Source: Chloroflexia bacterium SDU3-3
Lineage (GTDB): Bacteria; Chloroflexota; Chloroflexia; Chloroflexales; Roseiflexaceae
NCBI GenBank assembly: GCA_009268125.1
Contig: WBOU01000002.1
Coordinates: forward strand, 310,001 to 374,000
DNA: 64,000 nucleotides
Direction of reading: 5' to 3'
The position numbers were made by a program, and so were the translations under genes. Below are positions 1 to 64,000 of the stretch, piece after piece. Every line of letters starts with the position of its first letter. Position 1 is the stretch's first letter. The notes beneath the pieces were generated by a model that was not told the origin of the DNA, searched no databases, and worked only from the letters and a program-made list of their open reading frames with translations.

Positions 1-1
1 C

Positions 2-1255
2 CATATCGTCACGCGTACGCCGCAGGCGGTGCTGCGCCCCGGCTCGGTGCAGGACATCGTGAAGATGGTGAAGTTCGCCCGACGCCACCATATCGCCGTG
101 GCGGCGCGCGGCCAGGGCCACTCGACCTATGGCCAGCCGCTGGTCGACGCGGGCTTCGTGATCGATATGTCCACGCTCAGCCAGATCTGCTCCATCCGCC
201 CGGCCTACGCGGTGGTCGAGGGCGGCGTGCGCTGGATCGACCTGTTCCAGGCCACGCTGGCGCAGGGCCGCATCCCGCCGGTGGCCACCGACTACATCGA
301 CCTGAGCGTGGGCGGCACGCTAAGCGTGGGCGGCATCGGCGGCGCGAGCCACAAGCACGGCCTGCAGATCGACAACGTGCTGGAGCTGCTAGTGGTCACC
401 GGCGAGGGCAAGCTGGTCTCGTGCACGCCCACGCGCAACGCCGCGCTGTTCAACGCGGTGCTGGGCGGCCTGGGCCAGTTCGGCATTATCGTGCGCGCCA
501 CGGTCAAACTGGTGGCGGCCAAGGCCTCGGCACGCACCTACCTGCTCTCCTACGACGACATCGCGCTGTTCACCGCCGACCAGCAGGCCCTGATCGGCGA
601 TGGCCGATTTGACTATGTGGAAGGGCAGATCGTGGCCAAGGCGGGCGGCGGCTGGCAGTATATGATCGAGGCCGCGAGCTTCTACAGCGCGCCTAGCACA
701 CCCAACGATACGGCGCTGCTGGCGGGCCTGAGCTTCAACCCCGGCAGCCAGGCGATCGCCGACGTCACGTACTTCGACTTCCTCAACCGGCTCGCGCCGA
801 CGGTGGCCTTCCTGAAGTCGATCGGCGCGTGGTACCTGCCCCACCCCTGGTACGATGTGTTTGTGCCCGCGTCGCAGGTGAACGCCTACGTCGGCGGGAT
901 TGTGGCCAGCCTGACCGAGGCCGACACCGGCCAGGGGCCAGTGCTGATCTACCCCGTGAAGCGCGCGAAGTTCACCAAGCCGTTCTTCCGCGTGCCGAAC
1001 GAGGAGGTGGTCTTCCTATTCGACATCCTGCGCACGGCGGCCACGCCCGAGATCGCGCAGCAGATGGTGGCCGCCAACCGCGCGCTCTACGAGCAGGTGC
1101 GGGCGCTGGGCGGCACGCGCTACGCCATCGGGGCCATCCCGCTGAGCCAGGCCGAGTGGGCGCAGCACTTCGGCGCGGCGTGGCCGCAGTTCCAGCAGGC
1201 CAAGGCCATGTTCGACCCCGACCACATTCTCTCGCCGGGCCAGGGCATCTTCTAG
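2..1255 (+). CDS. Cytokinin-dehydrogenase-like FAD-linked oxidoreductase (5' end cut by window edge)
   Basis: The reading frame is open from base 2, so the start lies outside the window; a GTG at 29 would remove part of the FAD domain and is not the true start. The N-terminal half is a PCMH-type FAD-binding fold. RGQGHS carries the His (residue 31 from base 29) that is covalently attached to FAD in plant cytokinin oxidases, followed by GGTLSVGGIGG and an NVLELLVVTGEG..LGGLGQFGI stretch typical of that family. The C-terminal substrate-cap domain ends with DPDHILSPGQGIF, close to the CKX C-terminus. Such enzymes oxidise the side-chain C-N bond of N6-isoprenoid adenines, but bacterial relatives may act on other amines or alcohols. 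It stands alone, followed by a hairpin and the tRNA operon. Family placement is firm; the substrate is inferred. Confidence 0.8.
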   Translation, partial: HIVTRTPQAVLRPGSVQDIVKMVKFARRHHIAVAARGQGHSTYGQPLVDAGFVIDMSTLSQICSIRPAYAVVEGGVRWIDLFQATLAQGRIPPVATDYIDLSVGGTLSVGGIGGASHKHGLQIDNVLELLVVTGEGKLVSCTPTRNAALFNAVLGGLGQFGIIVRATVKLVAAKASARTYLLSYDDIALFTADQQALIGDGRFDYVEGQIVAKAGGGWQYMIEAASFYSAPSTPNDTALLAGLSFNPGSQAIADVTYFDFLNRLAPTVAFLKSIGAWYLPHPWYDVFVPASQVNAYVGGIVASLTEADTGQGPVLIYPVKRAKFTKPFFRVPNEEVVFLFDILRTAATPEIAQQMVAANRALYEQVRALGGTRYAIGAIPLSQAEWAQHFGAAWPQFQQAKAMFDPDHILSPGQGIF

Positions 1256-1263
1256 GTGGGCGG

Positions 1264-1303
1264 GCGAACCGGCGGCGGGAAAGGCTTCCCATCGCCGGTT
1301 CGC
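1264..1303 (+). terminator. Hairpin after the flavoenzyme gene
   Basis: Perfect 11-bp stem GCGAACCGGCG (1264-1274) / CGCCGGTTCGC (1293-1303) with an inner GGGAA/TTCCC helix in the loop. It starts 9 bases after the stop codon. The following T tract is weak (ATTTCTA), so termination may be partial. Confidence 0.5.
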
Positions 1304-1320
1304 AGGCATTTCTAGTCCAC

Positions 1321-1349
1321 TTGCAAGGATTCAAAACGTGTGGTATATT
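1321..1349 (+). promoter_or_regulatory. Promoter of the tRNA operon
   Basis: TTGCAA at 1321-1326, a 17-bp spacer and TATATT at 1344-1349 preceded by TGG (extended -10). The expected start is near 1356, a few bases before the first tRNA. It is among the best sigma-70-like matches in the window. Confidence 0.7.
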
Positions 1350-1359
1350 ATGCCCCGAT

Positions 1360-1436
1360 AGGCGGGTAGCTCAATTAGGCAGAGCAGCGGCCTCCAAATC
1401 CGCAGGTTGCAGGTTCGATTCCTGTCCCGCCTGCCA
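1360..1436 (+). tRNA. tRNA-Trp (CCA)
   Basis: The acceptor stem AGGCGGG (1360-1366) pairs with CCCGCCT (1426-1432). The discriminator base is G, the CCA end is encoded (1434-1436), the anticodon loop CTCCAAA gives anticodon CCA, and the T arm contains GGTTCGATTCC. First gene of a three-tRNA operon. Confidence 0.95.
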
Positions 1437-1446
1437 CTCGAATACT

Positions 1447-1532
1447 GGAGCGATGGCCGAGTGGTTTAAGGCAGTTGTCTTGAAAACAACCAGACGCAAG
1501 TCTCGTGGGTTCGAATCCCACTCGCTCCTCCA
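1447..1532 (+). tRNA. tRNA-Ser (UGA)
   Basis: The acceptor stem GGAGCGA (1447-1453) pairs with TCGCTCC (1522-1528) and CCA is encoded. The anticodon loop CTTGAAA gives UGA. A long variable arm (ACGCAAGTCTCGT region) makes it a class II tRNA, as expected for serine. It is 10 bases after tRNA-Trp. Confidence 0.95.
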
Positions 1533-1562
1533 CTGAACACCAGTGGGTACAACAGAATGCAC

Positions 1563-1652
1563 GGGGAGGTCGCATAGAGGCCTAGTGCGGTGGTTTGCTA
1601 AACCGCTAGGGGGGTAACCTCCTCGAGGGTTCGAATCCCTCCCTCCCCGCCA
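1563..1652 (+). tRNA. tRNA-Ser (GCU)
   Basis: The acceptor stem GGGGAGG (1563-1569) pairs with CCTCCCC (1642-1648) and CCA is encoded. The anticodon loop TTGCTAA gives GCU. The long variable arm GGGGGGTAACCTCCTC fits a class II serine tRNA. It is the last tRNA before a strong terminator. Confidence 0.95.
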
Positions 1653-1659
1653 CCTACAC

Positions 1660-1695
1660 GAGAGCGCCCAGCAATGCTGCTGGGCGCTCTCTTTT
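1660..1695 (+). terminator. Rho-independent terminator of the tRNA operon
   Basis: Perfect 14-bp stem (1660-1673 with 1678-1691), tetraloop ATGC, then TTTT. An ATG at 1674 in frame with the next gene lies in the loop, which rules it out as that gene's start. Confidence 0.9.
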
Positions 1696-1711
1696 GCCGC
1701 GCACCAAGCCA

Positions 1712-1720
1712 TGCTATACT
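1712..1720 (+). promoter_or_regulatory. Extended -10 promoter of the A2M-like gene
   Basis: TGCTATACT (TGn + TATACT at 1715-1720). The predicted transcription start is near 1727, four bases before the ATG at 1731, so the mRNA would be almost leaderless. A weak TTGCCG lies 15 bp upstream. No Shine-Dalgarno sequence precedes the ATG. Confidence 0.6.
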
Positions 1721-1730
1721 AGCCGCTGCT

Positions 1731-4700
1731 ATGCCTGAACACGACGCTGCTGGCCGCTGGAAAGATAGATTCGGACACCTGGGCCGCCGCCAGATCGGCG
1801 GGCCGCTAGCCCTGGTGCTCTTCTTTGTGCTGGGCGTGCTGGCGGCCTTCCCCGCGCCGCTGCGCGCCCGCCCCGCGCTGGCCTCGATCAGCCCCGCCCC
1901 CGGCAGCACGATCTCCCCGCAGGCCGCGATCACGCTGCGCTTCACCCAGCCCATGGATCGGCAGTCGGTCGAGCGGGCGATCCTCATCTCGCCCGCCGCC
2001 GCGCTGCGTTTCCGCTGGGCCGAAGATGGCAGCGCGCTGACCATCGCGCCTGCCGAGCCGCTGGCCCCCGGCGCGCGCTACACGCTGAGCCTGGGCGCGC
2101 AGGCGCAGGGTCGGGGTGGCATGGCGCTGCTGCAGGGGGCGCAGGCCGTGTTCGCGATCGCCGCGGCGCAGGGCGTGCTGCTGGCCTCGCCAGCCCCCGG
2201 CGCGCGCGACACCACACCGGATGCGCCGATCAGCCTGCTCTTCAGCCGCCCGATGGTGTCCGAGGCGCAGGTGGGCGTGCCGCTGGCCTCGCCACCGCTG
2301 CAGCTTGACCCCGCCACCCTCGGCGAGGCGCTGTGGCTAGATGCCGAGACCCTGCTGTTTCGGCCCGCCGCGCCGCTGGCTGCGGGCACGACCTACACCG
2401 CCACGCTGGCTGCGGGCCTTCCCGATGCGGCGGGCGAGCGCGTGGCCACGCCCTACGTGTGGCGATTTAGCACCGCCGCCCCGCGTGTGCTGGCCGCCGC
2501 GCCGCCACTCGCCGCCCAGCGGGTGGCGCTGGGCGCGCCGCTCTCGCTCACACTGTCGCAGCCGGTGCCCTTCCCTAGCCCCAGCGCCACCCTGGTGATC
2601 AGCCCCTCGGTCGATGGCGCGTTCTCGCAGGCAGTCCTGCCCGATGCTACGCAGGTGATCACCTTCACCCCGGCGGGCGGCTGGATGCCCGATACCGCCT
2701 ACAGCGCCGCCCTGACCCTTGGGGACGCGGCGCAGCCCGCCCAGCGCTGGGAGTTTCGCACCGCGCCGAGGCCGCTGGTGGCTGGGCGCTACCCCGGCCA
2801 GGGCCAGCCGCTGGCGCTGGGCCAGCCGCTACGGGTGATCTTCAGCACGCCAGTGGACCAGCGGGTGCTGGAGCGCGCCCTGCAGATCTCCCCGCCGGTC
2901 GAGGGCCTGGCTATCACCGCCAGCGGCAACGAGGCGCGGATCTCGGCGGCCTTTGCGGCGAGCAGCGCCTACACGCTCACGCTTCCGGCAGATCTCACCG
3001 ATATGAACGGCGCGGCGCTGGGTGCGGCCTACGATCTGCGCTTCCAGACCGCCGAGGCGCCGCCATCGCTAGCGGCCCCAGCGGCGCAGGCCCATGTGCT
3101 GCGCATCCCGCCTGGCGCGCTTGGCCCACAGATCGCCAGCCGAAATCTGACGGCGCTCAGCGCCGCGCTGTATCGTCTGGATGCCGACTCGGCGGTGCGC
3201 ATGCTGGGTTTCGCCGAGGGCGACTGGCAGTCGTTTGACCCGGCGCGCTACGGGCTGCCGCTGGTGCGCGGCTGGGAGGCGCGGCTGCGCGATGCGGCGG
3301 GCGGGCAGATTCTGGCGCTGGGCGAGCGCGGGCCGGTGCCTGCCGGGATCTACTACCTGCGGCTGCGCGCCGTGGGCACGCTGCGGCTCGATCTGCTGCT
3401 GAGCGTGTCGGATGTGGATGCGCAGCTGCGGCAGAGCCGCACCGATGCGGCGGTGTGGGCCACGGTGGGCGGCGCCCCGTCGGAAGGGCTGCCTGTGTGG
3501 CTCTACCGCGAGGGCGCGCTGGTGGCCCAGGGCGCGACCGGCGGCGATGGCGTGTTCCGCGCCCCCGCCGATGGCTCGGCGCGCCTGGTGGCGCTGGTGG
3601 GCGATGGCGGCCTGGCGCTGGGCGAGGCGGTGCTGCCCAGCCAGGCGCTGCCGCTGACCGCCACGCTGCTGACCGATCGGCGCGAGTATGTGCCGGGCGA
3701 CCGCATCTACGTGGGCGGGTTTGTGCGCGGTAGCGGCCTGGGCGCTGCGCCGCCCGATGTGCTGAGCGGCACGCTCTCGCTGCGCAGCCGCGCTACCACC
3801 GAGCAGGTGGCCGCCACCGCCGCCCATGTGGGCGCGGGTGGTGTGATCAGCGCCAGCCTGGCGCTGCCGCCAGCGGCGCTGCCGGGGCGCTATATGCTGG
3901 CGCTGAGCCTGGGCAGTCAGCTGTTCACCGCCGATCTGGCGATTGCGGGTGACGCGCCGTCGCCCGATGTGGCGATCGAGCTGCCGCCTGCGGTGGCCTC
4001 GGGCCAGCCGCTGACGGCCACGCTGCGGGTGGAGGATGGCGGCCTGCCGCTGCCGCTGGCCCCGCTGACCTGGTCCCTGGCGCTGGGGCCCGACGATGCG
4101 CCGGGCCATGTGGTGGCGGCTGGGCAGGGGACGGCGGGCCTGGATGGCCGTCTAACCCTGGTGCTGTCGGACAGCGTGCGGGTTGATGTGCGCTCGCGCT
4201 ACACCCTGACCGCACGGCTTGCCAACACCACCGTGCCGCGCCCGCCTGCGCTGGCCGCCGGGGTGGCTGCGCCCGCCGCTGCGCAGATCGGCATCCGCCT
4301 CGATCGCCGGATCGTGCCCGCTGGCCAGCCCTTTGATGTGGCGCTGGCGCTGACCGGGGCGGCGGGCGAGCCGCTGCCAAACCGCGCGCTCTCGGTTGAG
4401 CTCTCGCAGCTGCCCGATGGCGAGCTTCCATCTGGGCGGCGCACCCGCATGCTGGCCAAGAGCATCCGCACCCGCGATGATGGGACCGCCAGCATTACGC
4501 TCTCCGGCGGGCGCGGCGGTCTGTACGAGATCGCCGTGACCGCCGCCGATCAGGCTGGCCGCCCCTCGGCGGCGCGCGCCCATGTCTGGCTTGCGGGTGA
4601 TGAGACGGCATGGCCAGCGGTGGCGGGCCAGCGGCTGCCGCTGCTGGCCGACCGCGCCAGCTACCGCGCGGGCGATGTGGCCCAGCTGCTCATCCCCGCC

Positions 4701-6815
4701 GACTTTCGCGCGCGGCGGGCGCTGCTGATCGCGCGGCAGGGCGACCGCATGGATGTGTCGGTGCGCGATGTTCGCCCTGGCGGCGTGATTACGGTGCCGC
4801 TCGGGCTGGGCGCAAGCGAGGTGGCGGTGGAACTGCTGCTGGCTGGCCAGGGCGGCGCGGCCAGCGCGACGCTGGCGGTGGAGCAACCCCCGGCGCTGCG
4901 GCTCTCGCTCGTGCACGGCACGCCGGTGGCACCGCGCGCCACGCTGCCGATCACGATCACCGCCGCCGACGCTGAGGGGCGCGGGGTGGCGACCGACCTA
5001 GCGCTGTCGGTGTACCAGCGGCTGCCCTCGGGCGAGTCGCGGCTGCTGCGCTGGCAGCCGGATTTGCCGACCGACCCTGGCGGAGTGCTCGCCTTCCCCC
5101 TGGCTCTGCCCGCCCCGCCCGCCGAGGTGATCGTGCAGGCGTGGGCGGCGGGTGCGGGCCAGCACCCCGCCGAGGTGCGCCAGACGCTGACGATCACCAG
5201 CCCGCTGTCGCTGGATGTGCAGGCCCCCAGCGTGATGCGCCAGGGCGATCAGGCCGAGATCCGGGCCACGCTACGCAGCACGAGCCACGCCGCGCAGGCG
5301 GTGGATGTCACGCTGGGCATGTCGGGGGTGCAGCTGACCGGTGGGGGCGAGCGCCAGCGCATCACGCTCGGCCCAGGCGCGCAGGTCGAGCTGGCATGGC
5401 GCGTGTCGGCGCTCGACTCGCCCCAGGCCAGCGTGCGGGTGGTGGCGCTGGGCCAGGGCGGCACGCTGGAGCTGCGCTCGCTGGCGTGGGATGTGCAGCC
5501 GAGCGATGCCCCCCTGCTGTCCCACGGCGCGCTGGTTGATCGGATCTGGTCGGGCGCGGTCGAGCGCCCGGTGGGGCAGCCGCTGGATGTGCGGCTATCG
5601 GCGTCGATCCAGGCGCTGGAGCAGCAGGCCTTGGCGCAGCTGTCTGCCACGCCGCAGCGCGCCGCCGAGGAGAGCGCCGCGCTGCTGCAGCTGGCCGCGC
5701 CGCTGACATCCACTGCCGATCTGGCCTACCAGGCCCTGGCCGAGCTGCTGGCCCAGCAGGGTGCGGATGGCGGCTGGCGCGTGGCGGGCGCGCAGGCCGC
5801 CGACCCAGATCTGAGCCTGTTCGCGCTGGAGAGCCTGGCCGTAGCGCGGCGCGCGGGCGTGGCCGTGCCCGATGCGGCGCTGACGCGCGGCGCTGCTGCC
5901 CTGGGCGAGGTGCCGCGCGCCTATATCGCCAGCCTGCTTGGCCCCGCCCCCGCGCCCAGCGCCAGCGCCGCCAGCGGGCTGCGCCCCAATGATATGGCGC
6001 TGCTGCTGCTGTCGCTGCCGCGCGGCTCCACCGCCGCCGCCGAGCTGGCAGGCGCGCTGCAGGCCCAGGTCGCACACGATGCGGCTGGTAGCTATGTGCC
6101 CAGCGCCAGCTATGGCGGCAGCTTCGCCGCCACCGCGCTGGCCGCCCGCGCCTTTGCGGTGGCCCAGCCCGACATACCCGTGCTGCCCGAGATGCGGCGC
6201 TGGCTGGCTGCATCCTATGGGCCGCAGGGCTGGGGTGGCGGGATGCGGGCGGTGCGCGCCATCGCGGCCATGCGCGGTGCGCTGCCCGAGCGCGCGAGCC
6301 TGGCCAGCCTGCAGGCCGATGGGCGGATCATCCCGACCGGCGGCGAACTGCTGCGCCTACCCGCCGCCCCGCTCTCGCGCACCCTGGTGCTGACGGCTAC
6401 CGCCCAGGGCGCTGCGCTGCTGGGTTACAGCGCAGCGCCGCTGTCCCCTAGCCCTTCAAACGACGTGCACGTGCTGCGCGAATATCTGGACCCACGCACT
6501 GGCCAGCCGATCGCGCTGGATGGCGTGGCGCTGGGCGACGTGGTGCTGGTGCGCCTCACCTTTGTGGTGGCCCGCCCGCTAGATGTGCTGCGGGGCGAGG
6601 ATGCGCTGCCGGGCGGGTTTCGCCTCATCGGCGATGTGGCGGGCGGGGCGGCGATGCGCTGGGGTGCGGCGGGCGTGCAGCCGGGCGTCTACCAGCGCAG
6701 CTACCTGATGCAGGCCGCGCATCGTGGCCAGTATCGCGCGCCCCCCACTGTCTTCCACGGCAGCGATAGCGCGGTGGTGGGCCTGGGCCGCCCGCTTGAG
6801 ATACGCATCCGTTAG
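1731..6815 (+). CDS. Giant alpha-2-macroglobulin-like envelope protein with Ig-like (Big_5/SbsA) repeats, cysteine-free
   Basis: 1694 aa from the ATG at 1731, chosen because the upstream ATG at 1674 lies in a terminator loop. Residues 24-40 form one hydrophobic segment (signal anchor or uncleaved signal). Then come four SbsA-type Ig-like domains, each starting like SPAPGSTISPQAAITLRF (about residues 50, 147, 255 and 345). An A2M_N/MG2-like strand (DRREYVPGDRIYVGG, near 649) follows, then further beta domains, an A2M-type segment MRQGDQAEIRATL near 1168, and a helical TED-like region from about 1323 to 1500. I see no CxEQ thioester motif and no cysteine anywhere, so covalent protease trapping is unlikely. 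Bacterial A2Ms protect the envelope; this one may be structural. Monocistronic by context. Confidence 0.75.
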   Translation: MPEHDAAGRWKDRFGHLGRRQIGGPLALVLFFVLGVLAAFPAPLRARPALASISPAPGSTISPQAAITLRFTQPMDRQSVERAILISPAAALRFRWAEDGSALTIAPAEPLAPGARYTLSLGAQAQGRGGMALLQGAQAVFAIAAAQGVLLASPAPGARDTTPDAPISLLFSRPMVSEAQVGVPLASPPLQLDPATLGEALWLDAETLLFRPAAPLAAGTTYTATLAAGLPDAAGERVATPYVWRFSTAAPRVLAAAPPLAAQRVALGAPLSLTLSQPVPFPSPSATLVISPSVDGAFSQAVLPDATQVITFTPAGGWMPDTAYSAALTLGDAAQPAQRWEFRTAPRPLVAGRYPGQGQPLALGQPLRVIFSTPVDQRVLERALQISPPVEGLAITASGNEARISAAFAASSAYTLTLPADLTDMNGAALGAAYDLRFQTAEAPPSLAAPAAQAHVLRIPPGALGPQIASRNLTALSAALYRLDADSAVRMLGFAEGDWQSFDPARYGLPLVRGWEARLRDAAGGQILALGERGPVPAGIYYLRLRAVGTLRLDLLLSVSDVDAQLRQSRTDAAVWATVGGAPSEGLPVWLYREGALVAQGATGGDGVFRAPADGSARLVALVGDGGLALGEAVLPSQALPLTATLLTDRREYVPGDRIYVGGFVRGSGLGAAPPDVLSGTLSLRSRATTEQVAATAAHVGAGGVISASLALPPAALPGRYMLALSLGSQLFTADLAIAGDAPSPDVAIELPPAVASGQPLTATLRVEDGGLPLPLAPLTWSLALGPDDAPGHVVAAGQGTAGLDGRLTLVLSDSVRVDVRSRYTLTARLANTTVPRPPALAAGVAAPAAAQIGIRLDRRIVPAGQPFDVALALTGAAGEPLPNRALSVELSQLPDGELPSGRRTRMLAKSIRTRDDGTASITLSGGRGGLYEIAVTAADQAGRPSAARAHVWLAGDETAWPAVAGQRLPLLADRASYRAGDVAQLLIPADFRARRALLIARQGDRMDVSVRDVRPGGVITVPLGLGASEVAVELLLAGQGGAASATLAVEQPPALRLSLVHGTPVAPRATLPITITAADAEGRGVATDLALSVYQRLPSGESRLLRWQPDLPTDPGGVLAFPLALPAPPAEVIVQAWAAGAGQHPAEVRQTLTITSPLSLDVQAPSVMRQGDQAEIRATLRSTSHAAQAVDVTLGMSGVQLTGGGERQRITLGPGAQVELAWRVSALDSPQASVRVVALGQGGTLELRSLAWDVQPSDAPLLSHGALVDRIWSGAVERPVGQPLDVRLSASIQALEQQALAQLSATPQRAAEESAALLQLAAPLTSTADLAYQALAELLAQQGADGGWRVAGAQAADPDLSLFALESLAVARRAGVAVPDAALTRGAAALGEVPRAYIASLLGPAPAPSASAASGLRPNDMALLLLSLPRGSTAAAELAGALQAQVAHDAAGSYVPSASYGGSFAATALAARAFAVAQPDIPVLPEMRRWLAASYGPQGWGGGMRAVRAIAAMRGALPERASLASLQADGRIIPTGGELLRLPAAPLSRTLVLTATAQGAALLGYSAAPLSPSPSNDVHVLREYLDPRTGQPIALDGVALGDVVLVRLTFVVARPLDVLRGEDALPGGFRLIGDVAGGAAMRWGAAGVQPGVYQRSYLMQAAHRGQYRAPPTVFHGSDSAVVGLGRPLEIRIR

Positions 6816-6861
6816 CGTGTGCTGCTATCATTTGAACTCGGAAATATCTTGGCAAATACGG

Positions 6862-6867
6862 TATAAT
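6862..6867 (+). promoter_or_regulatory. -10 box for the orphan response regulator
   Basis: A consensus TATAAT lies 55 bp before the ATG at 6922, after the A2M-like stop codon. No convincing -35 is present at 16-18 bp. The leader would be about 48 nt and contains the Shine-Dalgarno AAGGAAG. Confidence 0.5.
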
Positions 6868-6921
6868 AGCCGCAACTATAGAAAGAACCTGTGATACTGC
6901 TCCACGCTGAAGGAAGATTCT

Positions 6922-7716
6922 ATGACCGAACAGAGCCGTCTCCTTGTGGTCGATGACGAGGTGAACATTCGGCGCACGCTGGTGGCGCTGCTCCAGCGCA
7001 GCGGCTACACCGTGGAATCAGCAGAAAATGGCGAAGAGGCCGTGGTGCTGCTGGAAAAGCAGCGCTTCGACCTGCTGCTGGTCGACCTCAAGATGCCTGG
7101 GATGGATGGCATGCAGGTGGTGGCCGCCGCCCGCACCCGCCAGCCCGAGATCGAGATCATTGTGCTCACCGGGCATGGCTCGCTTGAGACGGCGGTCGAG
7201 GGTCTGCACCAGGGCGTGTTCGACTACCTGCTGAAGACCACCGAGCCGCCCAAGGTGATCGAGCGCGTGAAGGCCGCCCTCACCCACCACTCGCAGCAGA
7301 CCCGCCAGAAGGCCCTGCTGGATATGGTGGGCAGCGCGGTGGATGAGCTGCGCTCGCAGCAGACCCGCAGCGAGTCATCCGAGCGCACGGGGCCGTCGGA
7401 TCGCCTAGTGACAGCGGGCGCGCTGCAGATCGACACCTGGCGGCAGGTCGCCACCATCGATGGCCGCTCGCTCTCGCTGACGCCCACCGAGTTCCGCGTG
7501 CTGCTGTGCCTGGCCGAGCACGCCGGCAACATGCTCAGCTACTCGCAGCTGGTGCGCTGCGCCCAGGGCTACGATGCCGACGAGGCCGAGGCGGGCGACC
7601 TGATCAAGCCCCACATCCACCACCTGCGCCAGAAGATCGAGCCGGACCCCAGCGCCCCGCGCTACCTGCTGAATGTGCGCGGCAAGGGCTACCTGTTCTC
7701 GCCTGTTGGCGGCTAG
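6922..7716 (+). CDS. Response regulator, receiver plus OmpR-type winged helix
   Basis: 264 aa. The N-terminal receiver is complete: acidic pair D11-D12, phosphoacceptor D55 in LLLVDLKMPGMDG, T83 in VLTGHG and K105 in YLLKT. An unusually long, polar linker of about 60 residues (Q/S/R-rich) joins it to a C-terminal Trans_Reg_C winged helix (LTPTEFRVLLCLAEHAGN ... YLLNVRGKGYLF). It is a phosphorylation-controlled DNA-binding protein. No kinase gene is adjacent, so its partner is unknown; four kinases elsewhere in the window are candidates only in principle. Start supported by AAGGAAG seven bases upstream. Confidence 0.9.
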   Translation: MTEQSRLLVVDDEVNIRRTLVALLQRSGYTVESAENGEEAVVLLEKQRFDLLLVDLKMPGMDGMQVVAAARTRQPEIEIIVLTGHGSLETAVEGLHQGVFDYLLKTTEPPKVIERVKAALTHHSQQTRQKALLDMVGSAVDELRSQQTRSESSERTGPSDRLVTAGALQIDTWRQVATIDGRSLSLTPTEFRVLLCLAEHAGNMLSYSQLVRCAQGYDADEAEAGDLIKPHIHHLRQKIEPDPSAPRYLLNVRGKGYLFSPVGG

Positions 7717-7732
7717 GCTCCCCACAGCACAT

Positions 7733-7774
7733 AAAAAAGCAGGCCGGTGGCTTATGCCACCGGCCTGCTTTTTT
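7733..7774. terminator. Bidirectional terminator
   Basis: A(6) + GCAGGCCGGTGGC (7739-7751), loop TTAT, GCCACCGGCCTGC (7756-7768) + T(6). A perfect 13-bp stem with A and T tracts serves both converging genes (6922 + and 7784 -). Confidence 0.95.
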
Positions 7775-7783
7775 ATACGCTAG

Positions 7784-8836
7784 CTACTTCTGCACGATCA
7801 GCGCCGTGACCATGCCGAACATACCGTGGTCGCTCTCGGCGTGCGAGAGGATGTGGCAGTGGAAGGCCCACACGCCCTCCTCGGTGCAGTCGATGATCAC
7901 ATCCCAGCGCTCGCCAGGGGCGACGTTCAGCGTGTCGCACATCCAGGGCTGCGGCTGCGGCCAGCCGTCCTTGGCGATCACCAGCTGGGGCATGCCGTGC
8001 AGGTGCATCGGGTGGATCAGCGCGCCCTCGTTCATGTAGCGGATGCGCACCTTCTGGCCCAGCTTGGCCACGATCGGCTCGGTGGCCGGGAAGCCCTTGC
8101 CGTTGAAGGTCATGCCGCCCAGCGCGTCGTTGAGGATGAGCACGTAGTCCACATCGACCGCAGGCTCCTTGCTCTTGTCCTTCGGCTCCACGATGAACGC
8201 GCCCAGCAGACCACGGCCCACCTGCTTGGTCGAGTTGTGGTGCGAGTGGTACATGTGCGAGCCGCTGTTCCGGACCGTAAACTCGTAGGTGAAGGATGTG
8301 CCGGGCTTGACCGGATCCTGGGTGATGCCGGGCACGCCGTCCATGTTGTTTGGCACGATCAGGCCGTGGAAGTGGATGGCGGTGCTCTCGGGCAGCTCGT
8401 TCTTCAGCACCACGCGCACCTTGTCGCCCTCGGTCACGCGGATCTGCGGGCCGGGCATGGTGCCGTTATAGGTCCAGGCATCCACAAAGGTGCCCTTGGT
8501 CACTTCCCACTTGGTGACGGCGGCGGTGATGTTGAAGACCTTCACATCGCCATCCATAACAGGCTCGAATGGCTGATTGCCCTTGGTGGTGGTCTCTTTG
8601 CCCGCCACAAATGCCTTCACGCCATCTACGTGCATCTGGTCCATCTGATCCACGGTCAGCTGGCCGCTCGGCACGGTGGTGGGCTCGCCGCCCTCGCCCT
8701 GGGTGATCTGTGTGGCCACGGCGGCCGGCGCGCCGCTGTTGTTGCATGCGGCCAGCACGCCGGTGACGACCGGCACGCTCACGCCAATCGAGGCGTTTTT
8801 CAGAAAGCTGCGGCGCGATGCCTTTTCGATGCTCAT
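7784..8836 (-). CDS. Two-domain multicopper oxidase, Tat-exported lipoprotein
   Basis: 350 aa. The N-terminus has a twin-arginine motif (SRRSFLK, residues 7-13) and a lipobox ending VLAAC31, so the enzyme is probably exported folded and lipid-anchored outside. Copper motifs are HFHG, HMYHSHH, HPMHLHG and the C-terminal HCHILSHAESDHGM with the Cys between two His (type 1/type 3 ligands). The length and two cupredoxin domains fit small laccase-like or two-domain MCOs rather than three-domain laccases; a copper nitrite reductase is the alternative. It couples one-electron oxidation of phenols or metal ions to O2 reduction. Monocistronic, converging on the response regulator. Confidence 0.9.
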   Translation of the reverse strand: MSIEKASRRSFLKNASIGVSVPVVTGVLAACNNSGAPAAVATQITQGEGGEPTTVPSGQLTVDQMDQMHVDGVKAFVAGKETTTKGNQPFEPVMDGDVKVFNITAAVTKWEVTKGTFVDAWTYNGTMPGPQIRVTEGDKVRVVLKNELPESTAIHFHGLIVPNNMDGVPGITQDPVKPGTSFTYEFTVRNSGSHMYHSHHNSTKQVGRGLLGAFIVEPKDKSKEPAVDVDYVLILNDALGGMTFNGKGFPATEPIVAKLGQKVRIRYMNEGALIHPMHLHGMPQLVIAKDGWPQPQPWMCDTLNVAPGERWDVIIDCTEEGVWAFHCHILSHAESDHGMFGMVTALIVQK

Positions 8837-8919
8837 GATCTTGCCCTTATGGATGACTAAACAAGGAAACAGTTTTTGGAAGAAAGAACAGGTTTTCCCG
8901 GCATCAGCCGGATGCTAGA

Positions 8920-8928
8920 ATGATAGCA
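8920..8928 (-). promoter_or_regulatory. Extended -10 promoter of the multicopper oxidase
   Basis: On the minus strand TGCTATCAT (TATCAT at 8925-8920). The leader would be about 78 nt and holds a small CCGGC/GCCGG hairpin (8898-8912 region). The -35 is unclear. Confidence 0.4.
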
Positions 8929-9000
8929 GGCGCGCTATTCTTTGTGAGCAAAGGAACAGCTACAGAAAGTTGTGCCATGGCAACTAATCTGGCAGCGGAA

Positions 9001-9049
9001 CAGCTAGGGGGCGGGGGCAATGCTGCCCTCGCCCCCTGCCCGCTAGCTG
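9001..9049 (-). terminator. GC-rich hairpin after the NGGL-repeat gene
   Basis: CAGCTA (9001-9006) pairs with TAGCTG (9044-9049), and inside it a GGGGGCG/CGCCCCC stem forms. It lies just past the stop codon of the minus-strand gene at 9062. No T tract follows, so rho-independence is doubtful. Confidence 0.45.
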
Positions 9050-9061
9050 CTAGGTCATACG

Positions 9062-10183
9062 CTACTTGATGCGGTTCACATCATCCACCGTGTTGTCGCT
9101 GTAGAACAGGTAGACGCGGTCGCTGCTGCTGCGGTAGATCATCGTGTTGCCGTTGCGGAACGACTGCACGTGGCCCGCCTCGCCCACCTCGGTGGCCACG
9201 GCCCAGCCGAGCGTGTTGCGCACGCTGGGGATCTCGCTCCACAGCTTGCCAAAGCCGCGTGTCGGGGCCACCTTGCCTGTCGGCACCGGGTCGGTGATCG
9301 TGACCGGCTGGCCCTCGGTCCACCCATCGTAGTACGACTGCCAGACCGTGCGGTTGCGCCCGTTGTCGAAGAAGACCACGTAGATCGTGCCGCCGCTGGT
9401 GCTGGTCTGGCCGGGCACCCACACCATCTGGCCGCGCTCGAACTGCTGGGTGGCGATCTGCACGCCCACCATGGGCAGCGGGGTGGCGCAGGCGAAGGAC
9501 TGGCCGAAGGCCTGCGCGGTCTTCTGCAGCGAGGAGATCACATCGCCGCAGCCGCCGGTGTAGTAGGTGTTCAGCTCGCGGCCCAGCAGGCCCAGCAGCA
9601 CCTCGTACTGGGTTCCGGCGTTCTCGGGGTGGATCTCCATGCGCCGCCGCTCGAAGTACTGCACGGTGCCGCCCCAGGTCGGCAGCTCCTCGTGCATCTC
9701 TTTCGAGATCGGGTAGCCGAAGCGCTCGAGGCCGCCGTTCTTGCTCCAGTACTGCAGGAACTTGCCGCACAGGCTGTGGCCGGTCTCGGCGAAGTAGCGG
9801 CAGCCGGTGCCTACAGCGTTGGGGTCATCTTTGGGCAGGTTCTGCCACGAGCGCCCGGTGATGTCGAGGTAGGCAGCGCCCAGGCGGCCCGCCAGGATGC
9901 CCTGCCGGTCGGATGAGTGGTCTTCGAGGCGGTCGCGCTCGAACCACTGGGTCGGGCCGTTCCAGCCGTCGTTGTTCCACTCGGTCTGCAGCGGGGTGAT
10001 CGGGTAGCCGAACACCGAGAGGCCGCCATTTTTCTCCCAGTAGTCGAGGATCGAGCCGGTGATACAGTAGCCGGTCTCTTTGAAGCAGCGCTCGCGCGGG
10101 GCGGCGGCTGCGGGCGATGCGGTGGCCAAGCTGCTGAAGATCGCTGTGATCAGCATGGCGAGCGTGAAGAACTTGCGCAACAT
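9062..10183 (-). CDS. Secreted protein with two NGGL..FGYP repeats (function unknown)
   Basis: 373 aa from the ATG at 10183 (GGGAG eight bases upstream; longer in-frame starts add an implausible leader). A classical signal peptide, MLRKFFTLAMLITAIFSS...AAAA, is followed by two tandem repeats: CFKETGYCITGSILDYW..NGGL..FGYPIT..QWFERDRLE and CRYFAETGHSLCGKFLQYW..NGGL..FGYPIS..QYFERRRMEIHPEN. Paired cysteines could form disulfides outside the cell. The remaining 200 residues form a beta-rich module with GGTIYVVFFDNG. I know this repeat from many secreted Chloroflexota proteins, often next to peptidase or lectin domains, but no function is established. A 5'-UTR hairpin precedes it. Confidence 0.8.
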   Translation of the reverse strand: MLRKFFTLAMLITAIFSSLATASPAAAAPRERCFKETGYCITGSILDYWEKNGGLSVFGYPITPLQTEWNNDGWNGPTQWFERDRLEDHSSDRQGILAGRLGAAYLDITGRSWQNLPKDDPNAVGTGCRYFAETGHSLCGKFLQYWSKNGGLERFGYPISKEMHEELPTWGGTVQYFERRRMEIHPENAGTQYEVLLGLLGRELNTYYTGGCGDVISSLQKTAQAFGQSFACATPLPMVGVQIATQQFERGQMVWVPGQTSTSGGTIYVVFFDNGRNRTVWQSYYDGWTEGQPVTITDPVPTGKVAPTRGFGKLWSEIPSVRNTLGWAVATEVGEAGHVQSFRNGNTMIYRSSSDRVYLFYSDNTVDDVNRIK

Positions 10184-10202
10184 TGCTGTCTCCCTTTTCT
10201 CT

Positions 10203-10230
10203 GCCAGCAGCGCAGTGCGGCGCTGCTGGC
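10203..10230 (-). other. Hairpin in the 5' leader of the NGGL-repeat gene
   Basis: Perfect 11-bp inverted repeat GCCAGCAGCGC (10203-10213) / GCGCTGCTGGC (10220-10230), six-base loop, about 20 bases upstream of the ATG at 10183 on the minus strand. It could stabilise the mRNA or regulate translation. Confidence 0.5.
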
Positions 10231-10272
10231 CTTGATTATGGTGCGAAGGGTTAGGTGCTTGCTGGGTGTCTG

Positions 10273-10463
10273 CCTTACTGCATGACATGCTCTTTTGGCT
10301 GACGAATCAAATAGCTGATGAGAAAGCCTTGCACCAATATCTGAGCTTTGTGTATTCCCATGTTTACACAAAATGATGGTGTAAGGCTCTATAATGCGAT
10401 AAATCGACCACCCATAAAACAACATGTCATGCAGTAAGGGGTGTCTGCCTAGTATAGAGCCTT
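10273..10463. repeat. Interleaved inverted repeats in a 407-bp intergenic region
   Basis: Arm a CCTTACTGCATGACATG (10273-10289) is the exact reverse complement of 10423-10439 (17 bp). Arm b AAGGCTCTATA (10383-10393) is the exact reverse complement of 10453-10463 (11 bp). The order a-b-a'-b' is the topology of a pseudoknot. GGGTGTCTGCC also occurs as a direct repeat beside both a arms. A TTACAC-N9-GTGTAA dyad (10364-10384) and a TATAAT (10390-10395) lie inside. The whole gap 10184-10590 is lower in GC than its surroundings and I see no gene in it. Confidence 0.7.
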
Positions 10464-10590
10464 GCGTCTCCTGCAGGATCGGCTTCTGGTTGTAGTATAG
10501 GCTCGGTCTTCTGCGGGTTGAATGGCACGCCGCTTGCAAGCGTCTGTTAGCAGGCTCGCGTAGATGAGAAGTTTCTGAGATGCGTGCGCC

Positions 10591-10878
10591 CTACTGCTCG
10601 GCGGGGTCAATCAGATCGGGCGGCGCATCGGGGGCCTTGGGCTGGGTGGTATAGGCGAACTCGGCGTTTTCGGCCAGCATCGAGAGGATCTTCAGGGTCG
10701 ATCGGTGCGGCTGGTGCCGCCCGGTCTCCCATTCGCTGATCGTCTGCTGGCGCACCTCAAGCTCGTCGGCCATCTCGTGCTGGGTCATATTCAGATGGAT
10801 GCGCAGCGCGCGGATCTGGTCTTTATTCCACTCATATTTGATCATGTGGCGTTTGTTTTTGCGCGATTGGTCAGACAT
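10591..10878 (-). CDS. XRE-family helix-turn-helix regulator
   Basis: 95 aa. A basic N-terminus (SRKNKRHMIKYEW) precedes a canonical HTH_3 domain: QIRALRIHLNMTQHEMADEL..RQQTISEWETGRHQP, with the MTQ..MA.....QQTIS.WE.G signature of Cro/C1-type DNA binding. The tail of about 25 residues is proline- and aspartate-rich with no recognisable sensor domain. It has its own extended -10 promoter (TGCTACAAT) and a GGGGA Shine-Dalgarno. Transcription runs towards the NGGL-repeat gene across the 407-bp repeat region, so it may control that gene or itself; the TTACAC-N9-GTGTAA dyad between them is a possible operator. Confidence 0.85.
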   Translation of the reverse strand: MSDQSRKNKRHMIKYEWNKDQIRALRIHLNMTQHEMADELEVRQQTISEWETGRHQPHRSTLKILSMLAENAEFAYTTQPKAPDAPPDLIDPAEQ

Positions 10879-10920
10879 TGCTTTTCCCCACAGGTTACAG
10901 CATCCGATAGTCTGGGCGGT

Positions 10921-10929
10921 ATTGTAGCA
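10921..10929 (-). promoter_or_regulatory. Extended -10 promoter of the XRE regulator
   Basis: Minus strand TGCTACAAT (10929-10921), 43 bp before the ATG at 10878. Same TGn-TACAAT type as other promoters in the window. Confidence 0.5.
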
Positions 10930-11013
10930 TGGCCCGCTGGGCGTGCTGGGCTGCTGCTGGCTTGCTGCGCCGATTTCGATAATGCTTTACCTAACAAACT
11001 ATGTGATGCAAAT

Positions 11014-11043
11014 TTGACAACACACGAAGTATCGTAGTATAAA
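11014..11043 (+). promoter_or_regulatory. Promoter upstream of the HD-GYP gene
   Basis: Consensus -35 TTGACA (11014-11019), 18-bp spacer, -10 TATAAA (11038-11043), in a local AT-rich patch. Transcription from about 11050 would give a 190-nt leader before the ATG at 11240. A second -10-like CATAAT sits at 11058-11063. Confidence 0.65.
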
Positions 11044-11065
11044 ACAAAAAAATGTGGCATAATAG

Positions 11066-11147
11066 ACCAGGGTTTCTAACATCACCCTACTCCCCGCTGA
11101 GATCGCATATGCGGCTATCTGATCTCTTTGCCCGCATATGCCCTGGT
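11066..11147 (+). promoter_or_regulatory. Structured leader RNA or paired GCATATGC operators before the HD-GYP gene
   Basis: GCATATGCGG (11105-11114) pairs with CCGCATATGC (11132-11141), a 10-bp stem. ACCAGG (11066-11071) pairs with CCTGGT (11142-11147), so the outer helix stacks directly on the inner one. Alternatively the two identical GCATATGC palindromes, 29 bp apart, are binding sites for a protein. The sequence does not match the known c-di-GMP-I riboswitch core. Confidence 0.5.
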
Positions 11148-11239
11148 ACTGCCCGAGAATGGTAATCTATTCCACCCTTTTCAGCTGTGGGCATCTCCGC
11201 TAGCAATCTGCCATCCCCTGGACAGGTGAGGAGAATGTT

Positions 11240-12298
11240 ATGGTTTTGCAGCATCTGTCGCACGAATCGCTTCTCTGGGCGATGCAGGGTGGCCATGCGC
11301 CTTCTGCTCGGCAGGCGGCCAGCGCCGACGAGCCAGGGAAGGTGCTGATCGTGGATGCCGATCCGCTGGCCAGCACCCGCGCGCAGGAGCAGATCTGCCA
11401 TGCCGGGCATAGCGCCACCTGCGTGCCCGATGCCCGCCTGGCAATGCAGGCGATCAGCTCGTTTGCCCCCGACCTGGTGCTGCTGGCCGAGACCCTGCCC
11501 GATGCCGATGGCTACGCCACCTGCGCCGCAATCAAGCGCGACCCGGCTATCTGGCACATCCCCGTGATCATGCTGGCGTCCAAGGATGTGCCAGCGGTGC
11601 GCATGCGTGCGATCGAGGCCGAGGCCGATATGTTTCTGTGCCATCCATATGATCCCAACGAGCTTGAGGCCCGTATCCGCGTGCTGCTGCGCGCCAAACG
11701 CCGGATCGACCGGATGGAGCAGGCCGAGGATGTGATCTTTGCGCTGGCCCGGGCGGTGGAGGCCAAGGATGCCTACACCGAGGGCCACCTGCAGCGGCTG
11801 GCGCTGTACGCCCGCGCCATCGGCGAGCAGCTGGACATGGGGGCGCGCGAGCTGGATGAGCTGTGCTACGGCGCGCTGCTGCACGATGTGGGCAAGGTGG
11901 GGGTCGACGAAAGCATCCTGCGCAAGGTGGGGCCGCTGTCGCCCGATGAGCGCAGCCACATGCAGCAGCACCCGCTGATCGGCGAGCGGATCGTGCAGCC
12001 GCTGCGGCTTGGGGGTGCGGTCGCGCCGATCGTGCGGCACCACCACGAGCGCTGGGATGGCCAAGGCTACCCCGATGGCCTGGCGGGCGAGGCGATACCG
12101 CTGGGCGCGCGGATCGTGGCCGTGGCCGATGCCTTTGACGCTATGACGACTCAGCGGCCATATAACACGATATTATCGTTCGAGGAGGCTATGAATCGCC
12201 TGATCTGGGATATGGGCCGCGCGTTCGATATGCAGGTGGTGCTGGCCTTTGTGGCCTGGCTGAACGGCGGCCTTCACGAGTATGCGGTGGGGGTCTGA
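11240..12298 (+). CDS. HD-GYP domain protein with degenerate receiver
   Basis: 352 aa. Residues 34-155 form a receiver fold (KVLIVDADPL), but the phosphoacceptor position is Ala83 (DLVLLAETLPDADGY) and the conserved KP dipeptide is HP (LCHPYDP), so it cannot be phosphorylated in the usual way. The C-terminal HD-GYP domain looks intact: HD at about 215-216 in LLHDVGKVG, then HHHERWDGQGYPDGLAGEAIPLGARI and VADAFDAMTT. HD-GYP enzymes hydrolyse cyclic di-GMP. GAGGAG lies seven bases before the ATG. The receiver probably acts as a phosphorylation-independent docking or dimerisation domain. It converges on folK with a 10-base gap. Confidence 0.9.
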   Translation: MVLQHLSHESLLWAMQGGHAPSARQAASADEPGKVLIVDADPLASTRAQEQICHAGHSATCVPDARLAMQAISSFAPDLVLLAETLPDADGYATCAAIKRDPAIWHIPVIMLASKDVPAVRMRAIEAEADMFLCHPYDPNELEARIRVLLRAKRRIDRMEQAEDVIFALARAVEAKDAYTEGHLQRLALYARAIGEQLDMGARELDELCYGALLHDVGKVGVDESILRKVGPLSPDERSHMQQHPLIGERIVQPLRLGGAVAPIVRHHHERWDGQGYPDGLAGEAIPLGARIVAVADAFDAMTTQRPYNTILSFEEAMNRLIWDMGRAFDMQVVLAFVAWLNGGLHEYAVGV

Positions 12299-12308
12299 TC
12301 GTGGCGCG

Positions 12309-12824
12309 CTAGGCCCACTCGCCGCTATCGATCGCGCCCACCTGGGCGAGGATGTCGCCGTGGCCGCGCACGCGCTCGGCTAGCGCGCCGATGCTCTGGG
12401 CGTAGCCGGGCGGCACAAGCTCAGGGGCGATCTCGGCCAGGGGCACCAGCACAAAGGGGCGCTCGGCTAGCCGGGGGTGGGGGATGGTGAGCGCCGCATC
12501 GGCCTGCTGCGTCTCCCCATACAGCAGGATGTCGATATCGATCTGGCGCGGCCCAAAGCGCATCCCGGCCACCCGCCCAAGCTCGCCCTCGATCTGCTTG
12601 AGCGCCGCGAGCAGCTCGCTGGGGGGCAGCGCGGTCTCGCCGCGCAGCACCGCATTGAGGAAGCGCGGCTGGTCCTCGACATAGGCAGGCTCGGTCTCGT
12701 AGAGCGACGAGACCTGGCGGATGGCGACATGGCTGGCCAGGGCGCGCAGAGCGGCCAGCAGGTTGGCGCGGCGGTCGCCCAGGTTGGTGCCGAGGGCAAG
12801 GTAGATAGTGGTCGTCTTGCTCAC
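12309..12824 (-). CDS. folK: 2-amino-4-hydroxy-6-hydroxymethyldihydropteridine pyrophosphokinase
   Basis: 171 aa. Transfers pyrophosphate from ATP to 6-hydroxymethyl-7,8-dihydropterin in folate synthesis. Family landmarks: IYLALGTNLGDRRANL at the N-terminus, VSSLYETEPAY, DQPRFLNAV and the signature RFGPRQIDIDILLYG followed by IPHPRLAERPFVLVPL. I start it at the GTG at 12824, where GAGG sits seven bases upstream; an in-frame ATG at 12860 would add MRVRQAPAQEAH, which the family lacks. No other folate genes are close. A GCCTGCCGC/GCGGCAGGC hairpin (12844-12875) separates it from the upstream CBM48 gene on the same strand. Confidence 0.93.
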   Translation of the reverse strand: MSKTTTIYLALGTNLGDRRANLLAALRALASHVAIRQVSSLYETEPAYVEDQPRFLNAVLRGETALPPSELLAALKQIEGELGRVAGMRFGPRQIDIDILLYGETQQADAALTIPHPRLAERPFVLVPLAEIAPELVPPGYAQSIGALAERVRGHGDILAQVGAIDSGEWA

Positions 12825-12843
12825 ATGTGCCTCTTGTGCTGGC

Positions 12844-12875
12844 GCCTGCCGCACGCGCAAGGGCGCGCGGCAGGC
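12844..12875 (-). terminator. Hairpin between the CBM48 gene and folK
   Basis: GCCTGCCGC (12844-12852) pairs with GCGGCAGGC (12867-12875), 9 bp, no T tract. It may be an attenuating or mRNA-stabilising hairpin rather than a full terminator. Confidence 0.4.
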
Positions 12876-12884
12876 CCGCTATGG

Positions 12885-13181
12885 CTAGACCTTGATCACA
12901 GAGTCTTCGCTGCCGTGGTCGTTTGGCAGGTACTCGTCGGCTGCCCAGTCATTCTCCCAGCGCGCGCCATCCAAGAGATAGCGGAACCGGTAGGCGTTGC
13001 CGGGCTTCAGCGAGAAGGTGGCGTGGAAGCTGCCGTCTTTTCGGCGCTTCATCGCTAGGTCATCCTGCGACCACTCGTTAAAGTCGCCGCAGACATATGC
13101 GGTCTGGGCCTTGACCTCGGCGGGCAGCTCTAGCGTGACTTTGCACGAGCGACCAGTCTTTGAGTATTCTTTCTTGATCAT
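12885..13181 (-). CDS. Small isoamylase N-terminal (CBM48-like) domain protein
   Basis: 98 aa from the ATG at 13181 (GAGGAG seven bases upstream). The whole protein is one early-set Ig-like fold of the CBM48/AMPK-glycogen-binding type: VTLELPAEVKAQTAYVCGDFNEWSQDD..M....DGSFHATFSLKPGNAYRFRYLLDG..WENDWAADEYLPNDHGSEDSVI. Free-standing versions of this domain are common in bacteria and are assumed to bind alpha-glucans or scaffold glycogen enzymes. No glycogen gene is nearby. It is read in the same direction as folK. Confidence 0.85.
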   Translation of the reverse strand: MIKKEYSKTGRSCKVTLELPAEVKAQTAYVCGDFNEWSQDDLAMKRRKDGSFHATFSLKPGNAYRFRYLLDGARWENDWAADEYLPNDHGSEDSVIKV

Positions 13182-13402
13182 ATGCTCCTCAGAAGGTTTC
13201 GTGCGGCGTTGCATGCAAGGGTGTGGGGAATATGCGCCTACGATAATACCATGGATCGCGGTGGGTATTGGTAGGCGCATTGCGTTAGGTGTATTTATGC
13301 GTTCTACCCGGCCTTTGCGCTGGGATCAACCGGCAAAGTGTTAAGCATTATCCAGGGTCGCCCCAGCGTAATATTCCCCCTATGCGATAGGTTTCCTTCT
13401 GG

Positions 13403-13466
13403 CCTTCGTGTCTTCACGTCTTGGTGGTAAATAGTTTTTTGCTCCTTGGAGCCTTGGTGGTCACGA
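13403..13466. repeat. Dispersed CGAAG/CCAAGG repeat, copy 1
   Basis: CCTTCGTGTCTTCACGTCTTGGTGGTAAATAG, then CTCCTTGGAGCCTTGGTGGTC. It combines a CTTCGTG-type half and a CCTTGGTGG-type half, the same two modules seen at 25744, 55673, 58172 and 58510. It lies in the 319-bp gap between the CBM48 gene and tex, which otherwise shows nothing coding. Confidence 0.75.
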
Positions 13467-13500
13467 TGCTGCTGATCGAGAACGCATAGACCCTGTGAGG

Positions 13501-15642
13501 TTAGGGCCGCACCCAGGCCAGCGCGATCCGCTTGCGCTCGGCCTCCACGCGCTGGATCTCGACCTCGATCACGTCGCCCACGCCCAGCACGGTGCCGCGC
13601 GGGATCTGGCTGGCGTGCAGCAGCCCATCCTGCTTCACGCCGATGTCGACAAAGGCCCCGAAATCCACCACGTTGCGCACGGTGCCCTTCAGGCGCATGC
13701 CCGGCAGCAGGTCATCCATCGAGAGCACATCGCTGCGCAGCAGGGGCGCGGGCAGATCTGCGCGCGGGTCGCGGCCTGGCCGCACCAGCTGCTCGAAGAT
13801 GTCGCGCAGCGTGGGCACGCCGGTGCCCAGCTCGCTGGCCAGCTGCTCCAGCGGCTGCTGGGCCAGCAGCGCGTCGAGCGCGGGCTTGCGCTCGGCGGGG
13901 CTGGAGCGCAGCGGCAGGCCTGCGCGCCGCAGCACTTCCTCGGCGGTGCGGTAGCTCTCGGGGTGAATGGCGCTGGCGTCGAGCGGATTTTTGCCCGCAG
14001 GTACGCGCAGGAACCCGGCAGACTGCTCGAAGGCCTTGGGGCCGAGGCCGCTGACCTTCTTCAGGGCCACGCGGGTCTCGAATGGGCCGTTGGTGTTGCG
14101 GTGCTCGACGATGCGCTCGGCCAGCTTGGGGCCGATCCCGGCGATGTGGCGCAGCAGCGCGGGCGAGGCGGTGTTCACATCCACGCCCACCTGGTTCACC
14201 ACGGTCTCCACCACGCCGCCGAGGGCCTGGGCCAGCTTGGGCTGGTCGAGGTCGTGCTGGTACATGCCCACGCCGATCGACTGCGGGTCGATCTTCACCA
14301 GCTCGGCCAGCGGGTCTTGGGCGCGGCGGGCGATCGAGACCGCGCCGCGCAGGCTCACATCCAGCTCGGGGAACTCGGCGCGGGCCAGCGGGCTGGCGCT
14401 GTAGACACTGGCCCCGGCCTCGTTCACGATCAGGTAGCGCACCGGCGCGCCGCGGGTGAGGCCCGCCACCAGCTGCTCGGTCTCGCGCGAGGCGGTGCCG
14501 TTGCCGATGGTGATCAGGCCCACGCCGTGGCGGGCAATCAGGCCGCGCAGGATCTTGAGCGCCTCGTCGGCGCGACGCTGCGGCTCGTGGGGGTAGATCG
14601 TGGCGATGTCAAGCAGCCGCCCGGTTGGGTCGACCACCGCCACCTTGCAGCCGGTGCGGAAGCCGGGGTCGATGCCCAGCACCACCTGCCCGGCGATCGG
14701 CGGCTGGGTGAGCAGGCCGCGCAGGTTGGTGGCGAAGATGCCGATGGCGTGCTGCCCGGCGGCCTCGGCCAGGGTGCTGCGCACATCGCGCTCGATGGCG
14801 GGCAGCAGCAGGCGTGTGGCGGCATCGTCGATGGCCAGGGCCAGCTGCTGGGCCATGGGCGAGCGGCTGTCGGCGCGGAAGGTGCGCTCGACGGCGCTGC
14901 GCCAGTCGCGCTCCTTCACATCCACCGCCACGCGCAGCACCTTCTCCTCCTCGCCACGGTTGATCGCCAGGATCTGGTGGGGGCGCAGCCGGCCCACCAT
15001 GCCCTCGAACGCGTAGTAGGTCTGGTAGGTGCCGCGCGAGTCCTCGGCCTTGTCGATCTTCTCGCAGCGCAGCACCGCCCACTGCATGGCCTTCTCGCGG
15101 GTGGCGCGGCGCACCTCGGCGCTGTCGCTGATCGCCTCGGCCACGATGTCGCGCGCACCGGCCAGGGCATCCTGGGCGCTGGGCACCGCCTCGCCCACGA
15201 AGGGCGCGGCCAGCTGCTCGGGCGTCTGGCCCACGCGCGCCTGCTGCAGGATCATGTCGGCCAGGGGCGCGAGGCCCTTCTCGCGGGCGATCGAGGCGCG
15301 GGTGCGGCGCTTGGGCCGGTAGGGCAGGTAGATGTCCTCGATCTCGGTGCGGGTGGCGGCGGCCAGCAGCTGCTGGCGCAGCTCGGGGGTCAGTTTGCCC
15401 TGCTCCTCGATCGAGGCGATCACCGCGTCGCGGCGCTCGTCGGTGGCGCGCAGCGTCTCGATCTGGCCGCCCACCTGGCGGATCTGCTCCTCATCCAGGC
15501 CGCCGGTGCGCTCCTTGCGGTAGCGGGCGATGAAGGGCACCGTGTTGCCGTCATCCAGCAGCGCGATGGTGGCCAGCGCCTGCTCGGCGCGGATGCCGAG
15601 GGCGCGGGCGATCTGCTGGGCGTAGGCTGTTGAATCTTGCAT
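13501..15642 (-). CDS. tex: Tex family transcription accessory / S1 RNA-binding protein
   Basis: 713 aa from the ATG at 15642 (AAGGT upstream; extensions are not Tex-like). Domain order is typical: Tex N-terminal helical region (NTVPFIARYRKERTGGLDEEQIR near residue 30), YqgF-like RNase H fold (VVLGIDPGFRTGCKVAVVD), helix-hairpin-helix pair (VDVNTASPALLRHIAGIGPKLA and KVSGLGPKAFEQ), and a C-terminal S1 domain (GMRLKGTVRNVVDFGAFVDIGV) ending in a short basic tail. Tex binds nucleic acid, affects transcription and is largely non-essential in bacteria. It shares a 184-bp promoter region with the divergent desaturase. Confidence 0.95.
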   Translation of the reverse strand: MQDSTAYAQQIARALGIRAEQALATIALLDDGNTVPFIARYRKERTGGLDEEQIRQVGGQIETLRATDERRDAVIASIEEQGKLTPELRQQLLAAATRTEIEDIYLPYRPKRRTRASIAREKGLAPLADMILQQARVGQTPEQLAAPFVGEAVPSAQDALAGARDIVAEAISDSAEVRRATREKAMQWAVLRCEKIDKAEDSRGTYQTYYAFEGMVGRLRPHQILAINRGEEEKVLRVAVDVKERDWRSAVERTFRADSRSPMAQQLALAIDDAATRLLLPAIERDVRSTLAEAAGQHAIGIFATNLRGLLTQPPIAGQVVLGIDPGFRTGCKVAVVDPTGRLLDIATIYPHEPQRRADEALKILRGLIARHGVGLITIGNGTASRETEQLVAGLTRGAPVRYLIVNEAGASVYSASPLARAEFPELDVSLRGAVSIARRAQDPLAELVKIDPQSIGVGMYQHDLDQPKLAQALGGVVETVVNQVGVDVNTASPALLRHIAGIGPKLAERIVEHRNTNGPFETRVALKKVSGLGPKAFEQSAGFLRVPAGKNPLDASAIHPESYRTAEEVLRRAGLPLRSSPAERKPALDALLAQQPLEQLASELGTGVPTLRDIFEQLVRPGRDPRADLPAPLLRSDVLSMDDLLPGMRLKGTVRNVVDFGAFVDIGVKQDGLLHASQIPRGTVLGVGDVIEVEIQRVEAERKRIALAWVRP

Positions 15643-15676
15643 AGGTTCTACCTTGTGGTGTCGCTGGTGTCGCCCC

Positions 15677-15682
15677 ATTATA
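15677..15682 (-). promoter_or_regulatory. -10 box of tex
   Basis: Minus strand TATAAT (15682-15677) in GGCTATAATGGGG, with a leader of about 28 nt before the ATG at 15642. No clear -35. Confidence 0.5.
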
Positions 15683-15729
15683 GCCTGGGCGCGCGGGGGC
15701 GGATTCGTAATCTTCACACATCCCCCGCC

Positions 15730-15738
15730 TGCTATACT
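15730..15738 (+). promoter_or_regulatory. Extended -10 promoter of the desaturase
   Basis: TGCTATACT (TATACT at 15733-15738), giving a leader of about 80 nt with AAGGAA before the ATG at 15827. Confidence 0.5.
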
Positions 15739-15826
15739 CACGGCACAAGGTTCAACCCTGTGCGCCGTGTGTCGCGAGCGCCCACCGTCATCTCCGCCCC
15801 CACAATCGTGAAAGGAACCCCCTGCT

Positions 15827-16726
15827 ATGTCCGTCGACTTTGCCGCACTGCGTCGCCGCCTTGAGACCCCAGTTGAGCGTTTTCTGGTGGTGTTCACAGT
15901 GGTTGTCCCGCTGATAGCGACTATCTACGCCATCGTGCTGCTCTGGGAGCAGCTGGTGGGCTGGCGCGATATTGCGATCATGCTAGGGATGTACACGGTC
16001 ACGGCGCTCGGCATCACCGTCGGGTTTCACCGCATGCTCACCCACCGCAGCTTTGCGGCGCACCCTGTGGTGCGCTTCCTGTTCCTGATGTTCGGCAGTA
16101 TGGCCATGGAAGGCCCCGCGCTCGACTGGGCCTCGATCCACATCCAGCACCACGCCAACTCCGACCACGACGACGACCCCCACAGCCCGATCCACGGCTT
16201 CCTGCACGCGCACCTCGGCTGGTTCTTCAACGGCTTCAAGTCGAACGCTGAGGTCTACGGGCGCTGGCTGAAGAAGGATCGGCTGGTGGTGTTTATGAGC
16301 GACACCTTTTTGGTCTGGACTGTGCTGTCGTACCTGATCCCGTTCTTGCTGGGCGGCTGGACGGGCCTGCTCTGGGGCGGGTTCGTGCGCGTGTTTCTGA
16401 CCACCCACGTGACGTGGAGCGTGAACTCGATCTGCCACACCTTTGGCAACCGCATGTTTGAGACCACCGACCGCAGCTACAACAACTGGGTGGTGGGCCT
16501 GCTGGCGTTTGGCGAGGGCTGGCACAACAACCACCACGCCTTCCCGCGCTCGGCCTTCCACGGCATGCGCTGGTATCAGTTCGATCTCTCTTCGTATGTG
16601 ATCATGGGGCTAGAGAAGCTGCGGCTGGTGTGGGATGTGCAGCGCGTGCCCGAGCACGTGCTGGAGGCCCGGCTGATCAAGGCGGCCCGCGAGATGAAGG
16701 CGGCCTCGCTCTCGCAGGCCGAGTAG
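15827..16726 (+). CDS. Membrane acyl (delta-9 type) fatty acid desaturase
   Basis: 299 aa. Three histidine boxes for the di-iron centre are present: HRMLTH (about residue 66), HIQHH (about 105) and HNNHH near the C-terminus in GEGWHNNHHAF. Four hydrophobic segments flank them in the usual pattern for acyl-CoA/acyl-lipid desaturases, which insert a cis double bond using O2 and electrons from ferredoxin or cytochrome b5. No electron donor gene is adjacent. Start: ATG with AAGGAA ten bases upstream. Membrane fluidity control is the likely role; acyl-CoA versus acyl-lipid substrate cannot be told from sequence. Confidence 0.93.
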   Translation: MSVDFAALRRRLETPVERFLVVFTVVVPLIATIYAIVLLWEQLVGWRDIAIMLGMYTVTALGITVGFHRMLTHRSFAAHPVVRFLFLMFGSMAMEGPALDWASIHIQHHANSDHDDDPHSPIHGFLHAHLGWFFNGFKSNAEVYGRWLKKDRLVVFMSDTFLVWTVLSYLIPFLLGGWTGLLWGGFVRVFLTTHVTWSVNSICHTFGNRMFETTDRSYNNWVVGLLAFGEGWHNNHHAFPRSAFHGMRWYQFDLSSYVIMGLEKLRLVWDVQRVPEHVLEARLIKAAREMKAASLSQAE

Positions 16727-16747
16727 GCGGCGGGCCAGGGGCGATGG

Positions 16748-16784
16748 GCGGCGGGCTGAGCGATCGGCCCGCCGCTCGGCGTTT
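16748..16784 (+). terminator. Terminator of the desaturase gene
   Basis: GCGGCGGGC (16748-16756) pairs with GCCCGCCGC (16767-16775), followed by TCGGCGTTTT. It lies between converging genes. Confidence 0.65.
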
Positions 16785-16789
16785 TGCGC

Positions 16790-19075
16790 CTAGCTGCGCG
16801 GCCTGCCCAGGTACGATGGCTCTTCCGAGATCACCATGGGCGCGGCGTGCCGGGCCTCGGTGAAGGCGGTGTGGAAGCAGCAGCGGAACACCGACCCAGC
16901 GCCCAGCTCGCTCTCCAGCGTGATCGTGCCGCCCATCAGGGTCATCAGGTGCCTGCTGATCGCTAGGCCGATGCCCGCCCCGCCGTAGCGCCGCGTCAGC
17001 GTCGGCTCCACCTGCGAGAACAGCTCGAAGACCTGCTGCTGGTTGGCCTTGGCGATGCCGATCCCGCTGTCGCGCACGCTGATCGCCACCATGCCATCGT
17101 AGCGGTGCACGCGGATGCTGATCTCGCCCGCGCTGCTGAACTTCACCGCGTTGGAGAGAATATGGTTGAGCACCTGCTCCAGCCGCGCGCTGTTGGCCTG
17201 GATCAGCGGCAGATCTGGCTCGATCTCCTCGCGCAGGGTTAGCCCGCGCTCTTTGAGCTGGGGCATCCAGCGCTGGGCGACCATATACAGCACCAGCTCG
17301 ATGTTCACCGGGTAGAGCTCGACCGCCATATGTCCCGCCTCCATCTTGGCCAGATCGATCATGTCGTCGATCAGCTGGTGCAGCGATCGGCTGCTGTGCT
17401 CGATGTGGCCGAACGCCTCAAGCGAGGCCTCGGGCATCGGGCCAAACACGTTGGCCTTGAGCATGTCGATAAATCCCAGCATCGAGGTGAGCGGGGTGCG
17501 CAGCTCGTGCGAGATGGTGGCCAGGAAGGATGCCTTGAGCACCTCGGCCTGCTGCGCGCTGGCGTCGAGCTGGCTGCGCACCACGGCGTTGCTCACCAGC
17601 GCGCCCACGATCTCCATCAGCTGCAGCTCGTCGGGCAGCAGGCTGCGGGCGGTGGTGCTGCCCAGGAAGAGCATGCCGATGGGCTTCTGCGCGCTGTGGA
17701 GCGGCACGCAGAGCACGGTGGGCGCATCTAGGCACTGCAGCACGGCCTCGGTGGGCGTGCCGACCAGCGCTGGGGCATCCACCTGAAGCAGCTGGGGCGC
17801 TGGCTGCTTGAGCATCTCGACAATATTGCCAAAGAGGTACGAGTCGATGAAGCGGCCCTCAAGGGTCTTTGCCGGGCGGGGCACATCGACCACCAGATGC
17901 AGCGTGTTCTCATCGTGCTGCAGCAGCCCGATCACGGCGCGATCCCAGTGCAGCGTGTCGATCAGGGCCTGGGCGATTGGCTGCAGCGGCTGGGGGGTGG
18001 CCAGCGCGTTGGTGGCGTGGCCGATCTGGCGTAGGATGTCGAGGTGCTGCTGGTAGATGCTGCGGGTTTGTTGGGCCGCCTGCTGCTCGGTGGCGTCGCG
18101 CAGCCGGATGAGCTGCTGGTGCTTTCTGCCCTCGATCGGCACGGCGCGGATCTGGATCTGGCGCAGGCCGCTGGCTGTGGCGTAGGTGTCGCCGATCTCG
18201 CGGTGCGGCATGCTGGATGCGGCCAGGATGGCGTCGGCGAGCCGGGCCTCGATCTGGGCTAGGTGGGCGATCGGCTGGCCCTGCGGTACGCCCAGGATCT
18301 GGCGGGCGGCTGCATTCAGCGAGTCGATAGTGCCATCGGCAGCGAGGAAGAGCAGCCCATCGGATGCCTGCTCGAAGAGCGCTACCAGCCAGTCTTCGAT
18401 CTGCTGCCCGGCGGAGAACCAGATGGCAAACATCAGAAACACGGCGGCGCTGGTGACTAGCGGGGTGATCTCATCCACTGGCCAGATGCGCGGCCAGAGC
18501 AGGCTGGCGAGGTTGGCGAGCAGCGGTGCGAGCGCGGCAAGCGCCACCCAGCGCATGTGCCGCTGCTCGCTGCGCGCCGCCTGGCGGATCAGCAGGAGCA
18601 CCCCGGCGCAGGTGTAGCTGTAGGAAAGCGCGATGCCCGCCCAGGACAGCGGCCCGCGCACGAGCTCGATGGTGGCCCCTGGCCGCGCCGCGCTATAGGC
18701 TGCGCCCCACCAGAGGTGGTGCGAATCGTTGGTGAGTATGGCCGCGGCGCAGAGCGCGGCCAGCCCGGCTGCGGCCAGCCCGAGCGCCCGCGTGGTAGCG
18801 GTGGCGCGGGTGCCGCACCAGGCCAGCGCCAGCAGCAGCCAGGCCGGGCCGATGGCCACGCCGCCCAGCGCCGAGATCTGCTGCCAGAACAGAGCGGCCT
18901 GCAGATCGGGGGAGATCAGGCTCAGCGCATGCCCCCCGCAGCGCACCCCGAGCGCCACCATCAGCACCCCGAATGCACGCCCGCCCTGCCGACGGCGCGC
19001 GAAGCTTGGCAGGCTCAGCCCGAGCGCGGTGAGCGCAGGAATAGTATAGAGGACAGCGTAAGCTGTGGCATGCAT
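16790..19075 (-). CDS. Membrane sensor histidine kinase (7TM-PAS-GAF-HisKA-HATPase)
   Basis: 761 aa. The first 225 residues contain about seven hydrophobic segments (histidine kinase N-terminal 7TM type). A PAS domain (about 235-330, LFEQASDGLLFLAADGTI), a GAF domain (about 350-510) and the kinase core follow: H box FLATISHELRTPLTSMLGF, N box ARLEQVLNHILSNAVKFS, G1 VRDSGIGIAK, F box ELFSQVEPT and G2 GAGIGLAISRHLM. It should autophosphorylate on the H-box histidine and hand over to an unlinked regulator. No response regulator gene adjoins it. A TATAAT lies about 60 bp upstream. Confidence 0.93.
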   Translation of the reverse strand: MHATAYAVLYTIPALTALGLSLPSFARRRQGGRAFGVLMVALGVRCGGHALSLISPDLQAALFWQQISALGGVAIGPAWLLLALAWCGTRATATTRALGLAAAGLAALCAAAILTNDSHHLWWGAAYSAARPGATIELVRGPLSWAGIALSYSYTCAGVLLLIRQAARSEQRHMRWVALAALAPLLANLASLLWPRIWPVDEITPLVTSAAVFLMFAIWFSAGQQIEDWLVALFEQASDGLLFLAADGTIDSLNAAARQILGVPQGQPIAHLAQIEARLADAILAASSMPHREIGDTYATASGLRQIQIRAVPIEGRKHQQLIRLRDATEQQAAQQTRSIYQQHLDILRQIGHATNALATPQPLQPIAQALIDTLHWDRAVIGLLQHDENTLHLVVDVPRPAKTLEGRFIDSYLFGNIVEMLKQPAPQLLQVDAPALVGTPTEAVLQCLDAPTVLCVPLHSAQKPIGMLFLGSTTARSLLPDELQLMEIVGALVSNAVVRSQLDASAQQAEVLKASFLATISHELRTPLTSMLGFIDMLKANVFGPMPEASLEAFGHIEHSSRSLHQLIDDMIDLAKMEAGHMAVELYPVNIELVLYMVAQRWMPQLKERGLTLREEIEPDLPLIQANSARLEQVLNHILSNAVKFSSAGEISIRVHRYDGMVAISVRDSGIGIAKANQQQVFELFSQVEPTLTRRYGGAGIGLAISRHLMTLMGGTITLESELGAGSVFRCCFHTAFTEARHAAPMVISEEPSYLGRPRS

Positions 19076-19138
19076 GCGCGTACTCGCTCAGTGAAGGTCT
19101 GGTAGATATGCTGATTTCCCAACGATACTATGCTATGA

Positions 19139-19144
19139 ATTATA
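19139..19144 (-). promoter_or_regulatory. -10 box of the 7TM sensor kinase
   Basis: Minus strand TATAAT (19144-19139) in a local AT-rich stretch, 64 bp before the ATG at 19075. No convincing -35 was found. Confidence 0.5.
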
Positions 19145-19209
19145 GCGAGATAATCAACGTACGGATAGACCCCATTCTGCGCCACGCTGTCGCCCGAATC
19201 TGCTGGCGG

Positions 19210-20721
19210 TTACCGCCGGTATGTCAGCGATCGCCACGCCTGCGCCAGCCGCCGCACCGCCGCCGCGATCTCGGCTGGGGGGATGGCGGCGTAGCCAAAC
19301 AGCAGGCCCGGGCGCGTGGGCGGCCCAAGCGTGTAGGCCGCGATCGTGTTGAGCGTGATGCCCTGGGCTGCCGCCGCCGCCACCATCGGCGCGACTCTGG
19401 CGCTCTCATCGAGCCAGCCCACCAGGTGCATGCCCGCCTCGCTCGGCTCGATCTGGATGAGGCCGCGCAGGTGCCGATCGGCGGCAGCCACCAGCGCCTC
19501 CTGTCGCTCGGCGTAGATCTTGCGCATGCGGCGCACATGCCGCGCAAATGCCCCCGACTGCAGGAACTCGGCGGCGGTGGCCTGGTCGAAGCTGGGCGAG
19601 CCACGGTCGGCCAGGGCGCGCGCGTTGCTGAACGCGCCGATGAGGTGCGGCGGCACCACCAGATACCCCAGCCGCATGGCCGGAAATAGCATCTTGCTAA
19701 ACGTGCCGATGTAGATGGTGCGCTGGTGGGTGTCCAGCCCCTGCATAGCAGGCAGCGGTCTGCCCACATAGCGGAACTCGCTGTCGTAGTCGTCCTCAAG
19801 GATCCACGCGCTGTGGTCGCGCGCCCACTCGATCAGCGCCAGCCGCCGGGCCAGGCTCATGGTGATGCCGGTGGGGTACTGGTGGGAGGGGGTGACGTAG
19901 ACCAGCCGGGCGTTGGGGCTGGTGGCCCGGGCCGCCGCGATGTCGATGCCCTCGGGGCCGACCGGCACCGGCACCACCCGCGCCCCCAGGCCCAGCAGCG
20001 CCCCGCGTGCGCCCAGGTAGCCGGGGTCTTCGAGCAGCGCCACATCCCCAGGGTCGAGCAGCAGCCGCCCGATGATATCGATCCCCTGCTGCGAGCCGCT
20101 GATGATGATCACCTGCTGGGGGGTGCACGCCACGCCTCGGCTGCTGGAAAGGTAGGACGCAATCGCCTCGCGCAGCGGCGCGTAGCCAGCCGGGTCGCCG
20201 TAGCGCAGCAGCTCGGGGCTGGGCGCGCGCATGACCTTGGCGGCGAGCTTGCCCCACAGCTCAAAGGGGAACAGGTCGACGGCGGGCATGCCGGGGCGGA
20301 AGGCCAGCGGTGCATTGGTGGCGAGCGGGGGCGCGGCGGCGATGGCTGCGATCTGGGCACCGCGCGCCGAGAGTGCGCCCGCCCCCGGTGCGGCGGGCGC
20401 GCTCTCGATCGGCGGCGGGCCGCTGCGCAGCAGATCGTCGGGGATGTGGCGGCTGATATAGGTGCCATCTCCCACCCTGGTCTCTAGGTAGCCCTCGGCC
20501 AGCAGCAGCTCGAAGGCGCTGACCACGGTGTTGCGCGACGCGCCGATCTCCTGGGCCAGGGTGCGGGTGGCGGGCAGCCTGCTGCCCGGCGCGAGCCTCC
20601 CGCTGAGAATGGCATCGCGCAGCGCATCGTAGAGCTGGCGATAGCGAGGGGTGAGTCTATTTTCGCGGAGGGTGAGCATGATCGACGGCGCGAGATCGCT
20701 CAGCTCGACCTGTGGTAGCAT
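19210..20721 (-). CDS. MocR/PdxR-type regulator: GntR winged helix fused to aminotransferase-like domain
   Basis: 503 aa. Residues 20-90 are a GntR DNA-binding domain (YRQLYDALRDAILSGRLAPGSRLPATRTLAQEIGASRNTV). The rest is a fold-type I aminotransferase-like domain with the PLP lysine in YIGTFSKMLFPAMRLGYLV, ILEDDYDSEFRY for the cofactor ring, and VIIISGSQQGID. MocR proteins use PLP, or an aldimine made from it, as effector; known ones control vitamin B6, GABA or taurine genes. The start ATG has GAGG five bases upstream. Divergent from the kinase at 20838, with which it shares a 116-bp control region. No B6 or GABA gene is linked, so the target is unknown. Confidence 0.93.
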   Translation of the reverse strand: MLPQVELSDLAPSIMLTLRENRLTPRYRQLYDALRDAILSGRLAPGSRLPATRTLAQEIGASRNTVVSAFELLLAEGYLETRVGDGTYISRHIPDDLLRSGPPPIESAPAAPGAGALSARGAQIAAIAAAPPLATNAPLAFRPGMPAVDLFPFELWGKLAAKVMRAPSPELLRYGDPAGYAPLREAIASYLSSSRGVACTPQQVIIISGSQQGIDIIGRLLLDPGDVALLEDPGYLGARGALLGLGARVVPVPVGPEGIDIAAARATSPNARLVYVTPSHQYPTGITMSLARRLALIEWARDHSAWILEDDYDSEFRYVGRPLPAMQGLDTHQRTIYIGTFSKMLFPAMRLGYLVVPPHLIGAFSNARALADRGSPSFDQATAAEFLQSGAFARHVRRMRKIYAERQEALVAAADRHLRGLIQIEPSEAGMHLVGWLDESARVAPMVAAAAAQGITLNTIAAYTLGPPTRPGLLFGYAAIPPAEIAAAVRRLAQAWRSLTYRR

Positions 20722-20800
20722 GGGGGCCTCATTATTGCGTACGGCGTGGCTGGCTCATGGGCACGATACCATGGCTGCTGGGGCGGGTACAAGCGTACCT

Positions 20801-20828
20801 TTGCCCTATTTTGCCACCATGCTACAAT
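20801..20828 (+). promoter_or_regulatory. Promoter of the GAF sensor kinase, apparently leaderless
   Basis: -35-like TTGCCC (20801-20806), 16-bp spacer, TGC-TACAAT (-10 at 20823-20828). The predicted start near 20835 is three bases before the ATG at 20838, and there is no Shine-Dalgarno. Confidence 0.55.
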
Positions 20829-20837
20829 AATACCCAT

Positions 20838-22280
20838 ATGAGATATCGATTTACGCGCACCCCAAGCGCCGCAATCCGGCGCGCACACCACCGAGCCAGC
20901 CACGAGGCCGCCATGCGCATGCGCATCGCCGAGCTTGAGGCCAGCGTCGCGATGCAGCGCGGCGATGTCGCGCCGCAGCTGAGCGCGCTGATGTCGATGA
21001 GCATCACGCTGCTGGTCTCGCACGAGCTCGAGCCCATCCTCTCGCTGGCCACGCAGTCGGCGATGAACCTGCTGCCGGGCACCGGCGCGGCGCTGGCCTT
21101 TATCGCCGACGACACCGGCGAGCAGCTGACCCTGATCGCGGCCAATGGCTTTAAGGCCCGCAACAACCTGCGGTTCTCGCGCCAGCAGGGCTTCCCTGGC
21201 CACGCCTTCCTCACCCCGCGCCCCATGCTGGTGGTCGGCCCCCAGCTCGAGATGCTGCTGGAAGATCTGACCGAGGAGCAGCACCACGTCCTCTCCGGCC
21301 TGATCAGCCCCTACCCGCCGTCGAGCGCGATCTTTATGCCGCTGCGCACCGAGGCCCGCCGGATTGGCGCGATGGTCGTGCTGGGCAGCAACAACGCCCA
21401 CCTGCTGCTGCCGCGCGATCTGCCCTTTGCCCAGTCGCTGGGCAGCCTGGTGGCCGTGGCCCTGGCCGAGGTGCTCGAGCGCGAGCGCGCCACGGTGCTG
21501 CAGCACGCCCTGCTGGCCTCCAAGACGCTGCACGCCGAGGCCGAGGCCCGCCTGAACACCGCCGAGGCCCAGCTGCTGCAGAGCGCCAAGCTGGCCGCCG
21601 TGGGCGAGCTGGCCGCCTCGATCGCCCACGAGATCAACAACCCGCTGTATGCGGCGCGCAACAGCCTCTACTTGGTCGATCAGGACATCCCGCCGGACTC
21701 GCCGCAGCGCACCTTTCTCGACATTGCCCAGAGCGAGCTGGCCCGCATCGCCAAGATCGTCTCGCGCATGCGCGATTTCTACCGCCCCGCCCGCGACGAG
21801 CTGGAGCCGGTGGATCTGAACATGCTGATCGACGAGACGATGGAGCTGGTGCAGACCCACCTGCGGCGCGGCCAGATCATCATCCAAAGCTCGCTGTCCG
21901 ACGATGTGCCCGAGATCATCGGCCACGCCGACCAGATCCGCCAGGTGTTCCTCAACCTGATGATTAACGCCTGCGACGCCATGCCCGATGGTGGCACGCT
22001 GCGCGTCGAGACCAACCTCATCCCTAGCTCGTCCGATCTGCCGCCCTACGCGCGGATCGAGATCTCGGACACCGGGCAGGGCATCCCCGACGAGCATCTG
22101 GCCAGGATCTTCGAGCCGTTCTACACCACCAAGGCCCAGGGCACCGGCCTAGGGCTGGCGATCAGCGCGCACATCATCGCTCAGCACGGCGGCCAGATCA
22201 GCGTGGCCAGCGCGGTGAACGAGGGCACCGCCTTCACCATGCTGCTGCCGGTGCTGCCGCCCAGCGACGCCGAGCGCTAG
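20838..22280 (+). CDS. Soluble GAF-domain sensor histidine kinase (NtrB-like core)
   Basis: 480 aa from the ATG at 20838; an upstream in-frame extension would run through the promoter. A short helical N-terminus precedes a GAF domain (about 60-210). The kinase core has H264 in SIAHEINNPLYAARNSLYL, the E-INNP form seen in NtrB/ZraS-like kinases, then FLNLMINACDAM (N box), ISDTGQGIP (G1), FEPFYTTKAQGTGLGLAIS (F and G2). There are no membrane segments, so it senses a cytoplasmic or diffusible ligand through GAF. No cognate regulator is adjacent. It ends at a strong bidirectional terminator. Confidence 0.92.
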   Translation: MRYRFTRTPSAAIRRAHHRASHEAAMRMRIAELEASVAMQRGDVAPQLSALMSMSITLLVSHELEPILSLATQSAMNLLPGTGAALAFIADDTGEQLTLIAANGFKARNNLRFSRQQGFPGHAFLTPRPMLVVGPQLEMLLEDLTEEQHHVLSGLISPYPPSSAIFMPLRTEARRIGAMVVLGSNNAHLLLPRDLPFAQSLGSLVAVALAEVLERERATVLQHALLASKTLHAEAEARLNTAEAQLLQSAKLAAVGELAASIAHEINNPLYAARNSLYLVDQDIPPDSPQRTFLDIAQSELARIAKIVSRMRDFYRPARDELEPVDLNMLIDETMELVQTHLRRGQIIIQSSLSDDVPEIIGHADQIRQVFLNLMINACDAMPDGGTLRVETNLIPSSSDLPPYARIEISDTGQGIPDEHLARIFEPFYTTKAQGTGLGLAISAHIIAQHGGQISVASAVNEGTAFTMLLPVLPPSDAER

Positions 22281-22297
22281 CCACACCCGGCGCGACA

Positions 22298-22345
22298 GAA
22301 CAAAAAGCAGAGCGGGGCCAGCTGGCCCCGCTCTGCTTTTTGTTC
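22298..22345. terminator. Bidirectional terminator
   Basis: GAACAAAAAGCAGAGCGGGGCCA (22298-22320) mirrors 22323-22345 almost end to end, with A5 and T5 tracts. It serves the kinase (+) and the DoxX gene (-). The perfect dyad of more than 20 bp is the longest terminator stem in the window. Confidence 0.95.
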
Positions 22346-22362
22346 AGCCCGGTCTATGGTGG

Positions 22363-22926
22363 CTATGCGGTTCGCGGCCTGGGAGCCTGGCCGCCGCTGG
22401 TGCGGGCCGCGATCTGAGCCTTCAGGAAGGGGATCACGAAGCGGTCAGCCGCGTAGTAGGTCACGCCAGCGCCGCCCATAACGATCAGCAGGCCGATCAC
22501 CAGCATCTGCGGGTTCACGCTCACCGTGCCAGCCAGCAGGTACGACAGGTTCATGATCACGCCCATCAGCGCCGAGAAGCGGGTGAAGATGCCGATGATC
22601 AGCGCGATGCCGACCAGCAGCTCGCCGTAGGCCACCATGTAGCTGAACAGCGTGGCGTTGGGCATAAACACGTTCTGCACCAGGTCGGCGTACCAGTTCT
22701 GCACGCCGGGGCGGCTGCCAGGCACAAAGTCGGGGGCCAGGTACGACTTGGCGATCGCGCCCTTCAGGAAGCCGGTGACCGAGGCGCCGGCCTTGTTGCC
22801 GACCCATCCTGCGCTGCCCTCGCCGAAGACCTTCTCGAAGCCGTCCATCGCCCAGTTGTAGCCGAGCCAGAGCCGAAGAAGAAGCCAGATGATACCAGTA
22901 AACTTGGGCTGCTTGAGCGTTTCCAT
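22363..22926 (-). CDS. DoxX/DoxD family membrane protein
   Basis: 187 aa with four hydrophobic segments: IIWLLLRLWLGYNWAMDGFEK, TLFSYMVAYGELLVGIALIIG, FSALMGVIMNLSYLLAG and MLVIGLLIVMGGAGVTYYAAD. The arrangement and the W-x-G-x-x-K..G pattern match DoxX-like proteins, related to the small subunit of archaeal thiosulfate:quinone oxidoreductase; bacterial members are linked to quinone/redox stress. A polar loop of about 40 residues after the first segment is longer than in minimal DoxX. Alone in its transcription unit, preceded by an AT-rich region. Confidence 0.85.
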   Translation of the reverse strand: METLKQPKFTGIIWLLLRLWLGYNWAMDGFEKVFGEGSAGWVGNKAGASVTGFLKGAIAKSYLAPDFVPGSRPGVQNWYADLVQNVFMPNATLFSYMVAYGELLVGIALIIGIFTRFSALMGVIMNLSYLLAGTVSVNPQMLVIGLLIVMGGAGVTYYAADRFVIPFLKAQIAARTSGGQAPRPRTA

Positions 22927-23227
22927 AACCTGCCTCCACCTCTTGTAGAAGTAACTTTAAATTCAACTGAGACTATAGTAGCAGGTGTAAAGCGCAGTGT
23001 GGTGAAATAAAACACAACTTCTTGTAAAAGGGCAATAACTATAGAAATGCAGGCAGCTATTAAAATTTGTATAGTAGTTTTAAGTGAAACAACGCTTGTT
23101 TCTTGCTAGATTATAGTTAGGTGTGGCATATCAGGGTGAACCATACCCCTCTATATTGGCGGTATGTGGTATAGTAGAAAAAGCGTCCAGTCGCCTGCCG
23201 TCGGCCTGAACAGGACGATCGGCCATC
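22927..23227. other. AT-rich divergent intergenic region
   Basis: Contains no gene that I can support. The stretch 22960-23170 is clearly AT-richer than the genes around it and holds several poly-A/T tracts and TATAGT-like boxes on both strands (for example GGTATAGTAG near 23170). It must carry the doxX-side promoter; a minus-strand TGCTACTAT lies at about 22975-22983. Confidence 0.5.
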
Positions 23228-23256
23228 TCGACAGAATCTGTGCATTCCGCTATAAT
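23228..23256 (+). promoter_or_regulatory. Promoter of the secreted glycosidase
   Basis: TCGACA (23228-23233), 17-bp spacer, consensus TATAAT (23251-23256). It overlaps the N-terminus of the longest reading frame (GTG at 23240), so translation must start downstream, at GTG 23294. Confidence 0.75.
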
Positions 23257-23293
23257 CACCCCAACGGACCCTCGCCTAGCCCTACCGGATGAC

Positions 23294-25102
23294 GTGACAG
23301 CACGAAATTTTCTGCTTCTCCTTGTCCTATTAACATGCGCTGCCCTTCTCTTCCCAGCATCCCCAAGCGCGGTGCCTGCGGTCTACGCCGCCGAACCTAG
23401 CGTCACGCCGCTTGATAGCGCACCGTTTGGTATCAACACCCATCTAGCCACGCGCTACACCGATCTGGCCAGCATGGATGTGCCCGCCGCACTGGTGGCC
23501 AACGCAGGCGCAGGCTGGGCGCGCGAGGATGTCCATTGGTGGCGGGTCGAGCAGACCCAGGGACGCTGGGACTGGAGCTATACCGACGCGGCTTTCCGCG
23601 CCCTGCTGTCGCGCGGGGTGCAGGTGGTGGGCGTGCTGGGTCACCCGCCTGGCTGGGCCACGCCCTACACCGGCGACGCCCCCAACGATGTGTCGTTCTA
23701 CGCGCCCGACCAGCAGCTGTTTGTCGCCTACGCCCGCGCGGTGGTGCAGCGCTACGGCGCATATATCAAGCACTGGGAGATCTGGAACGAGCCAGACAAC
23801 GAGCTGTTCTGGAAGCCCGCCACCGACCCCGCCGCCTATGCCCGCCTGCTGATCGATACCAGCGCCGCCATCCACCAGATCGACCCCAGCGCCAAGGTGC
23901 TGCTGGGCGGCATCAGCCCCTTCAACCTCTCGTACCTGCGTGGCGTGGCCGCCGCTGGCGCGTGGGGCAGCTTCGACATCCTGGCCATCCACCCCTATGT
24001 GGACCCCAACTCGCCCGAGGATGGCGCGATCATGGCCGCCGCCGACGGGGTGCGCACCATGATGGCCAGCTATGGCCAGAAGCCGATCTGGGCCACCGAG
24101 GTGGGCTGGTCGAGCGGCCCTGGCGACCACGACGCGGTGGGCATCGTCGATCAGCAGCAGCAGGCCAACTATCTGGTGCGCTCCATGCTGCTGCTGTGGC
24201 GGGCTGGCATCGAGCGCAGCTTCTGGTACACGCTGAAGGATGACCCCGGCAACCCCTACGGCCTGTTCGAGTACGGCACTGGGCGGGCCGATTTTACCCA
24301 CCCCAAGCCAGCCTACAGCGCCTTCCGCACGCTTAGCCAGCAGGTGAGCGGCACCAGCTTTGTGAGCCTGGGCAACCTGTTTGTGCAGTCCTCGGCGCTC
24401 GACTTCGAGGATTTTGGCCGCTGGTCGCGCGGCGATCAGCCCTATGGCTCGCTGACCGCCACCACCGCCGTGCAGCAGGAAGGCAAGCAGGCGGCGGCGA
24501 TCAACTATATCTTCCCCACCGATCAGAACGACTACGTGGTGTTCAACCGCGCCACGCCAGCGCCGATCTCGGGCACGCCGCGCGAGCTGGCGGTGTGGGC
24601 CTATGGCGATGGCAGCGGCAACGTGCTAAAAGTCTGGCTGCGCGATGCCGAGGGCGAGGTGCTGCAGTACTCGTTTGGCACCGTGGGGCCGAAGGGCTGG
24701 CACCAGCTGAGGGTCTCGCTGGCTGCGCCGGTGGCGGCCTGGAACCGCATCAGCCAAGATGGCAACGGCAAGCTCGATTTTCCCGCCGCGATCACCGCGC
24801 TGGTGCTGGATGACGGCACCGACGAGTTTAGCGGGCGCGGCACCATCTACCTCGACGCGATCGCTGCGGTGAGCGGGCCTGCCGCCTACGACCTGCGGCT
24901 GCGGCGCGGCAACGCGCTGATCGATGTGCTCTGGGCGCAGACGCCCATCCAGGCCAGCTTCACGGTGGGCGGGGCCAATGCCCGCGTGGTCGACCGCGAT
25001 GGTGGCCAGACCACCATGGCCGTGCGCGGCGGCTCGATCCCCTCCATCACGCTCGGCGATGCGCCACGCTATGTGACCTCGACCTTCACCAGCTCTCGAT
25101 AG
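23294..25102 (+). CDS. Secreted clan GH-A glycoside hydrolase with C-terminal beta domain
   Basis: 602 aa from the GTG at 23294, which opens directly onto a signal peptide (VTARNFLLLLVLLTCAALLF...AVYA). The start at 23240 lies upstream of the -10. The first 370 residues form a (beta/alpha)8 glycosidase: GINTHLATRY, WAREDVHWWRVE, HWEIWNEPDN with the acid/base Glu, and PIWATEVGWSSG with the likely nucleophile Glu, the GH5/GH39-like clan A layout. Residues about 375-560 look like a beta-sandwich carbohydrate-binding module (LDFEDFGRWSRGDQ .. TIYLDAI). Substrate unknown; a xylosidase, glucanase or exopolysaccharide hydrolase is possible. Extracellular role inferred from the signal peptide. Confidence 0.85.
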   Translation: MTARNFLLLLVLLTCAALLFPASPSAVPAVYAAEPSVTPLDSAPFGINTHLATRYTDLASMDVPAALVANAGAGWAREDVHWWRVEQTQGRWDWSYTDAAFRALLSRGVQVVGVLGHPPGWATPYTGDAPNDVSFYAPDQQLFVAYARAVVQRYGAYIKHWEIWNEPDNELFWKPATDPAAYARLLIDTSAAIHQIDPSAKVLLGGISPFNLSYLRGVAAAGAWGSFDILAIHPYVDPNSPEDGAIMAAADGVRTMMASYGQKPIWATEVGWSSGPGDHDAVGIVDQQQQANYLVRSMLLLWRAGIERSFWYTLKDDPGNPYGLFEYGTGRADFTHPKPAYSAFRTLSQQVSGTSFVSLGNLFVQSSALDFEDFGRWSRGDQPYGSLTATTAVQQEGKQAAAINYIFPTDQNDYVVFNRATPAPISGTPRELAVWAYGDGSGNVLKVWLRDAEGEVLQYSFGTVGPKGWHQLRVSLAAPVAAWNRISQDGNGKLDFPAAITALVLDDGTDEFSGRGTIYLDAIAAVSGPAAYDLRLRRGNALIDVLWAQTPIQASFTVGGANARVVDRDGGQTTMAVRGGSIPSITLGDAPRYVTSTFTSSR

Positions 25103-25119
25103 CCGCATTCCCCTGCCCC

Positions 25120-25156
25120 ACCCCGCTGCGGCGACAGGCTGCGGCGGGGTACTTTT
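25120..25156 (+). terminator. Terminator after the glycosidase
   Basis: ACCCCGCTGCG (25120-25130) pairs with TGCGGCGGGGT (25140-25150) using two G-U pairs, followed by ACTTTT. Confidence 0.6.
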
Positions 25157-25172
25157 ATGCATGCCCGAAACT

Positions 25173-25181
25173 TGCTACAAT
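25173..25181 (+). promoter_or_regulatory. Extended -10 promoter of the holin-like gene
   Basis: TGCTACAAT (-10 at 25176-25181). The expected start is near 25188, giving a 33-nt leader with AGGAG before the TTG start at 25221. Confidence 0.5.
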
Positions 25182-25220
25182 AGCTCCGCATTCATCGTAC
25201 AACTGATAGGAGTGGACGTC

Positions 25221-25625
25221 TTGAAACTGCTCATCCGCTGGTTCATTAATGCCCTGTCGCTGCTTGCGGCTACGAATCTGGTGAAGGGTATCGAGATCAT
25301 CGGTTCGAACGGCTGGGTGACGCTGATCGTGATGGCGGCGGTGTTTGGGATTGTCAACGCGGCCATCCGCCCGATCGTGCAGCTGCTCTCGCTGCCGCTG
25401 GTGGTGGTCACCTTGGGCCTGTTCACGCTGGTGATCAACGCGCTGATGCTCTGGTTTGCCTCTTGGCTCTCCGATGCGGTATTCGGCGCGTCCTTCCACG
25501 TGGCCGGGTTCTGGCCAGCGTTCTGGGGCGCGATCGTGATCAGCATCGTCTCGTGGCTGCTCTCGATCTTCTTCCACGACGAGGATCACTCCTCCAGCTC
25601 GCGGCGGCGCAAGTCGCGGCGCTAG
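25221..25625 (+). CDS. Phage holin superfamily IV / YvlD-type membrane protein
   Basis: 134 aa from the TTG at 25221, eight bases after AGGAG; earlier in-frame codons overlap the promoter. Four hydrophobic segments span almost the whole protein (LLIRWFINALSLLAATNLV, VTLIVMAAVFGIVNAAIRPI, LPLVVVTLGLFTLVINALML, PAFWGAIVISIVSWLLS), with the NAAIRPI and TLGLFTLVINALMLW signatures of the Phage_holin_4_2 family. The tail is short and basic. Despite the name, chromosomal members are widespread, single and not tied to prophage; their role is unknown. Own promoter and terminator, so monocistronic. Confidence 0.9.
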   Translation: MKLLIRWFINALSLLAATNLVKGIEIIGSNGWVTLIVMAAVFGIVNAAIRPIVQLLSLPLVVVTLGLFTLVINALMLWFASWLSDAVFGASFHVAGFWPAFWGAIVISIVSWLLSIFFHDEDHSSSSRRRKSRR

Positions 25626-25636
25626 CGCCCGACCTC

Positions 25637-25672
25637 GCCCCGCCGCACACCTGCTGCGGCGGGGCTTTTTTT
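25637..25672 (+). terminator. Rho-independent terminator
   Basis: GCCCCGCCGCA (25637-25647) pairs with TGCGGCGGGGC (25655-25665), then T(7). It starts 12 bases after the stop codon of the holin-like gene. Confidence 0.92.
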
Positions 25673-25743
25673 GCCTGGCTCAGGATCTACGCTTTTATGC
25701 TGCGGTTTTATCGCATCTGGGCATGGTGTTTTTCTCCCTCGTG

Positions 25744-25803
25744 CCTTCGTGTCTTCGTGGTTAAATGTTTCCCCTTGGTGCCTTGGAGTCTTGGTGGTAA
25801 ATG
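25744..25803. repeat. Dispersed CGAAG/CCAAGG repeat, copy 2
   Basis: CCTTCGTGTCTTCGTGGTTAAATG followed by CCTTGGTGCCTTGGAGTCTTGGTGGTAAATGG. It has the same module order and orientation as copy 1 and is the cleanest copy. It lies between a terminator and the next promoter, in a 296-bp gap with no gene. Confidence 0.8.
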
Positions 25804-25844
25804 GATCTCCGGCTCGCTCTAGCGGCGCTTCGACGGCATCCCGC

Positions 25845-25850
25845 TATAAT
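25845..25850 (+). promoter_or_regulatory. -10 box of the YfhO-type gene
   Basis: Consensus TATAAT, 72 bp before the ATG at 25922. No matching -35. Confidence 0.4.
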
Positions 25851-25921
25851 AGGGCCTTGGCATACACCCGAGGCCCGGCGGCGCGGCGGCGCGGCGGGCT
25901 GCTGAATACCCTAGGTGCCGC

Positions 25922-28375
25922 ATGGCTTCTCTCTCTCGCTGGCCCCACGCGCGGCGCTGGCTTCCGCTGGCCGCGCTGCTCGCGATCGCGCTGCTGCTGC
26001 TGTGGCGCGCGCTGCTGCCTGGGCGGGTGCTGCTGCCCATGGATGCGCTGCTCCATCTCCACCCTTGGCGCTACTCCTACGAGCGCGTGTCGGTCAACAA
26101 CCCGATCGCCACCGACCCGATCAAGCAGGTCTACCCGCGCCGTGTGCTGGCCAACCAGATGATCGGCCAGGGCGCGTGGCCGCTGTGGAACCCCACCGTG
26201 CTGGCTGGCACGCCCCTGCTGCCCGATGGCCAGCTGACCCTGTTCTACCCGCCCAGCGTGCTGTTTCTGCTGCTGCCGCTGGCCCAGGCCTACGGCTGGT
26301 ACGCCTTCCTGCAGGTGATGCTGGCGGGGGCGGGCACCTTCCTGTTCGCGCGCCGCATCGGGCTGGGGCGCGGCGCGGCCACGCTGGCGGGCGCAGCCTA
26401 CATGCTCAACGGCTACATGCTCACCTGGCTGCCGTTCCCGCACCACACCGGCGCGACGGCCATGGTGCCGTGGTGCTTCTGGGCGGCGGAGTGGGCGATC
26501 GGCGGCGGGCGCTGGCGGCGCTGGCCGCTGGCGGGCGCGGTGCTGGCGCTGCCGCTGGTGAGCCACCTGCAGGTGGCGTTCTACGCCTACCTGTGCGTGG
26601 GCTGCTATGTGCTGCTGCGCGCCGCCCAGCTGCGCGACTGGCGGCCTGCGGCGGGGCTGGCGCTGGCGGGCGTGTGCGCGCTGGGGCTGGGCGCGGCCCA
26701 GCTGCTGCCCTCGGTGCAGCTCTCCTCCCAGGGCCAGCGCGCCGATCTGGGCGTGCAGCCCGGCAGCGCACAGGAGCAGTTCATGGCGCTGCTGCGGCTG
26801 CTGCTGCCGAGCACTGGCGGCAGCGCCCGCGTGGGCGACGCGCCCGCGTGGGGGGCGCAGCTGCTGCAGGCCCCGCAGCCCTACGCGGGGCTGCTGGTGC
26901 TGGCGCTGGTGCTGGTGGCGCTGGCCCGCTCGCGCCATAGCGCTGCCGCTTTCTTCGGTGTGCTCGCCGCCGCCGCGTTTGCCATGGCGGTGCGCACGCC
27001 GCTGCTGCAGCTTTTCGCAGCGCTGGTGCCGCCCTACCGCCAGTTCGAGGACCACACCCGCTGGTTTGTGGTCTGGGGCTTCGCGGTGGCGGTGCTGGCC
27101 GCCATGGGGGCGCAGTCGCTGTTCGAGCGCAGCCGCACGCGCTCGGCGGGGCTGCTGGTGAACCGCGCGCTGCTGCTGGGCGGCGGCGCGGCGCTGCTGG
27201 GCTGGGCTATGCTGCACCTGCAGCTGTTCACGCCCGCATCGCGCTATGGCCAGTACATCACGGCGGTGCGCCAGCAGCCGCTGCTGCCCACGCTGCTGCT
27301 GGGCGTGGCATCGGCTGCGGCGCTGGGGCTGCTGGTGGCTGCGGCGCGCACGGGCCTCCGCAGCCTGGCGCTGGCGGGCTGGCCAGTGGCGGCGGCGGTG
27401 CTGGCGGTGGATCTGGTGTGGAACGGCGGGGGCTACGCCACCACCTTCGACCTAGGCCAGGTGCGCCCGACCGCCGACCTGAGCGCGGCGCTCGCCCAGG
27501 AGGGCGGCGCGGCCCAGGACGCGGGGCTGCTCTACCCGCCCACCCGCCAGGTCGATTTTCTGCTGCGCCAGCCAGGGCCGTTCCGCATCCACGGCGGCGA
27601 CTACGAAGTGCTGCCGCCCAACTTTTCCTCGACCTACGGCCTGGAGGATGTGCGCGGCTATGTGTCGCTCTACTCGGCCCGCTACAACCAGCTGGTGCGC
27701 CTGATCGACGGCAAGGACTACCGCCACACCGGCGATGAGGATATCGCTTTTCGCGCCTACCTTACCTCGGCCTACAAGCACCGCCGCCTGCTGGACATGC
27801 TGAACGTGCGCTACATCCTGTTCACGCCCGGCAGCCAGAATGTGGCGCTCTACCAGCCGCTGGAGCTGGTGCAGCAGAGCGACGAGGGCGCGATCTACCG
27901 CAATCCCAACGCCCTGCCCCGCGCGTGGCTGGTTCACCGCGTCGAGCACCTGCCCGATGACATCGCCCAGCTCGACCGCATGGCCAGCGCCGATTTCGAC
28001 CCGGCCAGCCTGGCCGTGGTGGCCGAGGCTGCGCCCGCTGTGCAGCCCGCCGCCGCCGCCGAGGCCGCGCCCGTGGTGAGCTATGCGCCCAACCAGGTGC
28101 GCATCCTGGCCACTGCTAGCAGCGCCGCGCTGCTGGTGCTGGCCGACTCCTACGCCGATGGCTGGGATGTGACAGTGGATGGCCAGCCTGCCGCGCTCTA
28201 CCGCACCAACTACACCTTGCGCGGCGTCTGGCTGCCCGCAGGCGAGCACACGGTGGAGATGCGCTACCAGCCGCGCTCGTTCACGCTGGGGCTGGCGATC
28301 AGCGGCGGCACGCTGCTGGTGGTGCTGGCCGTGGCCCTGTGGGCCGCGCGCGTGCGCAGGCGGGGCCGCGCCTAG
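25922..28375 (+). CDS. YfhO-family multispanning membrane protein
   Basis: 817 aa. An N-terminal TM segment (WLPLAALLAIALLLLWRALL) is followed by a loop with the YfhO signature DALLHLHPWRYSY..NPIATDPIKQVYP and PLWNPTVLAGTPLLPDGQ. About ten more hydrophobic segments run to residue 500. The remaining 250 residues are an extracytoplasmic beta-rich domain (DVRGYVSLYSARYNQL .. YADGWDVTVDGQPA), then one last TM segment and a basic tail. YfhO proteins belong to the GT-C fold group and in Firmicutes help glycosylate lipoteichoic acid; in Chloroflexota the acceptor is unknown. It converges on the phosphoglucomutase gene. Confidence 0.85.
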   Translation: MASLSRWPHARRWLPLAALLAIALLLLWRALLPGRVLLPMDALLHLHPWRYSYERVSVNNPIATDPIKQVYPRRVLANQMIGQGAWPLWNPTVLAGTPLLPDGQLTLFYPPSVLFLLLPLAQAYGWYAFLQVMLAGAGTFLFARRIGLGRGAATLAGAAYMLNGYMLTWLPFPHHTGATAMVPWCFWAAEWAIGGGRWRRWPLAGAVLALPLVSHLQVAFYAYLCVGCYVLLRAAQLRDWRPAAGLALAGVCALGLGAAQLLPSVQLSSQGQRADLGVQPGSAQEQFMALLRLLLPSTGGSARVGDAPAWGAQLLQAPQPYAGLLVLALVLVALARSRHSAAAFFGVLAAAAFAMAVRTPLLQLFAALVPPYRQFEDHTRWFVVWGFAVAVLAAMGAQSLFERSRTRSAGLLVNRALLLGGGAALLGWAMLHLQLFTPASRYGQYITAVRQQPLLPTLLLGVASAAALGLLVAAARTGLRSLALAGWPVAAAVLAVDLVWNGGGYATTFDLGQVRPTADLSAALAQEGGAAQDAGLLYPPTRQVDFLLRQPGPFRIHGGDYEVLPPNFSSTYGLEDVRGYVSLYSARYNQLVRLIDGKDYRHTGDEDIAFRAYLTSAYKHRRLLDMLNVRYILFTPGSQNVALYQPLELVQQSDEGAIYRNPNALPRAWLVHRVEHLPDDIAQLDRMASADFDPASLAVVAEAAPAVQPAAAAEAAPVVSYAPNQVRILATASSAALLVLADSYADGWDVTVDGQPAALYRTNYTLRGVWLPAGEHTVEMRYQPRSFTLGLAISGGTLLVVLAVALWAARVRRRGRA

Positions 28376-28387
28376 CCTGGCGCAAAG

Positions 28388-28428
28388 CAAAGGGGCGTGG
28401 GCAGCTCCACGCCGCCCGCGCCCCTTTG
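28388..28428. terminator. Hairpin between converging genes
   Basis: CAAAGGGGCG (28388-28397) pairs with CGCCCCTTTG (28419-28428). The AAA and TTT flanks sit inside the stem, so it can act in both directions. Confidence 0.65.
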
Positions 28429-28447
28429 TGTGCTTCCGAACGTAGCG

Positions 28448-29791
28448 CTAGCCGCGAATAATAGCCAGCAGCTCGTCGCGCTTCTCTTCCATCTCCGCCG
28501 GGCTGGCGATCGACTCCATGTTGAGCCGCAGCAGCGGCTCGGTGTTCGAGCCGCGCACGTTGAAGTGCCAGGTCGGGTACGAGACCGACACGCCATCCAT
28601 GTGCTCGATCTTGCCGTCGCTGTAGCGCTGCGCCAGCTCCTCCATCTTGGCCTTGCTGTCGCTCACCCGCGAGTTGATCTCGCCGGAGATGAAGTATTTA
28701 GCCTCAAGCGGCTGCAGCAGCTCGGAGAGCTTCTTGCCCGTGGTCGAGATCATCTCCAGGATGATCAGCGAGGGCAGCAGGCCCGAGTCGGCGAAGGAGA
28801 AATCCTTGAAGTAGTAGTGGCCCGTCACCTCGCCGCCGAACAGGGCATCCTCATCGGCCATGCGGCGCTTGATGAAGGCGTGCCCCACCCGCTCCATCAG
28901 CGGCGTGCCGCCAGCGGCGGTGATCAGCTCGGGCACGGCCCACGAGGCGCGTACGTCGTAGACGATCTTGCTGCCGGGGCGCTTCTTCAGCAGGTACTCG
29001 CCCATCAGCGCGGTCATGAAGTCGCCCGACACGAACTCGCCGCGATCGTCGATCGCGAAGAAGCGGTCGCCGTCGCCGTCGAAGGCGAAGCCTACCGCCG
29101 CGCCCTCGGAGACCACGCGGGCCTGCAGCTCGGCGCGGTTCTCGGGCTGCAGCGGGTCCAGCCCGTGGTTGGGCAGGCTGCCGTCGGGGTCGAGGTACAG
29201 GCCGACTAGATCGACCGGCAGCTTTTCGTAGACACGCTTGAGGATGGGGCCGACCATGCCGTTGCCGGTGTCGGCGATCACCTTCAGCTGCTTCAGCGCC
29301 GCCACGTCGATCAGCGAGAGCATGTTGGTGATGAACTCCTCGGAGAGGTCGACCTCGCTCATGGTGCCGGTGCCGCTGGGCGTGTCGTAGGCGTCGCTCT
29401 CCACGATCTGGCGCAGATCCTGGATGCCCTCGGTGCCGCTCAGCAGGTAGGGCATCTGCCGCACCATCTTGAAGCCGCTGTACTCTTTGGGGTTGTGCGA
29501 GGCCGTGACCATCATACCCGGCTTGCCGAGCTTGGCGCAGGCGAAGTAGAACTGGTCGGTGCTGACCATGCCGATGTTGATCACGTTTGCGCCCTGGTGC
29601 ATGATGCCACGGGTCACATGGTCGAACTGGGAAGGCCCGGAGAGCCGCATGTCGCGCCCGACGATCACCTCTTTGGCCTTCAGGAAGGTCACGAAGGCCC
29701 GTCCGATGGCGTAGGCGGCCTCGTCGTTCAGATCGGTCGGGTAGATCCCGCGGATATCGTAGGCTTTGAAGATTCCAGCATTGACCTGCAT
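28448..29791 (-). CDS. Phosphoglucomutase/phosphomannomutase
   Basis: 447 aa from the ATG at 29791 (GAGGAG seven bases upstream). Interconverts hexose 1- and 6-phosphates, supplying GDP-mannose or UDP-glucose precursors. All four active-site loops are present: the phosphoserine loop VTASHNPKEYSGFK, metal-binding FAFDGDGDRFFAI, sugar-binding GEVTGHYYF and phosphate-binding RGSNTEPLLRL. It begins with IFKAYDIRGIYP, the PMM/PGM (AlgC/ManB) form of the alpha-D-phosphohexomutase superfamily. Which hexose is preferred cannot be told. Likely supports the glycan-related genes around it. Extended -10 TGCGATAAT about 40 bp upstream. Confidence 0.93.
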   Translation of the reverse strand: MQVNAGIFKAYDIRGIYPTDLNDEAAYAIGRAFVTFLKAKEVIVGRDMRLSGPSQFDHVTRGIMHQGANVINIGMVSTDQFYFACAKLGKPGMMVTASHNPKEYSGFKMVRQMPYLLSGTEGIQDLRQIVESDAYDTPSGTGTMSEVDLSEEFITNMLSLIDVAALKQLKVIADTGNGMVGPILKRVYEKLPVDLVGLYLDPDGSLPNHGLDPLQPENRAELQARVVSEGAAVGFAFDGDGDRFFAIDDRGEFVSGDFMTALMGEYLLKKRPGSKIVYDVRASWAVPELITAAGGTPLMERVGHAFIKRRMADEDALFGGEVTGHYYFKDFSFADSGLLPSLIILEMISTTGKKLSELLQPLEAKYFISGEINSRVSDSKAKMEELAQRYSDGKIEHMDGVSVSYPTWHFNVRGSNTEPLLRLNMESIASPAEMEEKRDELLAIIRG

Positions 29792-29832
29792 GGGTGTCTC
29801 CTCATAAAGATTGTTCAAACCGTTTCTGAGGC

Positions 29833-29841
29833 ATTATCGCA
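29833..29841 (-). promoter_or_regulatory. Extended -10 promoter of the phosphohexomutase
   Basis: Minus strand TGCGATAAT (29841-29833), leader about 35 nt before the ATG at 29791. Confidence 0.45.
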
Positions 29842-29915
29842 TATCTTGGGCCACGTTCGGTTGCGCCTTGCCCACATGGGCGGAATGTGTGGCAAGCCTG
29901 CCGCATAGCACAAAT

Positions 29916-29942
29916 CAGGGGCGGGATGTCATCCCGCCCCTG
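29916..29942. repeat. AGGGGCGGGAT hairpin element
   Basis: CAGGGGCGGGAT (29916-29927), loop GTC, ATCCCGCCCCTG (29931-29942): a perfect 12-bp stem with no T tract. It shares the AGGGGCGGG core with the element at 58351-58458 and looks like a single-hairpin member of the same family. Confidence 0.6.
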
Positions 29943-30658
29943 TGGCGCAGAGGAAATATTGAATTACGGGCGGGGCCAGGGTCTGAGGGTGTGCATGTGA
30001 TGCGGGGGCTTCTGCCTGGGCGGTGCGCGTCCGCCCAGATCGGCGGGAATAAGCTCGAAAAATCGTATGAAGGCGGCTGATAGACCACCTGGCGCGTTGC
30101 TCTTGATCGCCCTCACGTAATCAAGACGCTAGAGGTGGGGCCAAATGCACGAGCGGATAGCGACTGAAGTGGCAGCAGGAGGGAGATCGCTGATAGGAGC
30201 TGCTGCCCGTTGTAGCAAGAATACAGCCTCCTGTGTTCTACAACGGTTGTGTTCGCACGAGCAACCTGGCACCAGAGGGACTATGCCAGCCTGTTCGCTG
30301 AGAGCCGCCACAAGCGTGTGTTGGCTTGCTTGTACATTGCAGAGGTCATACCAACCTGATGTAGTCACTATACCATATAACACGAGCCAAGTTATTGCAG
30401 TTTCATTGCAAAATGTCATAACCACTGTGAATCTTTTCGGCTTTCTGATCATAGGTAAAGAAAAGGTTTAAGAAAATCGTTATGTGTCACGAATAAACGG
30501 GGGTGGAAACATTCGACACGCGAAGCTTTGTTCTTTCATCCTATGCGGCATGCTCCGGCTGGCTGCTCGCATCTCCGAATGATTAGATGCGGATCTGCCC
30601 TGGGCATATGCTGGTTATGCAATATGCATCTTGGATAGGAGGTGCTCTGCCACCGAGT
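29943..30658. other. Gene-poor, lower-GC intergenic region
   Basis: About 715 bases without a gene I can support. From about 30120 the base composition is clearly less GC-rich than the genes around it. Short open frames (for example 30145-30471 +) have no recognisable motif, no Shine-Dalgarno and no codon bias. A hairpin CCGTTGTAG (30207-30215) / CTACAACGG (30238-30246) with an inner AATACAG/CTGTGTT helix lies at 30207-30246. It could be decayed horizontally acquired DNA or hold an unrecognised RNA. Confidence 0.5.
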
Positions 30659-30667
30659 TGCTATACT
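30659..30667 (+). promoter_or_regulatory. Extended -10 promoter of the S51 peptidase gene
   Basis: TGCTATACT (-10 at 30662-30667), leader about 32 nt with AAGGAAGAAGG before the ATG at 30706. Confidence 0.5.
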
Positions 30668-30705
30668 TGGTAGTATGCCGTGTAGCCCAAGGAAGAAGGC
30701 CTACA

Positions 30706-31350
30706 ATGCTTCGTTTGGTGTTGTATAGCGATCAGATCATTCCTGCAAACCAGTCTGTTGACCGCGAGCTGTGCGAACTTTTGGGGCAGTCGCATCCACG
30801 GGTTGGATATATTGCTTCGTCCCATGATCCGTCGCGTCGCTATTTTTTGGCGCGGCAGCAGTACTATCGCCAGTACGGGATCGACCTGTGCTGCTATACC
30901 GAGCTGGATGTAGCATATGATCCCGCCCAGCTTCAGGATCTGTTTTCCTGCGATGCTATCCATCTTTCGGGAGGGAATACCTTTTCTTTTCTCCACTGGC
31001 TCCGGCGGCGACAGCTTCTTAAGCCGCTGCGTCGCTACGCCCATCAGGGCGTGCTGATCGGTGTGAGCGCCGGGGCGATTGTTCAGACCCCATCGATTGA
31101 TTCGGCGCTGCTGTGCGGTGACACGCCCTCCGCTGAGGCATTCGATACCGCAGGTATTGGGCTGGTGCCCTTTGGCTTTCTCCCCCATGCTACGGCAGCC
31201 GAGCCAGGGGCACAGGCTATGCAAGCCTATGCCGATACACACGGATACCCACTGTATGCCTGCCCCGATGGTGCTGGCGTGGTGGTCTGTGGCGAGACAG
31301 TGCGCTGCATTGGTGATGTGGCTATCTATCAGCCTGTGGGGCGGGCCTAG
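30706..31350 (+). CDS. Peptidase S51 (dipeptidase E-like) family protein
   Basis: 214 aa from the ATG at 30706 (GAAGG upstream). S51 landmarks: VGYIASSHDPSRRYF near the N-terminus, AIHLSGGNTFSFL, the nucleophile elbow GVSAGA with the catalytic Ser, and GLVPFGFLPHAT, which places a His where S51 peptidases have theirs. Related proteins include dipeptidase E (Asp-X cleavage) and cyanophycinase. It lacks a signal peptide, so it is cytoplasmic. Codon use is less GC-biased than that of its neighbours (many TTT, TCT, TAT codons) and it follows a gene-poor lower-GC region, which suggests recent acquisition. The exact substrate is unknown. Confidence 0.8.
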   Translation: MLRLVLYSDQIIPANQSVDRELCELLGQSHPRVGYIASSHDPSRRYFLARQQYYRQYGIDLCCYTELDVAYDPAQLQDLFSCDAIHLSGGNTFSFLHWLRRRQLLKPLRRYAHQGVLIGVSAGAIVQTPSIDSALLCGDTPSAEAFDTAGIGLVPFGFLPHATAAEPGAQAMQAYADTHGYPLYACPDGAGVVVCGETVRCIGDVAIYQPVGRA

Positions 31351-31414
31351 GATCTGCCTGTTTGGTGGAGCGGGAGTCGCTCTGGCGCGCTGGGATGCCT
31401 TATGCGCCTGTGCA

Positions 31415-31423
31415 TGGTACAAT
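31415..31423 (+). promoter_or_regulatory. Extended -10 promoter of mnmG, apparently leaderless
   Basis: TGGTACAAT (-10 at 31418-31423). The predicted start near 31430 is about three bases before the ATG at 31433, and no Shine-Dalgarno precedes it. Confidence 0.55.
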
Positions 31424-31432
31424 ACTCGGGCT

Positions 31433-33412
<1,980 letters not shown>

Positions 33413-33428
33413 CCTAGCCGGGCTGGTG

Positions 33429-33459
33429 GCGGCGGGGGCCTTGGCTCCCCGCCGCTTTT
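33429..33459 (+). terminator. Terminator of mnmG
   Basis: GCGGCGGGG (33429-33437) pairs with CCCCGCCGC (33447-33455), then TTTT. Located between converging genes. Confidence 0.85.
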
Positions 33460-33470
33460 GCTTGCCTGCG

Positions 33471-36383
33471 CTAGGCGCTGGCCTCGCGCTCGCAGTCCAG
33501 CACCTCGCGCACCTTCAGGGCCAGCGCCGCCACCGAAAACGGCTTCTGGATGAATGATGATGCGAGCAGCAGCGCATCCTGCTGCGTGGCGCTGCTGCCT
33601 GGATACCCCGACATAAACAGCACACGGATGCCGGGCCGCAGCTCGCGCAGCCGCTGCGCCAGGATGGTGCCGCTCATCTGCGGCATCACCAGGTCGCTGA
33701 GCAGCAGGTGGATCGCGCCCTCGTAGCGCTCGGCGACGCGCAGCGCCTCCTCGCCGTTGGTGGCATCCAGCACTGTGTAGCCCTGGCTGCGCAGCACCCG
33801 CAGCACGATCTCGCGCACCGAGGCCTCATCCTCGGCTACCAGGATGGTCTCGGTGCCGCCATAGGGCTTGGCCAGCGCCTCGCTGGCTGGCCGGGGCGTG
33901 ACAGCGGCGGTGGTCGCGGGCAGGAAGATGGTGACAGCGGTGCCCTCGCCGATGGCGCTTTCCAGCTGGATGCTGCCGTTGTGCTGCTTGATGATCCCGT
34001 AGCACGTGGCCAGCCCCAGGCCGGTGCCGGTGCCCGCTGGCTTGGTGGTGAAGAACGGCTCGAAGGCCTGCTGCAGCACATCGGGTGACATGCCCACGCC
34101 GGTGTCGGCGACACGGATGGATGCCACGTACTCATAGCCGCCGCTGAGCGGGATGGACAGATCGGGGCTGCCCGCCATGTGCAGCTTGGTCTCGATCAGC
34201 AGCTTGCCGCCCCATGGCATCGCATCGCGGGCGTTGACGGCCAGATTGATCAGCACCTGCTCGATCTGGCCCGGCTCCACCCGGCATGTGCACGGGTCGG
34301 GGGTCAGCAGCGTCACCAGCTCGATATCCTCGCCCAGCAGCCGCCGCAGCATCTTATCCAGCTCGTAGATGGTGTCGTTCAGGTTGACCACCTGCGACTC
34401 GATCACATGGCGGCGCGAGAAGGCCAGCAGCTGCCGCGAGAGGCCCATGGCGCGGTTGGAGGCGCGCTGAACCTCGATCAGGTCGTGGTAGAGCGTGCTA
34501 TCGCGCGGCAGATCGTCGAGCGCCAGCTCGGTGTAGCCGGTGATCGCCGAGAGCATATTGTTGAAATCGTGGGCCACGCTGCCGGCCAGCCTGCCGATGC
34601 TCTCCATCTTCTGCGACTGGTAGAACTGGGCCTCCAGCGCGCGGCGCTGGGTGGTGTCGCGCGCGACCAGCACCACCGTGCGCACGCCCGCCTCCTCGAT
34701 CAGGGTCGACTGGATCTCGAACCAGCGCAGCGAGCCATCGGCGTGGCAGAGCCGCACGGTGTCGAGATGCCGCTCGACGCGCAGCAGGCTGCGCCAGTGC
34801 TGGCGTAGGGCCTCGCGGTCGTCGGGGTGGATCACATCGAACAGGCTGGTGCCGATCAGATGTGACACGTGGATGCCCAAGATGCGCTGATGCGAGGGGC
34901 TGGCAAATAGATAGCGGGCCTGATCGTCGAGCAGCGCGATCAGATCATGGGTGTTCTCGGCGATCAGCCGGTACATGCTCTCGCTCTCGCGCAGGGCCAG
35001 CTCGGTCATCTTCTTCTCGGTCACATCCTGCCCGATCAGAATGATATACGGCTCGGCGCTGCTCTCGATCAGCTCAAGCGATGCCTGCATCTCGCGGATG
35101 GTGCCTGCGGCGGTGCGGAATGGCAGCTCGATACGGTGGATGGCGCGCCGCCGCCGCAGCAGGCGAAACAGCGCCCTAGCCGAGCGCGGCGGGATGCCCA
35201 GCTCGGCCTCGGCCAAGGTGTGGCCCACCAGCGCGTGGCGGCGATGCCCCAGCATGCTGAGCGCATGGCCGTTGATGTCGATGATCCGCATCTCGTCAAG
35301 CGAGATCAGGATGATGCCTACCAGCTGCGATTGAAAGACGGTGGCGAAGCGCTGCTCCGATAGGCGGAGCGCCTCCTGGGTGCGGCGGGCCATGGTGATG
35401 TCGGACAGCACCAGCGTGGTGCCCATCAGGGCGCTGGCCTGGTCGAAGATTGGTGCGATGGTGGCCGTGACGCTGCGGGCGGGGCGCTTGCGGCCATGGA
35501 TGAGGATGTTGTCGCTGGAGCGGAAGCTGACCATCTGGCGACACTCGTGCACGATCCGCACGAGGTCGGGCAGGGGCTGCTGGGTGAGCTGATCGACCAG
35601 CAGCACCACGCTTGCGAGCGGTCGGCCCAGCGCCTCGCCCTGGCTCCAGCCGGTCAGGGTTTCGGCAGCGCCATTCATGATCGTGATCAGGCCGGCGCGG
35701 TCGGCCACGATCACGGCGTCGCCAAGGCTGTGCAGCGTGTAGGTGAGCCACTCGTTTTGGCCGCTGAGGCTCAGGTGGCTGCTGGTCAGCTGGTAGTTGG
35801 CCTGCTCGAAGTCGGCCAGCAGCGCGCCGAGGCGCTGGCGAAACGACCAGAGGATCCACAGCACAAATCCAATGGTGAGCCAGGTCAGCCCGATGCCCAG
35901 GGTGCGCTCATCCACCAGCACCTGCTGCAGCTGCTGGCCGCCCTGCAGCAGGTGAAATGCGGTCATGCCCAGGCCGGTGATGGCGCAGAGGCCCAGGGCG
36001 AGATTCATCCAGCCGTTGTCGAGGATGGTGAGCGCGATGGCTGCGATCATCAGGATGGCCAGCATGATCGCGATCAGCGGCGGCCAGACGATCAGCGCCG
36101 TCAGCACCAGCGCACCCACCAGCCCGCCCACCGTGAGCAGGGCTGCGGCCTGCAGCGCGCCCCTTGCGGCCAGCCAGCGGGCGGCGAGGATGACCATGCA
36201 GCCGACGAACGTGAAGATGGTGCTGGGCCACATGGCATCGTTCTGGGTGATCTGCTGCGCGGCCAGCTGCAGCAGTGCGGCGGCGGATGTCACCCACATC
36301 AGCCAGCGCAGCACATGGGTGATGCTCTGCTGCTGAAACTGGACGAGGGGCGATGCCCTCGAAGAGGAAGGCGAAAACGGCAC
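33471..36383 (-). CDS. Hybrid sensor histidine kinase (membrane-PAS x3-HisKA-HATPase-receiver)
   Basis: 970 aa. Residues 20-190 contain about six hydrophobic segments without a large outer loop. A coil and three PAS-like domains follow (starts near 215, 345 and 475; the third, MYRLIAENTHDLIALLDDQAR, is the most canonical, with its PAC tail DTTQRRALEAQF). Kinase core: H box GRLAGSVAHDFNNMLSAITGYTELA, N box EQVLINLAVNARDAMP, G1 VADTGVGMS, F/G2 FEPFFTTKPAGTGTGLGLA. C-terminal receiver: VAEDEASVREI, phosphoacceptor Asp in LLLSDLVMPQMSG, Lys in FIQKPFS. HDFNN-type hybrid kinases usually relay to another protein through their own receiver or Hpt proteins; none is adjacent. Confidence 0.93.
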   Translation of the reverse strand: MPFSPSSSRASPLVQFQQQSITHVLRWLMWVTSAAALLQLAAQQITQNDAMWPSTIFTFVGCMVILAARWLAARGALQAAALLTVGGLVGALVLTALIVWPPLIAIMLAILMIAAIALTILDNGWMNLALGLCAITGLGMTAFHLLQGGQQLQQVLVDERTLGIGLTWLTIGFVLWILWSFRQRLGALLADFEQANYQLTSSHLSLSGQNEWLTYTLHSLGDAVIVADRAGLITIMNGAAETLTGWSQGEALGRPLASVVLLVDQLTQQPLPDLVRIVHECRQMVSFRSSDNILIHGRKRPARSVTATIAPIFDQASALMGTTLVLSDITMARRTQEALRLSEQRFATVFQSQLVGIILISLDEMRIIDINGHALSMLGHRRHALVGHTLAEAELGIPPRSARALFRLLRRRRAIHRIELPFRTAAGTIREMQASLELIESSAEPYIILIGQDVTEKKMTELALRESESMYRLIAENTHDLIALLDDQARYLFASPSHQRILGIHVSHLIGTSLFDVIHPDDREALRQHWRSLLRVERHLDTVRLCHADGSLRWFEIQSTLIEEAGVRTVVLVARDTTQRRALEAQFYQSQKMESIGRLAGSVAHDFNNMLSAITGYTELALDDLPRDSTLYHDLIEVQRASNRAMGLSRQLLAFSRRHVIESQVVNLNDTIYELDKMLRRLLGEDIELVTLLTPDPCTCRVEPGQIEQVLINLAVNARDAMPWGGKLLIETKLHMAGSPDLSIPLSGGYEYVASIRVADTGVGMSPDVLQQAFEPFFTTKPAGTGTGLGLATCYGIIKQHNGSIQLESAIGEGTAVTIFLPATTAAVTPRPASEALAKPYGGTETILVAEDEASVREIVLRVLRSQGYTVLDATNGEEALRVAERYEGAIHLLLSDLVMPQMSGTILAQRLRELRPGIRVLFMSGYPGSSATQQDALLLASSFIQKPFSVAALALKVREVLDCEREASA

Positions 36384-36587
36384 TGTTACACCTACCTTCT
36401 CTCAGGCGTCGGCCATGTGGCAACTGATGGCATAGGCCTTCCTGTGCGCCATGCAGCGGGCCAGAATACTGCCAATCGCTTGGTCGGAGAGGGCGCGATG
36501 GGTGGGGCGGGCGCTGCGCATAGCAGCGGTGGTAGGTCGCGCCGGACTGTTGTACCGATCTCTGCGCCGCCGTGGGCGAGCGCGGCA

Positions 36588-37277
36588 TCAGAGCACGATC
36601 CGCTTGAACTCCTCGGCGGCATCGAGGCCGTATTTTCTGCCGACCTCGGCTATGTGCGCGCGCACGCGGTCCTCCCAGGTCGGGTTCTCATCTAGCTGGG
36701 TGTGGTGCTCGTGCAGGGCCGCGATCTTCTGCTCGACGAATGGCGCGATATCTTCGGCGTGGTCGGGCTGCTCGGCCATCCAGAGCAGCAGCGCCTCGGG
36801 CCGCCAGACCGCCACGCCGATCTGGGCTAGGCCGGGCATGAACAGGTGGTCGCGCGCGCTCACCAGCCCGTTGATCACGGCGAAGCCCACCACACGGTGG
36901 TCGGGGTGCATCATGTAGTGTTTCCACGGATCGTGGGTGAACACTAGGTGCGGCTTGAGATGGCGCACGTAGAGCGCGATCTCGGCGCGCAGCTGCGGCG
37001 TCGGCTCTAGCTCGCCGTCGTTGTTGCGCAGGAAGATGACCTTGTTCACCCCCAGGCGGGCGGCGGCGGCGCGCTGCTCGTGCTCGCGGATCTCGCTCAG
37101 GCGGTAGGATGTCATCTCGGCGTCGTGGCTGCCCTTGTTGCCGTTGGTGACGATGATGAAGGTCACATCCCAGCCCTGGGATGCCAGCTTGGCGATGGTG
37201 CCGCCCGCGCCAAACTCGTTGTCGTCGGGGTGCGCGCCGATCACCAGCGCGCGTTTGAGATCGTCGAGCTCTGCCAT
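36588..37277 (-). CDS. LmbE/PIG-L family N-acetylglucosaminyl deacetylase-like protein
   Basis: 229 aa from the ATG at 37277. Zn-dependent amidohydrolase fold: the metal motif AHPDDNEFGAGGTIA (HPDD) near residue 15 and the third ligand region HPDHRVVG, with TNGNKGSHD between. Family members deacetylate GlcNAc-linked substrates such as GlcNAc-PI, GlcNAc-Ins (MshB) or bacillithiol precursor (BshB). No mycothiol or bacillithiol gene is nearby, so the substrate is open. AGAGGA lies eleven bases before the ATG. A minus-strand TGGTACTAT at 37529-37537 may be its promoter, which would give a leader of about 245 nt. Confidence 0.88.
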   Translation of the reverse strand: MAELDDLKRALVIGAHPDDNEFGAGGTIAKLASQGWDVTFIIVTNGNKGSHDAEMTSYRLSEIREHEQRAAAARLGVNKVIFLRNNDGELEPTPQLRAEIALYVRHLKPHLVFTHDPWKHYMMHPDHRVVGFAVINGLVSARDHLFMPGLAQIGVAVWRPEALLLWMAEQPDHAEDIAPFVEQKIAALHEHHTQLDENPTWEDRVRAHIAEVGRKYGLDAAEEFKRIVL

Positions 37278-37784
37278 GGGGTCGCTGTTCCTCTTCTGTC
37301 GTGTTGCTGCCAGATTCCGAATGGCGATGCCGCGCCGGGGGTGCCGCCGCATGGGGCATGTCGCCCGCTGGCCGGGGTGGGCGAGGGGATGGGCTGCCAT
37401 GCCGCCGCATCGCTGCGCGGGCATAAAGACAGCCACACCTGGTGTGCGGCTGTGGTCCATGGACGGGCGCTTGGGCTGGCCATCGCGCCGGTCGCTGCTG
37501 CGGGTTGCCTTCGACACACGGCACTGTCATAGTACCATGTTCTTCTGCATTCTGGGGGCGCTCTTGGGCGAAAAAGCAGGGCCTCTGCGTTGTTGATTGG
37601 CGGCATGTTTTACCACCAGAACGCCCAGGCACCAAGGGGGCGCAAGAAAAGCCACAACGAAAGGCACCCATGCCCGACGGCTGGTGGCATAGGCAGCATA
37701 CCGCTCTGCCCAGCGCATTGCATGAAAGCCAGGCTGTGCGCTCGTTCGTCTTGTGGTTGGTCGTGTGGAGGGTGCGGCCCGCGC
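37278..37784. other. Intergenic region of about 500 bp with a degenerate repeat copy
   Basis: No gene is supported here. At 37611-37669 lies a decayed, reverse-oriented member of the dispersed repeat family (TACCACCAGAACGCCCAGGC, ACCAAGGGGG, then ACGAAAGGCACCC). A minus-strand TGGTACTAT box sits at 37529-37537. The rest shows nothing recognisable. Confidence 0.5.
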
Positions 37785-39218
37785 CTACGGATGATAGGCG
37801 ATCGCCTGCGGTGCCTCAAGCGGGGGCGGCAGGGCCTTCTCGATCGGGATGGAGAGCACGAAGCGGGTGCCGCTGCCCAGCTCGCTGGTTACGCTTACCT
37901 GGCCACCGTGGGCCTCGACGATCGACTTGACGATGGCGAGGCCCAGCCCCGAGCCGCCGGTGTCGATCTGGCGCGACTCGTCGGCGCGGTAGAAGCGCTC
38001 GAAGATGTTGGGCAGGTGCTCGGCTGCGATCCCGCAGCCGGTATCTTCCACCGCCAGCTCCACGTGGCTGTCGCTGGCCTCGGCGCTGAGCGCGATGCTG
38101 TCGCCCGGCTGGGTGTGGTGGAGGGCGTTGCTCACCAGGTTGCCCAGGGCGCGGCTCAGGTACTCGGGGTCACCCACCATGGATGGCTCGCCGCGCAGCT
38201 GCACTGCCAGCCGCACCCGCTGCTGGTCGGCCTCGTGCTGGTAGAGCGCGGCGGTGCGCTCCAGCAGCTGGCGGGCGGTCAGCGGCTGCTTAGCCAGCGG
38301 CAGCTCGCCCGCGTCGGCCTGCGAGAGCATGTGCAGCTCCTCCACCAGCCGCAGCAGCAGCTGGGTCTCGTCGTACATGGTGGCGAAGCGCTTGGGCGAG
38401 GGCTTCAGCACCTCGTCGCGCAGGGCCTCAAGGTAGCCCGAGATCACGGTGAGCGGCGTGCGCAGGTCGTGGGCGATGTCGGCGGTCATCTGGCGGCGCA
38501 GCTGGTTGGATCGGGCCAGGTCGGCGCTCATGCGGTTGAACTGGGCGGCCAGCAGCCCCAGTTCGTCGCTGGAGCGCACGGGCACGTGCTGGGCCAGGTC
38601 GCCCTCGGCGATCGCGCGCGCGGCCACCGTCATGTCCTTCACAGGCCGCGTGATGAAGCGGGCCAGGATGAAGCCGCTGAGCAGCGCGATCAGGGCCGCG
38701 CCCAGGGCGGCCCAGCCGATGGCGTAGCTGGTGCGGGTCAGGTAGCGGTTCTCGTTGGTGTCGCGCACCGGCTCGAAGATCTGCACCACCGCATAGCCTA
38801 CGGTTTGGCTGTCCACCACGATCGGCTTGGCATCCTGGATCATGGGGCGCGGCACGGTATCGCCGATATTGTAGCCGTTGAGCGGGATGAGCAGATGGCC
38901 GGTGGTGTCGGCCACGGCGAAGCGCAGCGGCAGCGGCGGCGGGTTTCGGTTGGGGTCGCGCGGCTTGCTGTCGGCCTGCTGGTCCTGCTGGCTGAAGGTG
39001 CGGTAGCTGTCGAGCCGTGCCTGGGCCACGCCATCCCAGCTCTGGTTCTCGGCATAGTAGCTGGCGGCGTTACGGATGTAGATGGAGCGCAGCTGGGTGA
39101 CGACATAGTCGTCGAACTCGGTGGCGACCGAGCGCCAGATAAAGAAGAATGCCAGCGCCATCCCCACCACGCTTGTGAAGAGGAAGGCCGCCACCAGCTT
39201 TGCTGTTAGAGAGCGCAT
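37785..39218 (-). CDS. Sensor histidine kinase with HAMP (BaeS-like)
   Basis: 477 aa. TM1 (residues 8-28, LVAAFLFTSVVGMALAFFFIW) and TM2 (about 167-188) bound an extracytoplasmic sensor of about 135 residues with a proline-rich loop. A HAMP domain (ARFITRPVKDMTVAARAIAEGD) leads to the kinase core: H box MTADIAHDLRTPLTVISGYLEAL, N box LGNLVSNALHHT, G1 VEDTGCGIA, F ERFYRADESRQ, G2 GGSGLGLAIVKSIVEAHGG. It is downstream of its regulator gene (52-base gap) in one operon. The divergent MacA-type exporter suggests that the pair senses an antibiotic, peptide or envelope stress and controls efflux. Confidence 0.93.
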   Translation of the reverse strand: MRSLTAKLVAAFLFTSVVGMALAFFFIWRSVATEFDDYVVTQLRSIYIRNAASYYAENQSWDGVAQARLDSYRTFSQQDQQADSKPRDPNRNPPPLPLRFAVADTTGHLLIPLNGYNIGDTVPRPMIQDAKPIVVDSQTVGYAVVQIFEPVRDTNENRYLTRTSYAIGWAALGAALIALLSGFILARFITRPVKDMTVAARAIAEGDLAQHVPVRSSDELGLLAAQFNRMSADLARSNQLRRQMTADIAHDLRTPLTVISGYLEALRDEVLKPSPKRFATMYDETQLLLRLVEELHMLSQADAGELPLAKQPLTARQLLERTAALYQHEADQQRVRLAVQLRGEPSMVGDPEYLSRALGNLVSNALHHTQPGDSIALSAEASDSHVELAVEDTGCGIAAEHLPNIFERFYRADESRQIDTGGSGLGLAIVKSIVEAHGGQVSVTSELGSGTRFVLSIPIEKALPPPLEAPQAIAYHP

Positions 39219-39270
39219 GTTCTATCCTGAATCTTGTGCCGAACGCTGTTGGGTGCCGAGCCTGGCCGCG

Positions 39271-39957
39271 CTAGGGCGCGCGGCAGCGGTAGCCTGCGCC
39301 AAATACCGTCTCGATATAGTGTGGCCGCGCCGGGTCTTTCTCGATCTTGCGGCGCAGGTTGCGGATGTGCACGTCGATCGTGCGCTCGACGCCCTCGTAG
39401 TCGTTGCCCTGCAGGCGCTCCAGCAGCAGCTCGCGGGCGAACACGCGGCCAGGCGCGGCCATCAGGGTGGCCAGCAGCTCGAATTCGGAGGGCGTGAGGT
39501 TGACGGCCAGCCCCTCGACCGTGACCATGCGCGTGCTGCGGTTGAGCGTCAGGTCGTCGAGGCGGTAGACATCGTCGGGCTGGCTGGCATCCATGGTCAC
39601 GCGGCGTAGCACCGCGCGGATGCGGGCCAGCAGCTCGCGCATGCCGAAGGGCTTGGTCACATAGTCGTCGGCCCCCAGCTCCAGCCCCACCACCTTGTCC
39701 GACTCCTCTAGCCGCGCGGTGATCATGATGATCGGCTGGCGGAACTCGCGGCGGTAGATCTTCATAAACTCGAAGCCGTCGAGGTTGGGCATCATCACAT
39801 CCAGCAGCAGCAGGTCGGGGTTCTCGCGCCGGGCCACGGCCAGCGCATCCACGCCGTCGCGCGCGGTGACCACGCGGTAGCCCGCCTCGGTCAGGTACTC
39901 GTCCACCAGCGTGCGCACGCTCGGGTGGTCGTCGGCAACCAGGATCGTCTTCTTCAT
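39271..39957 (-). CDS. OmpR/PhoB-type response regulator paired with the BaeS-like kinase
   Basis: 228 aa from the ATG at 39957 (GGAGG five bases upstream). Receiver with D9-D10, phosphoacceptor Asp52 region LLLLDVMMPNLDGFEF, T in IIMITAR and K in YVTKPFGMRELLARIRAVLRR. Winged helix LTPSEFELLATLMAAPGRVFARELLLERL..ERTIDVHIRNLRRKIEKDP..IETVFGAGYRC is canonical. It is the first gene of the RR-HK operon, directly opposite the exporter operon. Three TATRTAGAA boxes in the shared upstream region (40114-40175) are candidate binding sites, implying autoregulation plus control of the exporter. Confidence 0.94.
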   Translation of the reverse strand: MKKTILVADDHPSVRTLVDEYLTEAGYRVVTARDGVDALAVARRENPDLLLLDVMMPNLDGFEFMKIYRREFRQPIIMITARLEESDKVVGLELGADDYVTKPFGMRELLARIRAVLRRVTMDASQPDDVYRLDDLTLNRSTRMVTVEGLAVNLTPSEFELLATLMAAPGRVFARELLLERLQGNDYEGVERTIDVHIRNLRRKIEKDPARPHYIETVFGAGYRCRAP

Positions 39958-40113
39958 CTTTCCTCCATACCGTGGCGCGCAGTACGATGTGTGGCTGGCG
40001 CGAGGCCCAGTGTTGTCGGCATGGGCGCACATCTTCAGTGCTGGTGGCCTGCATCGCCGTGCGCTGCGGTGCCCCGCCGTTCTTCTAAGTATAGCCCCCA
40101 CATATTTAGATTA

Positions 40114-40175
40114 TATGTAGAAGCGGTGCATCCCGCATATATAGAAATACTAGGAAGTCACACAACTTCTATATA
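40114..40175. promoter_or_regulatory. Candidate regulator boxes in the RR/exporter divergent region
   Basis: TATGTAGAA (40114-40122), TATATAGAA (40138-40146) and the inverted TTCTATATA (40167-40175). The first two are direct repeats 24 bp apart, and the second and third form a 9-bp inverted repeat. The 319-bp region between ATGs at 39957 and 40277 is AT-rich in the middle and contains no gene. Confidence 0.5.
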
Positions 40176-40276
40176 CCTTCTGAACATCTCTTCAGTACCC
40201 TTAGCCTCGGAACATTTGGAACCCGTCGATCGGGGTAGAACAGCGCACCGATCCAAGTTGTATCGTGAGAGAAACG

Positions 40277-42145
40277 ATGTTTGTGAAACCGCATTTTTTC
40301 CGCGTGCTAAGGCATACGCTCGTGCCGGTGTGCGTGGCGGCGTTCGTGCTGAGCGCCTGTGGCACCCAGAAGGCGACCAGCCAGTCGACCAGCATGAAGG
40401 TGACGCGCGGCACCATATCGCAGAGCATCAGCGGCAGCGGCCAGATCGAGGCGAACCAGGAGAGCGACCTGAACTTCGGCCTCGACGGCACGATCTCCGA
40501 GGTGCTGGTGTCCGCAGGGCAGCGCGTAAAGAAGAACGATGTGCTGGTGCGGCTGCAGACCGACGATCTCGATCAGAAGGTGTCGCAGGCCCAGGCCAAT
40601 CTGAAGAGCGCCCAGGCCAGCCTGGATGAGCTGAAGGCCGGGGCCAGCGAGACCGATATCGCGAAGGCCAAGTCGTCGCTCACCACCGCCCAGCTGCAGC
40701 TGCAAAAGACCAAGACCGGCGACGCCAAGCCTGGCACGGTGGCCAGCGCCAAGGCCAACCTAGAGACGGCCAAGGCCGAGCTGAACGCCCTGCTCAACCC
40801 CACCGACGCCGACCGCCAAGAGGCCGAGCGCGCCGTGACCGACGCCCAGAACAGCCTCCAGTCCACCAAGGACTCGGCATCCGCAAATAAGACCAAGGCC
40901 CAGTACTCGCTCGACCAGGCGGTGCAGTCGCTCACCACGGCCCAGGCCAGCTACGCCGCCGCCAAGCACAACTGGGACTACGTGCAGGAGACCGGCAACG
41001 ACCCGACGAACCCCACCACCACCAACTCTAGCGGCAACAAGGTGGCCAACTCGCTGAACGACAGCGAGCGCCAGCAGTACTACAACACCTTCGTGCAGGC
41101 CGAGGCCTCGCTCAACAACGCCCAGACCTCGGTGCAGTCGGCGCAGCTGAGCTACGACAATGCCCGCCAGCAGGAGGTGATCGATGTGCAGACCGCCGAG
41201 AACAACCTGGCCTCGGCCCAGGCCAAGCTCGACGCCCTGCTGAACCCCAGCGCCAGCGACATCGCCAAGGCCAAGGCCTCGGTGACCAGCGCCGAGGCCT
41301 CGGTGGCCAGCGCCAGCGGCGCGGGCACCGCCACCGATGTGAAGATCTCCGAGCAGTCGGTGGCCCAGGCCCAGTCGAGCCTGGATGCCCTGCTGGCCCC
41401 GGCCACCGATGTGGAGCTGGCCCAGGCCGAGGCCCAGGTGTCGCAGGCCCAGTCAAACCTCACCGAGGCCCAGCAGAACCGCGACTCGGCGGAGCTGAAG
41501 GCGCCCTTCGACGGCGTGGTGGGCGCGGTCAACGTCAGCGCGGGCGAGTCGGTGAGCGCCGCGAGCGACGCCGCCATCACCATGATCGACGACTCGCTCT
41601 ACCGCGTGAACATGAGCGTCAGCGAGGTGGATGTGCCCAACCTTGCAGTTGATCAGGCCGCCAGCGTCACCATCGACGCCATCTCCACCGCCGTGCTCAC
41701 CGGCACAGTCTCCTATGTGGCCCTGACCCCCACGGTGAGCAACAACGTGACCACCTATGAGGTGCACGTCAACCTCGACAAGACCGAGGCCGCCATCCGC
41801 GTGGGCATGAACGCCGTGGTGACGATCACCACCCAGGAGCACAAGGACGCGCTGCTGGTGCCGACCGTGGCCATCCAGCAGGGCACCAAGGGCAGCGTGG
41901 TGAATGTGGAGCGCAACGGCCAGACCGAGCAGGTGGATGTGAAGACCGGCCTGACCGACAGCTCGAACACCGAGATTCTCTCCGGCCTTGCCGAGGGCGA
42001 CACGGTGGTGGTAACGCTCTCCACCGGCTCCTCGTCCTCATCCTCAACGTCGAATAATAATAGCGGCGGCGGCATCCCCGGTATGGGTGGCGGCATGGGT
42101 GGCCCGCCCAGCGGCGGCATGGGCGGCGGCGGAAGGAACCGATAG
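40277..42145 (+). CDS. Periplasmic-adaptor (MacA/HlyD-like) lipoprotein of an ABC exporter
   Basis: 622 aa from the ATG at 40277. Signal with lipobox FVLSAC28, so lipid-anchored. The barrel-sandwich (biotinyl-lipoyl-like) half-motif GTISQSISGSGQIEANQE near residue 45 is split from its partner (APFDGVVGAVNVSAGESV near 415) by an exceptionally long coiled coil of about 340 residues, rich in Ala, Gln and Lys (KSSLTTAQLQLQKTKT and similar heptads), about twice the usual hairpin. Beta-barrel and membrane-proximal domains follow, and the tail is Gly/Met-rich (GGMGGGMGG-like). In a monoderm without TolC, such a long hairpin may span the thick wall. First gene of a three-gene operon. Confidence 0.88.
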   Translation: MFVKPHFFRVLRHTLVPVCVAAFVLSACGTQKATSQSTSMKVTRGTISQSISGSGQIEANQESDLNFGLDGTISEVLVSAGQRVKKNDVLVRLQTDDLDQKVSQAQANLKSAQASLDELKAGASETDIAKAKSSLTTAQLQLQKTKTGDAKPGTVASAKANLETAKAELNALLNPTDADRQEAERAVTDAQNSLQSTKDSASANKTKAQYSLDQAVQSLTTAQASYAAAKHNWDYVQETGNDPTNPTTTNSSGNKVANSLNDSERQQYYNTFVQAEASLNNAQTSVQSAQLSYDNARQQEVIDVQTAENNLASAQAKLDALLNPSASDIAKAKASVTSAEASVASASGAGTATDVKISEQSVAQAQSSLDALLAPATDVELAQAEAQVSQAQSNLTEAQQNRDSAELKAPFDGVVGAVNVSAGESVSAASDAAITMIDDSLYRVNMSVSEVDVPNLAVDQAASVTIDAISTAVLTGTVSYVALTPTVSNNVTTYEVHVNLDKTEAAIRVGMNAVVTITTQEHKDALLVPTVAIQQGTKGSVVNVERNGQTEQVDVKTGLTDSSNTEILSGLAEGDTVVVTLSTGSSSSSSTSNNNSGGGIPGMGGGMGGPPSGGMGGGGRNR

Positions 42146-42147
42146 CT

Positions 42148-43431
42148 ATGGCAACCGTACAAGCACGTGCGCGGAAGATCGCGCTGCCCGCGCTGCCCTT
42201 CGGGCGCGGGGCTGGCGAGAGCATCCGGATTGCGGTCAGCAGCCTGCGGGCCAACAAGCTGCGCACCCTGCTGACCATGCTGGGCATTATCATCGGCGTG
42301 GCCTCGGTGGTGGCGCTGCTCTCGATCGGGCGCGGCGCGACATCCTCGATCACCTCGCAGATCTCCAGCATCGGCAGCAACCTGCTGACCATCTCGCCGG
42401 GCATGTCGTTTGGCAGCGGCGGCGTCCGCTCATCGTCCAACAACCTGACGATGGCCGACGCCGAGGTGCTGGCCAGCCTGCCGGGCGTCGCGGCCAGCGC
42501 CCCGGTCTACCAGGGCAACTCGCAGATCATCGCCGGGTCGAACAACACCCAGTCGACCGTGCTGGGCGTGACCGATAGCTTCTTCACTGTGCGCAACGCC
42601 AAGATCGACTACGGCACCCTGATCACCCAGGATCAGTCGGACAGCATGGAGTCGGTGGCGGTGCTGGGCAGCGGTGTGGCCGAGGATCTGTTCTCGACCG
42701 CGAATCCGATCGGCTCGTCCATCCGCATCAACAACCAGATCTTCCGCGTGATCGGCGTGCTGAAGAGCGCGGGCGGCACCGGCAACTCGATCGACGACCA
42801 GGTGATGGTGCCGTTGAAGATCGCCCAGCTCAAGCTGTTTGGGGCGCGCTCCAGCAGCACATCCAGCCTGCTGCTCTCCACCGTCTACATCCAGGTCAGC
42901 TCGGCCGATCTGGTGGATGGCGTGCAGGATCTGGCCGAGAAGACCCTGCGCGTGCGCCACAAGCTGAGCAGCGACGGCACCGAGGATGATTTCCGCGTGT
43001 TCAACCAGGCCGATGTGCTTGAGTCGCTCAGCCAGGTGACAACCATCCTGACCGTATTCCTCGGCTCGATCGCCGGTATCTCGCTGCTGGTGGGCGGCAT
43101 CGGCGTGATGAACATCATGCTCGTCTCGGTCTCCGAGCGCACCAAGGAGATCGGCCTGCGCAAGGCGGTGGGTGCGCGCCGCAGCGACATCATGCAGCAG
43201 TTCTTGGTCGAGGCGCTGCTGGTGAGCGTGCTGGGCGGCATCGTGGGCGTGCTGCTGGGCGTGGGCGTGGCCTATATCGTGAAGCTCACGGGCGTGACCA
43301 CGCCGGTGGTGACCGCCGACTCGATCTTTCTGTCGCTGGGCTTCTCGATGGCGGTCGGCCTGTTCTTTGGTATCTACCCGGCCCGCCGCGCGGCGCGGCT
43401 GCGCCCGATCGAGGCCCTGCGCTACGAGTAG
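42148..43431 (+). CDS. MacB/FtsX-type ABC transporter permease
   Basis: 427 aa, starting two bases after the adaptor's stop. Topology is classical: TM1 (TLLTMLGIIIGVASVVALLSI, residues about 40-60), a MacB_PCD extracytoplasmic domain of about 230 residues, then three TM segments in the FtsX domain (LTVFLGSIAGISLLVGGIGVMNIMLVSV; LLVSVLGGIVGVLLGVGVAYIV; IFLSLGFSMAVGLFFGIYPA). The RTKEIGLRKAVGAR coupling helix is conserved. Type VII ABC systems use mechanotransmission to drive export through a partner channel. Works with the ATPase encoded next. Confidence 0.93.
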   Translation: MATVQARARKIALPALPFGRGAGESIRIAVSSLRANKLRTLLTMLGIIIGVASVVALLSIGRGATSSITSQISSIGSNLLTISPGMSFGSGGVRSSSNNLTMADAEVLASLPGVAASAPVYQGNSQIIAGSNNTQSTVLGVTDSFFTVRNAKIDYGTLITQDQSDSMESVAVLGSGVAEDLFSTANPIGSSIRINNQIFRVIGVLKSAGGTGNSIDDQVMVPLKIAQLKLFGARSSSTSSLLLSTVYIQVSSADLVDGVQDLAEKTLRVRHKLSSDGTEDDFRVFNQADVLESLSQVTTILTVFLGSIAGISLLVGGIGVMNIMLVSVSERTKEIGLRKAVGARRSDIMQQFLVEALLVSVLGGIVGVLLGVGVAYIVKLTGVTTPVVTADSIFLSLGFSMAVGLFFGIYPARRAARLRPIEALRYE

Positions 43432-43485
43432 CGCCCCGAACACCCGCGCCCGCCACATGGCGGCACAAGCTACATGAGGTCTGGT

Positions 43486-44211
<726 letters not shown>

Positions 44212-44231
44212 CTGGCGGCTGCGCTAGATGC

Positions 44232-44273
44232 AGCGAGGCGGGCGACCAATGCTGGCCGCCCGCCTCGCTTTTT
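44232..44273 (+). terminator. Terminator of the exporter operon
   Basis: AGCGAGGCGGGCG (44232-44244) pairs with CGCCCGCCTCGCT (44257-44269), 13 bp, then T(5). Confidence 0.92.
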
Positions 44274-44288
44274 GCCGCCCCGTGCCGC

Positions 44289-45287
44289 CTAGCGGATGAA
44301 CAGGTTGGTGAGGTGGTAGACCGCCCACGCCATCAGCGCGCAGGTGGGGATGGTGACCACCCAGGCGGTGGCGATGCTGCCCGCGATGTTCCAGCGCACT
44401 GCCCGCAGCCGCCGCGAGGCGCCCACGCCCAGGATGCTGGCGCTGATCACCTGGGTGGTGCTGAGCGGGAAGCCCAGGCGCGAGGCGATCTCGATCACCA
44501 CGCCCGCCGTGGTCTCGGCCACGAAGCCGTGGATGGGCCGCAGGTCGGCCAGGCGCGTGCCCATGGTGCGCATGATCCGCCAGCCGCCCGAGGCGGTGCC
44601 GCAGGCCATGGCCGTGGCCGAGATCAGCACCACCCACAGCGGCACGTCGAAGGTGGTCTGCGACCCGTAGGCCACCAGCGCCATGGTGATGATGCCCATG
44701 GTCTTCTGCGCGTCGTTGCCGCCGTGCGAGTAGGCCATCAGCGCCGAGGAGAGGATCTGCAGCCTGCCAAACACATGCTGGATCCACGAGGGTGTCTGGC
44801 GCATCACCATGCGGGTGACGAGCACCATCAGCACCAGGGCCACGAAGAAGCCGACGATCGGCGAGAGCACCAGCGGCACGATCACCTTGGCGAGGATCGC
44901 CTCGTACTTGGGCACCGCGAAGCCGGCCTCGGCGATCGCCGCGCCCACGATCCCGCCGATCAGGGCGTGGCTGGAGCTGGATGGGATGCCATAGTACCAG
45001 GTGATCAGGTTCCAGATGATCGCTGAGACCAGCGCCGAGACCACCACGCCCTGCGTGATGGCGGCGGTGTCCACCAGGCCGGTGCCGATGGTCTTGGCCA
45101 CGGCGGTGCCGGTGATCGCGCCCACGAAGTTCAGCCCCGCCGCCATGAGGATGGCCTGCAGCGGTGTGAGCACGCGGGTGGCGACGACGGTGGCGATGGC
45201 GTTGGCGGTGTCGTGGAAGCCGTTGATGAAGTCAAACGCGACCGCGAGCAGCACGATCAGCACCAGCACGATGAGTTCGCTAGGCAT
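44289..45287 (-). CDS. pit: Low-affinity inorganic phosphate transporter, PiT family
   Basis: 332 aa, about ten hydrophobic segments. The PHO4 signature appears twice, in each inverted half: FINGFHDTANAIATVVATRV near the N-terminus and SHGGNDAQKTMGII in the middle, with SSSHALIGGIVGAA and PLSTTQVISASILG. Symports metal-phosphate with H+ or Na+. Its start overlaps the end of the upstream DUF47 gene by eight bases (45280-45287), so the two are translationally coupled. Length is close to that of short bacterial PiT proteins. Confidence 0.94.
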   Translation of the reverse strand: MPSELIVLVLIVLLAVAFDFINGFHDTANAIATVVATRVLTPLQAILMAAGLNFVGAITGTAVAKTIGTGLVDTAAITQGVVVSALVSAIIWNLITWYYGIPSSSSHALIGGIVGAAIAEAGFAVPKYEAILAKVIVPLVLSPIVGFFVALVLMVLVTRMVMRQTPSWIQHVFGRLQILSSALMAYSHGGNDAQKTMGIITMALVAYGSQTTFDVPLWVVLISATAMACGTASGGWRIMRTMGTRLADLRPIHGFVAETTAGVVIEIASRLGFPLSTTQVISASILGVGASRRLRAVRWNIAGSIATAWVVTIPTCALMAWAVYHLTNLFIR

Positions 45288-45906
45288 ACTTGATCACCAC
45301 GGTTCGCAGGACATCCGCCACATCCTCGCAGCGGTCCGACGCGCTCTCTAGCAGCTGGTAGACCTCCTGCCAGCGCACCAGCTCGAACACGTCGCGCTGA
45401 TCGACCAGATCGCCGATCGCGGTGCGCAGGATGCGGTCGGCCTCGTTTTCGAGCCGGTGGATCTCGTGCACGTGCGGCAGAATGCTGTTCAGCCGCTTCT
45501 TGTCGCGCAGGCAGCCGATGGCCTGGGCGATCTCTTTGGTGGAGGCCAGGATGAGCTTGGCCAGCTCGTGGGCGTGGTGCTGGGTCTTGTCGATGCGGTA
45601 GATCAGCAGCGAGTCGGCGGCGGCGTGGATGAAGTCGATCACATCATCCAGCTTGCTGGTCAGCATCTCGATCTCGGGCGGGTCGAGCGGGGTCACGAAG
45701 GTTTTGTGCAGCAGGTCGAAGATGTCGTGGGTGATAAAGTCGCCCTGGTGCTCCAGCTCGGTCAGCTGGGCCACGCGGCCAGGCCAGTCCTGCTCGCTGG
45801 CAAACATGGTCTCAAGCAGGGTTGCGGCGTCCACAAGGTTCTGCGCGCTTTTCTCAAACCAGTCGTAGAACTTTGGTTCGGCGGGGATGAGTTGGAAGGA
45901 TGCCAT
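45280..45906 (-). CDS. DUF47 (PhoU-like) phosphate transport regulator
   Basis: 208 aa, all-helical, with the PhoU-like acidic metal-binding motifs ELEHQGDFITHDIF and SKLDDVIDFIHAAAD, then HRLENEADRILRTA and ESASDRCEDVADVLRTVVIKYA at the C-terminus. Proteins of this family (TIGR00153/Pit accessory) are nearly always encoded just before a pit gene and are needed for or modulate its activity. AGAGGA precedes the ATG. First gene of the two-gene phosphate operon. Confidence 0.93.
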   Translation of the reverse strand: MASFQLIPAEPKFYDWFEKSAQNLVDAATLLETMFASEQDWPGRVAQLTELEHQGDFITHDIFDLLHKTFVTPLDPPEIEMLTSKLDDVIDFIHAAADSLLIYRIDKTQHHAHELAKLILASTKEIAQAIGCLRDKKRLNSILPHVHEIHRLENEADRILRTAIGDLVDQRDVFELVRWQEVYQLLESASDRCEDVADVLRTVVIKYA

Positions 45907-46092
45907 GAAATACAGTCCTCTTTGATTGTTTGTTGCAGTGTCAAATTATTAAGAGCCTTAACAAAGATACCATAAAAATATCGGTGCGCCGGTGAACCTT
46001 TTGCCGCGCTTCATGTCTGCTTCCTTTGCGGTATCATGGTCGCGCGAGAGCGTGAGATCTGGCGAGCAAGCCGCATATGGAGGAGGGAACCA

Positions 46093-48162
46093 ATGGCATC
46101 GGAGAGCGCAACGACGTTCATACGCGGCGCATGCCCGCACGACTGCCCCGACACATGCGCCACCATCACCGAGGTGCAGGATGGCCGCGCCGTGCGCTTC
46201 TACGCCGACAAGTCGCACGCGCACACCCAGGGCTGGCTGTGCGCCAAGGTGCGCCCCTACCTAGAGCGCGTGTACGCCCCCGACCGCCTGCTGCACCCGC
46301 TGCGGCGCGCTGGGCCGAAGGGCAGCGGCCAGTGGCAGCAGATCAGCTGGGATGAGGCGATCGGCACGATCGCGACGCGCTGGAAGCAGATTATCGCCGA
46401 TCATAGCGCGGCGGCCATCCTGCCCTACTCCTACTCGGGCACGCTGGGCATGCTGCAGATGGGCGTGTGCGACGCGCGGCTCTGGAACCGCATGGGCGCG
46501 AGCGGGCTGGATCGGGCGATCTGTGGCGCAGCCGCCGAGGTGGCGGTGGAGTCGACCTACGGGGCGCGCTGGGCGCCCGACCCCGCGCAGGTGATGGAGA
46601 GCAAGCTGGTGCTGATCTGGGGCCACAACCCGGCCAGCACCGGGCCGCACTTTATGCCCTTCCTGCGCCAGGCCCAGAAGAACGGCGCGTATGTGGTGGT
46701 GGTCGACCCGCGCCGCACGATCACGGCGCGCTCCGCCGATCTGCACATCCAGCCCCGCCCCGCCACCGATGCGGCGCTGGCCCTGGCCCTGATGCAGGTG
46801 ATCTTCGCCGAGGGCCTGCACGACGAGGCCTACCTGGAGGCGCACACCGTGGGCTGGCGCGAGCTGCGCGAGCGCGCCGAGGCCTACCCGCCCGAGCGCG
46901 CCGAGGCGATCACGGGCGTGCCCGCCGAGGCCATCCGCGATCTGGCGCGGCGCTACGCCCAGGCCAAGCCCGCCCTGCTGAAGACCGCCGACGGCGTGCA
47001 GCGCCACGGCAACGGCGGCCAGACCATCCGCGCGCTGTGCTGCCTGCCCGCCATCACGGGGAACGTGGGCAGGCGCGGCGGCGGCTTCTCCTACAGCACC
47101 GGCGGCTACGGTCGCTGGAACAGCGAGGCCGTGGGCCACGCCAGCGAGTGCCCGCCACCGCCGCGCACGATCAACATGAATCGACTGGGCGCGGCGCTGA
47201 TGGGCGAGGCCCAGGAGCCGCCGATCAAGAGCCTGTATGTGTACGCCGCCAACCCTGTGGCCTCCACGCCCAACGCGGGCCTGATCGTGCAGGGGCTGGA
47301 GCGCGAGGAGCTGTTCACCGTGGTGCACGAGCAGTTCATGACCGACACGGCCCGCTACGCCGACATCGTGCTGCCCGCCACCACCCAGCTTGAGCACGCC
47401 GACCTGCATAAGGCCTACGGCCAGCGCCACATCCAGTACAACGCCCCAGCCATCGCGCCGCTGGGCGAGGCCAAGAGCAATTGGGATGTGATGCGGCTGC
47501 TGGCCAGCGCCATGGGCTACACCGAGCCGTGGTTGCAGGCCAGCGCCGAGGATGTCATCCGCGAGGTGCTGGACGCCACGCGGGCCAGCAACCCCTACAT
47601 GGCAGGCGTCACCTTCGAGCGCCTGCAGGCCGAGGGCAGCGTGCCGCTCAGCTTCGCGCCCGGGAAGGATGTGCCCTTCGCCGATGGCATCTTCCCCACG
47701 CCCTCGGGCAAGATCGAGCTGCGCTGCGACCGCATGCGCGAGCACGGCGTGGATGCGCTGCCCGACTACAGCGCCCCCCACGAGCTGCGCGCGCCCGCGC
47801 CTGGCTCGCTGGTGCTGATCAGCGGGGCCTCGCACCATTTTGTCTCATCCAGCTTCGGCGGCCAGCCCAGCCTGATGGCCAAGGAGGGCGAGCCATTTGT
47901 CGAGCTGAACCCCGCCGATGCGGCGGCGCGTGGCATCGCCCAGGGCGACCACGTGGTGGTGCGCAGCGAGCGCGGCTGGTGCGAGCTGCGCGCGGTGGTG
48001 ACCGATGACGTGATGCCGGGCGTGGCGATCGCGCCCAAGGGCCACTGGGCCATGCACTCGCGCGGCGGGCGCAACGTAAACTGGACCACGCCCGATGCGC
48101 TGGGCGACCTGGGCGGCCAGAGCACCTTCCACAGCAACCTGGTGGAGGTGCGGCGGGCCTAG
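46093..48162 (+). CDS. Molybdopterin (bis-MGD) oxidoreductase, catalytic subunit
   Basis: 689 aa from the ATG at 46093 (GGAGGAGGGA upstream). An N-terminal [4Fe-4S] site CPHDCPDTC plus Cys in GWLCAKV (the first spacing is C-x3-C rather than C-x2-C). The molybdopterin domains run from ISWDEAIGTIATRWKQI to the C-terminal Molydop_binding domain (LVLISGASHHFVSSSFGG .. GDHVVVRSERG). ICGAAAE near residue 155 probably holds the Mo-ligand Cys. No Tat signal is seen, so it is cytoplasmic. No small FeS or membrane subunit is adjacent; it resembles stand-alone assimilatory or thiosulfate/polysulfide-type reductases, but the substrate is unknown. It ends at a long hairpin. Confidence 0.9.
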   Translation: MASESATTFIRGACPHDCPDTCATITEVQDGRAVRFYADKSHAHTQGWLCAKVRPYLERVYAPDRLLHPLRRAGPKGSGQWQQISWDEAIGTIATRWKQIIADHSAAAILPYSYSGTLGMLQMGVCDARLWNRMGASGLDRAICGAAAEVAVESTYGARWAPDPAQVMESKLVLIWGHNPASTGPHFMPFLRQAQKNGAYVVVVDPRRTITARSADLHIQPRPATDAALALALMQVIFAEGLHDEAYLEAHTVGWRELRERAEAYPPERAEAITGVPAEAIRDLARRYAQAKPALLKTADGVQRHGNGGQTIRALCCLPAITGNVGRRGGGFSYSTGGYGRWNSEAVGHASECPPPPRTINMNRLGAALMGEAQEPPIKSLYVYAANPVASTPNAGLIVQGLEREELFTVVHEQFMTDTARYADIVLPATTQLEHADLHKAYGQRHIQYNAPAIAPLGEAKSNWDVMRLLASAMGYTEPWLQASAEDVIREVLDATRASNPYMAGVTFERLQAEGSVPLSFAPGKDVPFADGIFPTPSGKIELRCDRMREHGVDALPDYSAPHELRAPAPGSLVLISGASHHFVSSSFGGQPSLMAKEGEPFVELNPADAAARGIAQGDHVVVRSERGWCELRAVVTDDVMPGVAIAPKGHWAMHSRGGRNVNWTTPDALGDLGGQSTFHSNLVEVRRA

Positions 48163-48177
48163 GTTCGCTGGCGCACA

Positions 48178-48214
48178 GCAACGCCCCAGCCGGATGTTCC
48201 GGCTGGGGCGTTGC
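48178..48214. terminator. Long hairpin between converging genes
   Basis: GCAACGCCCCAGCCGG (48178-48193) is the exact complement of 48199-48214. The stem can extend by one A-T pair, leaving a TGT loop. T tracts are poor on the + side. Confidence 0.7.
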
Positions 48215-48231
48215 GCTGCTTTCGGCCATGT

Positions 48232-48453
48232 TTAGCCCTGCCGCGCCTGCTCCTCCATCATCTTGCGCAGGCTCAGCGGGCGCATGTCGGTCCAGACCTC
48301 GTGGATATATTCGAGGCAGTCGGCCTTTAGGCCTTCCTTGCCCACCTTGTTCCATCCCAGGGGCAGCTCGCGGTCGGCTGGCCAGATCGAGTACTGCTCC
48401 TCGTGGTTGACCACCACCGCGTAGATCGTGGTGTCTTCTCGCTCATCGGACAT
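48232..48453 (-). CDS. MbtH-like protein, no NRPS nearby
   Basis: 73 aa from the ATG at 48453 (GGAGG six bases upstream). Matches the MbtH signature almost throughout: [50 protein letters not shown]. MbtH proteins bind adenylation domains of non-ribosomal peptide synthetases and are needed for their folding or activity. No adenylation domain, thioesterase or transporter for such a pathway is in the 64 kb, so its partner must be elsewhere. Slightly extended by an acidic N-terminus (SDEREDTT). A CATACT box lies about 31 bp upstream. Confidence 0.95.
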
Positions 48454-48705
48454 GTGGCCTCCTTCTATGGTTGCTTGGTTGCTAGTATGAGAGCGCGGCT
48501 CACATTGAGTTGAATCTACAGGCAAGCCGCGGCGGGAACAATGAGCAATCAGTAAGGTTTGGCTTGGTACCTTTGTTCTCGCTGCATCCCCTGGGTATTG
48601 GATTGTTCTGTGGCATAGGCGCGGATTGTGCTAGGGAAATAGGTTGGATGTATGCTAGCATGCACAGGAAGAATGGCAACATATGTTCGTTAAAGGGTGT
48701 GGAAC

Positions 48706-49461
48706 ATGGTCGAGGGAGAATTTGAGGCTGGCGCTGGCGCTTTCGCCCGGCCCCGCTCTGGTGATTTCTGGCAGGGCTTTCGCGACACCATCCCGCTGTG
48801 GCTGGGCGTCGCGCCGTTTGGCGCGATCTACGCGGTCAGCGCGCTGAGCGCGGGGCTTGACCCGCTGCAGACACTGTTTATGTCGCTGTTTGTGTTCGCG
48901 GGGGCGTCGCAGGTCACGGCGGCTGGCCTGTTCGCCAGCGCGGCCACACCCTGGACGATCGTGCTGACCACCGCGATCATCAACGCGCGCCACCTGCTGC
49001 TGGCGGCCTCGCTTGCGCCGCTGGTGCGCGAGCGCCCCGCCGCCGAGAAGGCCATGCTGGGCGCGCAGCTGACCGACGAGAGCTACGCGGTGGGCATGCG
49101 CCGCTGGCTGGCTGGGAAGGGTAGCGCGGCCTACCAGTTCGGCTCGAACATCAGCCTCTATACCATCTGGCAGATCAGCACGGCGGCGGGCCTGCTGATC
49201 GGCTCGCGCATCCCCGATCCGGCATCCTATGGCCTCGATCTGGTCTTTCCGCTCACCTTTATCGGCCTGCTGGTGCCGCTGCTGAAGAGCCGCGCGAGCC
49301 TGGCCGTGGCGGTGCTGGCGGGCCTGCTGACGCTGGCTGGCGCGCTGCTGCTGCCGGGGCGATGGTACATCCTGATCGCCGGTGTGGCGGCCAGCGGCGC
49401 TGGGGCGTGGCTCACCCGCGCCGAGTATGCCCACACGGGCGGTGAGGAGGAGCCGCGATGA
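48706..49461 (+). CDS. azlC: AzlC family branched-chain amino acid exporter, large subunit
   Basis: 251 aa from the ATG at 48706 (AAGGG nine bases upstream). AzlC features: FWQGFRDTIPLWLGVAPFGAIY, FVFAGASQVTAAGLF, TTAIINARHLLLAASLAP, LTDESYAVGMRR, then five further hydrophobic segments. Works with AzlD to export branched-chain amino acids or analogues such as azaleucine. Its last four bases overlap the azlD start (ATGA), indicating coupled translation. The divergent mbtH gene shares its upstream region, which contains the palindrome ATGCTAGCAT (48652-48661). Confidence 0.93.
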   Translation: MVEGEFEAGAGAFARPRSGDFWQGFRDTIPLWLGVAPFGAIYAVSALSAGLDPLQTLFMSLFVFAGASQVTAAGLFASAATPWTIVLTTAIINARHLLLAASLAPLVRERPAAEKAMLGAQLTDESYAVGMRRWLAGKGSAAYQFGSNISLYTIWQISTAAGLLIGSRIPDPASYGLDLVFPLTFIGLLVPLLKSRASLAVAVLAGLLTLAGALLLPGRWYILIAGVAASGAGAWLTRAEYAHTGGEEEPR

Positions 49462-49772
49462 CGATCTATCTGACCATGGTTGCGATGGCGCTGGTGACGG
49501 TCGCGGCGCGGGTCGCGCCCATGCTGCTGCTGCGCGGCGAGCTGCCCGCGTGGCTGCGCAGCTGGCTGGGCTTCGTGCCGATCGCCGTATTTGTGGCGCT
49601 CATCCTGCCCGCCCTGGTGATCCAGGATGTTGGCGCGGCCCGCTCCCTAACCTTCGGCCCTGCCCTGCCCGCAGGCGTGGTGGGCGCGCTGGTGGCCTGG
49701 CGCACCCAGAACGTGCTGCTCACCATCGCGGCGGGCATGCTGACCTTCTGGCTGCTGCGCGGGCTGTTCTAG
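49458..49772 (+). CDS. azlD: AzlD family branched-chain amino acid transport, small subunit
   Basis: 104 aa with three to four hydrophobic segments: YLTMVAMALVTVAARVAPML, WLGFVPIAVFVALILPALVI and VLLTIAAGMLTFWLLRGLF. The VTVAARVAPMLLLRG motif and size are typical of AzlD. ATGA overlap with azlC. Followed by a GC-rich hairpin at 49779-49810. Confidence 0.93.
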   Translation: MTIYLTMVAMALVTVAARVAPMLLLRGELPAWLRSWLGFVPIAVFVALILPALVIQDVGAARSLTFGPALPAGVVGALVAWRTQNVLLTIAAGMLTFWLLRGLF

Positions 49773-49778
49773 CGCAGT

Positions 49779-49810
49779 GCGGGCGGGGCGGCATCGCCAG
49801 CCCCGCCCGC
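49779..49810. terminator. Hairpin between azlD and the baeRF gene
   Basis: GCGGGCGGGGC (49779-49789) pairs with GCCCCGCCCGC (49800-49810), 11 bp, without a T tract. It lies between converging genes. Confidence 0.55.
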
Positions 49811-49816
49811 GCCTGC

Positions 49817-50971
49817 CTAGCTGCCGCCTGCCTGCTTGGCCTGCACGTCGTCGCGGTAGTGCAGCAGCGCGCCCACGCCGTCGTTGCTGGCCAGGTACGC
49901 GCTCTCCTCCACGATCTCCACATCCGCGCCCTGCTGCAGCGCGCGGAACACAAAGGCCTCCCTCAGGTCGATCTCGCTCAGCGGTGTGCCGTCGTAGGGG
50001 TCGCTCAGGTAGCCGGGCGCGAACAGGAACCCGCTGCTCGGGTTGATGCGCCCGCTGCCCGCGAAGCTCGCCTGCATCACCAGTGTGCGCACTTGGCCCT
50101 TGCTGAGCGCCAGCGCGGTGGCCGCCGTGCCTGCCACGCCGCGCGCGTCGGCCCCGACCTCGTTCTCCAGCTCGGTGGCGATCTGCTGCTCTTTCTGGCG
50201 CTCCACATCGGTCATCAGCGGGGTGATCGTTGCCATCATGCTGGCCATGTCGGCGTGTGGGTCCAGGTTGATGTAGGCCACCGCCAGATCCTGGATGTGC
50301 TTCGGCAATGTATCGAGCACGATGCCCTTGATCGCGTCGTTGCTGGAGAGGATCACGTGCTCCACGCCATAGCGCTCGATCACCTGCCCCAGCTCCTGCG
50401 CCAGATCTTTGATGTGGGCCTTGATCACGTTGTCGGTGCGGCGCTGGAACAGCATCTGGGCCTGCCCGCCTTGGTCAAAGCGCTTGATCTTCTCGTCGGC
50501 CTCGGTCGCGGCCACGTGCTCGGGCTGGTTGTAGGCGATCACGAAGATCTGGGCCTCCTGGCCCTCGGCGATCACCAGGGCGTAGGTCTCGTTATCGTCG
50601 GCGATGCGGGCCAGCTGAAACAGGTGCGGGAAGCGGTCGAGCGCCACGCTGGTCTGCACCGGCGCGTGCAGCGGCAGGGCCTGCCAGAGCTGCTGGTCGG
50701 GGCTGCTGAATACCGCGATGCCGGTGGCGTCGGCGGGGGCCTGGGTGTCGAGGTAGCCCATGATCTGGCCCAGCTGCTGCCGGGCCTGCTCGTGCGCCTC
50801 GCCGTGCAGGCTCTGCTCGGCGAGCAGCCGCTCTAGCTCCTGCTCGATCTGGCGGCGCGCAGGGCGCTGGCCGCTGTCGGTCTGGCCCCAGTCGGCGTAG
50901 ATGCTCAGGATCGGGCCTTCGCCCGAGGTCGCAGCAAGCTGCCTCAGCGCAGCGTGAAGATCGGTTGCCAT
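49817..50971 (-). CDS. Bacterial archaeo-eukaryotic release factor-like protein (baeRF/Vms1-related)
   Basis: 384 aa from the ATG at 50971 (GAGGAG eight bases upstream). The layout recalls eRF1/Vms1-like proteins: an N-terminal alpha/beta domain (ILSIYADWGQTDSGQRPARRQ .. TGIAVFSSPDQQLWQALPL .. YALVIAEGQEAQIFVI), a middle basic segment, and a C-terminal L7Ae/eRF1 domain-3-like half (VEHVILSSNDAIKGIVLDTLP .. VRTLVMQASF .. GADVEIVEES). baeRF proteins are predicted to act in ribosome rescue as peptidyl-tRNA hydrolases; I cannot point to a GGQ loop here. Assignment to family 10 is from memory. Divergent from the S9 peptidase. Confidence 0.65.
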   Translation of the reverse strand: MATDLHAALRQLAATSGEGPILSIYADWGQTDSGQRPARRQIEQELERLLAEQSLHGEAHEQARQQLGQIMGYLDTQAPADATGIAVFSSPDQQLWQALPLHAPVQTSVALDRFPHLFQLARIADDNETYALVIAEGQEAQIFVIAYNQPEHVAATEADEKIKRFDQGGQAQMLFQRRTDNVIKAHIKDLAQELGQVIERYGVEHVILSSNDAIKGIVLDTLPKHIQDLAVAYINLDPHADMASMMATITPLMTDVERQKEQQIATELENEVGADARGVAGTAATALALSKGQVRTLVMQASFAGSGRINPSSGFLFAPGYLSDPYDGTPLSEIDLREAFVFRALQQGADVEIVEESAYLASNDGVGALLHYRDDVQAKQAGGS

Positions 50972-51041
50972 AATCGTCTCCTCTCTTTTCTGCTTGCTTG
51001 GGATGGGAGCAAGCCATATACCACGGATGCTGCATTTGCCG

Positions 51042-51050
51042 TGGTACAAT
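51042..51050 (+). promoter_or_regulatory. Extended -10 promoter of the S9 peptidase gene
   Basis: TGGTACAAT (-10 at 51045-51050), 135 bp before the ATG at 51186. The leader has GGGAG nine bases before the ATG. No other feature is seen in the 214-bp divergent gap. Confidence 0.45.
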
Positions 51051-51185
51051 CGATCTATAGCATTCCTCGCTGGCCCACCCACGCGCGAGGCACACGGCGA
51101 GAACTGGGGCGCGGACACCAAGGAAACACCCCACAGAGAACAATAAAACGATTTGCTCTAGGCTTTCGATGACGGGAGATATGCT

Positions 51186-53093
51186 ATGCGGACTGCGACC
51201 CCGGAGGATGTGCTCGCGTTCTCCTCGCTGACGGATGTTTCGATCACCCCTGACGGCGCGCTGATCACCTTCACACGCTGCGAGCCATTTAAAGAGTACC
51301 AGGGCTTTGTGAAGCGCCAGATCTGGGCGGTGCCGACCAGCGGCGGCGAGCCGCGGCCCTACACCAGCGGCACCCGATCCGACAGCTCGCCCACGTGGTC
51401 GCCCGATGGCCGCACCCTGGCCTTCCTCTCCGACCGCGATGGCGGCCTGGCCCAGGTCTACCTGCTGCCCCGCGCTGGCGGCGAGGCCCGGCGGCTGGTC
51501 CAGACCGCAGGCTGCATCCACGAGATCGCGTGGTCGCCCGACGGCACGAAGATCGGCATCCTGATGAGCGACCCCGAGCCTGCCGATGCGCTTGAGCGCC
51601 GCCGACGCGGCGACGACGCGGCGGAGTTCGAGCAGGCGCACGCATGGTGGCGCGTGTGGTCCGCCGATGTGGCCAGCGGCGAGCTGCGCCAGCTGACCAC
51701 CGGCGACGTGCAGATCTGGGAGTTCGGCTGGGCGCCCGATGGCGGCCTGGCGCTGCTGACCGCCGCCGAGCCGTACGAGTGGTCGTGGTTCGCCACCTCG
51801 GTGGCCTACGTGGGGCCGGATGGCGGCGTGCCGCGCACGATCTACCAGGTGCCCGAGAAGTGCTTTGCGATGCCCCGCGTGACGCCCGACGGCGCGTGTG
51901 TTGCGGTGCTCTCGGGGATCTGGAGCGACCGTGGCATGAACGCAGGCGACCTGCTGCTCATCCCGATCGGCGGCGGCGCGCCGCGCAATCTGACCGAGGG
52001 CTACCCCGGCAGCCTGTGGTGGTACCAGTTCTCGCCCGACATGGCGCGGGTGGACTATATGGCCTACGAGCGCGGCGAGGGCGCGGTGGGCCAGATCGAC
52101 CTGGCCGCAGGCACTGGCCCGGTGGCCCGCGCGCGCGGCGAGTTCGCGATCAGCGAGAGCTACCTATCGCGCTACATCGCGGATGATGGCACCGTGGCCC
52201 TGGTGCGCAGCGACGCCACCACCCCGCAGGAGGTGTGGACACTGGATGCGGCGGGCGAGTGGCGCAAGCTCACCGCGCTGCACGCCGAGCTGGCCGCCGA
52301 GCTGGCGGTGGGCGAGCAGCGCACCGTGCGCTGGCGCAGCGCCGACGGGCTGGAGATCCAGGGCATCCTGATCCTGCCGGTGGGCTACCAGCCCGGCAAG
52401 CCCGTGCCCATGGTCACGTGGGTGCACGGCGGCCCGGCCTGGCTCTACCTGCACAACTACTACGTGGCCAACCGCGCCCTCCAGCTGTTCGCGGGCGATG
52501 GCTACGCGGTGTTCCTGCCCAACCCGCGCGGCAGCAACGGCTGGGGCGTGGAGTTCCTGGAGCTGAACATCGGCGACTTCGGCGGGAAGGACTACGAGGA
52601 TATTATCAGCGGGATCGACGAGCTGGTGGCCGAGGGTATCGCCGACCCGGACCGGCTGGGCATCGGCGGGTGGAGCTACGGCGGCTATATGACGGCCTGG
52701 GCGATCACGCAGACCACGCGCTTCAAGGCGGCCATGGTGGGCGCGGCGATCACCAACTGGCGCTCGTTCCACGGCGGCGCGCACATCGGCCTGTGGGATC
52801 GGGTGTCGCTGCGGGCTAACCCCTACGAGCAGGGCGGCGTGTTCGACACGCGCGCGCCGATCACCTTCGTGGAGCGCGTGACCACGCCGACGCTCATTCA
52901 GCACGGCGAGCTTGACCGGATCGTGCCGGTGGACCAGGGCTACGAGTTCTTCCGCGCGCTGAAGGATCGCGGCGTGCCGGTGGAGATGGTGACCTACCCG
53001 CGCACTGGCCACGGCGTGATCGAGCGCTACCACCAGCTCGACCGCATGCGCCGCTGGGTCGAGCTGTTCCGGCAGTATCTGGGTGAGGCGTAG
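51186..53093 (+). CDS. S9 family (prolyl oligopeptidase / acylaminoacyl-type) serine peptidase
   Basis: 635 aa. The N-terminal 370 residues form a WD40-like beta-propeller (TolB/PD40 repeats: SSPTWSPDGRTLAFLSD, HEIAWSPDGTKIGIL, WEFGWAPDGGLALL). The C-terminal alpha/beta hydrolase has WVHGGPAW (oxyanion region), nucleophile Ser in GIGGWSYGGYMT, Asp in LIQHGELDRIVPV and His in PRTGHGV. Cytoplasmic, since no signal peptide is present. S9C-type enzymes cleave short or N-acylated peptides. It ends with a perfect terminator. It is divergent from the baeRF gene with a 214-bp gap, so they may share regulation. Confidence 0.94.
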   Translation: MRTATPEDVLAFSSLTDVSITPDGALITFTRCEPFKEYQGFVKRQIWAVPTSGGEPRPYTSGTRSDSSPTWSPDGRTLAFLSDRDGGLAQVYLLPRAGGEARRLVQTAGCIHEIAWSPDGTKIGILMSDPEPADALERRRRGDDAAEFEQAHAWWRVWSADVASGELRQLTTGDVQIWEFGWAPDGGLALLTAAEPYEWSWFATSVAYVGPDGGVPRTIYQVPEKCFAMPRVTPDGACVAVLSGIWSDRGMNAGDLLLIPIGGGAPRNLTEGYPGSLWWYQFSPDMARVDYMAYERGEGAVGQIDLAAGTGPVARARGEFAISESYLSRYIADDGTVALVRSDATTPQEVWTLDAAGEWRKLTALHAELAAELAVGEQRTVRWRSADGLEIQGILILPVGYQPGKPVPMVTWVHGGPAWLYLHNYYVANRALQLFAGDGYAVFLPNPRGSNGWGVEFLELNIGDFGGKDYEDIISGIDELVAEGIADPDRLGIGGWSYGGYMTAWAITQTTRFKAAMVGAAITNWRSFHGGAHIGLWDRVSLRANPYEQGGVFDTRAPITFVERVTTPTLIQHGELDRIVPVDQGYEFFRALKDRGVPVEMVTYPRTGHGVIERYHQLDRMRRWVELFRQYLGEA

Positions 53094-53110
53094 GGGAGAT
53101 TAGAAAGCAG

Positions 53111-53143
53111 CAGGCGGGGCACACTAGCCCCGCCTGTTTTTTT
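53111..53143 (+). terminator. Rho-independent terminator
   Basis: CAGGCGGGGC (53111-53120), loop ACACTA, GCCCCGCCTG (53127-53136), T(7). It ends four bases before the converging DinB-like stop codon. Confidence 0.95.
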
Positions 53144-53146
53144 GTG

Positions 53147-53623
53147 TTAGCCCCACGCCTGCATCACCTGGCGCAGGATGCCTAGCTCGCCGATGTGGTA
53201 GGCGTTGTGGTCGGCGGCCAGCAGGATCTCGCGCAGGATGGTGTAGTCGGGCGCGTGCGGGATGGGCGCGGTCAGGTTGGTGTCGGGGCTGGTGGCCAGC
53301 GCCTCGATGTCGGCCAGATCGCGGCGGAAGGCGGCCACCGTGGCCTCCCACGCCTGGGCGTCGGCCTGGGTGCCGGGCGCGGGCCAGTAGCCCTCGGGCC
53401 AGGGCGGCGAGACGTGGGCCGGGTTGCGCACGAACTCCAGGATGTCCCACTGGGTGATGCGCAGGTGCTCGATCAGGTGCCACGGCGTGTAGCTGACATT
53501 GGGCGGAAGGGCGTTGATCTTGTCGAGCGGGAAGTCCTTCACGGCCTCATCGAAGCTCATGTGGGCGTTCCCGCCGCGCAGCAGGGCCACAAGCTGCTCG
53601 CGCAGTACAGTGTCGGCATTCAT
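53147..53623 (-). CDS. DinB-like (YfiT/BshC-type four-helix) metalloprotein
   Basis: 158 aa, four predicted helices with the DinB metal triad: His in PWHLIEHLRITQWDI and the pair in AADHNAYHIGELGILRQ. The C-terminal DHNAYHIGE..LR motif is the most diagnostic of the family. DinB-like proteins include thiol transferases and maleylpyruvate isomerases, often using bacillithiol or mycothiol; activity cannot be deduced. It sits directly downstream of the ABC permease gene on the same strand (31-base gap runs from 53624 to 53654), so it may be the last gene of that operon. Confidence 0.85.
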   Translation of the reverse strand: MNADTVLREQLVALLRGGNAHMSFDEAVKDFPLDKINALPPNVSYTPWHLIEHLRITQWDILEFVRNPAHVSPPWPEGYWPAPGTQADAQAWEATVAAFRRDLADIEALATSPDTNLTAPIPHAPDYTILREILLAADHNAYHIGELGILRQVMQAWG

Positions 53624-53654
53624 GGTTGGGGTTCCTTGTGTGTGTATGGTGCGG

Positions 53655-54308
53655 CTAGGGCTGCTCGGCCCCGGTGGGCAGGGCCACCAGGCGCTCGACG
53701 CCGCGCAGCAGCAGGTTGGCCAGCAGCGCCAGCGCGCCTACCGCCAGGCTGCCCGCCACGATCTTGGCGCGCTGGCCGCTGGCCACGCCCTGGAACAGCA
53801 GGGTGCCCAGCCCGCCCGCGTTGATCATGGCGGCGATGGTGCCGATGCCGATGATCGAGAGCGTGGCGATGCGCACCCCGGCCACGATCAGCGGCAGGGC
53901 CAGCGGCAGCTCGACCCGCCACAGCCGCTGCCAGGGCGTCATGCCCATGCCGCGCGCCGCCTCAAGCACCGCCGGGTCGATGCTGGTGAGGCCCAGCAGG
54001 GTGTTGCGCACCAGCACGATCTGGGCGTAGGCCACCAGCGCCACAATGGCGGTCTGCGGGCCGAGCCGGGTGAGCGGCAGCAGCAGCACCAGCATGGCCA
54101 GGCTGGGGATGGTGTAGATCACGCTGAGCACACCCAGCACGGGGCCGCGCAGGCTGGGCGTGCGGGCCAGCGCCACGCCTAGTGGCAGCGCGATCGCCAG
54201 GGCGATGCCCAGCGACACCAGCGTGATCCACAGCTGCTGCCAGGTGAGCTGGAGCATAAGGCCGGGGTTGCTGCCGATATAGCGCAGCCCCGCGAGGATC
54301 TGGTCCAT
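53655..54308 (-). CDS. Osmoprotectant-type ABC transporter permease (OpuCD/YehW-like)
   Basis: 217 aa from the ATG at 54308 (GGGAGG six bases upstream). Five to six TM segments and the BPD_transp_1 EAA loop EAARGMGMTPWQRLWRVELPLALPLIVAG. SVIYTIPSLAMLVLLLPL and NTLLGLTSIDPAVLEAARGMG are shared with OpuBB/OpuCB permeases for glycine betaine, choline or carnitine. Its ATG lies one base from the stop of the ATPase gene, so the pair is co-translated. Second permease of the system; the other is at 57067. Confidence 0.92.
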   Translation of the reverse strand: MDQILAGLRYIGSNPGLMLQLTWQQLWITLVSLGIALAIALPLGVALARTPSLRGPVLGVLSVIYTIPSLAMLVLLLPLTRLGPQTAIVALVAYAQIVLVRNTLLGLTSIDPAVLEAARGMGMTPWQRLWRVELPLALPLIVAGVRIATLSIIGIGTIAAMINAGGLGTLLFQGVASGQRAKIVAGSLAVGALALLANLLLRGVERLVALPTGAEQP

Positions 54309-54309
54309 G

Positions 54310-55284
54310 CTAGGCCTCCCGCTCGGATGGCTCGGCCAGGGCGCTGCGGATGTCCTCGAAGCTGAGCCTGCCCAGCGAGGCCCCCGCGCCATCCACCACG
54401 GTCACGGCGTCGGCCTCGCTGCCGATCAGGGCGGCCAGCGCGTCGCGCAGGCTACCGTCGGCGCTCACCTGCGGCCCCTGGGGCGGGGCGGTGCGGGCCG
54501 CGCGTCGCCCCGCCACCAGCTGGCCCGCGTTGAGCAGCGAGAGCCGCCGCAGCATGTCGCCCGCGCCCACCAGGTTCTCTACGAAGGCGCTGGCCGGGCG
54601 GCTGACGATCTCCAGCGGCGGGCCGGATTGCACGATCTGTCCCTCGTTCATCACCACCACCACGTCGGCCAGGCGCAGGGCCTCCTCCATGTCGTGGGTG
54701 ACGAAGACGATGGTCTTGTGCAGCTTGCGCTGGATGTCGAGCAGCTCATCCTGCAGGCGCAGGCGGGTGATGGCGTCGAGCGCGCCGAACGGCTCGTCCA
54801 TCAGCATGATCGCGGGGTCGGCGGCGAGCGCGCGGGCCAGGCCGACACGCTGCTGCTGGCCGCCGGAGAGCTGGCGAGGGTAGCGCCTGCGGTACTCGGG
54901 CGGCAGGCCGATCAGCTCCATCAGCTCGTCGGTGCGCTGGCGGATGCGCTCGCGGTCCCAGCCCAGCAGCTCGGGCACCACGGCGATGTTCTGCTCGATG
55001 CGCATGTGTGGGAACAGGCCCGACTGCTGGATGACGTAGCCGATGCGCCGCCGCAGCTCGGTGGCGGGGCTGGATGCGATGTCGACATCGTCGATCAGCA
55101 CGCGGCCCTCGGTCGGCTCGTAGAGGCGGTTGAGCAGCTTGAGCAGGGTGGTTTTGCCGCACCCCGATGGGCCGATCAGGGCCACGAAGCTGCCCGGCTC
55201 GATGCTGAGGCTCACGGCGTCGACCGCCGCCCTCGGCTCGCCGGGGAAGCGCTTGGTCAGTTCTTCAAGGACGATGGTTGCCAT
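54310..55284 (-). CDS. Osmoprotectant-type ABC transporter ATPase with C-terminal CBS-like domain (OpuCA-like)
   Basis: 324 aa. Walker A GPSGCGKTT, Q loop YVIQQSGLFPHM, signature [15 protein letters not shown], Walker B IMLMDEPFGALDA, H loop VFVTHDMEEAL. The last 90 residues (DGSLRDALAALIGSEADAVTVVDGAGASLGRLSFEDI) are one CBS-like unit, the ionic-strength/c-di-AMP sensing part of OpuA/OpuC ATPases, though shorter than the usual tandem pair. Upstream on the same strand, 621 bases of repeat-bearing DNA separate it from the substrate-binding protein gene, so it needs its own promoter or long read-through. Confidence 0.92.
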   Translation of the reverse strand: MATIVLEELTKRFPGEPRAAVDAVSLSIEPGSFVALIGPSGCGKTTLLKLLNRLYEPTEGRVLIDDVDIASSPATELRRRIGYVIQQSGLFPHMRIEQNIAVVPELLGWDRERIRQRTDELMELIGLPPEYRRRYPRQLSGGQQQRVGLARALAADPAIMLMDEPFGALDAITRLRLQDELLDIQRKLHKTIVFVTHDMEEALRLADVVVVMNEGQIVQSGPPLEIVSRPASAFVENLVGAGDMLRRLSLLNAGQLVAGRRAARTAPPQGPQVSADGSLRDALAALIGSEADAVTVVDGAGASLGRLSFEDIRSALAEPSEREA

Positions 55285-55326
55285 AGTTCTTCTGCGTACT
55301 GCTTAGGCGGTATCTGGTCGGCGGAC

Positions 55327-55431
55327 GATCCCACGCGGTGGTGGAACGATCCCACGCGGTGGTGGAACGATCCCACGTGGTGGTGGAACGATCCCACGTG
55401 GTGGTGGAACGATCCCACGTGGTGGTGAGCC
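55327..55431. repeat. Tandem array, five copies of a 21-bp unit
   Basis: Unit GATCCCACGYGGTGGTGGAA + C, starting at 55327, 55348, 55369, 55390 and 55411. Copies 1-2 have CGCGG and copies 3-5 have CGTGG; the last unit degenerates at its end. Each of copies 3-5 contains the palindrome CCACGTGG. It lies 42 bases upstream of the ATPase start, in the leader/promoter position. The 21-base period keeps frames open on both strands, which creates false reading frames. Confidence 0.95.
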
Positions 55432-55905
55432 ATCCACGATGGCGGTTCTGCTTGGGTGGTGGGTGTGTGCCCTGCGCGGGCGGCGGCTAGGGGCCAGCCC
55501 CTAGCAACCCCGCGATGGGGCGATGCCCCCTTCGAACCCCCAATTTTGGGCGTTCCTATGCTGTTCGCTGGCTGCTGGTGTTCGTGCATATGGCCATCAA
55601 AACACGAGCGGCGCCTTCGCCGCATGGGATAAGTAGGCTAGCGTGGCGCTCTTTTCAGACTTCTCCCCTTGCTACCTTGGAGGCTTGGTGGTAAATCTTC
55701 TTGTTCTCTTCGCGGCTTCGCGTCTTCGTGGTAAATCGGTTGCCCTTGGTGGTGAAGACCCAGCGGCCTGGCCCATCCGGCGAAGGTGCTGCTAGGGTGC
55801 TGCTGGCCATGATCCAGACCGAAGCGGTGGGGCTGGGCTGGTGCGACCGGCCCGATTTTTCCTATCGGGGTGCGGTTCCTCCAGCCCAGCCCGCGCCACA
55901 GCTGG
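55432..55905. other. Repeat-bearing gap inside the ABC locus, no gene
   Basis: Apart from the repeat at 55673-55757, this stretch contains GC-rich segments such as GCTAGGGGCCAGCCCCTAGC (a 20-base near-perfect palindrome, 55486-55505) followed by CCCCGCGATGGGGCGATGCC. I find no coding region with a start signal. Confidence 0.5.
55673..55757. repeat. Dispersed CGAAG/CCAAGG repeat, copy 4
   Basis: TACCTTGGAGGCTTGGTGGTAAATC, spacer, CTTCGCGGCTTCGCGTCTTCGTGGTAAATCGG, then CCCTTGGTGGTGAAG. Both modules are present but in the order CCTTGG, CTTCG, CCTTGG, unlike copies 1 and 2. Confidence 0.8.
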
Positions 55906-57012
55906 CTACTTCACCAGCCCGCTGCTCTGCAGGAAGGCCTTGGCCACGGCGGCTGGCTCCTTGGCGTCGGGGCCATCCACCTGGTAGTTCAGATCCTGCA
56001 TCACGCTGTCGGTGAGCAGCGGCCCGAGCTGGGAGAGGATGGTGGCGACCTGCGGGTACTTGGTCAGGGCGTCCTGGCGGATGACCGGGGCGACGTTGTA
56101 GGTGGGGTAGGCCTGCTTGTCATCCTGGAGGATGACGAGGTTGTCGCTGCGGATGCGCCCGTCGGTGCCGAAGGCCACGATGGCGTCGACATCGCCGCTC
56201 TTCAGGGCGTCGTAGCGCAGCGAGCCGGTGCCCAGCTGGCTGTAGCTCTTGAATCCGGCGATCTGCGCGCCGTAGATCTTCTCCAGGTTCTTGGTGTCGT
56301 TGCGCTCGGGGAACTCGGGCGGGCCGCCCAGGCGCACGTCGGCGGCCTTGGCGAACAGGTCGGAGTAGGTCTTCAGGCCCAGCTTGGTGGCGGTGTCCTG
56401 GGTGACGGCGAAGGTGTTGGTGTCGTTGAAGGCCGACGGCTCCAGCCAGGTGAGCTGGTACTTGCTCTCGTACTCGCTGCGCAGGGTGGCGAGCAGCTTG
56501 GCGGTGTCGCTGATCGGCTCCTGCTGGAGCACCTCAAGCAGGCCGGTGGAGGTGTACTCGGGGTAGAGGTCGATGTCGCCCTGGGTGATGGCGGTCTGGG
56601 CTATGGGCGTCGCGCCGAGGTCGAACTTGCGCTCGACGGTGAAGCCGTTGGCCTCAAGCAGCTGGGCGTACAGCTCGCCCAGGATGAACATCTCGGTGAA
56701 GTTCTTCGAGCCGATCTTGATCGTGCCGGGTTCGGCGGCTGGGGCCGTGGTGGCCTCGGCGGCGGCGGTGGCGGCGGGCGCGGTGGCCTCGGCTGGGGCC
56801 GTGGCGGCCTCGGCGGGGGCCGTGGCTGCGCCGCTGGCGCCGACCGGCTCTAGGGCCGGGGCGGTCACCTCGGCGGCGGGCTGAAGCTCGACGGGGCCTG
56901 CGGTCTCGACCACGAGGGCGGTCGAGCTGGCGGGGCTGGCGGACTGGCCGCAGGCGGCCAGCAGGGCGGCGGCCAGCAGGGCCAGCGGGGCGATCTGGTG
57001 GAATCTACGCAT
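55906..57012 (-). CDS. Glycine betaine/choline-type substrate-binding lipoprotein (OpuAC/OsmF-like)
   Basis: 368 aa from the ATG at 57012 (GGAGGA four bases upstream). Lipobox LLAAC at about residue 21, so membrane-anchored. A low-complexity Ala/Pro/Thr/Glu linker of about 70 residues (TAPAEAATAPAEATAPAAT) precedes the binding domain, which begins TIKIGSKNFTEMFILGELYA, the OpuAC hallmark, and continues DIDLYPEYTSTGL and DVDAIVAFGTDGRI. Such proteins bind glycine betaine, choline or carnitine in an aromatic cage. It follows the permease at 57067 by 54 bases. Confidence 0.93.
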   Translation of the reverse strand: MRRFHQIAPLALLAAALLAACGQSASPASSTALVVETAGPVELQPAAEVTAPALEPVGASGAATAPAEAATAPAEATAPAATAAAEATTAPAAEPGTIKIGSKNFTEMFILGELYAQLLEANGFTVERKFDLGATPIAQTAITQGDIDLYPEYTSTGLLEVLQQEPISDTAKLLATLRSEYESKYQLTWLEPSAFNDTNTFAVTQDTATKLGLKTYSDLFAKAADVRLGGPPEFPERNDTKNLEKIYGAQIAGFKSYSQLGTGSLRYDALKSGDVDAIVAFGTDGRIRSDNLVILQDDKQAYPTYNVAPVIRQDALTKYPQVATILSQLGPLLTDSVMQDLNYQVDGPDAKEPAAVAKAFLQSSGLVK

Positions 57013-57066
57013 GCTCTCCTCCAACTATCTCGTGCAGGCGCGGCGGGACACAGTGCCGCGCCTCGG

Positions 57067-57714
57067 TTAGATGCTGATCTGCGCGACGCGGGTGCGCCGC
57101 TCTAGCAGGCCGAATAGCAATTCGGCGGCCAGGGCCAGCAGGGCCACGGGCACAGCCCCCACCAGCATCACGCTGGTGCGGTTGAGCGCGAAGCCGGTCT
57201 GGATGAACTCGCCCAGGCCGCCGCCGCTGATGAACGAGGCCAGCGTGGCGCTGGCGATCACCTCGACGGCAGCGGTGCGGATGCCGGCCAGGATGGATGG
57301 TGCGGCCAGGGGCAGCTCGATGCGGCGCAGCACCTGCCCGCGCGACATGCCCATGCCGCTGGCGGCCTCCACCACATCGCGGGGCACACCGCGCATGCCC
57401 GCGTAGGTGTTGATCAGCACGGGCGGCAGGGCCAGCAGGGTGAGCGCGAACAGCGAGGGGCGCAGGCCCAGACCCAGGTAGGGCAGGGCTAGGAACAGCA
57501 CGGCCAGGCTGGGGATGAGCCGCAGCGCGCCGAAGGCCGAGATCACGGCCTGGGCCAGCCGCACGCGCCGCGCGATGGCGATGCCCAGCGGCACGCACAG
57601 CGCCACGCTGGCGGCCAGGGCCACGCCGCTGAGCAGCAGGTGGCGGGCCAGCGCATCCCAGAACTGCTGGGTGTGGCCAAGCAGGTAGGCGTAGGCGTCG
57701 GTGATGAGATCCAT
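57067..57714 (-). CDS. Osmoprotectant-type ABC transporter permease (OpuCB/YehY-like)
   Basis: 215 aa from the ATG at 57714 (AAGGAA close upstream). Six TM segments with RLIPSLAVLFLALPYLGLG, PPVLINTYAGMRGVPRDVVEAASGMGMS and the EAA loop RGQVLRRIELPLAAPSILAGI. Companion of the permease at 53655; two different permeases plus one ATPase and one binding protein make the usual OpuC composition. First gene of the transcription unit, with a minus-strand TGCTATGAT about 75 bp upstream. Confidence 0.92.
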   Translation of the reverse strand: MDLITDAYAYLLGHTQQFWDALARHLLLSGVALAASVALCVPLGIAIARRVRLAQAVISAFGALRLIPSLAVLFLALPYLGLGLRPSLFALTLLALPPVLINTYAGMRGVPRDVVEAASGMGMSRGQVLRRIELPLAAPSILAGIRTAAVEVIASATLASFISGGGLGEFIQTGFALNRTSVMLVGAVPVALLALAAELLFGLLERRTRVAQISI

Positions 57715-57789
57715 GGGTTCCTTATCGGGCGGCGCGGGGCGGCGGGGGTGGTGCGGTGTGGCCTGCGCTCCTATGTATGGGCTGCACCC

Positions 57790-57798
57790 ATCATAGCA
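57790..57798 (-). promoter_or_regulatory. Extended -10 promoter of the osmoprotectant ABC operon
   Basis: Minus strand TGCTATGAT (57798-57790), leader about 70 nt to the ATG at 57714. No clear -35. Confidence 0.45.
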
Positions 57799-57930
57799 CG
57801 CGATGCAACGCCCTACCCCACCCCTAGCCTCGCCCAGCGTGCGAACATACGGTGCCACTATCAAATCCTGCGCCACGCGGGTGTGGGCTGGGGTGGTGAG
57901 CGCCTTGGTCAGCTTCTTTTAAAAAAGCTC

Positions 57931-57958
57931 TTGCATTATAGAACTCATGTGCTATACT
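57931..57958 (+). promoter_or_regulatory. Promoter of the 54-aa protein gene
   Basis: TTGCAT (57931-57936), 16-bp spacer, TGC-TATACT (-10 at 57953-57958). The predicted start near 57965 gives a leader of about 39 nt. Confidence 0.7.
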
Positions 57959-58003
57959 ATCTTCCATCTAGAGGTGTATTTCTGGACAACGTGAGGGAAG
58001 AGT

Positions 58004-58168
58004 ATGTACGATAAAAACATAGTGTATGATCACGAAAGCCACGACTACGTCATGTATCTCGACAGCGAGCTTGTCGGGTTTGCGCGCTCATATCACGAGG
58101 CCGAGGTGACGCTGGACCAGCTGGTGTTCGAGCTGGTGCACGGCCAGTACTTCATCGAGGCCGCGTAG
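58004..58168 (+). CDS. Small 54-aa acidic hypothetical protein
   Basis: ATG at 58004 preceded by GAGGGAAG and a good promoter; stop TAG at 58166-58168. The protein begins MYDKNIVYDHESHDYVMYLD and continues SELVGFARSYHEAEVTLDQL, ending VHGQYFIEAA. It is acidic, without signal or membrane segment, and its codon positions look genuinely coding. I recall similar short D-x-x-MYLDGELVGFARTYHEAE proteins in Chloroflexota but know no function. It could be a small regulator or partner protein. The dispersed repeats start four bases after its stop. Confidence 0.75.
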   Translation: MYDKNIVYDHESHDYVMYLDSELVGFARSYHEAEVTLDQLVFELVHGQYFIEAA

Positions 58169-58171
58169 GTT

Positions 58172-58330
58172 TTTTACCACCAAGGCTCCAAGACACCAAG
58201 GTTTTGGGGGATGGATGAACCACGAAGACGCGAAGGCACGAAGATTCTGAAAAGGGTCTTGGTGCCTTTTTGTGTTTTTGGGAACGGATATACCACCAAG
58301 GCTCCAAGGCCCCAAGGTTTTGGGGATGGA
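58172..58330. repeat. Dispersed CGAAG/CCAAGG repeat, double copy (copies 5a and 5b)
   Basis: TTACCACCAAGGCTCCAAGA + CACCAAGGTTTTGGGGGATGG, then ACCACGAAGACGCGAAGGCACGAAG (58219-58243), and again TACCACCAAGGCTCCAAGGC + CCCAAGGTTTTGGGGATGG (58291-58329). It is inverted relative to copies 1 and 2. The CCAAGG module is thus duplicated around a CGAAG module. Confidence 0.85.
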
Positions 58331-58350
58331 ATACCGCGCCAATCAATGAC

Positions 58351-58458
58351 GTAGGGGCGGGTTTTAAGCCCGCCCGCATGGTTGCCATGGCGAGCATCGT
58401 AGATGATTACCATGATTGCATTGCTTTCGCGGTGGGCGGACACAAGATCCGCCCCTAC
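58351..58458. repeat. GTAGGGGCGG inverted-repeat element (MITE-like)
   Basis: Terminal inverted repeats GTAGGGGCGG (58351-58360) and CCGCCCCTAC (58449-58458) bound 108 bp. Each end folds into its own hairpin: GGGCGGG/CCCGCCC on the left, GGGCGG/CCGCCC on the right. No reading frame inside. It shares the AGGGGCGGG core with 29916-29942. Confidence 0.7.
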
Positions 58459-58509
58459 GGCGATGATGACGATGGGTTCTCGTTGATCTCAAAAGCGAGG
58501 GGGGCGATT

Positions 58510-58562
58510 CCCCACGAAGACGCGAAGGCACGAAGATCTGGAAAGAGTTGTTGGTGTCTTCG
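58510..58562. repeat. Dispersed CGAAG/CCAAGG repeat, copy 6
   Basis: CCCACGAAGACGCGAAGGCA + CGAAGATCTGGAAAG, then TTGGTGTCTTCG. It holds the CGAAG module in the same orientation as copy 5; the CCAAGG module is missing. Confidence 0.75.
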
Positions 58563-58580
58563 TAGCGAAGATGACATAAA

Positions 58581-58621
58581 ACGGGGTGCGGGGTGGGAGC
58601 TTATCCCATCCCACACCCCGT
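58581..58621 (-). terminator. Terminator of clpB
   Basis: ACGGGGTG (58581-58588) pairs with CACCCCGT (58614-58621), with a GGGTGGGA/TCCCATCC inner stem. Read on the minus strand, the hairpin is followed by TTTTATG. Confidence 0.75.
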
Positions 58622-58639
58622 CTGTTTATGTGGCTGCGC

Positions 58640-61258
<2,619 letters not shown>

Positions 61259-61300
61259 AGCTCTTGCTACCTCCTGAAAATGTCTGGTACAAGCATACAC

Positions 61301-61976
61301 GTTTTGCGGCGATTCGGCGCTAGAGCAGTGTTATAGTTTTGTTAGTTTTGATGCTGGCGGCAGCGGTGTTTTATGCCGATAGAGACACTAATCGCTGTGG
61401 AAAAAGAAGCGTGAACGACAGCAGCCCCGGCATGGCCGAGGCTGCTGGAACGTACTGCTAGGTTGTGGGTCGATTCGTAGCCCGCCGCCCAACGGGCGTG
61501 ATGTGGTGGTGGGGTGAGACCGGTGTGCTAGGATGCTGCTGCGATGGCCGGGACAACATGCCGCGCTGCTGCTGGGATGGTGTTGGTTGTAGCGAGAGTG
61601 TCGGCTGCGATGAAGCTGCGGCGTGTGCCCGGTTGGTACGACGACGGTAGCGTGCGAACAATGCAACAGAAGACAAGAGCTTGCTGTACCGACGATAGTG
61701 GTGTGATGTAGGGCTCGGATGGGTGTACGATGCTCGGACGAGTGTGCGATGCCGGTCGGGTGGCGGACGGGCTAGGAATCGGCAGAGCGGGTGGTGAAGT
61801 GTTGGGTTGGGTGATTGCTGCTGCACCGATAGAGTACCATTGCCGGGCATGATTGCATACGGGGCAATGGTACATCCTTCACCTAACCTCTAGTACTAAT
61901 TCGTTTGGGCGTGAAAGTACTATCTTTTATTAACTTTTGAAATGGTACCGCTGCTCGTTTGGTGGAATGAGCCAGA
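61301..61976. other. Strand-biased non-coding spacer of about 670 bp
   Basis: On the + strand this spacer is rich in G and T and poor in C (GTGGTGGGGTGAGACCGGTG and similar), so all three minus frames stay open for 300 bases without start signals or codon bias. Two hairpins mark it: CAGCAGCC-CGGC/GCCG-GGCTGCTG (61419-61447, triloop ATG), which could be the BtpA gene's terminator (minus strand CTTCTTTTTCC follows), and GTACCATTGCC (61836-61846) / GGCAATGGTAC (61865-61875). I see no gene. Confidence 0.55.
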
Positions 61977-62831
61977 TCAGGCTTTGCCACGCGCCGCGCT
62001 CACGAAGGCCTTTACGCGCGCAAGGCTCACCGGGTTCTCGCACACGCCATCATCTTTGATCGACGACCCCACGATCGTACCATCGGCCACCTCCATAAAC
62101 GCCGCGATGTTGCTTTCGCTGGTACCGCTTCCAAGCAGCACCGGGCGGTCGCCCGCCATGGCTTTGGCCTCGCGCACCTTCTGCAGGTTGGGCGCGTCGC
62201 CGGTCATCCGCCCCGAGATGATCAGCGCGTCGGCCCCGAAAAAGCGCGTCCACTCGATGTGCGTGGCCAGATCGATGCCGGGGAAGCGCACCGAGTGCTT
62301 CTTGTCCACATCGGCGAAGATCTTGATGTGCTCGGCGTGCAGATCCTTGCGGCGGCGCATCAGGTCGGCGGCGCAGCCCTCGTCGATCTCGCCCGCATCC
62401 CACACGCCTGCGCCGGTGAACATGCACACGCGGATGAACTCGGCCCCCGAGGCCAGCGCGATGCCCAGCAGCGACACGCCGCCGTTGTGCACCAGGTTGA
62501 TGCCCATGGGCAGCTGGGGCAGCTCGCGCTTCACGGCGGCGGCCACCACCGCGTGCGATGCGATGCTCTCGGGCTGGATGTGCGGCCCAGCGCGGAACGG
62601 GATGTCCCACATATTCTCGACGATGATGCCATCCACGCCGCCCTCGGCCAGGGCGTGCGCGTCGCGCAGGGCGTTGTCGATGATAGTGGGCATGCCGTAG
62701 CCAGTGTAGCCCGGCGCGCCCGGCAGCGGCCAGCAGTGCACCATGCCGATGATCGGCTTGGGCGTGCCGAAGATCTCGGCCAGATCTTTGAGCTGGAGCG
62801 CATCCATGCGCTGCTTCCACGGGGGTGTCAT
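61977..62831 (-). CDS. BtpA/SgcQ family protein
   Basis: 284 aa from the ATG at 62831 (AAGGAG eleven bases before it, past an ATGA overlap with the upstream gene at 62837-62834). TIM-barrel fold with GTPKPIIGMVHCWPLPGAPGY, GGVDGIIVENMWDIPF, LPMGINLVHNGG, FADVDKKHSV, ADALIISGRMTGDAP and VLLGSGTSESNI, all typical of the family. BtpA is known for photosystem I biogenesis in cyanobacteria, but most relatives occur in non-phototrophs (for example SgcQ) and their reaction is unknown; the fold suggests a sugar- or nucleotide-related enzyme. Co-transcribed with the membrane glycosyltransferase. Confidence 0.88.
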   Translation of the reverse strand: MTPPWKQRMDALQLKDLAEIFGTPKPIIGMVHCWPLPGAPGYTGYGMPTIIDNALRDAHALAEGGVDGIIVENMWDIPFRAGPHIQPESIASHAVVAAAVKRELPQLPMGINLVHNGGVSLLGIALASGAEFIRVCMFTGAGVWDAGEIDEGCAADLMRRRKDLHAEHIKIFADVDKKHSVRFPGIDLATHIEWTRFFGADALIISGRMTGDAPNLQKVREAKAMAGDRPVLLGSGTSESNIAAFMEVADGTIVGSSIKDDGVCENPVSLARVKAFVSAARGKA

Positions 62832-62833
62832 GG

Positions 62834-64000
62834 TCATTCTCCTTGTTCTATGGCCTGAAGCCGCAGCACGTGCGGCCCATCTAGGCGCTCCGGCTCGGCG
62901 GGGGCATGGGTGAAGGGCAGCCGCTCGCCAGTGCGCTGGTCGTAGAGGCCCATGAGCAGGGCGTAGCTGCCCTTGGGCAGCCCTGGCGGCAGACCCAGCC
63001 CGATGGGCACGGCCACCTGCCGCCCCGGCTGCCACGTGCGGGTGCCGGGGTCTTCGCCGCCGCCCAGCGCCACATCGGCCTGAGCCACGCGTGCGCCGCT
63101 GGCGTCGATCAGGTGGAAGAACACGCTGTAGTCGGCGCTGGGCTGGGCGCGCACATCCCACGCGAGCGTGATGATCAGCTGGCCTTGGCTCTGCGCTACG
63201 CTGTAGCCGTGCAGCCACAGCTCGTCGCCAAAATGGGCGGGCAGCGCGTGGTCGTAGGGGCGCGGTACCTGGTAGATGGTGGCGTAGGTGATGCCATTGA
63301 TCACGATCTGCTGCAGCGGCACGCCCTGCTGGATCTTGGCGTAGAGCGGCGGGTCGGCGGCGCGCTGCAGCGACTCGTGGTAGACCACGGCGTAGCTGGC
63401 GCGGTCGCTGCCGTAGCGCTCGATCGGGCGGATGGGCGCGCTGAGGAAGGGCCGCAGCGTCGCGCCCAGGGTGGAGAGCACCGGCTCATTGCCGGGGTTG
63501 GGCTGCGCGTTCAGGTAGCTGGCCACCTGCTCCATGCCCTCGCCCCAGCCGATCAGCAGATTGCGCTGGGCCGCCGCGCCGCCGCCCAAGAGCGGGTTGT
63601 AGTAGCTCAGGAAGTAGGGCCGGATCTGCCAGAGCTGGGCGGCATCCACCGCCAGCAGGGCCATCAGGCACACCCCGGCCACTCGGCTAGCCACGGCCAG
63701 CCTACCGCGCAGCCGCAGCGCCAGCGCGTGCAGGCTGGCCAGCCCGGCGGCGGCTAGCACCAGCAGCGCTGGCCAGGTGGGCAGGGTGTAGCGGTCGAAC
63801 TTCTTCGGCCCTGCCGTCATAACGGCCGTCCAGAACAGCACGAAGGTCAGCAGCACCAGCAGCGGGCGGCGCTGCCGTGGCTCGGCCAGGGCTAGGCCCA
63901 GCGGCGCCAGCGCCAGCCCCGCCAGCATGGCCGGGGTGGTGTGGAAGGCCCCCGCCACTAGGTAGAATAGCGGGCCGGGGTCGGCGATCGCCTGCCCCAT
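62834..64000 (-). CDS. Membrane glycosyltransferase-like protein (GT39/PMT type), 5' end beyond the window
   Basis: 388 codons are visible and the frame is still open at base 64000. Several hydrophobic segments (TTPAMLAGLALAPLGLALA, PLLVLLTFVLFWTAVMTA, LPTWPALLVLAAAGLASL, VAGVCLMALLAVDAAQL) with GPKKFDRYTLP between them, a stretch conserved near the last TM helices of ArnT/PMT-type GT-C enzymes. The C-terminal 230 residues form an outer domain ending in a beta-sandwich (LIITLAWDVRAQPSADYSVFFHLID .. GSYALLMGLYDQRTGERLPF). Likely transfers sugar from a polyprenyl carrier outside the membrane; acceptor unknown. Its TGA overlaps a potential ATG of the BtpA gene. Confidence 0.8.
   Translation of the reverse strand: MGQAIADPGPLFYLVAGAFHTTPAMLAGLALAPLGLALAEPRQRRPLLVLLTFVLFWTAVMTAGPKKFDRYTLPTWPALLVLAAAGLASLHALALRLRGRLAVASRVAGVCLMALLAVDAAQLWQIRPYFLSYYNPLLGGGAAAQRNLLIGWGEGMEQVASYLNAQPNPGNEPVLSTLGATLRPFLSAPIRPIERYGSDRASYAVVYHESLQRAADPPLYAKIQQGVPLQQIVINGITYATIYQVPRPYDHALPAHFGDELWLHGYSVAQSQGQLIITLAWDVRAQPSADYSVFFHLIDASGARVAQADVALGGGEDPGTRTWQPGRQVAVPIGLGLPPGLPKGSYALLMGLYDQRTGERLPFTHAPAEPERLDGPHVLRLQAIEQGE

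Follow-up and report, generated by a model that had tools for sequence, protein, structure and literature searches.

Sequence comparisons make us highly confident that the paired repeats upstream of a secreted-protein gene in the window (the whole 64,000-nucleotide stretch of DNA that was analysed) belong to a MITE, on which an IS4-family transposase very likely acted in trans and which is probably now immobile in this genome. The initial annotation had left three guesses open for this region, a structured RNA, an operator for the neighbouring XRE protein and the remains of a small mobile element. One well-supported answer can now take their place: the third guess is borne out by copies in different flanks, by inverted ends, by a 10-bp duplication and by an insertion sequence (IS) with the same ends.

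The element is short (165 bp), has imperfect terminal inverted repeats of 23-24 bp and carries no transposase. It occurs at two unrelated sites of its genome, on contig C2 (the window copy) and contig C13. The target-site duplication is an exact 10 bp at the window copy, matches at 9 of 10 positions in a relative from another family of the order (genome G034) and is absent at C13. The termini are common to an autonomous element, copies or ends of which are present in related genomes (G001, G006, G045, G047 and G049) and as relics in the window's own genome. Evidence against the MITE reading is that the C13 copy lacks a target duplication, that mobility rests on few insertions (two copies in the genome and one clear relative), that the interior is unlike the IS relics of its own genome past the first 15-16 nt, and that an empty site of the same locus was not found; in G062 and G061, where the secreted-protein and XRE genes remain neighbours, none is visible and the orthologous intergenic DNA is too diverged.

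Repeats at the locus and anatomy of the element

The exact inverted repeats of 17 bp (10273-10289 / 10423-10439) and 11 bp (10383-10393 / 10453-10463) that the initial annotation reported are both in the sequence, as is its direct repeat GGGTGTCTGCCT at 10264-10275 and 10439-10450. The TTACAC-N9-GTGTAA dyad (10364-10384) and the TATAAT (10390-10395) are likewise present on reading, and the region gave no match to a sigma-70-type promoter. Two such exact inverted repeats within 200 bases had been thought unlikely to occur by chance. The window was resampled 20 times under an order-1 Markov model: no exact inverted repeat of at least 17 bp within 250 bp appeared, compared with four in the window itself, whereas about 10.7 of at least 11 bp are expected per 64 kb, which makes the 11-bp repeat unremarkable. 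Both the 17-bp inverted repeat and the direct repeat beside it are genuine and not random, while the 11-bp repeat is genuine but of a kind that chance supplies. The other three of the four long repeats (7731-7760, 22298-22329 and 48178-48198) have close-spaced arms and are hairpin-like, probably terminator-like hairpins.

The interleaving of the two repeats as a-b-a'-b', described earlier as a pseudoknot topology, does not survive the delimitation of the element (Table 1). Because the b' arm lies outside the mobile unit and is absent beside the C13 copy, the pseudoknot reduces to one real repeat plus a coincidence, in which an arm inside the element matches a stretch of host DNA. In predicted folds the partner of the b arm is the GCCTTGCACCA arm near 10326, inside the element, and this pairing is nested, not interleaved.

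Table 1. Features of the MITE locus, in positions of the window; C13 is another contig of the same genome.
Feature	Position	Strand	Basis and remarks
Secreted-protein gene	9062-10183	-	signal-peptide-like N-terminus; ORF list
Target-site duplication, left copy, GGGTGTCTGC	10264-10273	+	exact 10-bp direct repeat abutting the element
MITE, non-autonomous, without transposase	10274-10438	.	second copy at C13:157618-157782; 40% G+C (67% in the window)
Left terminal inverted repeat, CTTACTGCATGACATGCTCTTTT	10274-10296	+	24-nt arms 92% complementary; first 15-16 nt common to IS ends of related genomes
Internal imperfect palindrome, left arm, GCCTTGCACCAATAT	10326-10340	+	pairs with right arm in DNA and RNA folds
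Internal palindrome, right arm, with conserved block, AAAATGATGGTGTAAGGC	10370-10387	+	block kept in relatives
Right terminal inverted repeat, CTTACTGCATGACATGTTGTTTT (read on - strand)	10416-10438	-	pairs with left arm; IS-end comparison
Target-site duplication, right copy, GGGTGTCTGC	10439-10448	+	exact; length as in the G034 relative (9/10) and the G001 IS (10/10)
b' arm of the 11-bp repeat	10453-10463	+	outside the element, past the right copy of the target duplication; missing from the C13 copy; chance match
XRE-type HTH regulator gene	10591-10878	-	PF01381 HTH_3, E 2e-11

The ends of the element form an exact inverted repeat, CTTACTGCATGACATG, which extends imperfectly to 23-24 nt, and the coding capacity of the unit is at most 55 codons. 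A different delimitation, a 167-bp element with an 8-bp duplication, was rejected; it requires the C13 copy to carry a substitution at its end, and it leaves more identities to chance than the 165-bp element with its 10-bp duplication does. A transcript crossing the element is predicted to fold back on itself as a long hairpin (- strand: about -64 kcal/mol). Since the element sits just upstream of the start codon of the secreted-protein gene, about 80-90 bp from the likely ATG (10183, - strand), an effect on that gene's leader or promoter is possible. The secreted protein itself has no Pfam match; its family is strongly expanded, with homologues in all 26 genomes of the bacterial family that were searched and 30 matches in the window's own genome.

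Copies, relatives and a conserved internal block

The C13 copy is identical to the window copy at 161 of 165 positions (four substitutions), its flanks are unrelated, and the identity stops at the element ends. Directly next to it lies a truncated IS transposase gene, and a target duplication is missing, so that this site has evidently been rearranged. A search with the element DNA against 158 genomes of the class found no further copies beyond its own genome. Among 400 genomes from the phylum, a search with the degenerate 23-nt end picked out G034, where two such ends face each other at a distance of 162 bp. This relative has the same ends as the window MITE, and its flanks, GTAAAGGTGC and GTAAAGATGC, represent the 10-bp duplication with the single mismatch. 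Its interior has diverged except for AAAATGTTGGTGCAAGGC, which is placed where the window copy has AAAATGATGGTGTAAGGC, and the same internal block is carried by a relic in G063.

The 18-nt block in the window (10370-10387, AAAATGRTGGTGYAAGGC) is conserved within otherwise diverged MITEs of different genomes. It matches the G034 MITE at 16 of 18 positions and, taken one base longer, the G063 relic at 17 of 19; for either match, none of 300 shuffles scored as high. One could propose that the block AAAATGNTGGTGYAAGGC, whose position is the same in MITEs from different bacterial families, has a function in this MITE lineage and is absent from the partner IS, and that it serves as a site for the transposase or a host factor or as a processed RNA hairpin; we regard this proposal as improbable.

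Searches in other collections gave nothing that we take for a relative. The plasmid and phage collections gave no match to the element save for some 50 bp of a phage sequence with 77% identity (E 0.5), taken as chance, and so was the single IMG/VR match to the 16-bp end, in which the end alone matches, where a short ORF-like stretch begins. No paired-end pattern was found in GTDB contigs, where a degenerate 21-mer had one match, in Paenalcaligenes, a count about as chance predicts. On contig C39 of the window's genome (G000), a single end-like sequence, ATCACTGTATGACATGTTGTTTT (9037-9059), has two mismatches to the degenerate MITE end and lies close to where the contig stops within a tyrosine-recombinase-like gene, which is therefore partial; it has no good partner on its contig, and a similar site is present in G178:C40.

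The partner insertion sequence

The MITE-like ends CTTAYTGCATGACAT also border IS copies in related genomes. In G001, a 1,321-bp IS with the ends CTCATAACATGACA and CTCATTGCATGACA is flanked by an exact 10-bp duplication, GGTCTCCATC, and a 1,321-bp copy in G006 has no visible target duplication. The IS ends in G006, G045, G047 and G049 have near-identical termini of 14-15 nt, and the G049 right end and the left end on contig C38 of G045 adjoin related transposase genes. One end recurs at several contig ends in both G045 and G047, as one would expect if a multi-copy IS had broken the assembly. On contig C94 of G047 (L094, G047:C94, about 375-480), an IS left end is apparently inserted in a CRISPR-like array (repeat CGAATCCCTGCAAGGGATTAAAAC, seen twice).

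The IS4 family is defined by the YREK signature Y-(2)-R-(3)-E-(6)-K, and its members make target duplications of about 10 bp (7-13 across subgroups), with some subgroups having CT ends (De Palmenaer 2008, PMC2266710). The G001 transposase contains YACRWWQECTHKLLK, in which Y-AC-R-WWQ-E-CTHKLL-K corresponds to this signature, and the exact duplication in G001 has the length typical of the family. The protein also matches PF01609 (DDE_Tnp_1) in Pfam. Its best NCBIfam model is NF033591 IS4 (4.7e-31), with a score of 108 bits that falls below the curated cut-off of 152 of what is an equivalog model, narrower than the family definition.

The shared ends suggest that an IS4-group transposase, supplied in trans by an IS of the G001 kind, would have recognised the ends of the element and excised the unit. 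Staggered cut-and-paste insertion into GGGTGTCTGC, with a 10-bp stagger, would then have produced the direct repeat. That an insertion took place and duplicated its target is evident from the sequence itself.

In the window's own genome the IS is represented only by broken relics. The longest piece, on C13, consists of the left end and 274 codons of a truncated transposase, whose aligned motif reads YACRWWQACTHKL, with Ala where the IS4 motif has Glu; shorter pieces are present on C13 and C6. No intact transposase of the IS group was found in the assembly, a 51-contig draft, and for this reason the MITE is probably immobile in this genome at present. Two IS right-end relics on C3 (about 3300-3493 and 5650-5834 of L022, G000:C3:133000-142000) lie beside Rhs-like repeat genes that contain SVTTNEQG...EFDPWGNVRAG.

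Alternative explanations and known elements

An alternative explanation is that the repeats, lying upstream of the secreted-protein gene, form a structured RNA of pseudoknot topology, either a riboswitch-like leader or a small RNA. Both strands of the element do fold with much greater stability than shuffled sequences (z about -7.5), for which the terminal repeats are mostly responsible, and one internal block is kept between species. However, for b to pair with b' an arm from beyond the element boundary is needed, which is missing next to the C13 copy; no Rfam family reaches the gathering threshold here (in the window, three tRNAs alone do so), and syntenic conservation within the family is lacking. 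In place of covariation between the arms, the terminal repeats of the G034 relative show mismatches and no compensatory pairs, although few sequences give this comparison little power. We therefore consider a structured RNA very improbable. Still less probable is a complex operator bound by the XRE protein. The inverted repeats do lie close to the HTH gene, but they have moved as part of the element and are found on C13 too, within an IS relic, and the XRE or secreted-protein loci of other genomes are without them: paired ends were absent from the syntenic loci of G062 and G061 and from the other homologous loci examined in the family.

If the feature is a MITE, it could also owe its movement to a transposase from a different family whose termini are the same by coincidence. 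The assignment of the partner depends on about 15 nt of terminus and on the length of the duplication, and the interior of the MITE matches no IS found. Nevertheless, in several genomes these termini flank genes for IS4-like transposases, and the G034 relative has a subterminal CACTTGTTCT in common with the left ends of the G001 and G006 IS. This makes a different source of transposase improbable, if somewhat less so than the RNA or the operator, and leaves a MITE moved by an IS4-family transposase as the preferred reading.

This MITE of the IS4 group is a fresh instance of an ordinary kind of element, and it opens no new question of general weight. It does tie a MITE family of one bacterial order to its likely IS4-family partner, which is useful in annotating these genomes and guards against taking such repeats for operators or riboswitches. 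Literature searches that covered Chloroflexi MITEs and the IS4 elements of Herpetosiphon yielded no description of this MITE family.

Prokaryotic MITEs in general, such as the Correia elements of Neisseria, are short, non-coding and intergenic, with terminal inverted repeats and a target duplication, and fold end to end as a hairpin. The window element resembles them in all these respects, and differs from MITEs such as the Correia elements in its very low copy number (two), its termini and the length of its duplication. In contrast to an IS of the IS4 family, it has no transposase of its own. The partner IS is like members of that family in its YREK motif, CT ends, size of 1,321 bp, duplication of about 10 bp and single-frame DDE transposase, and unlike the IS4 references in that its transposase scores below the NCBIfam IS4 cut-offs. 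The subgroup nearest to it in size and CT ends is IS10, from which it differs in having a duplication of 10 bp, compared with the 9 bp listed for IS10.
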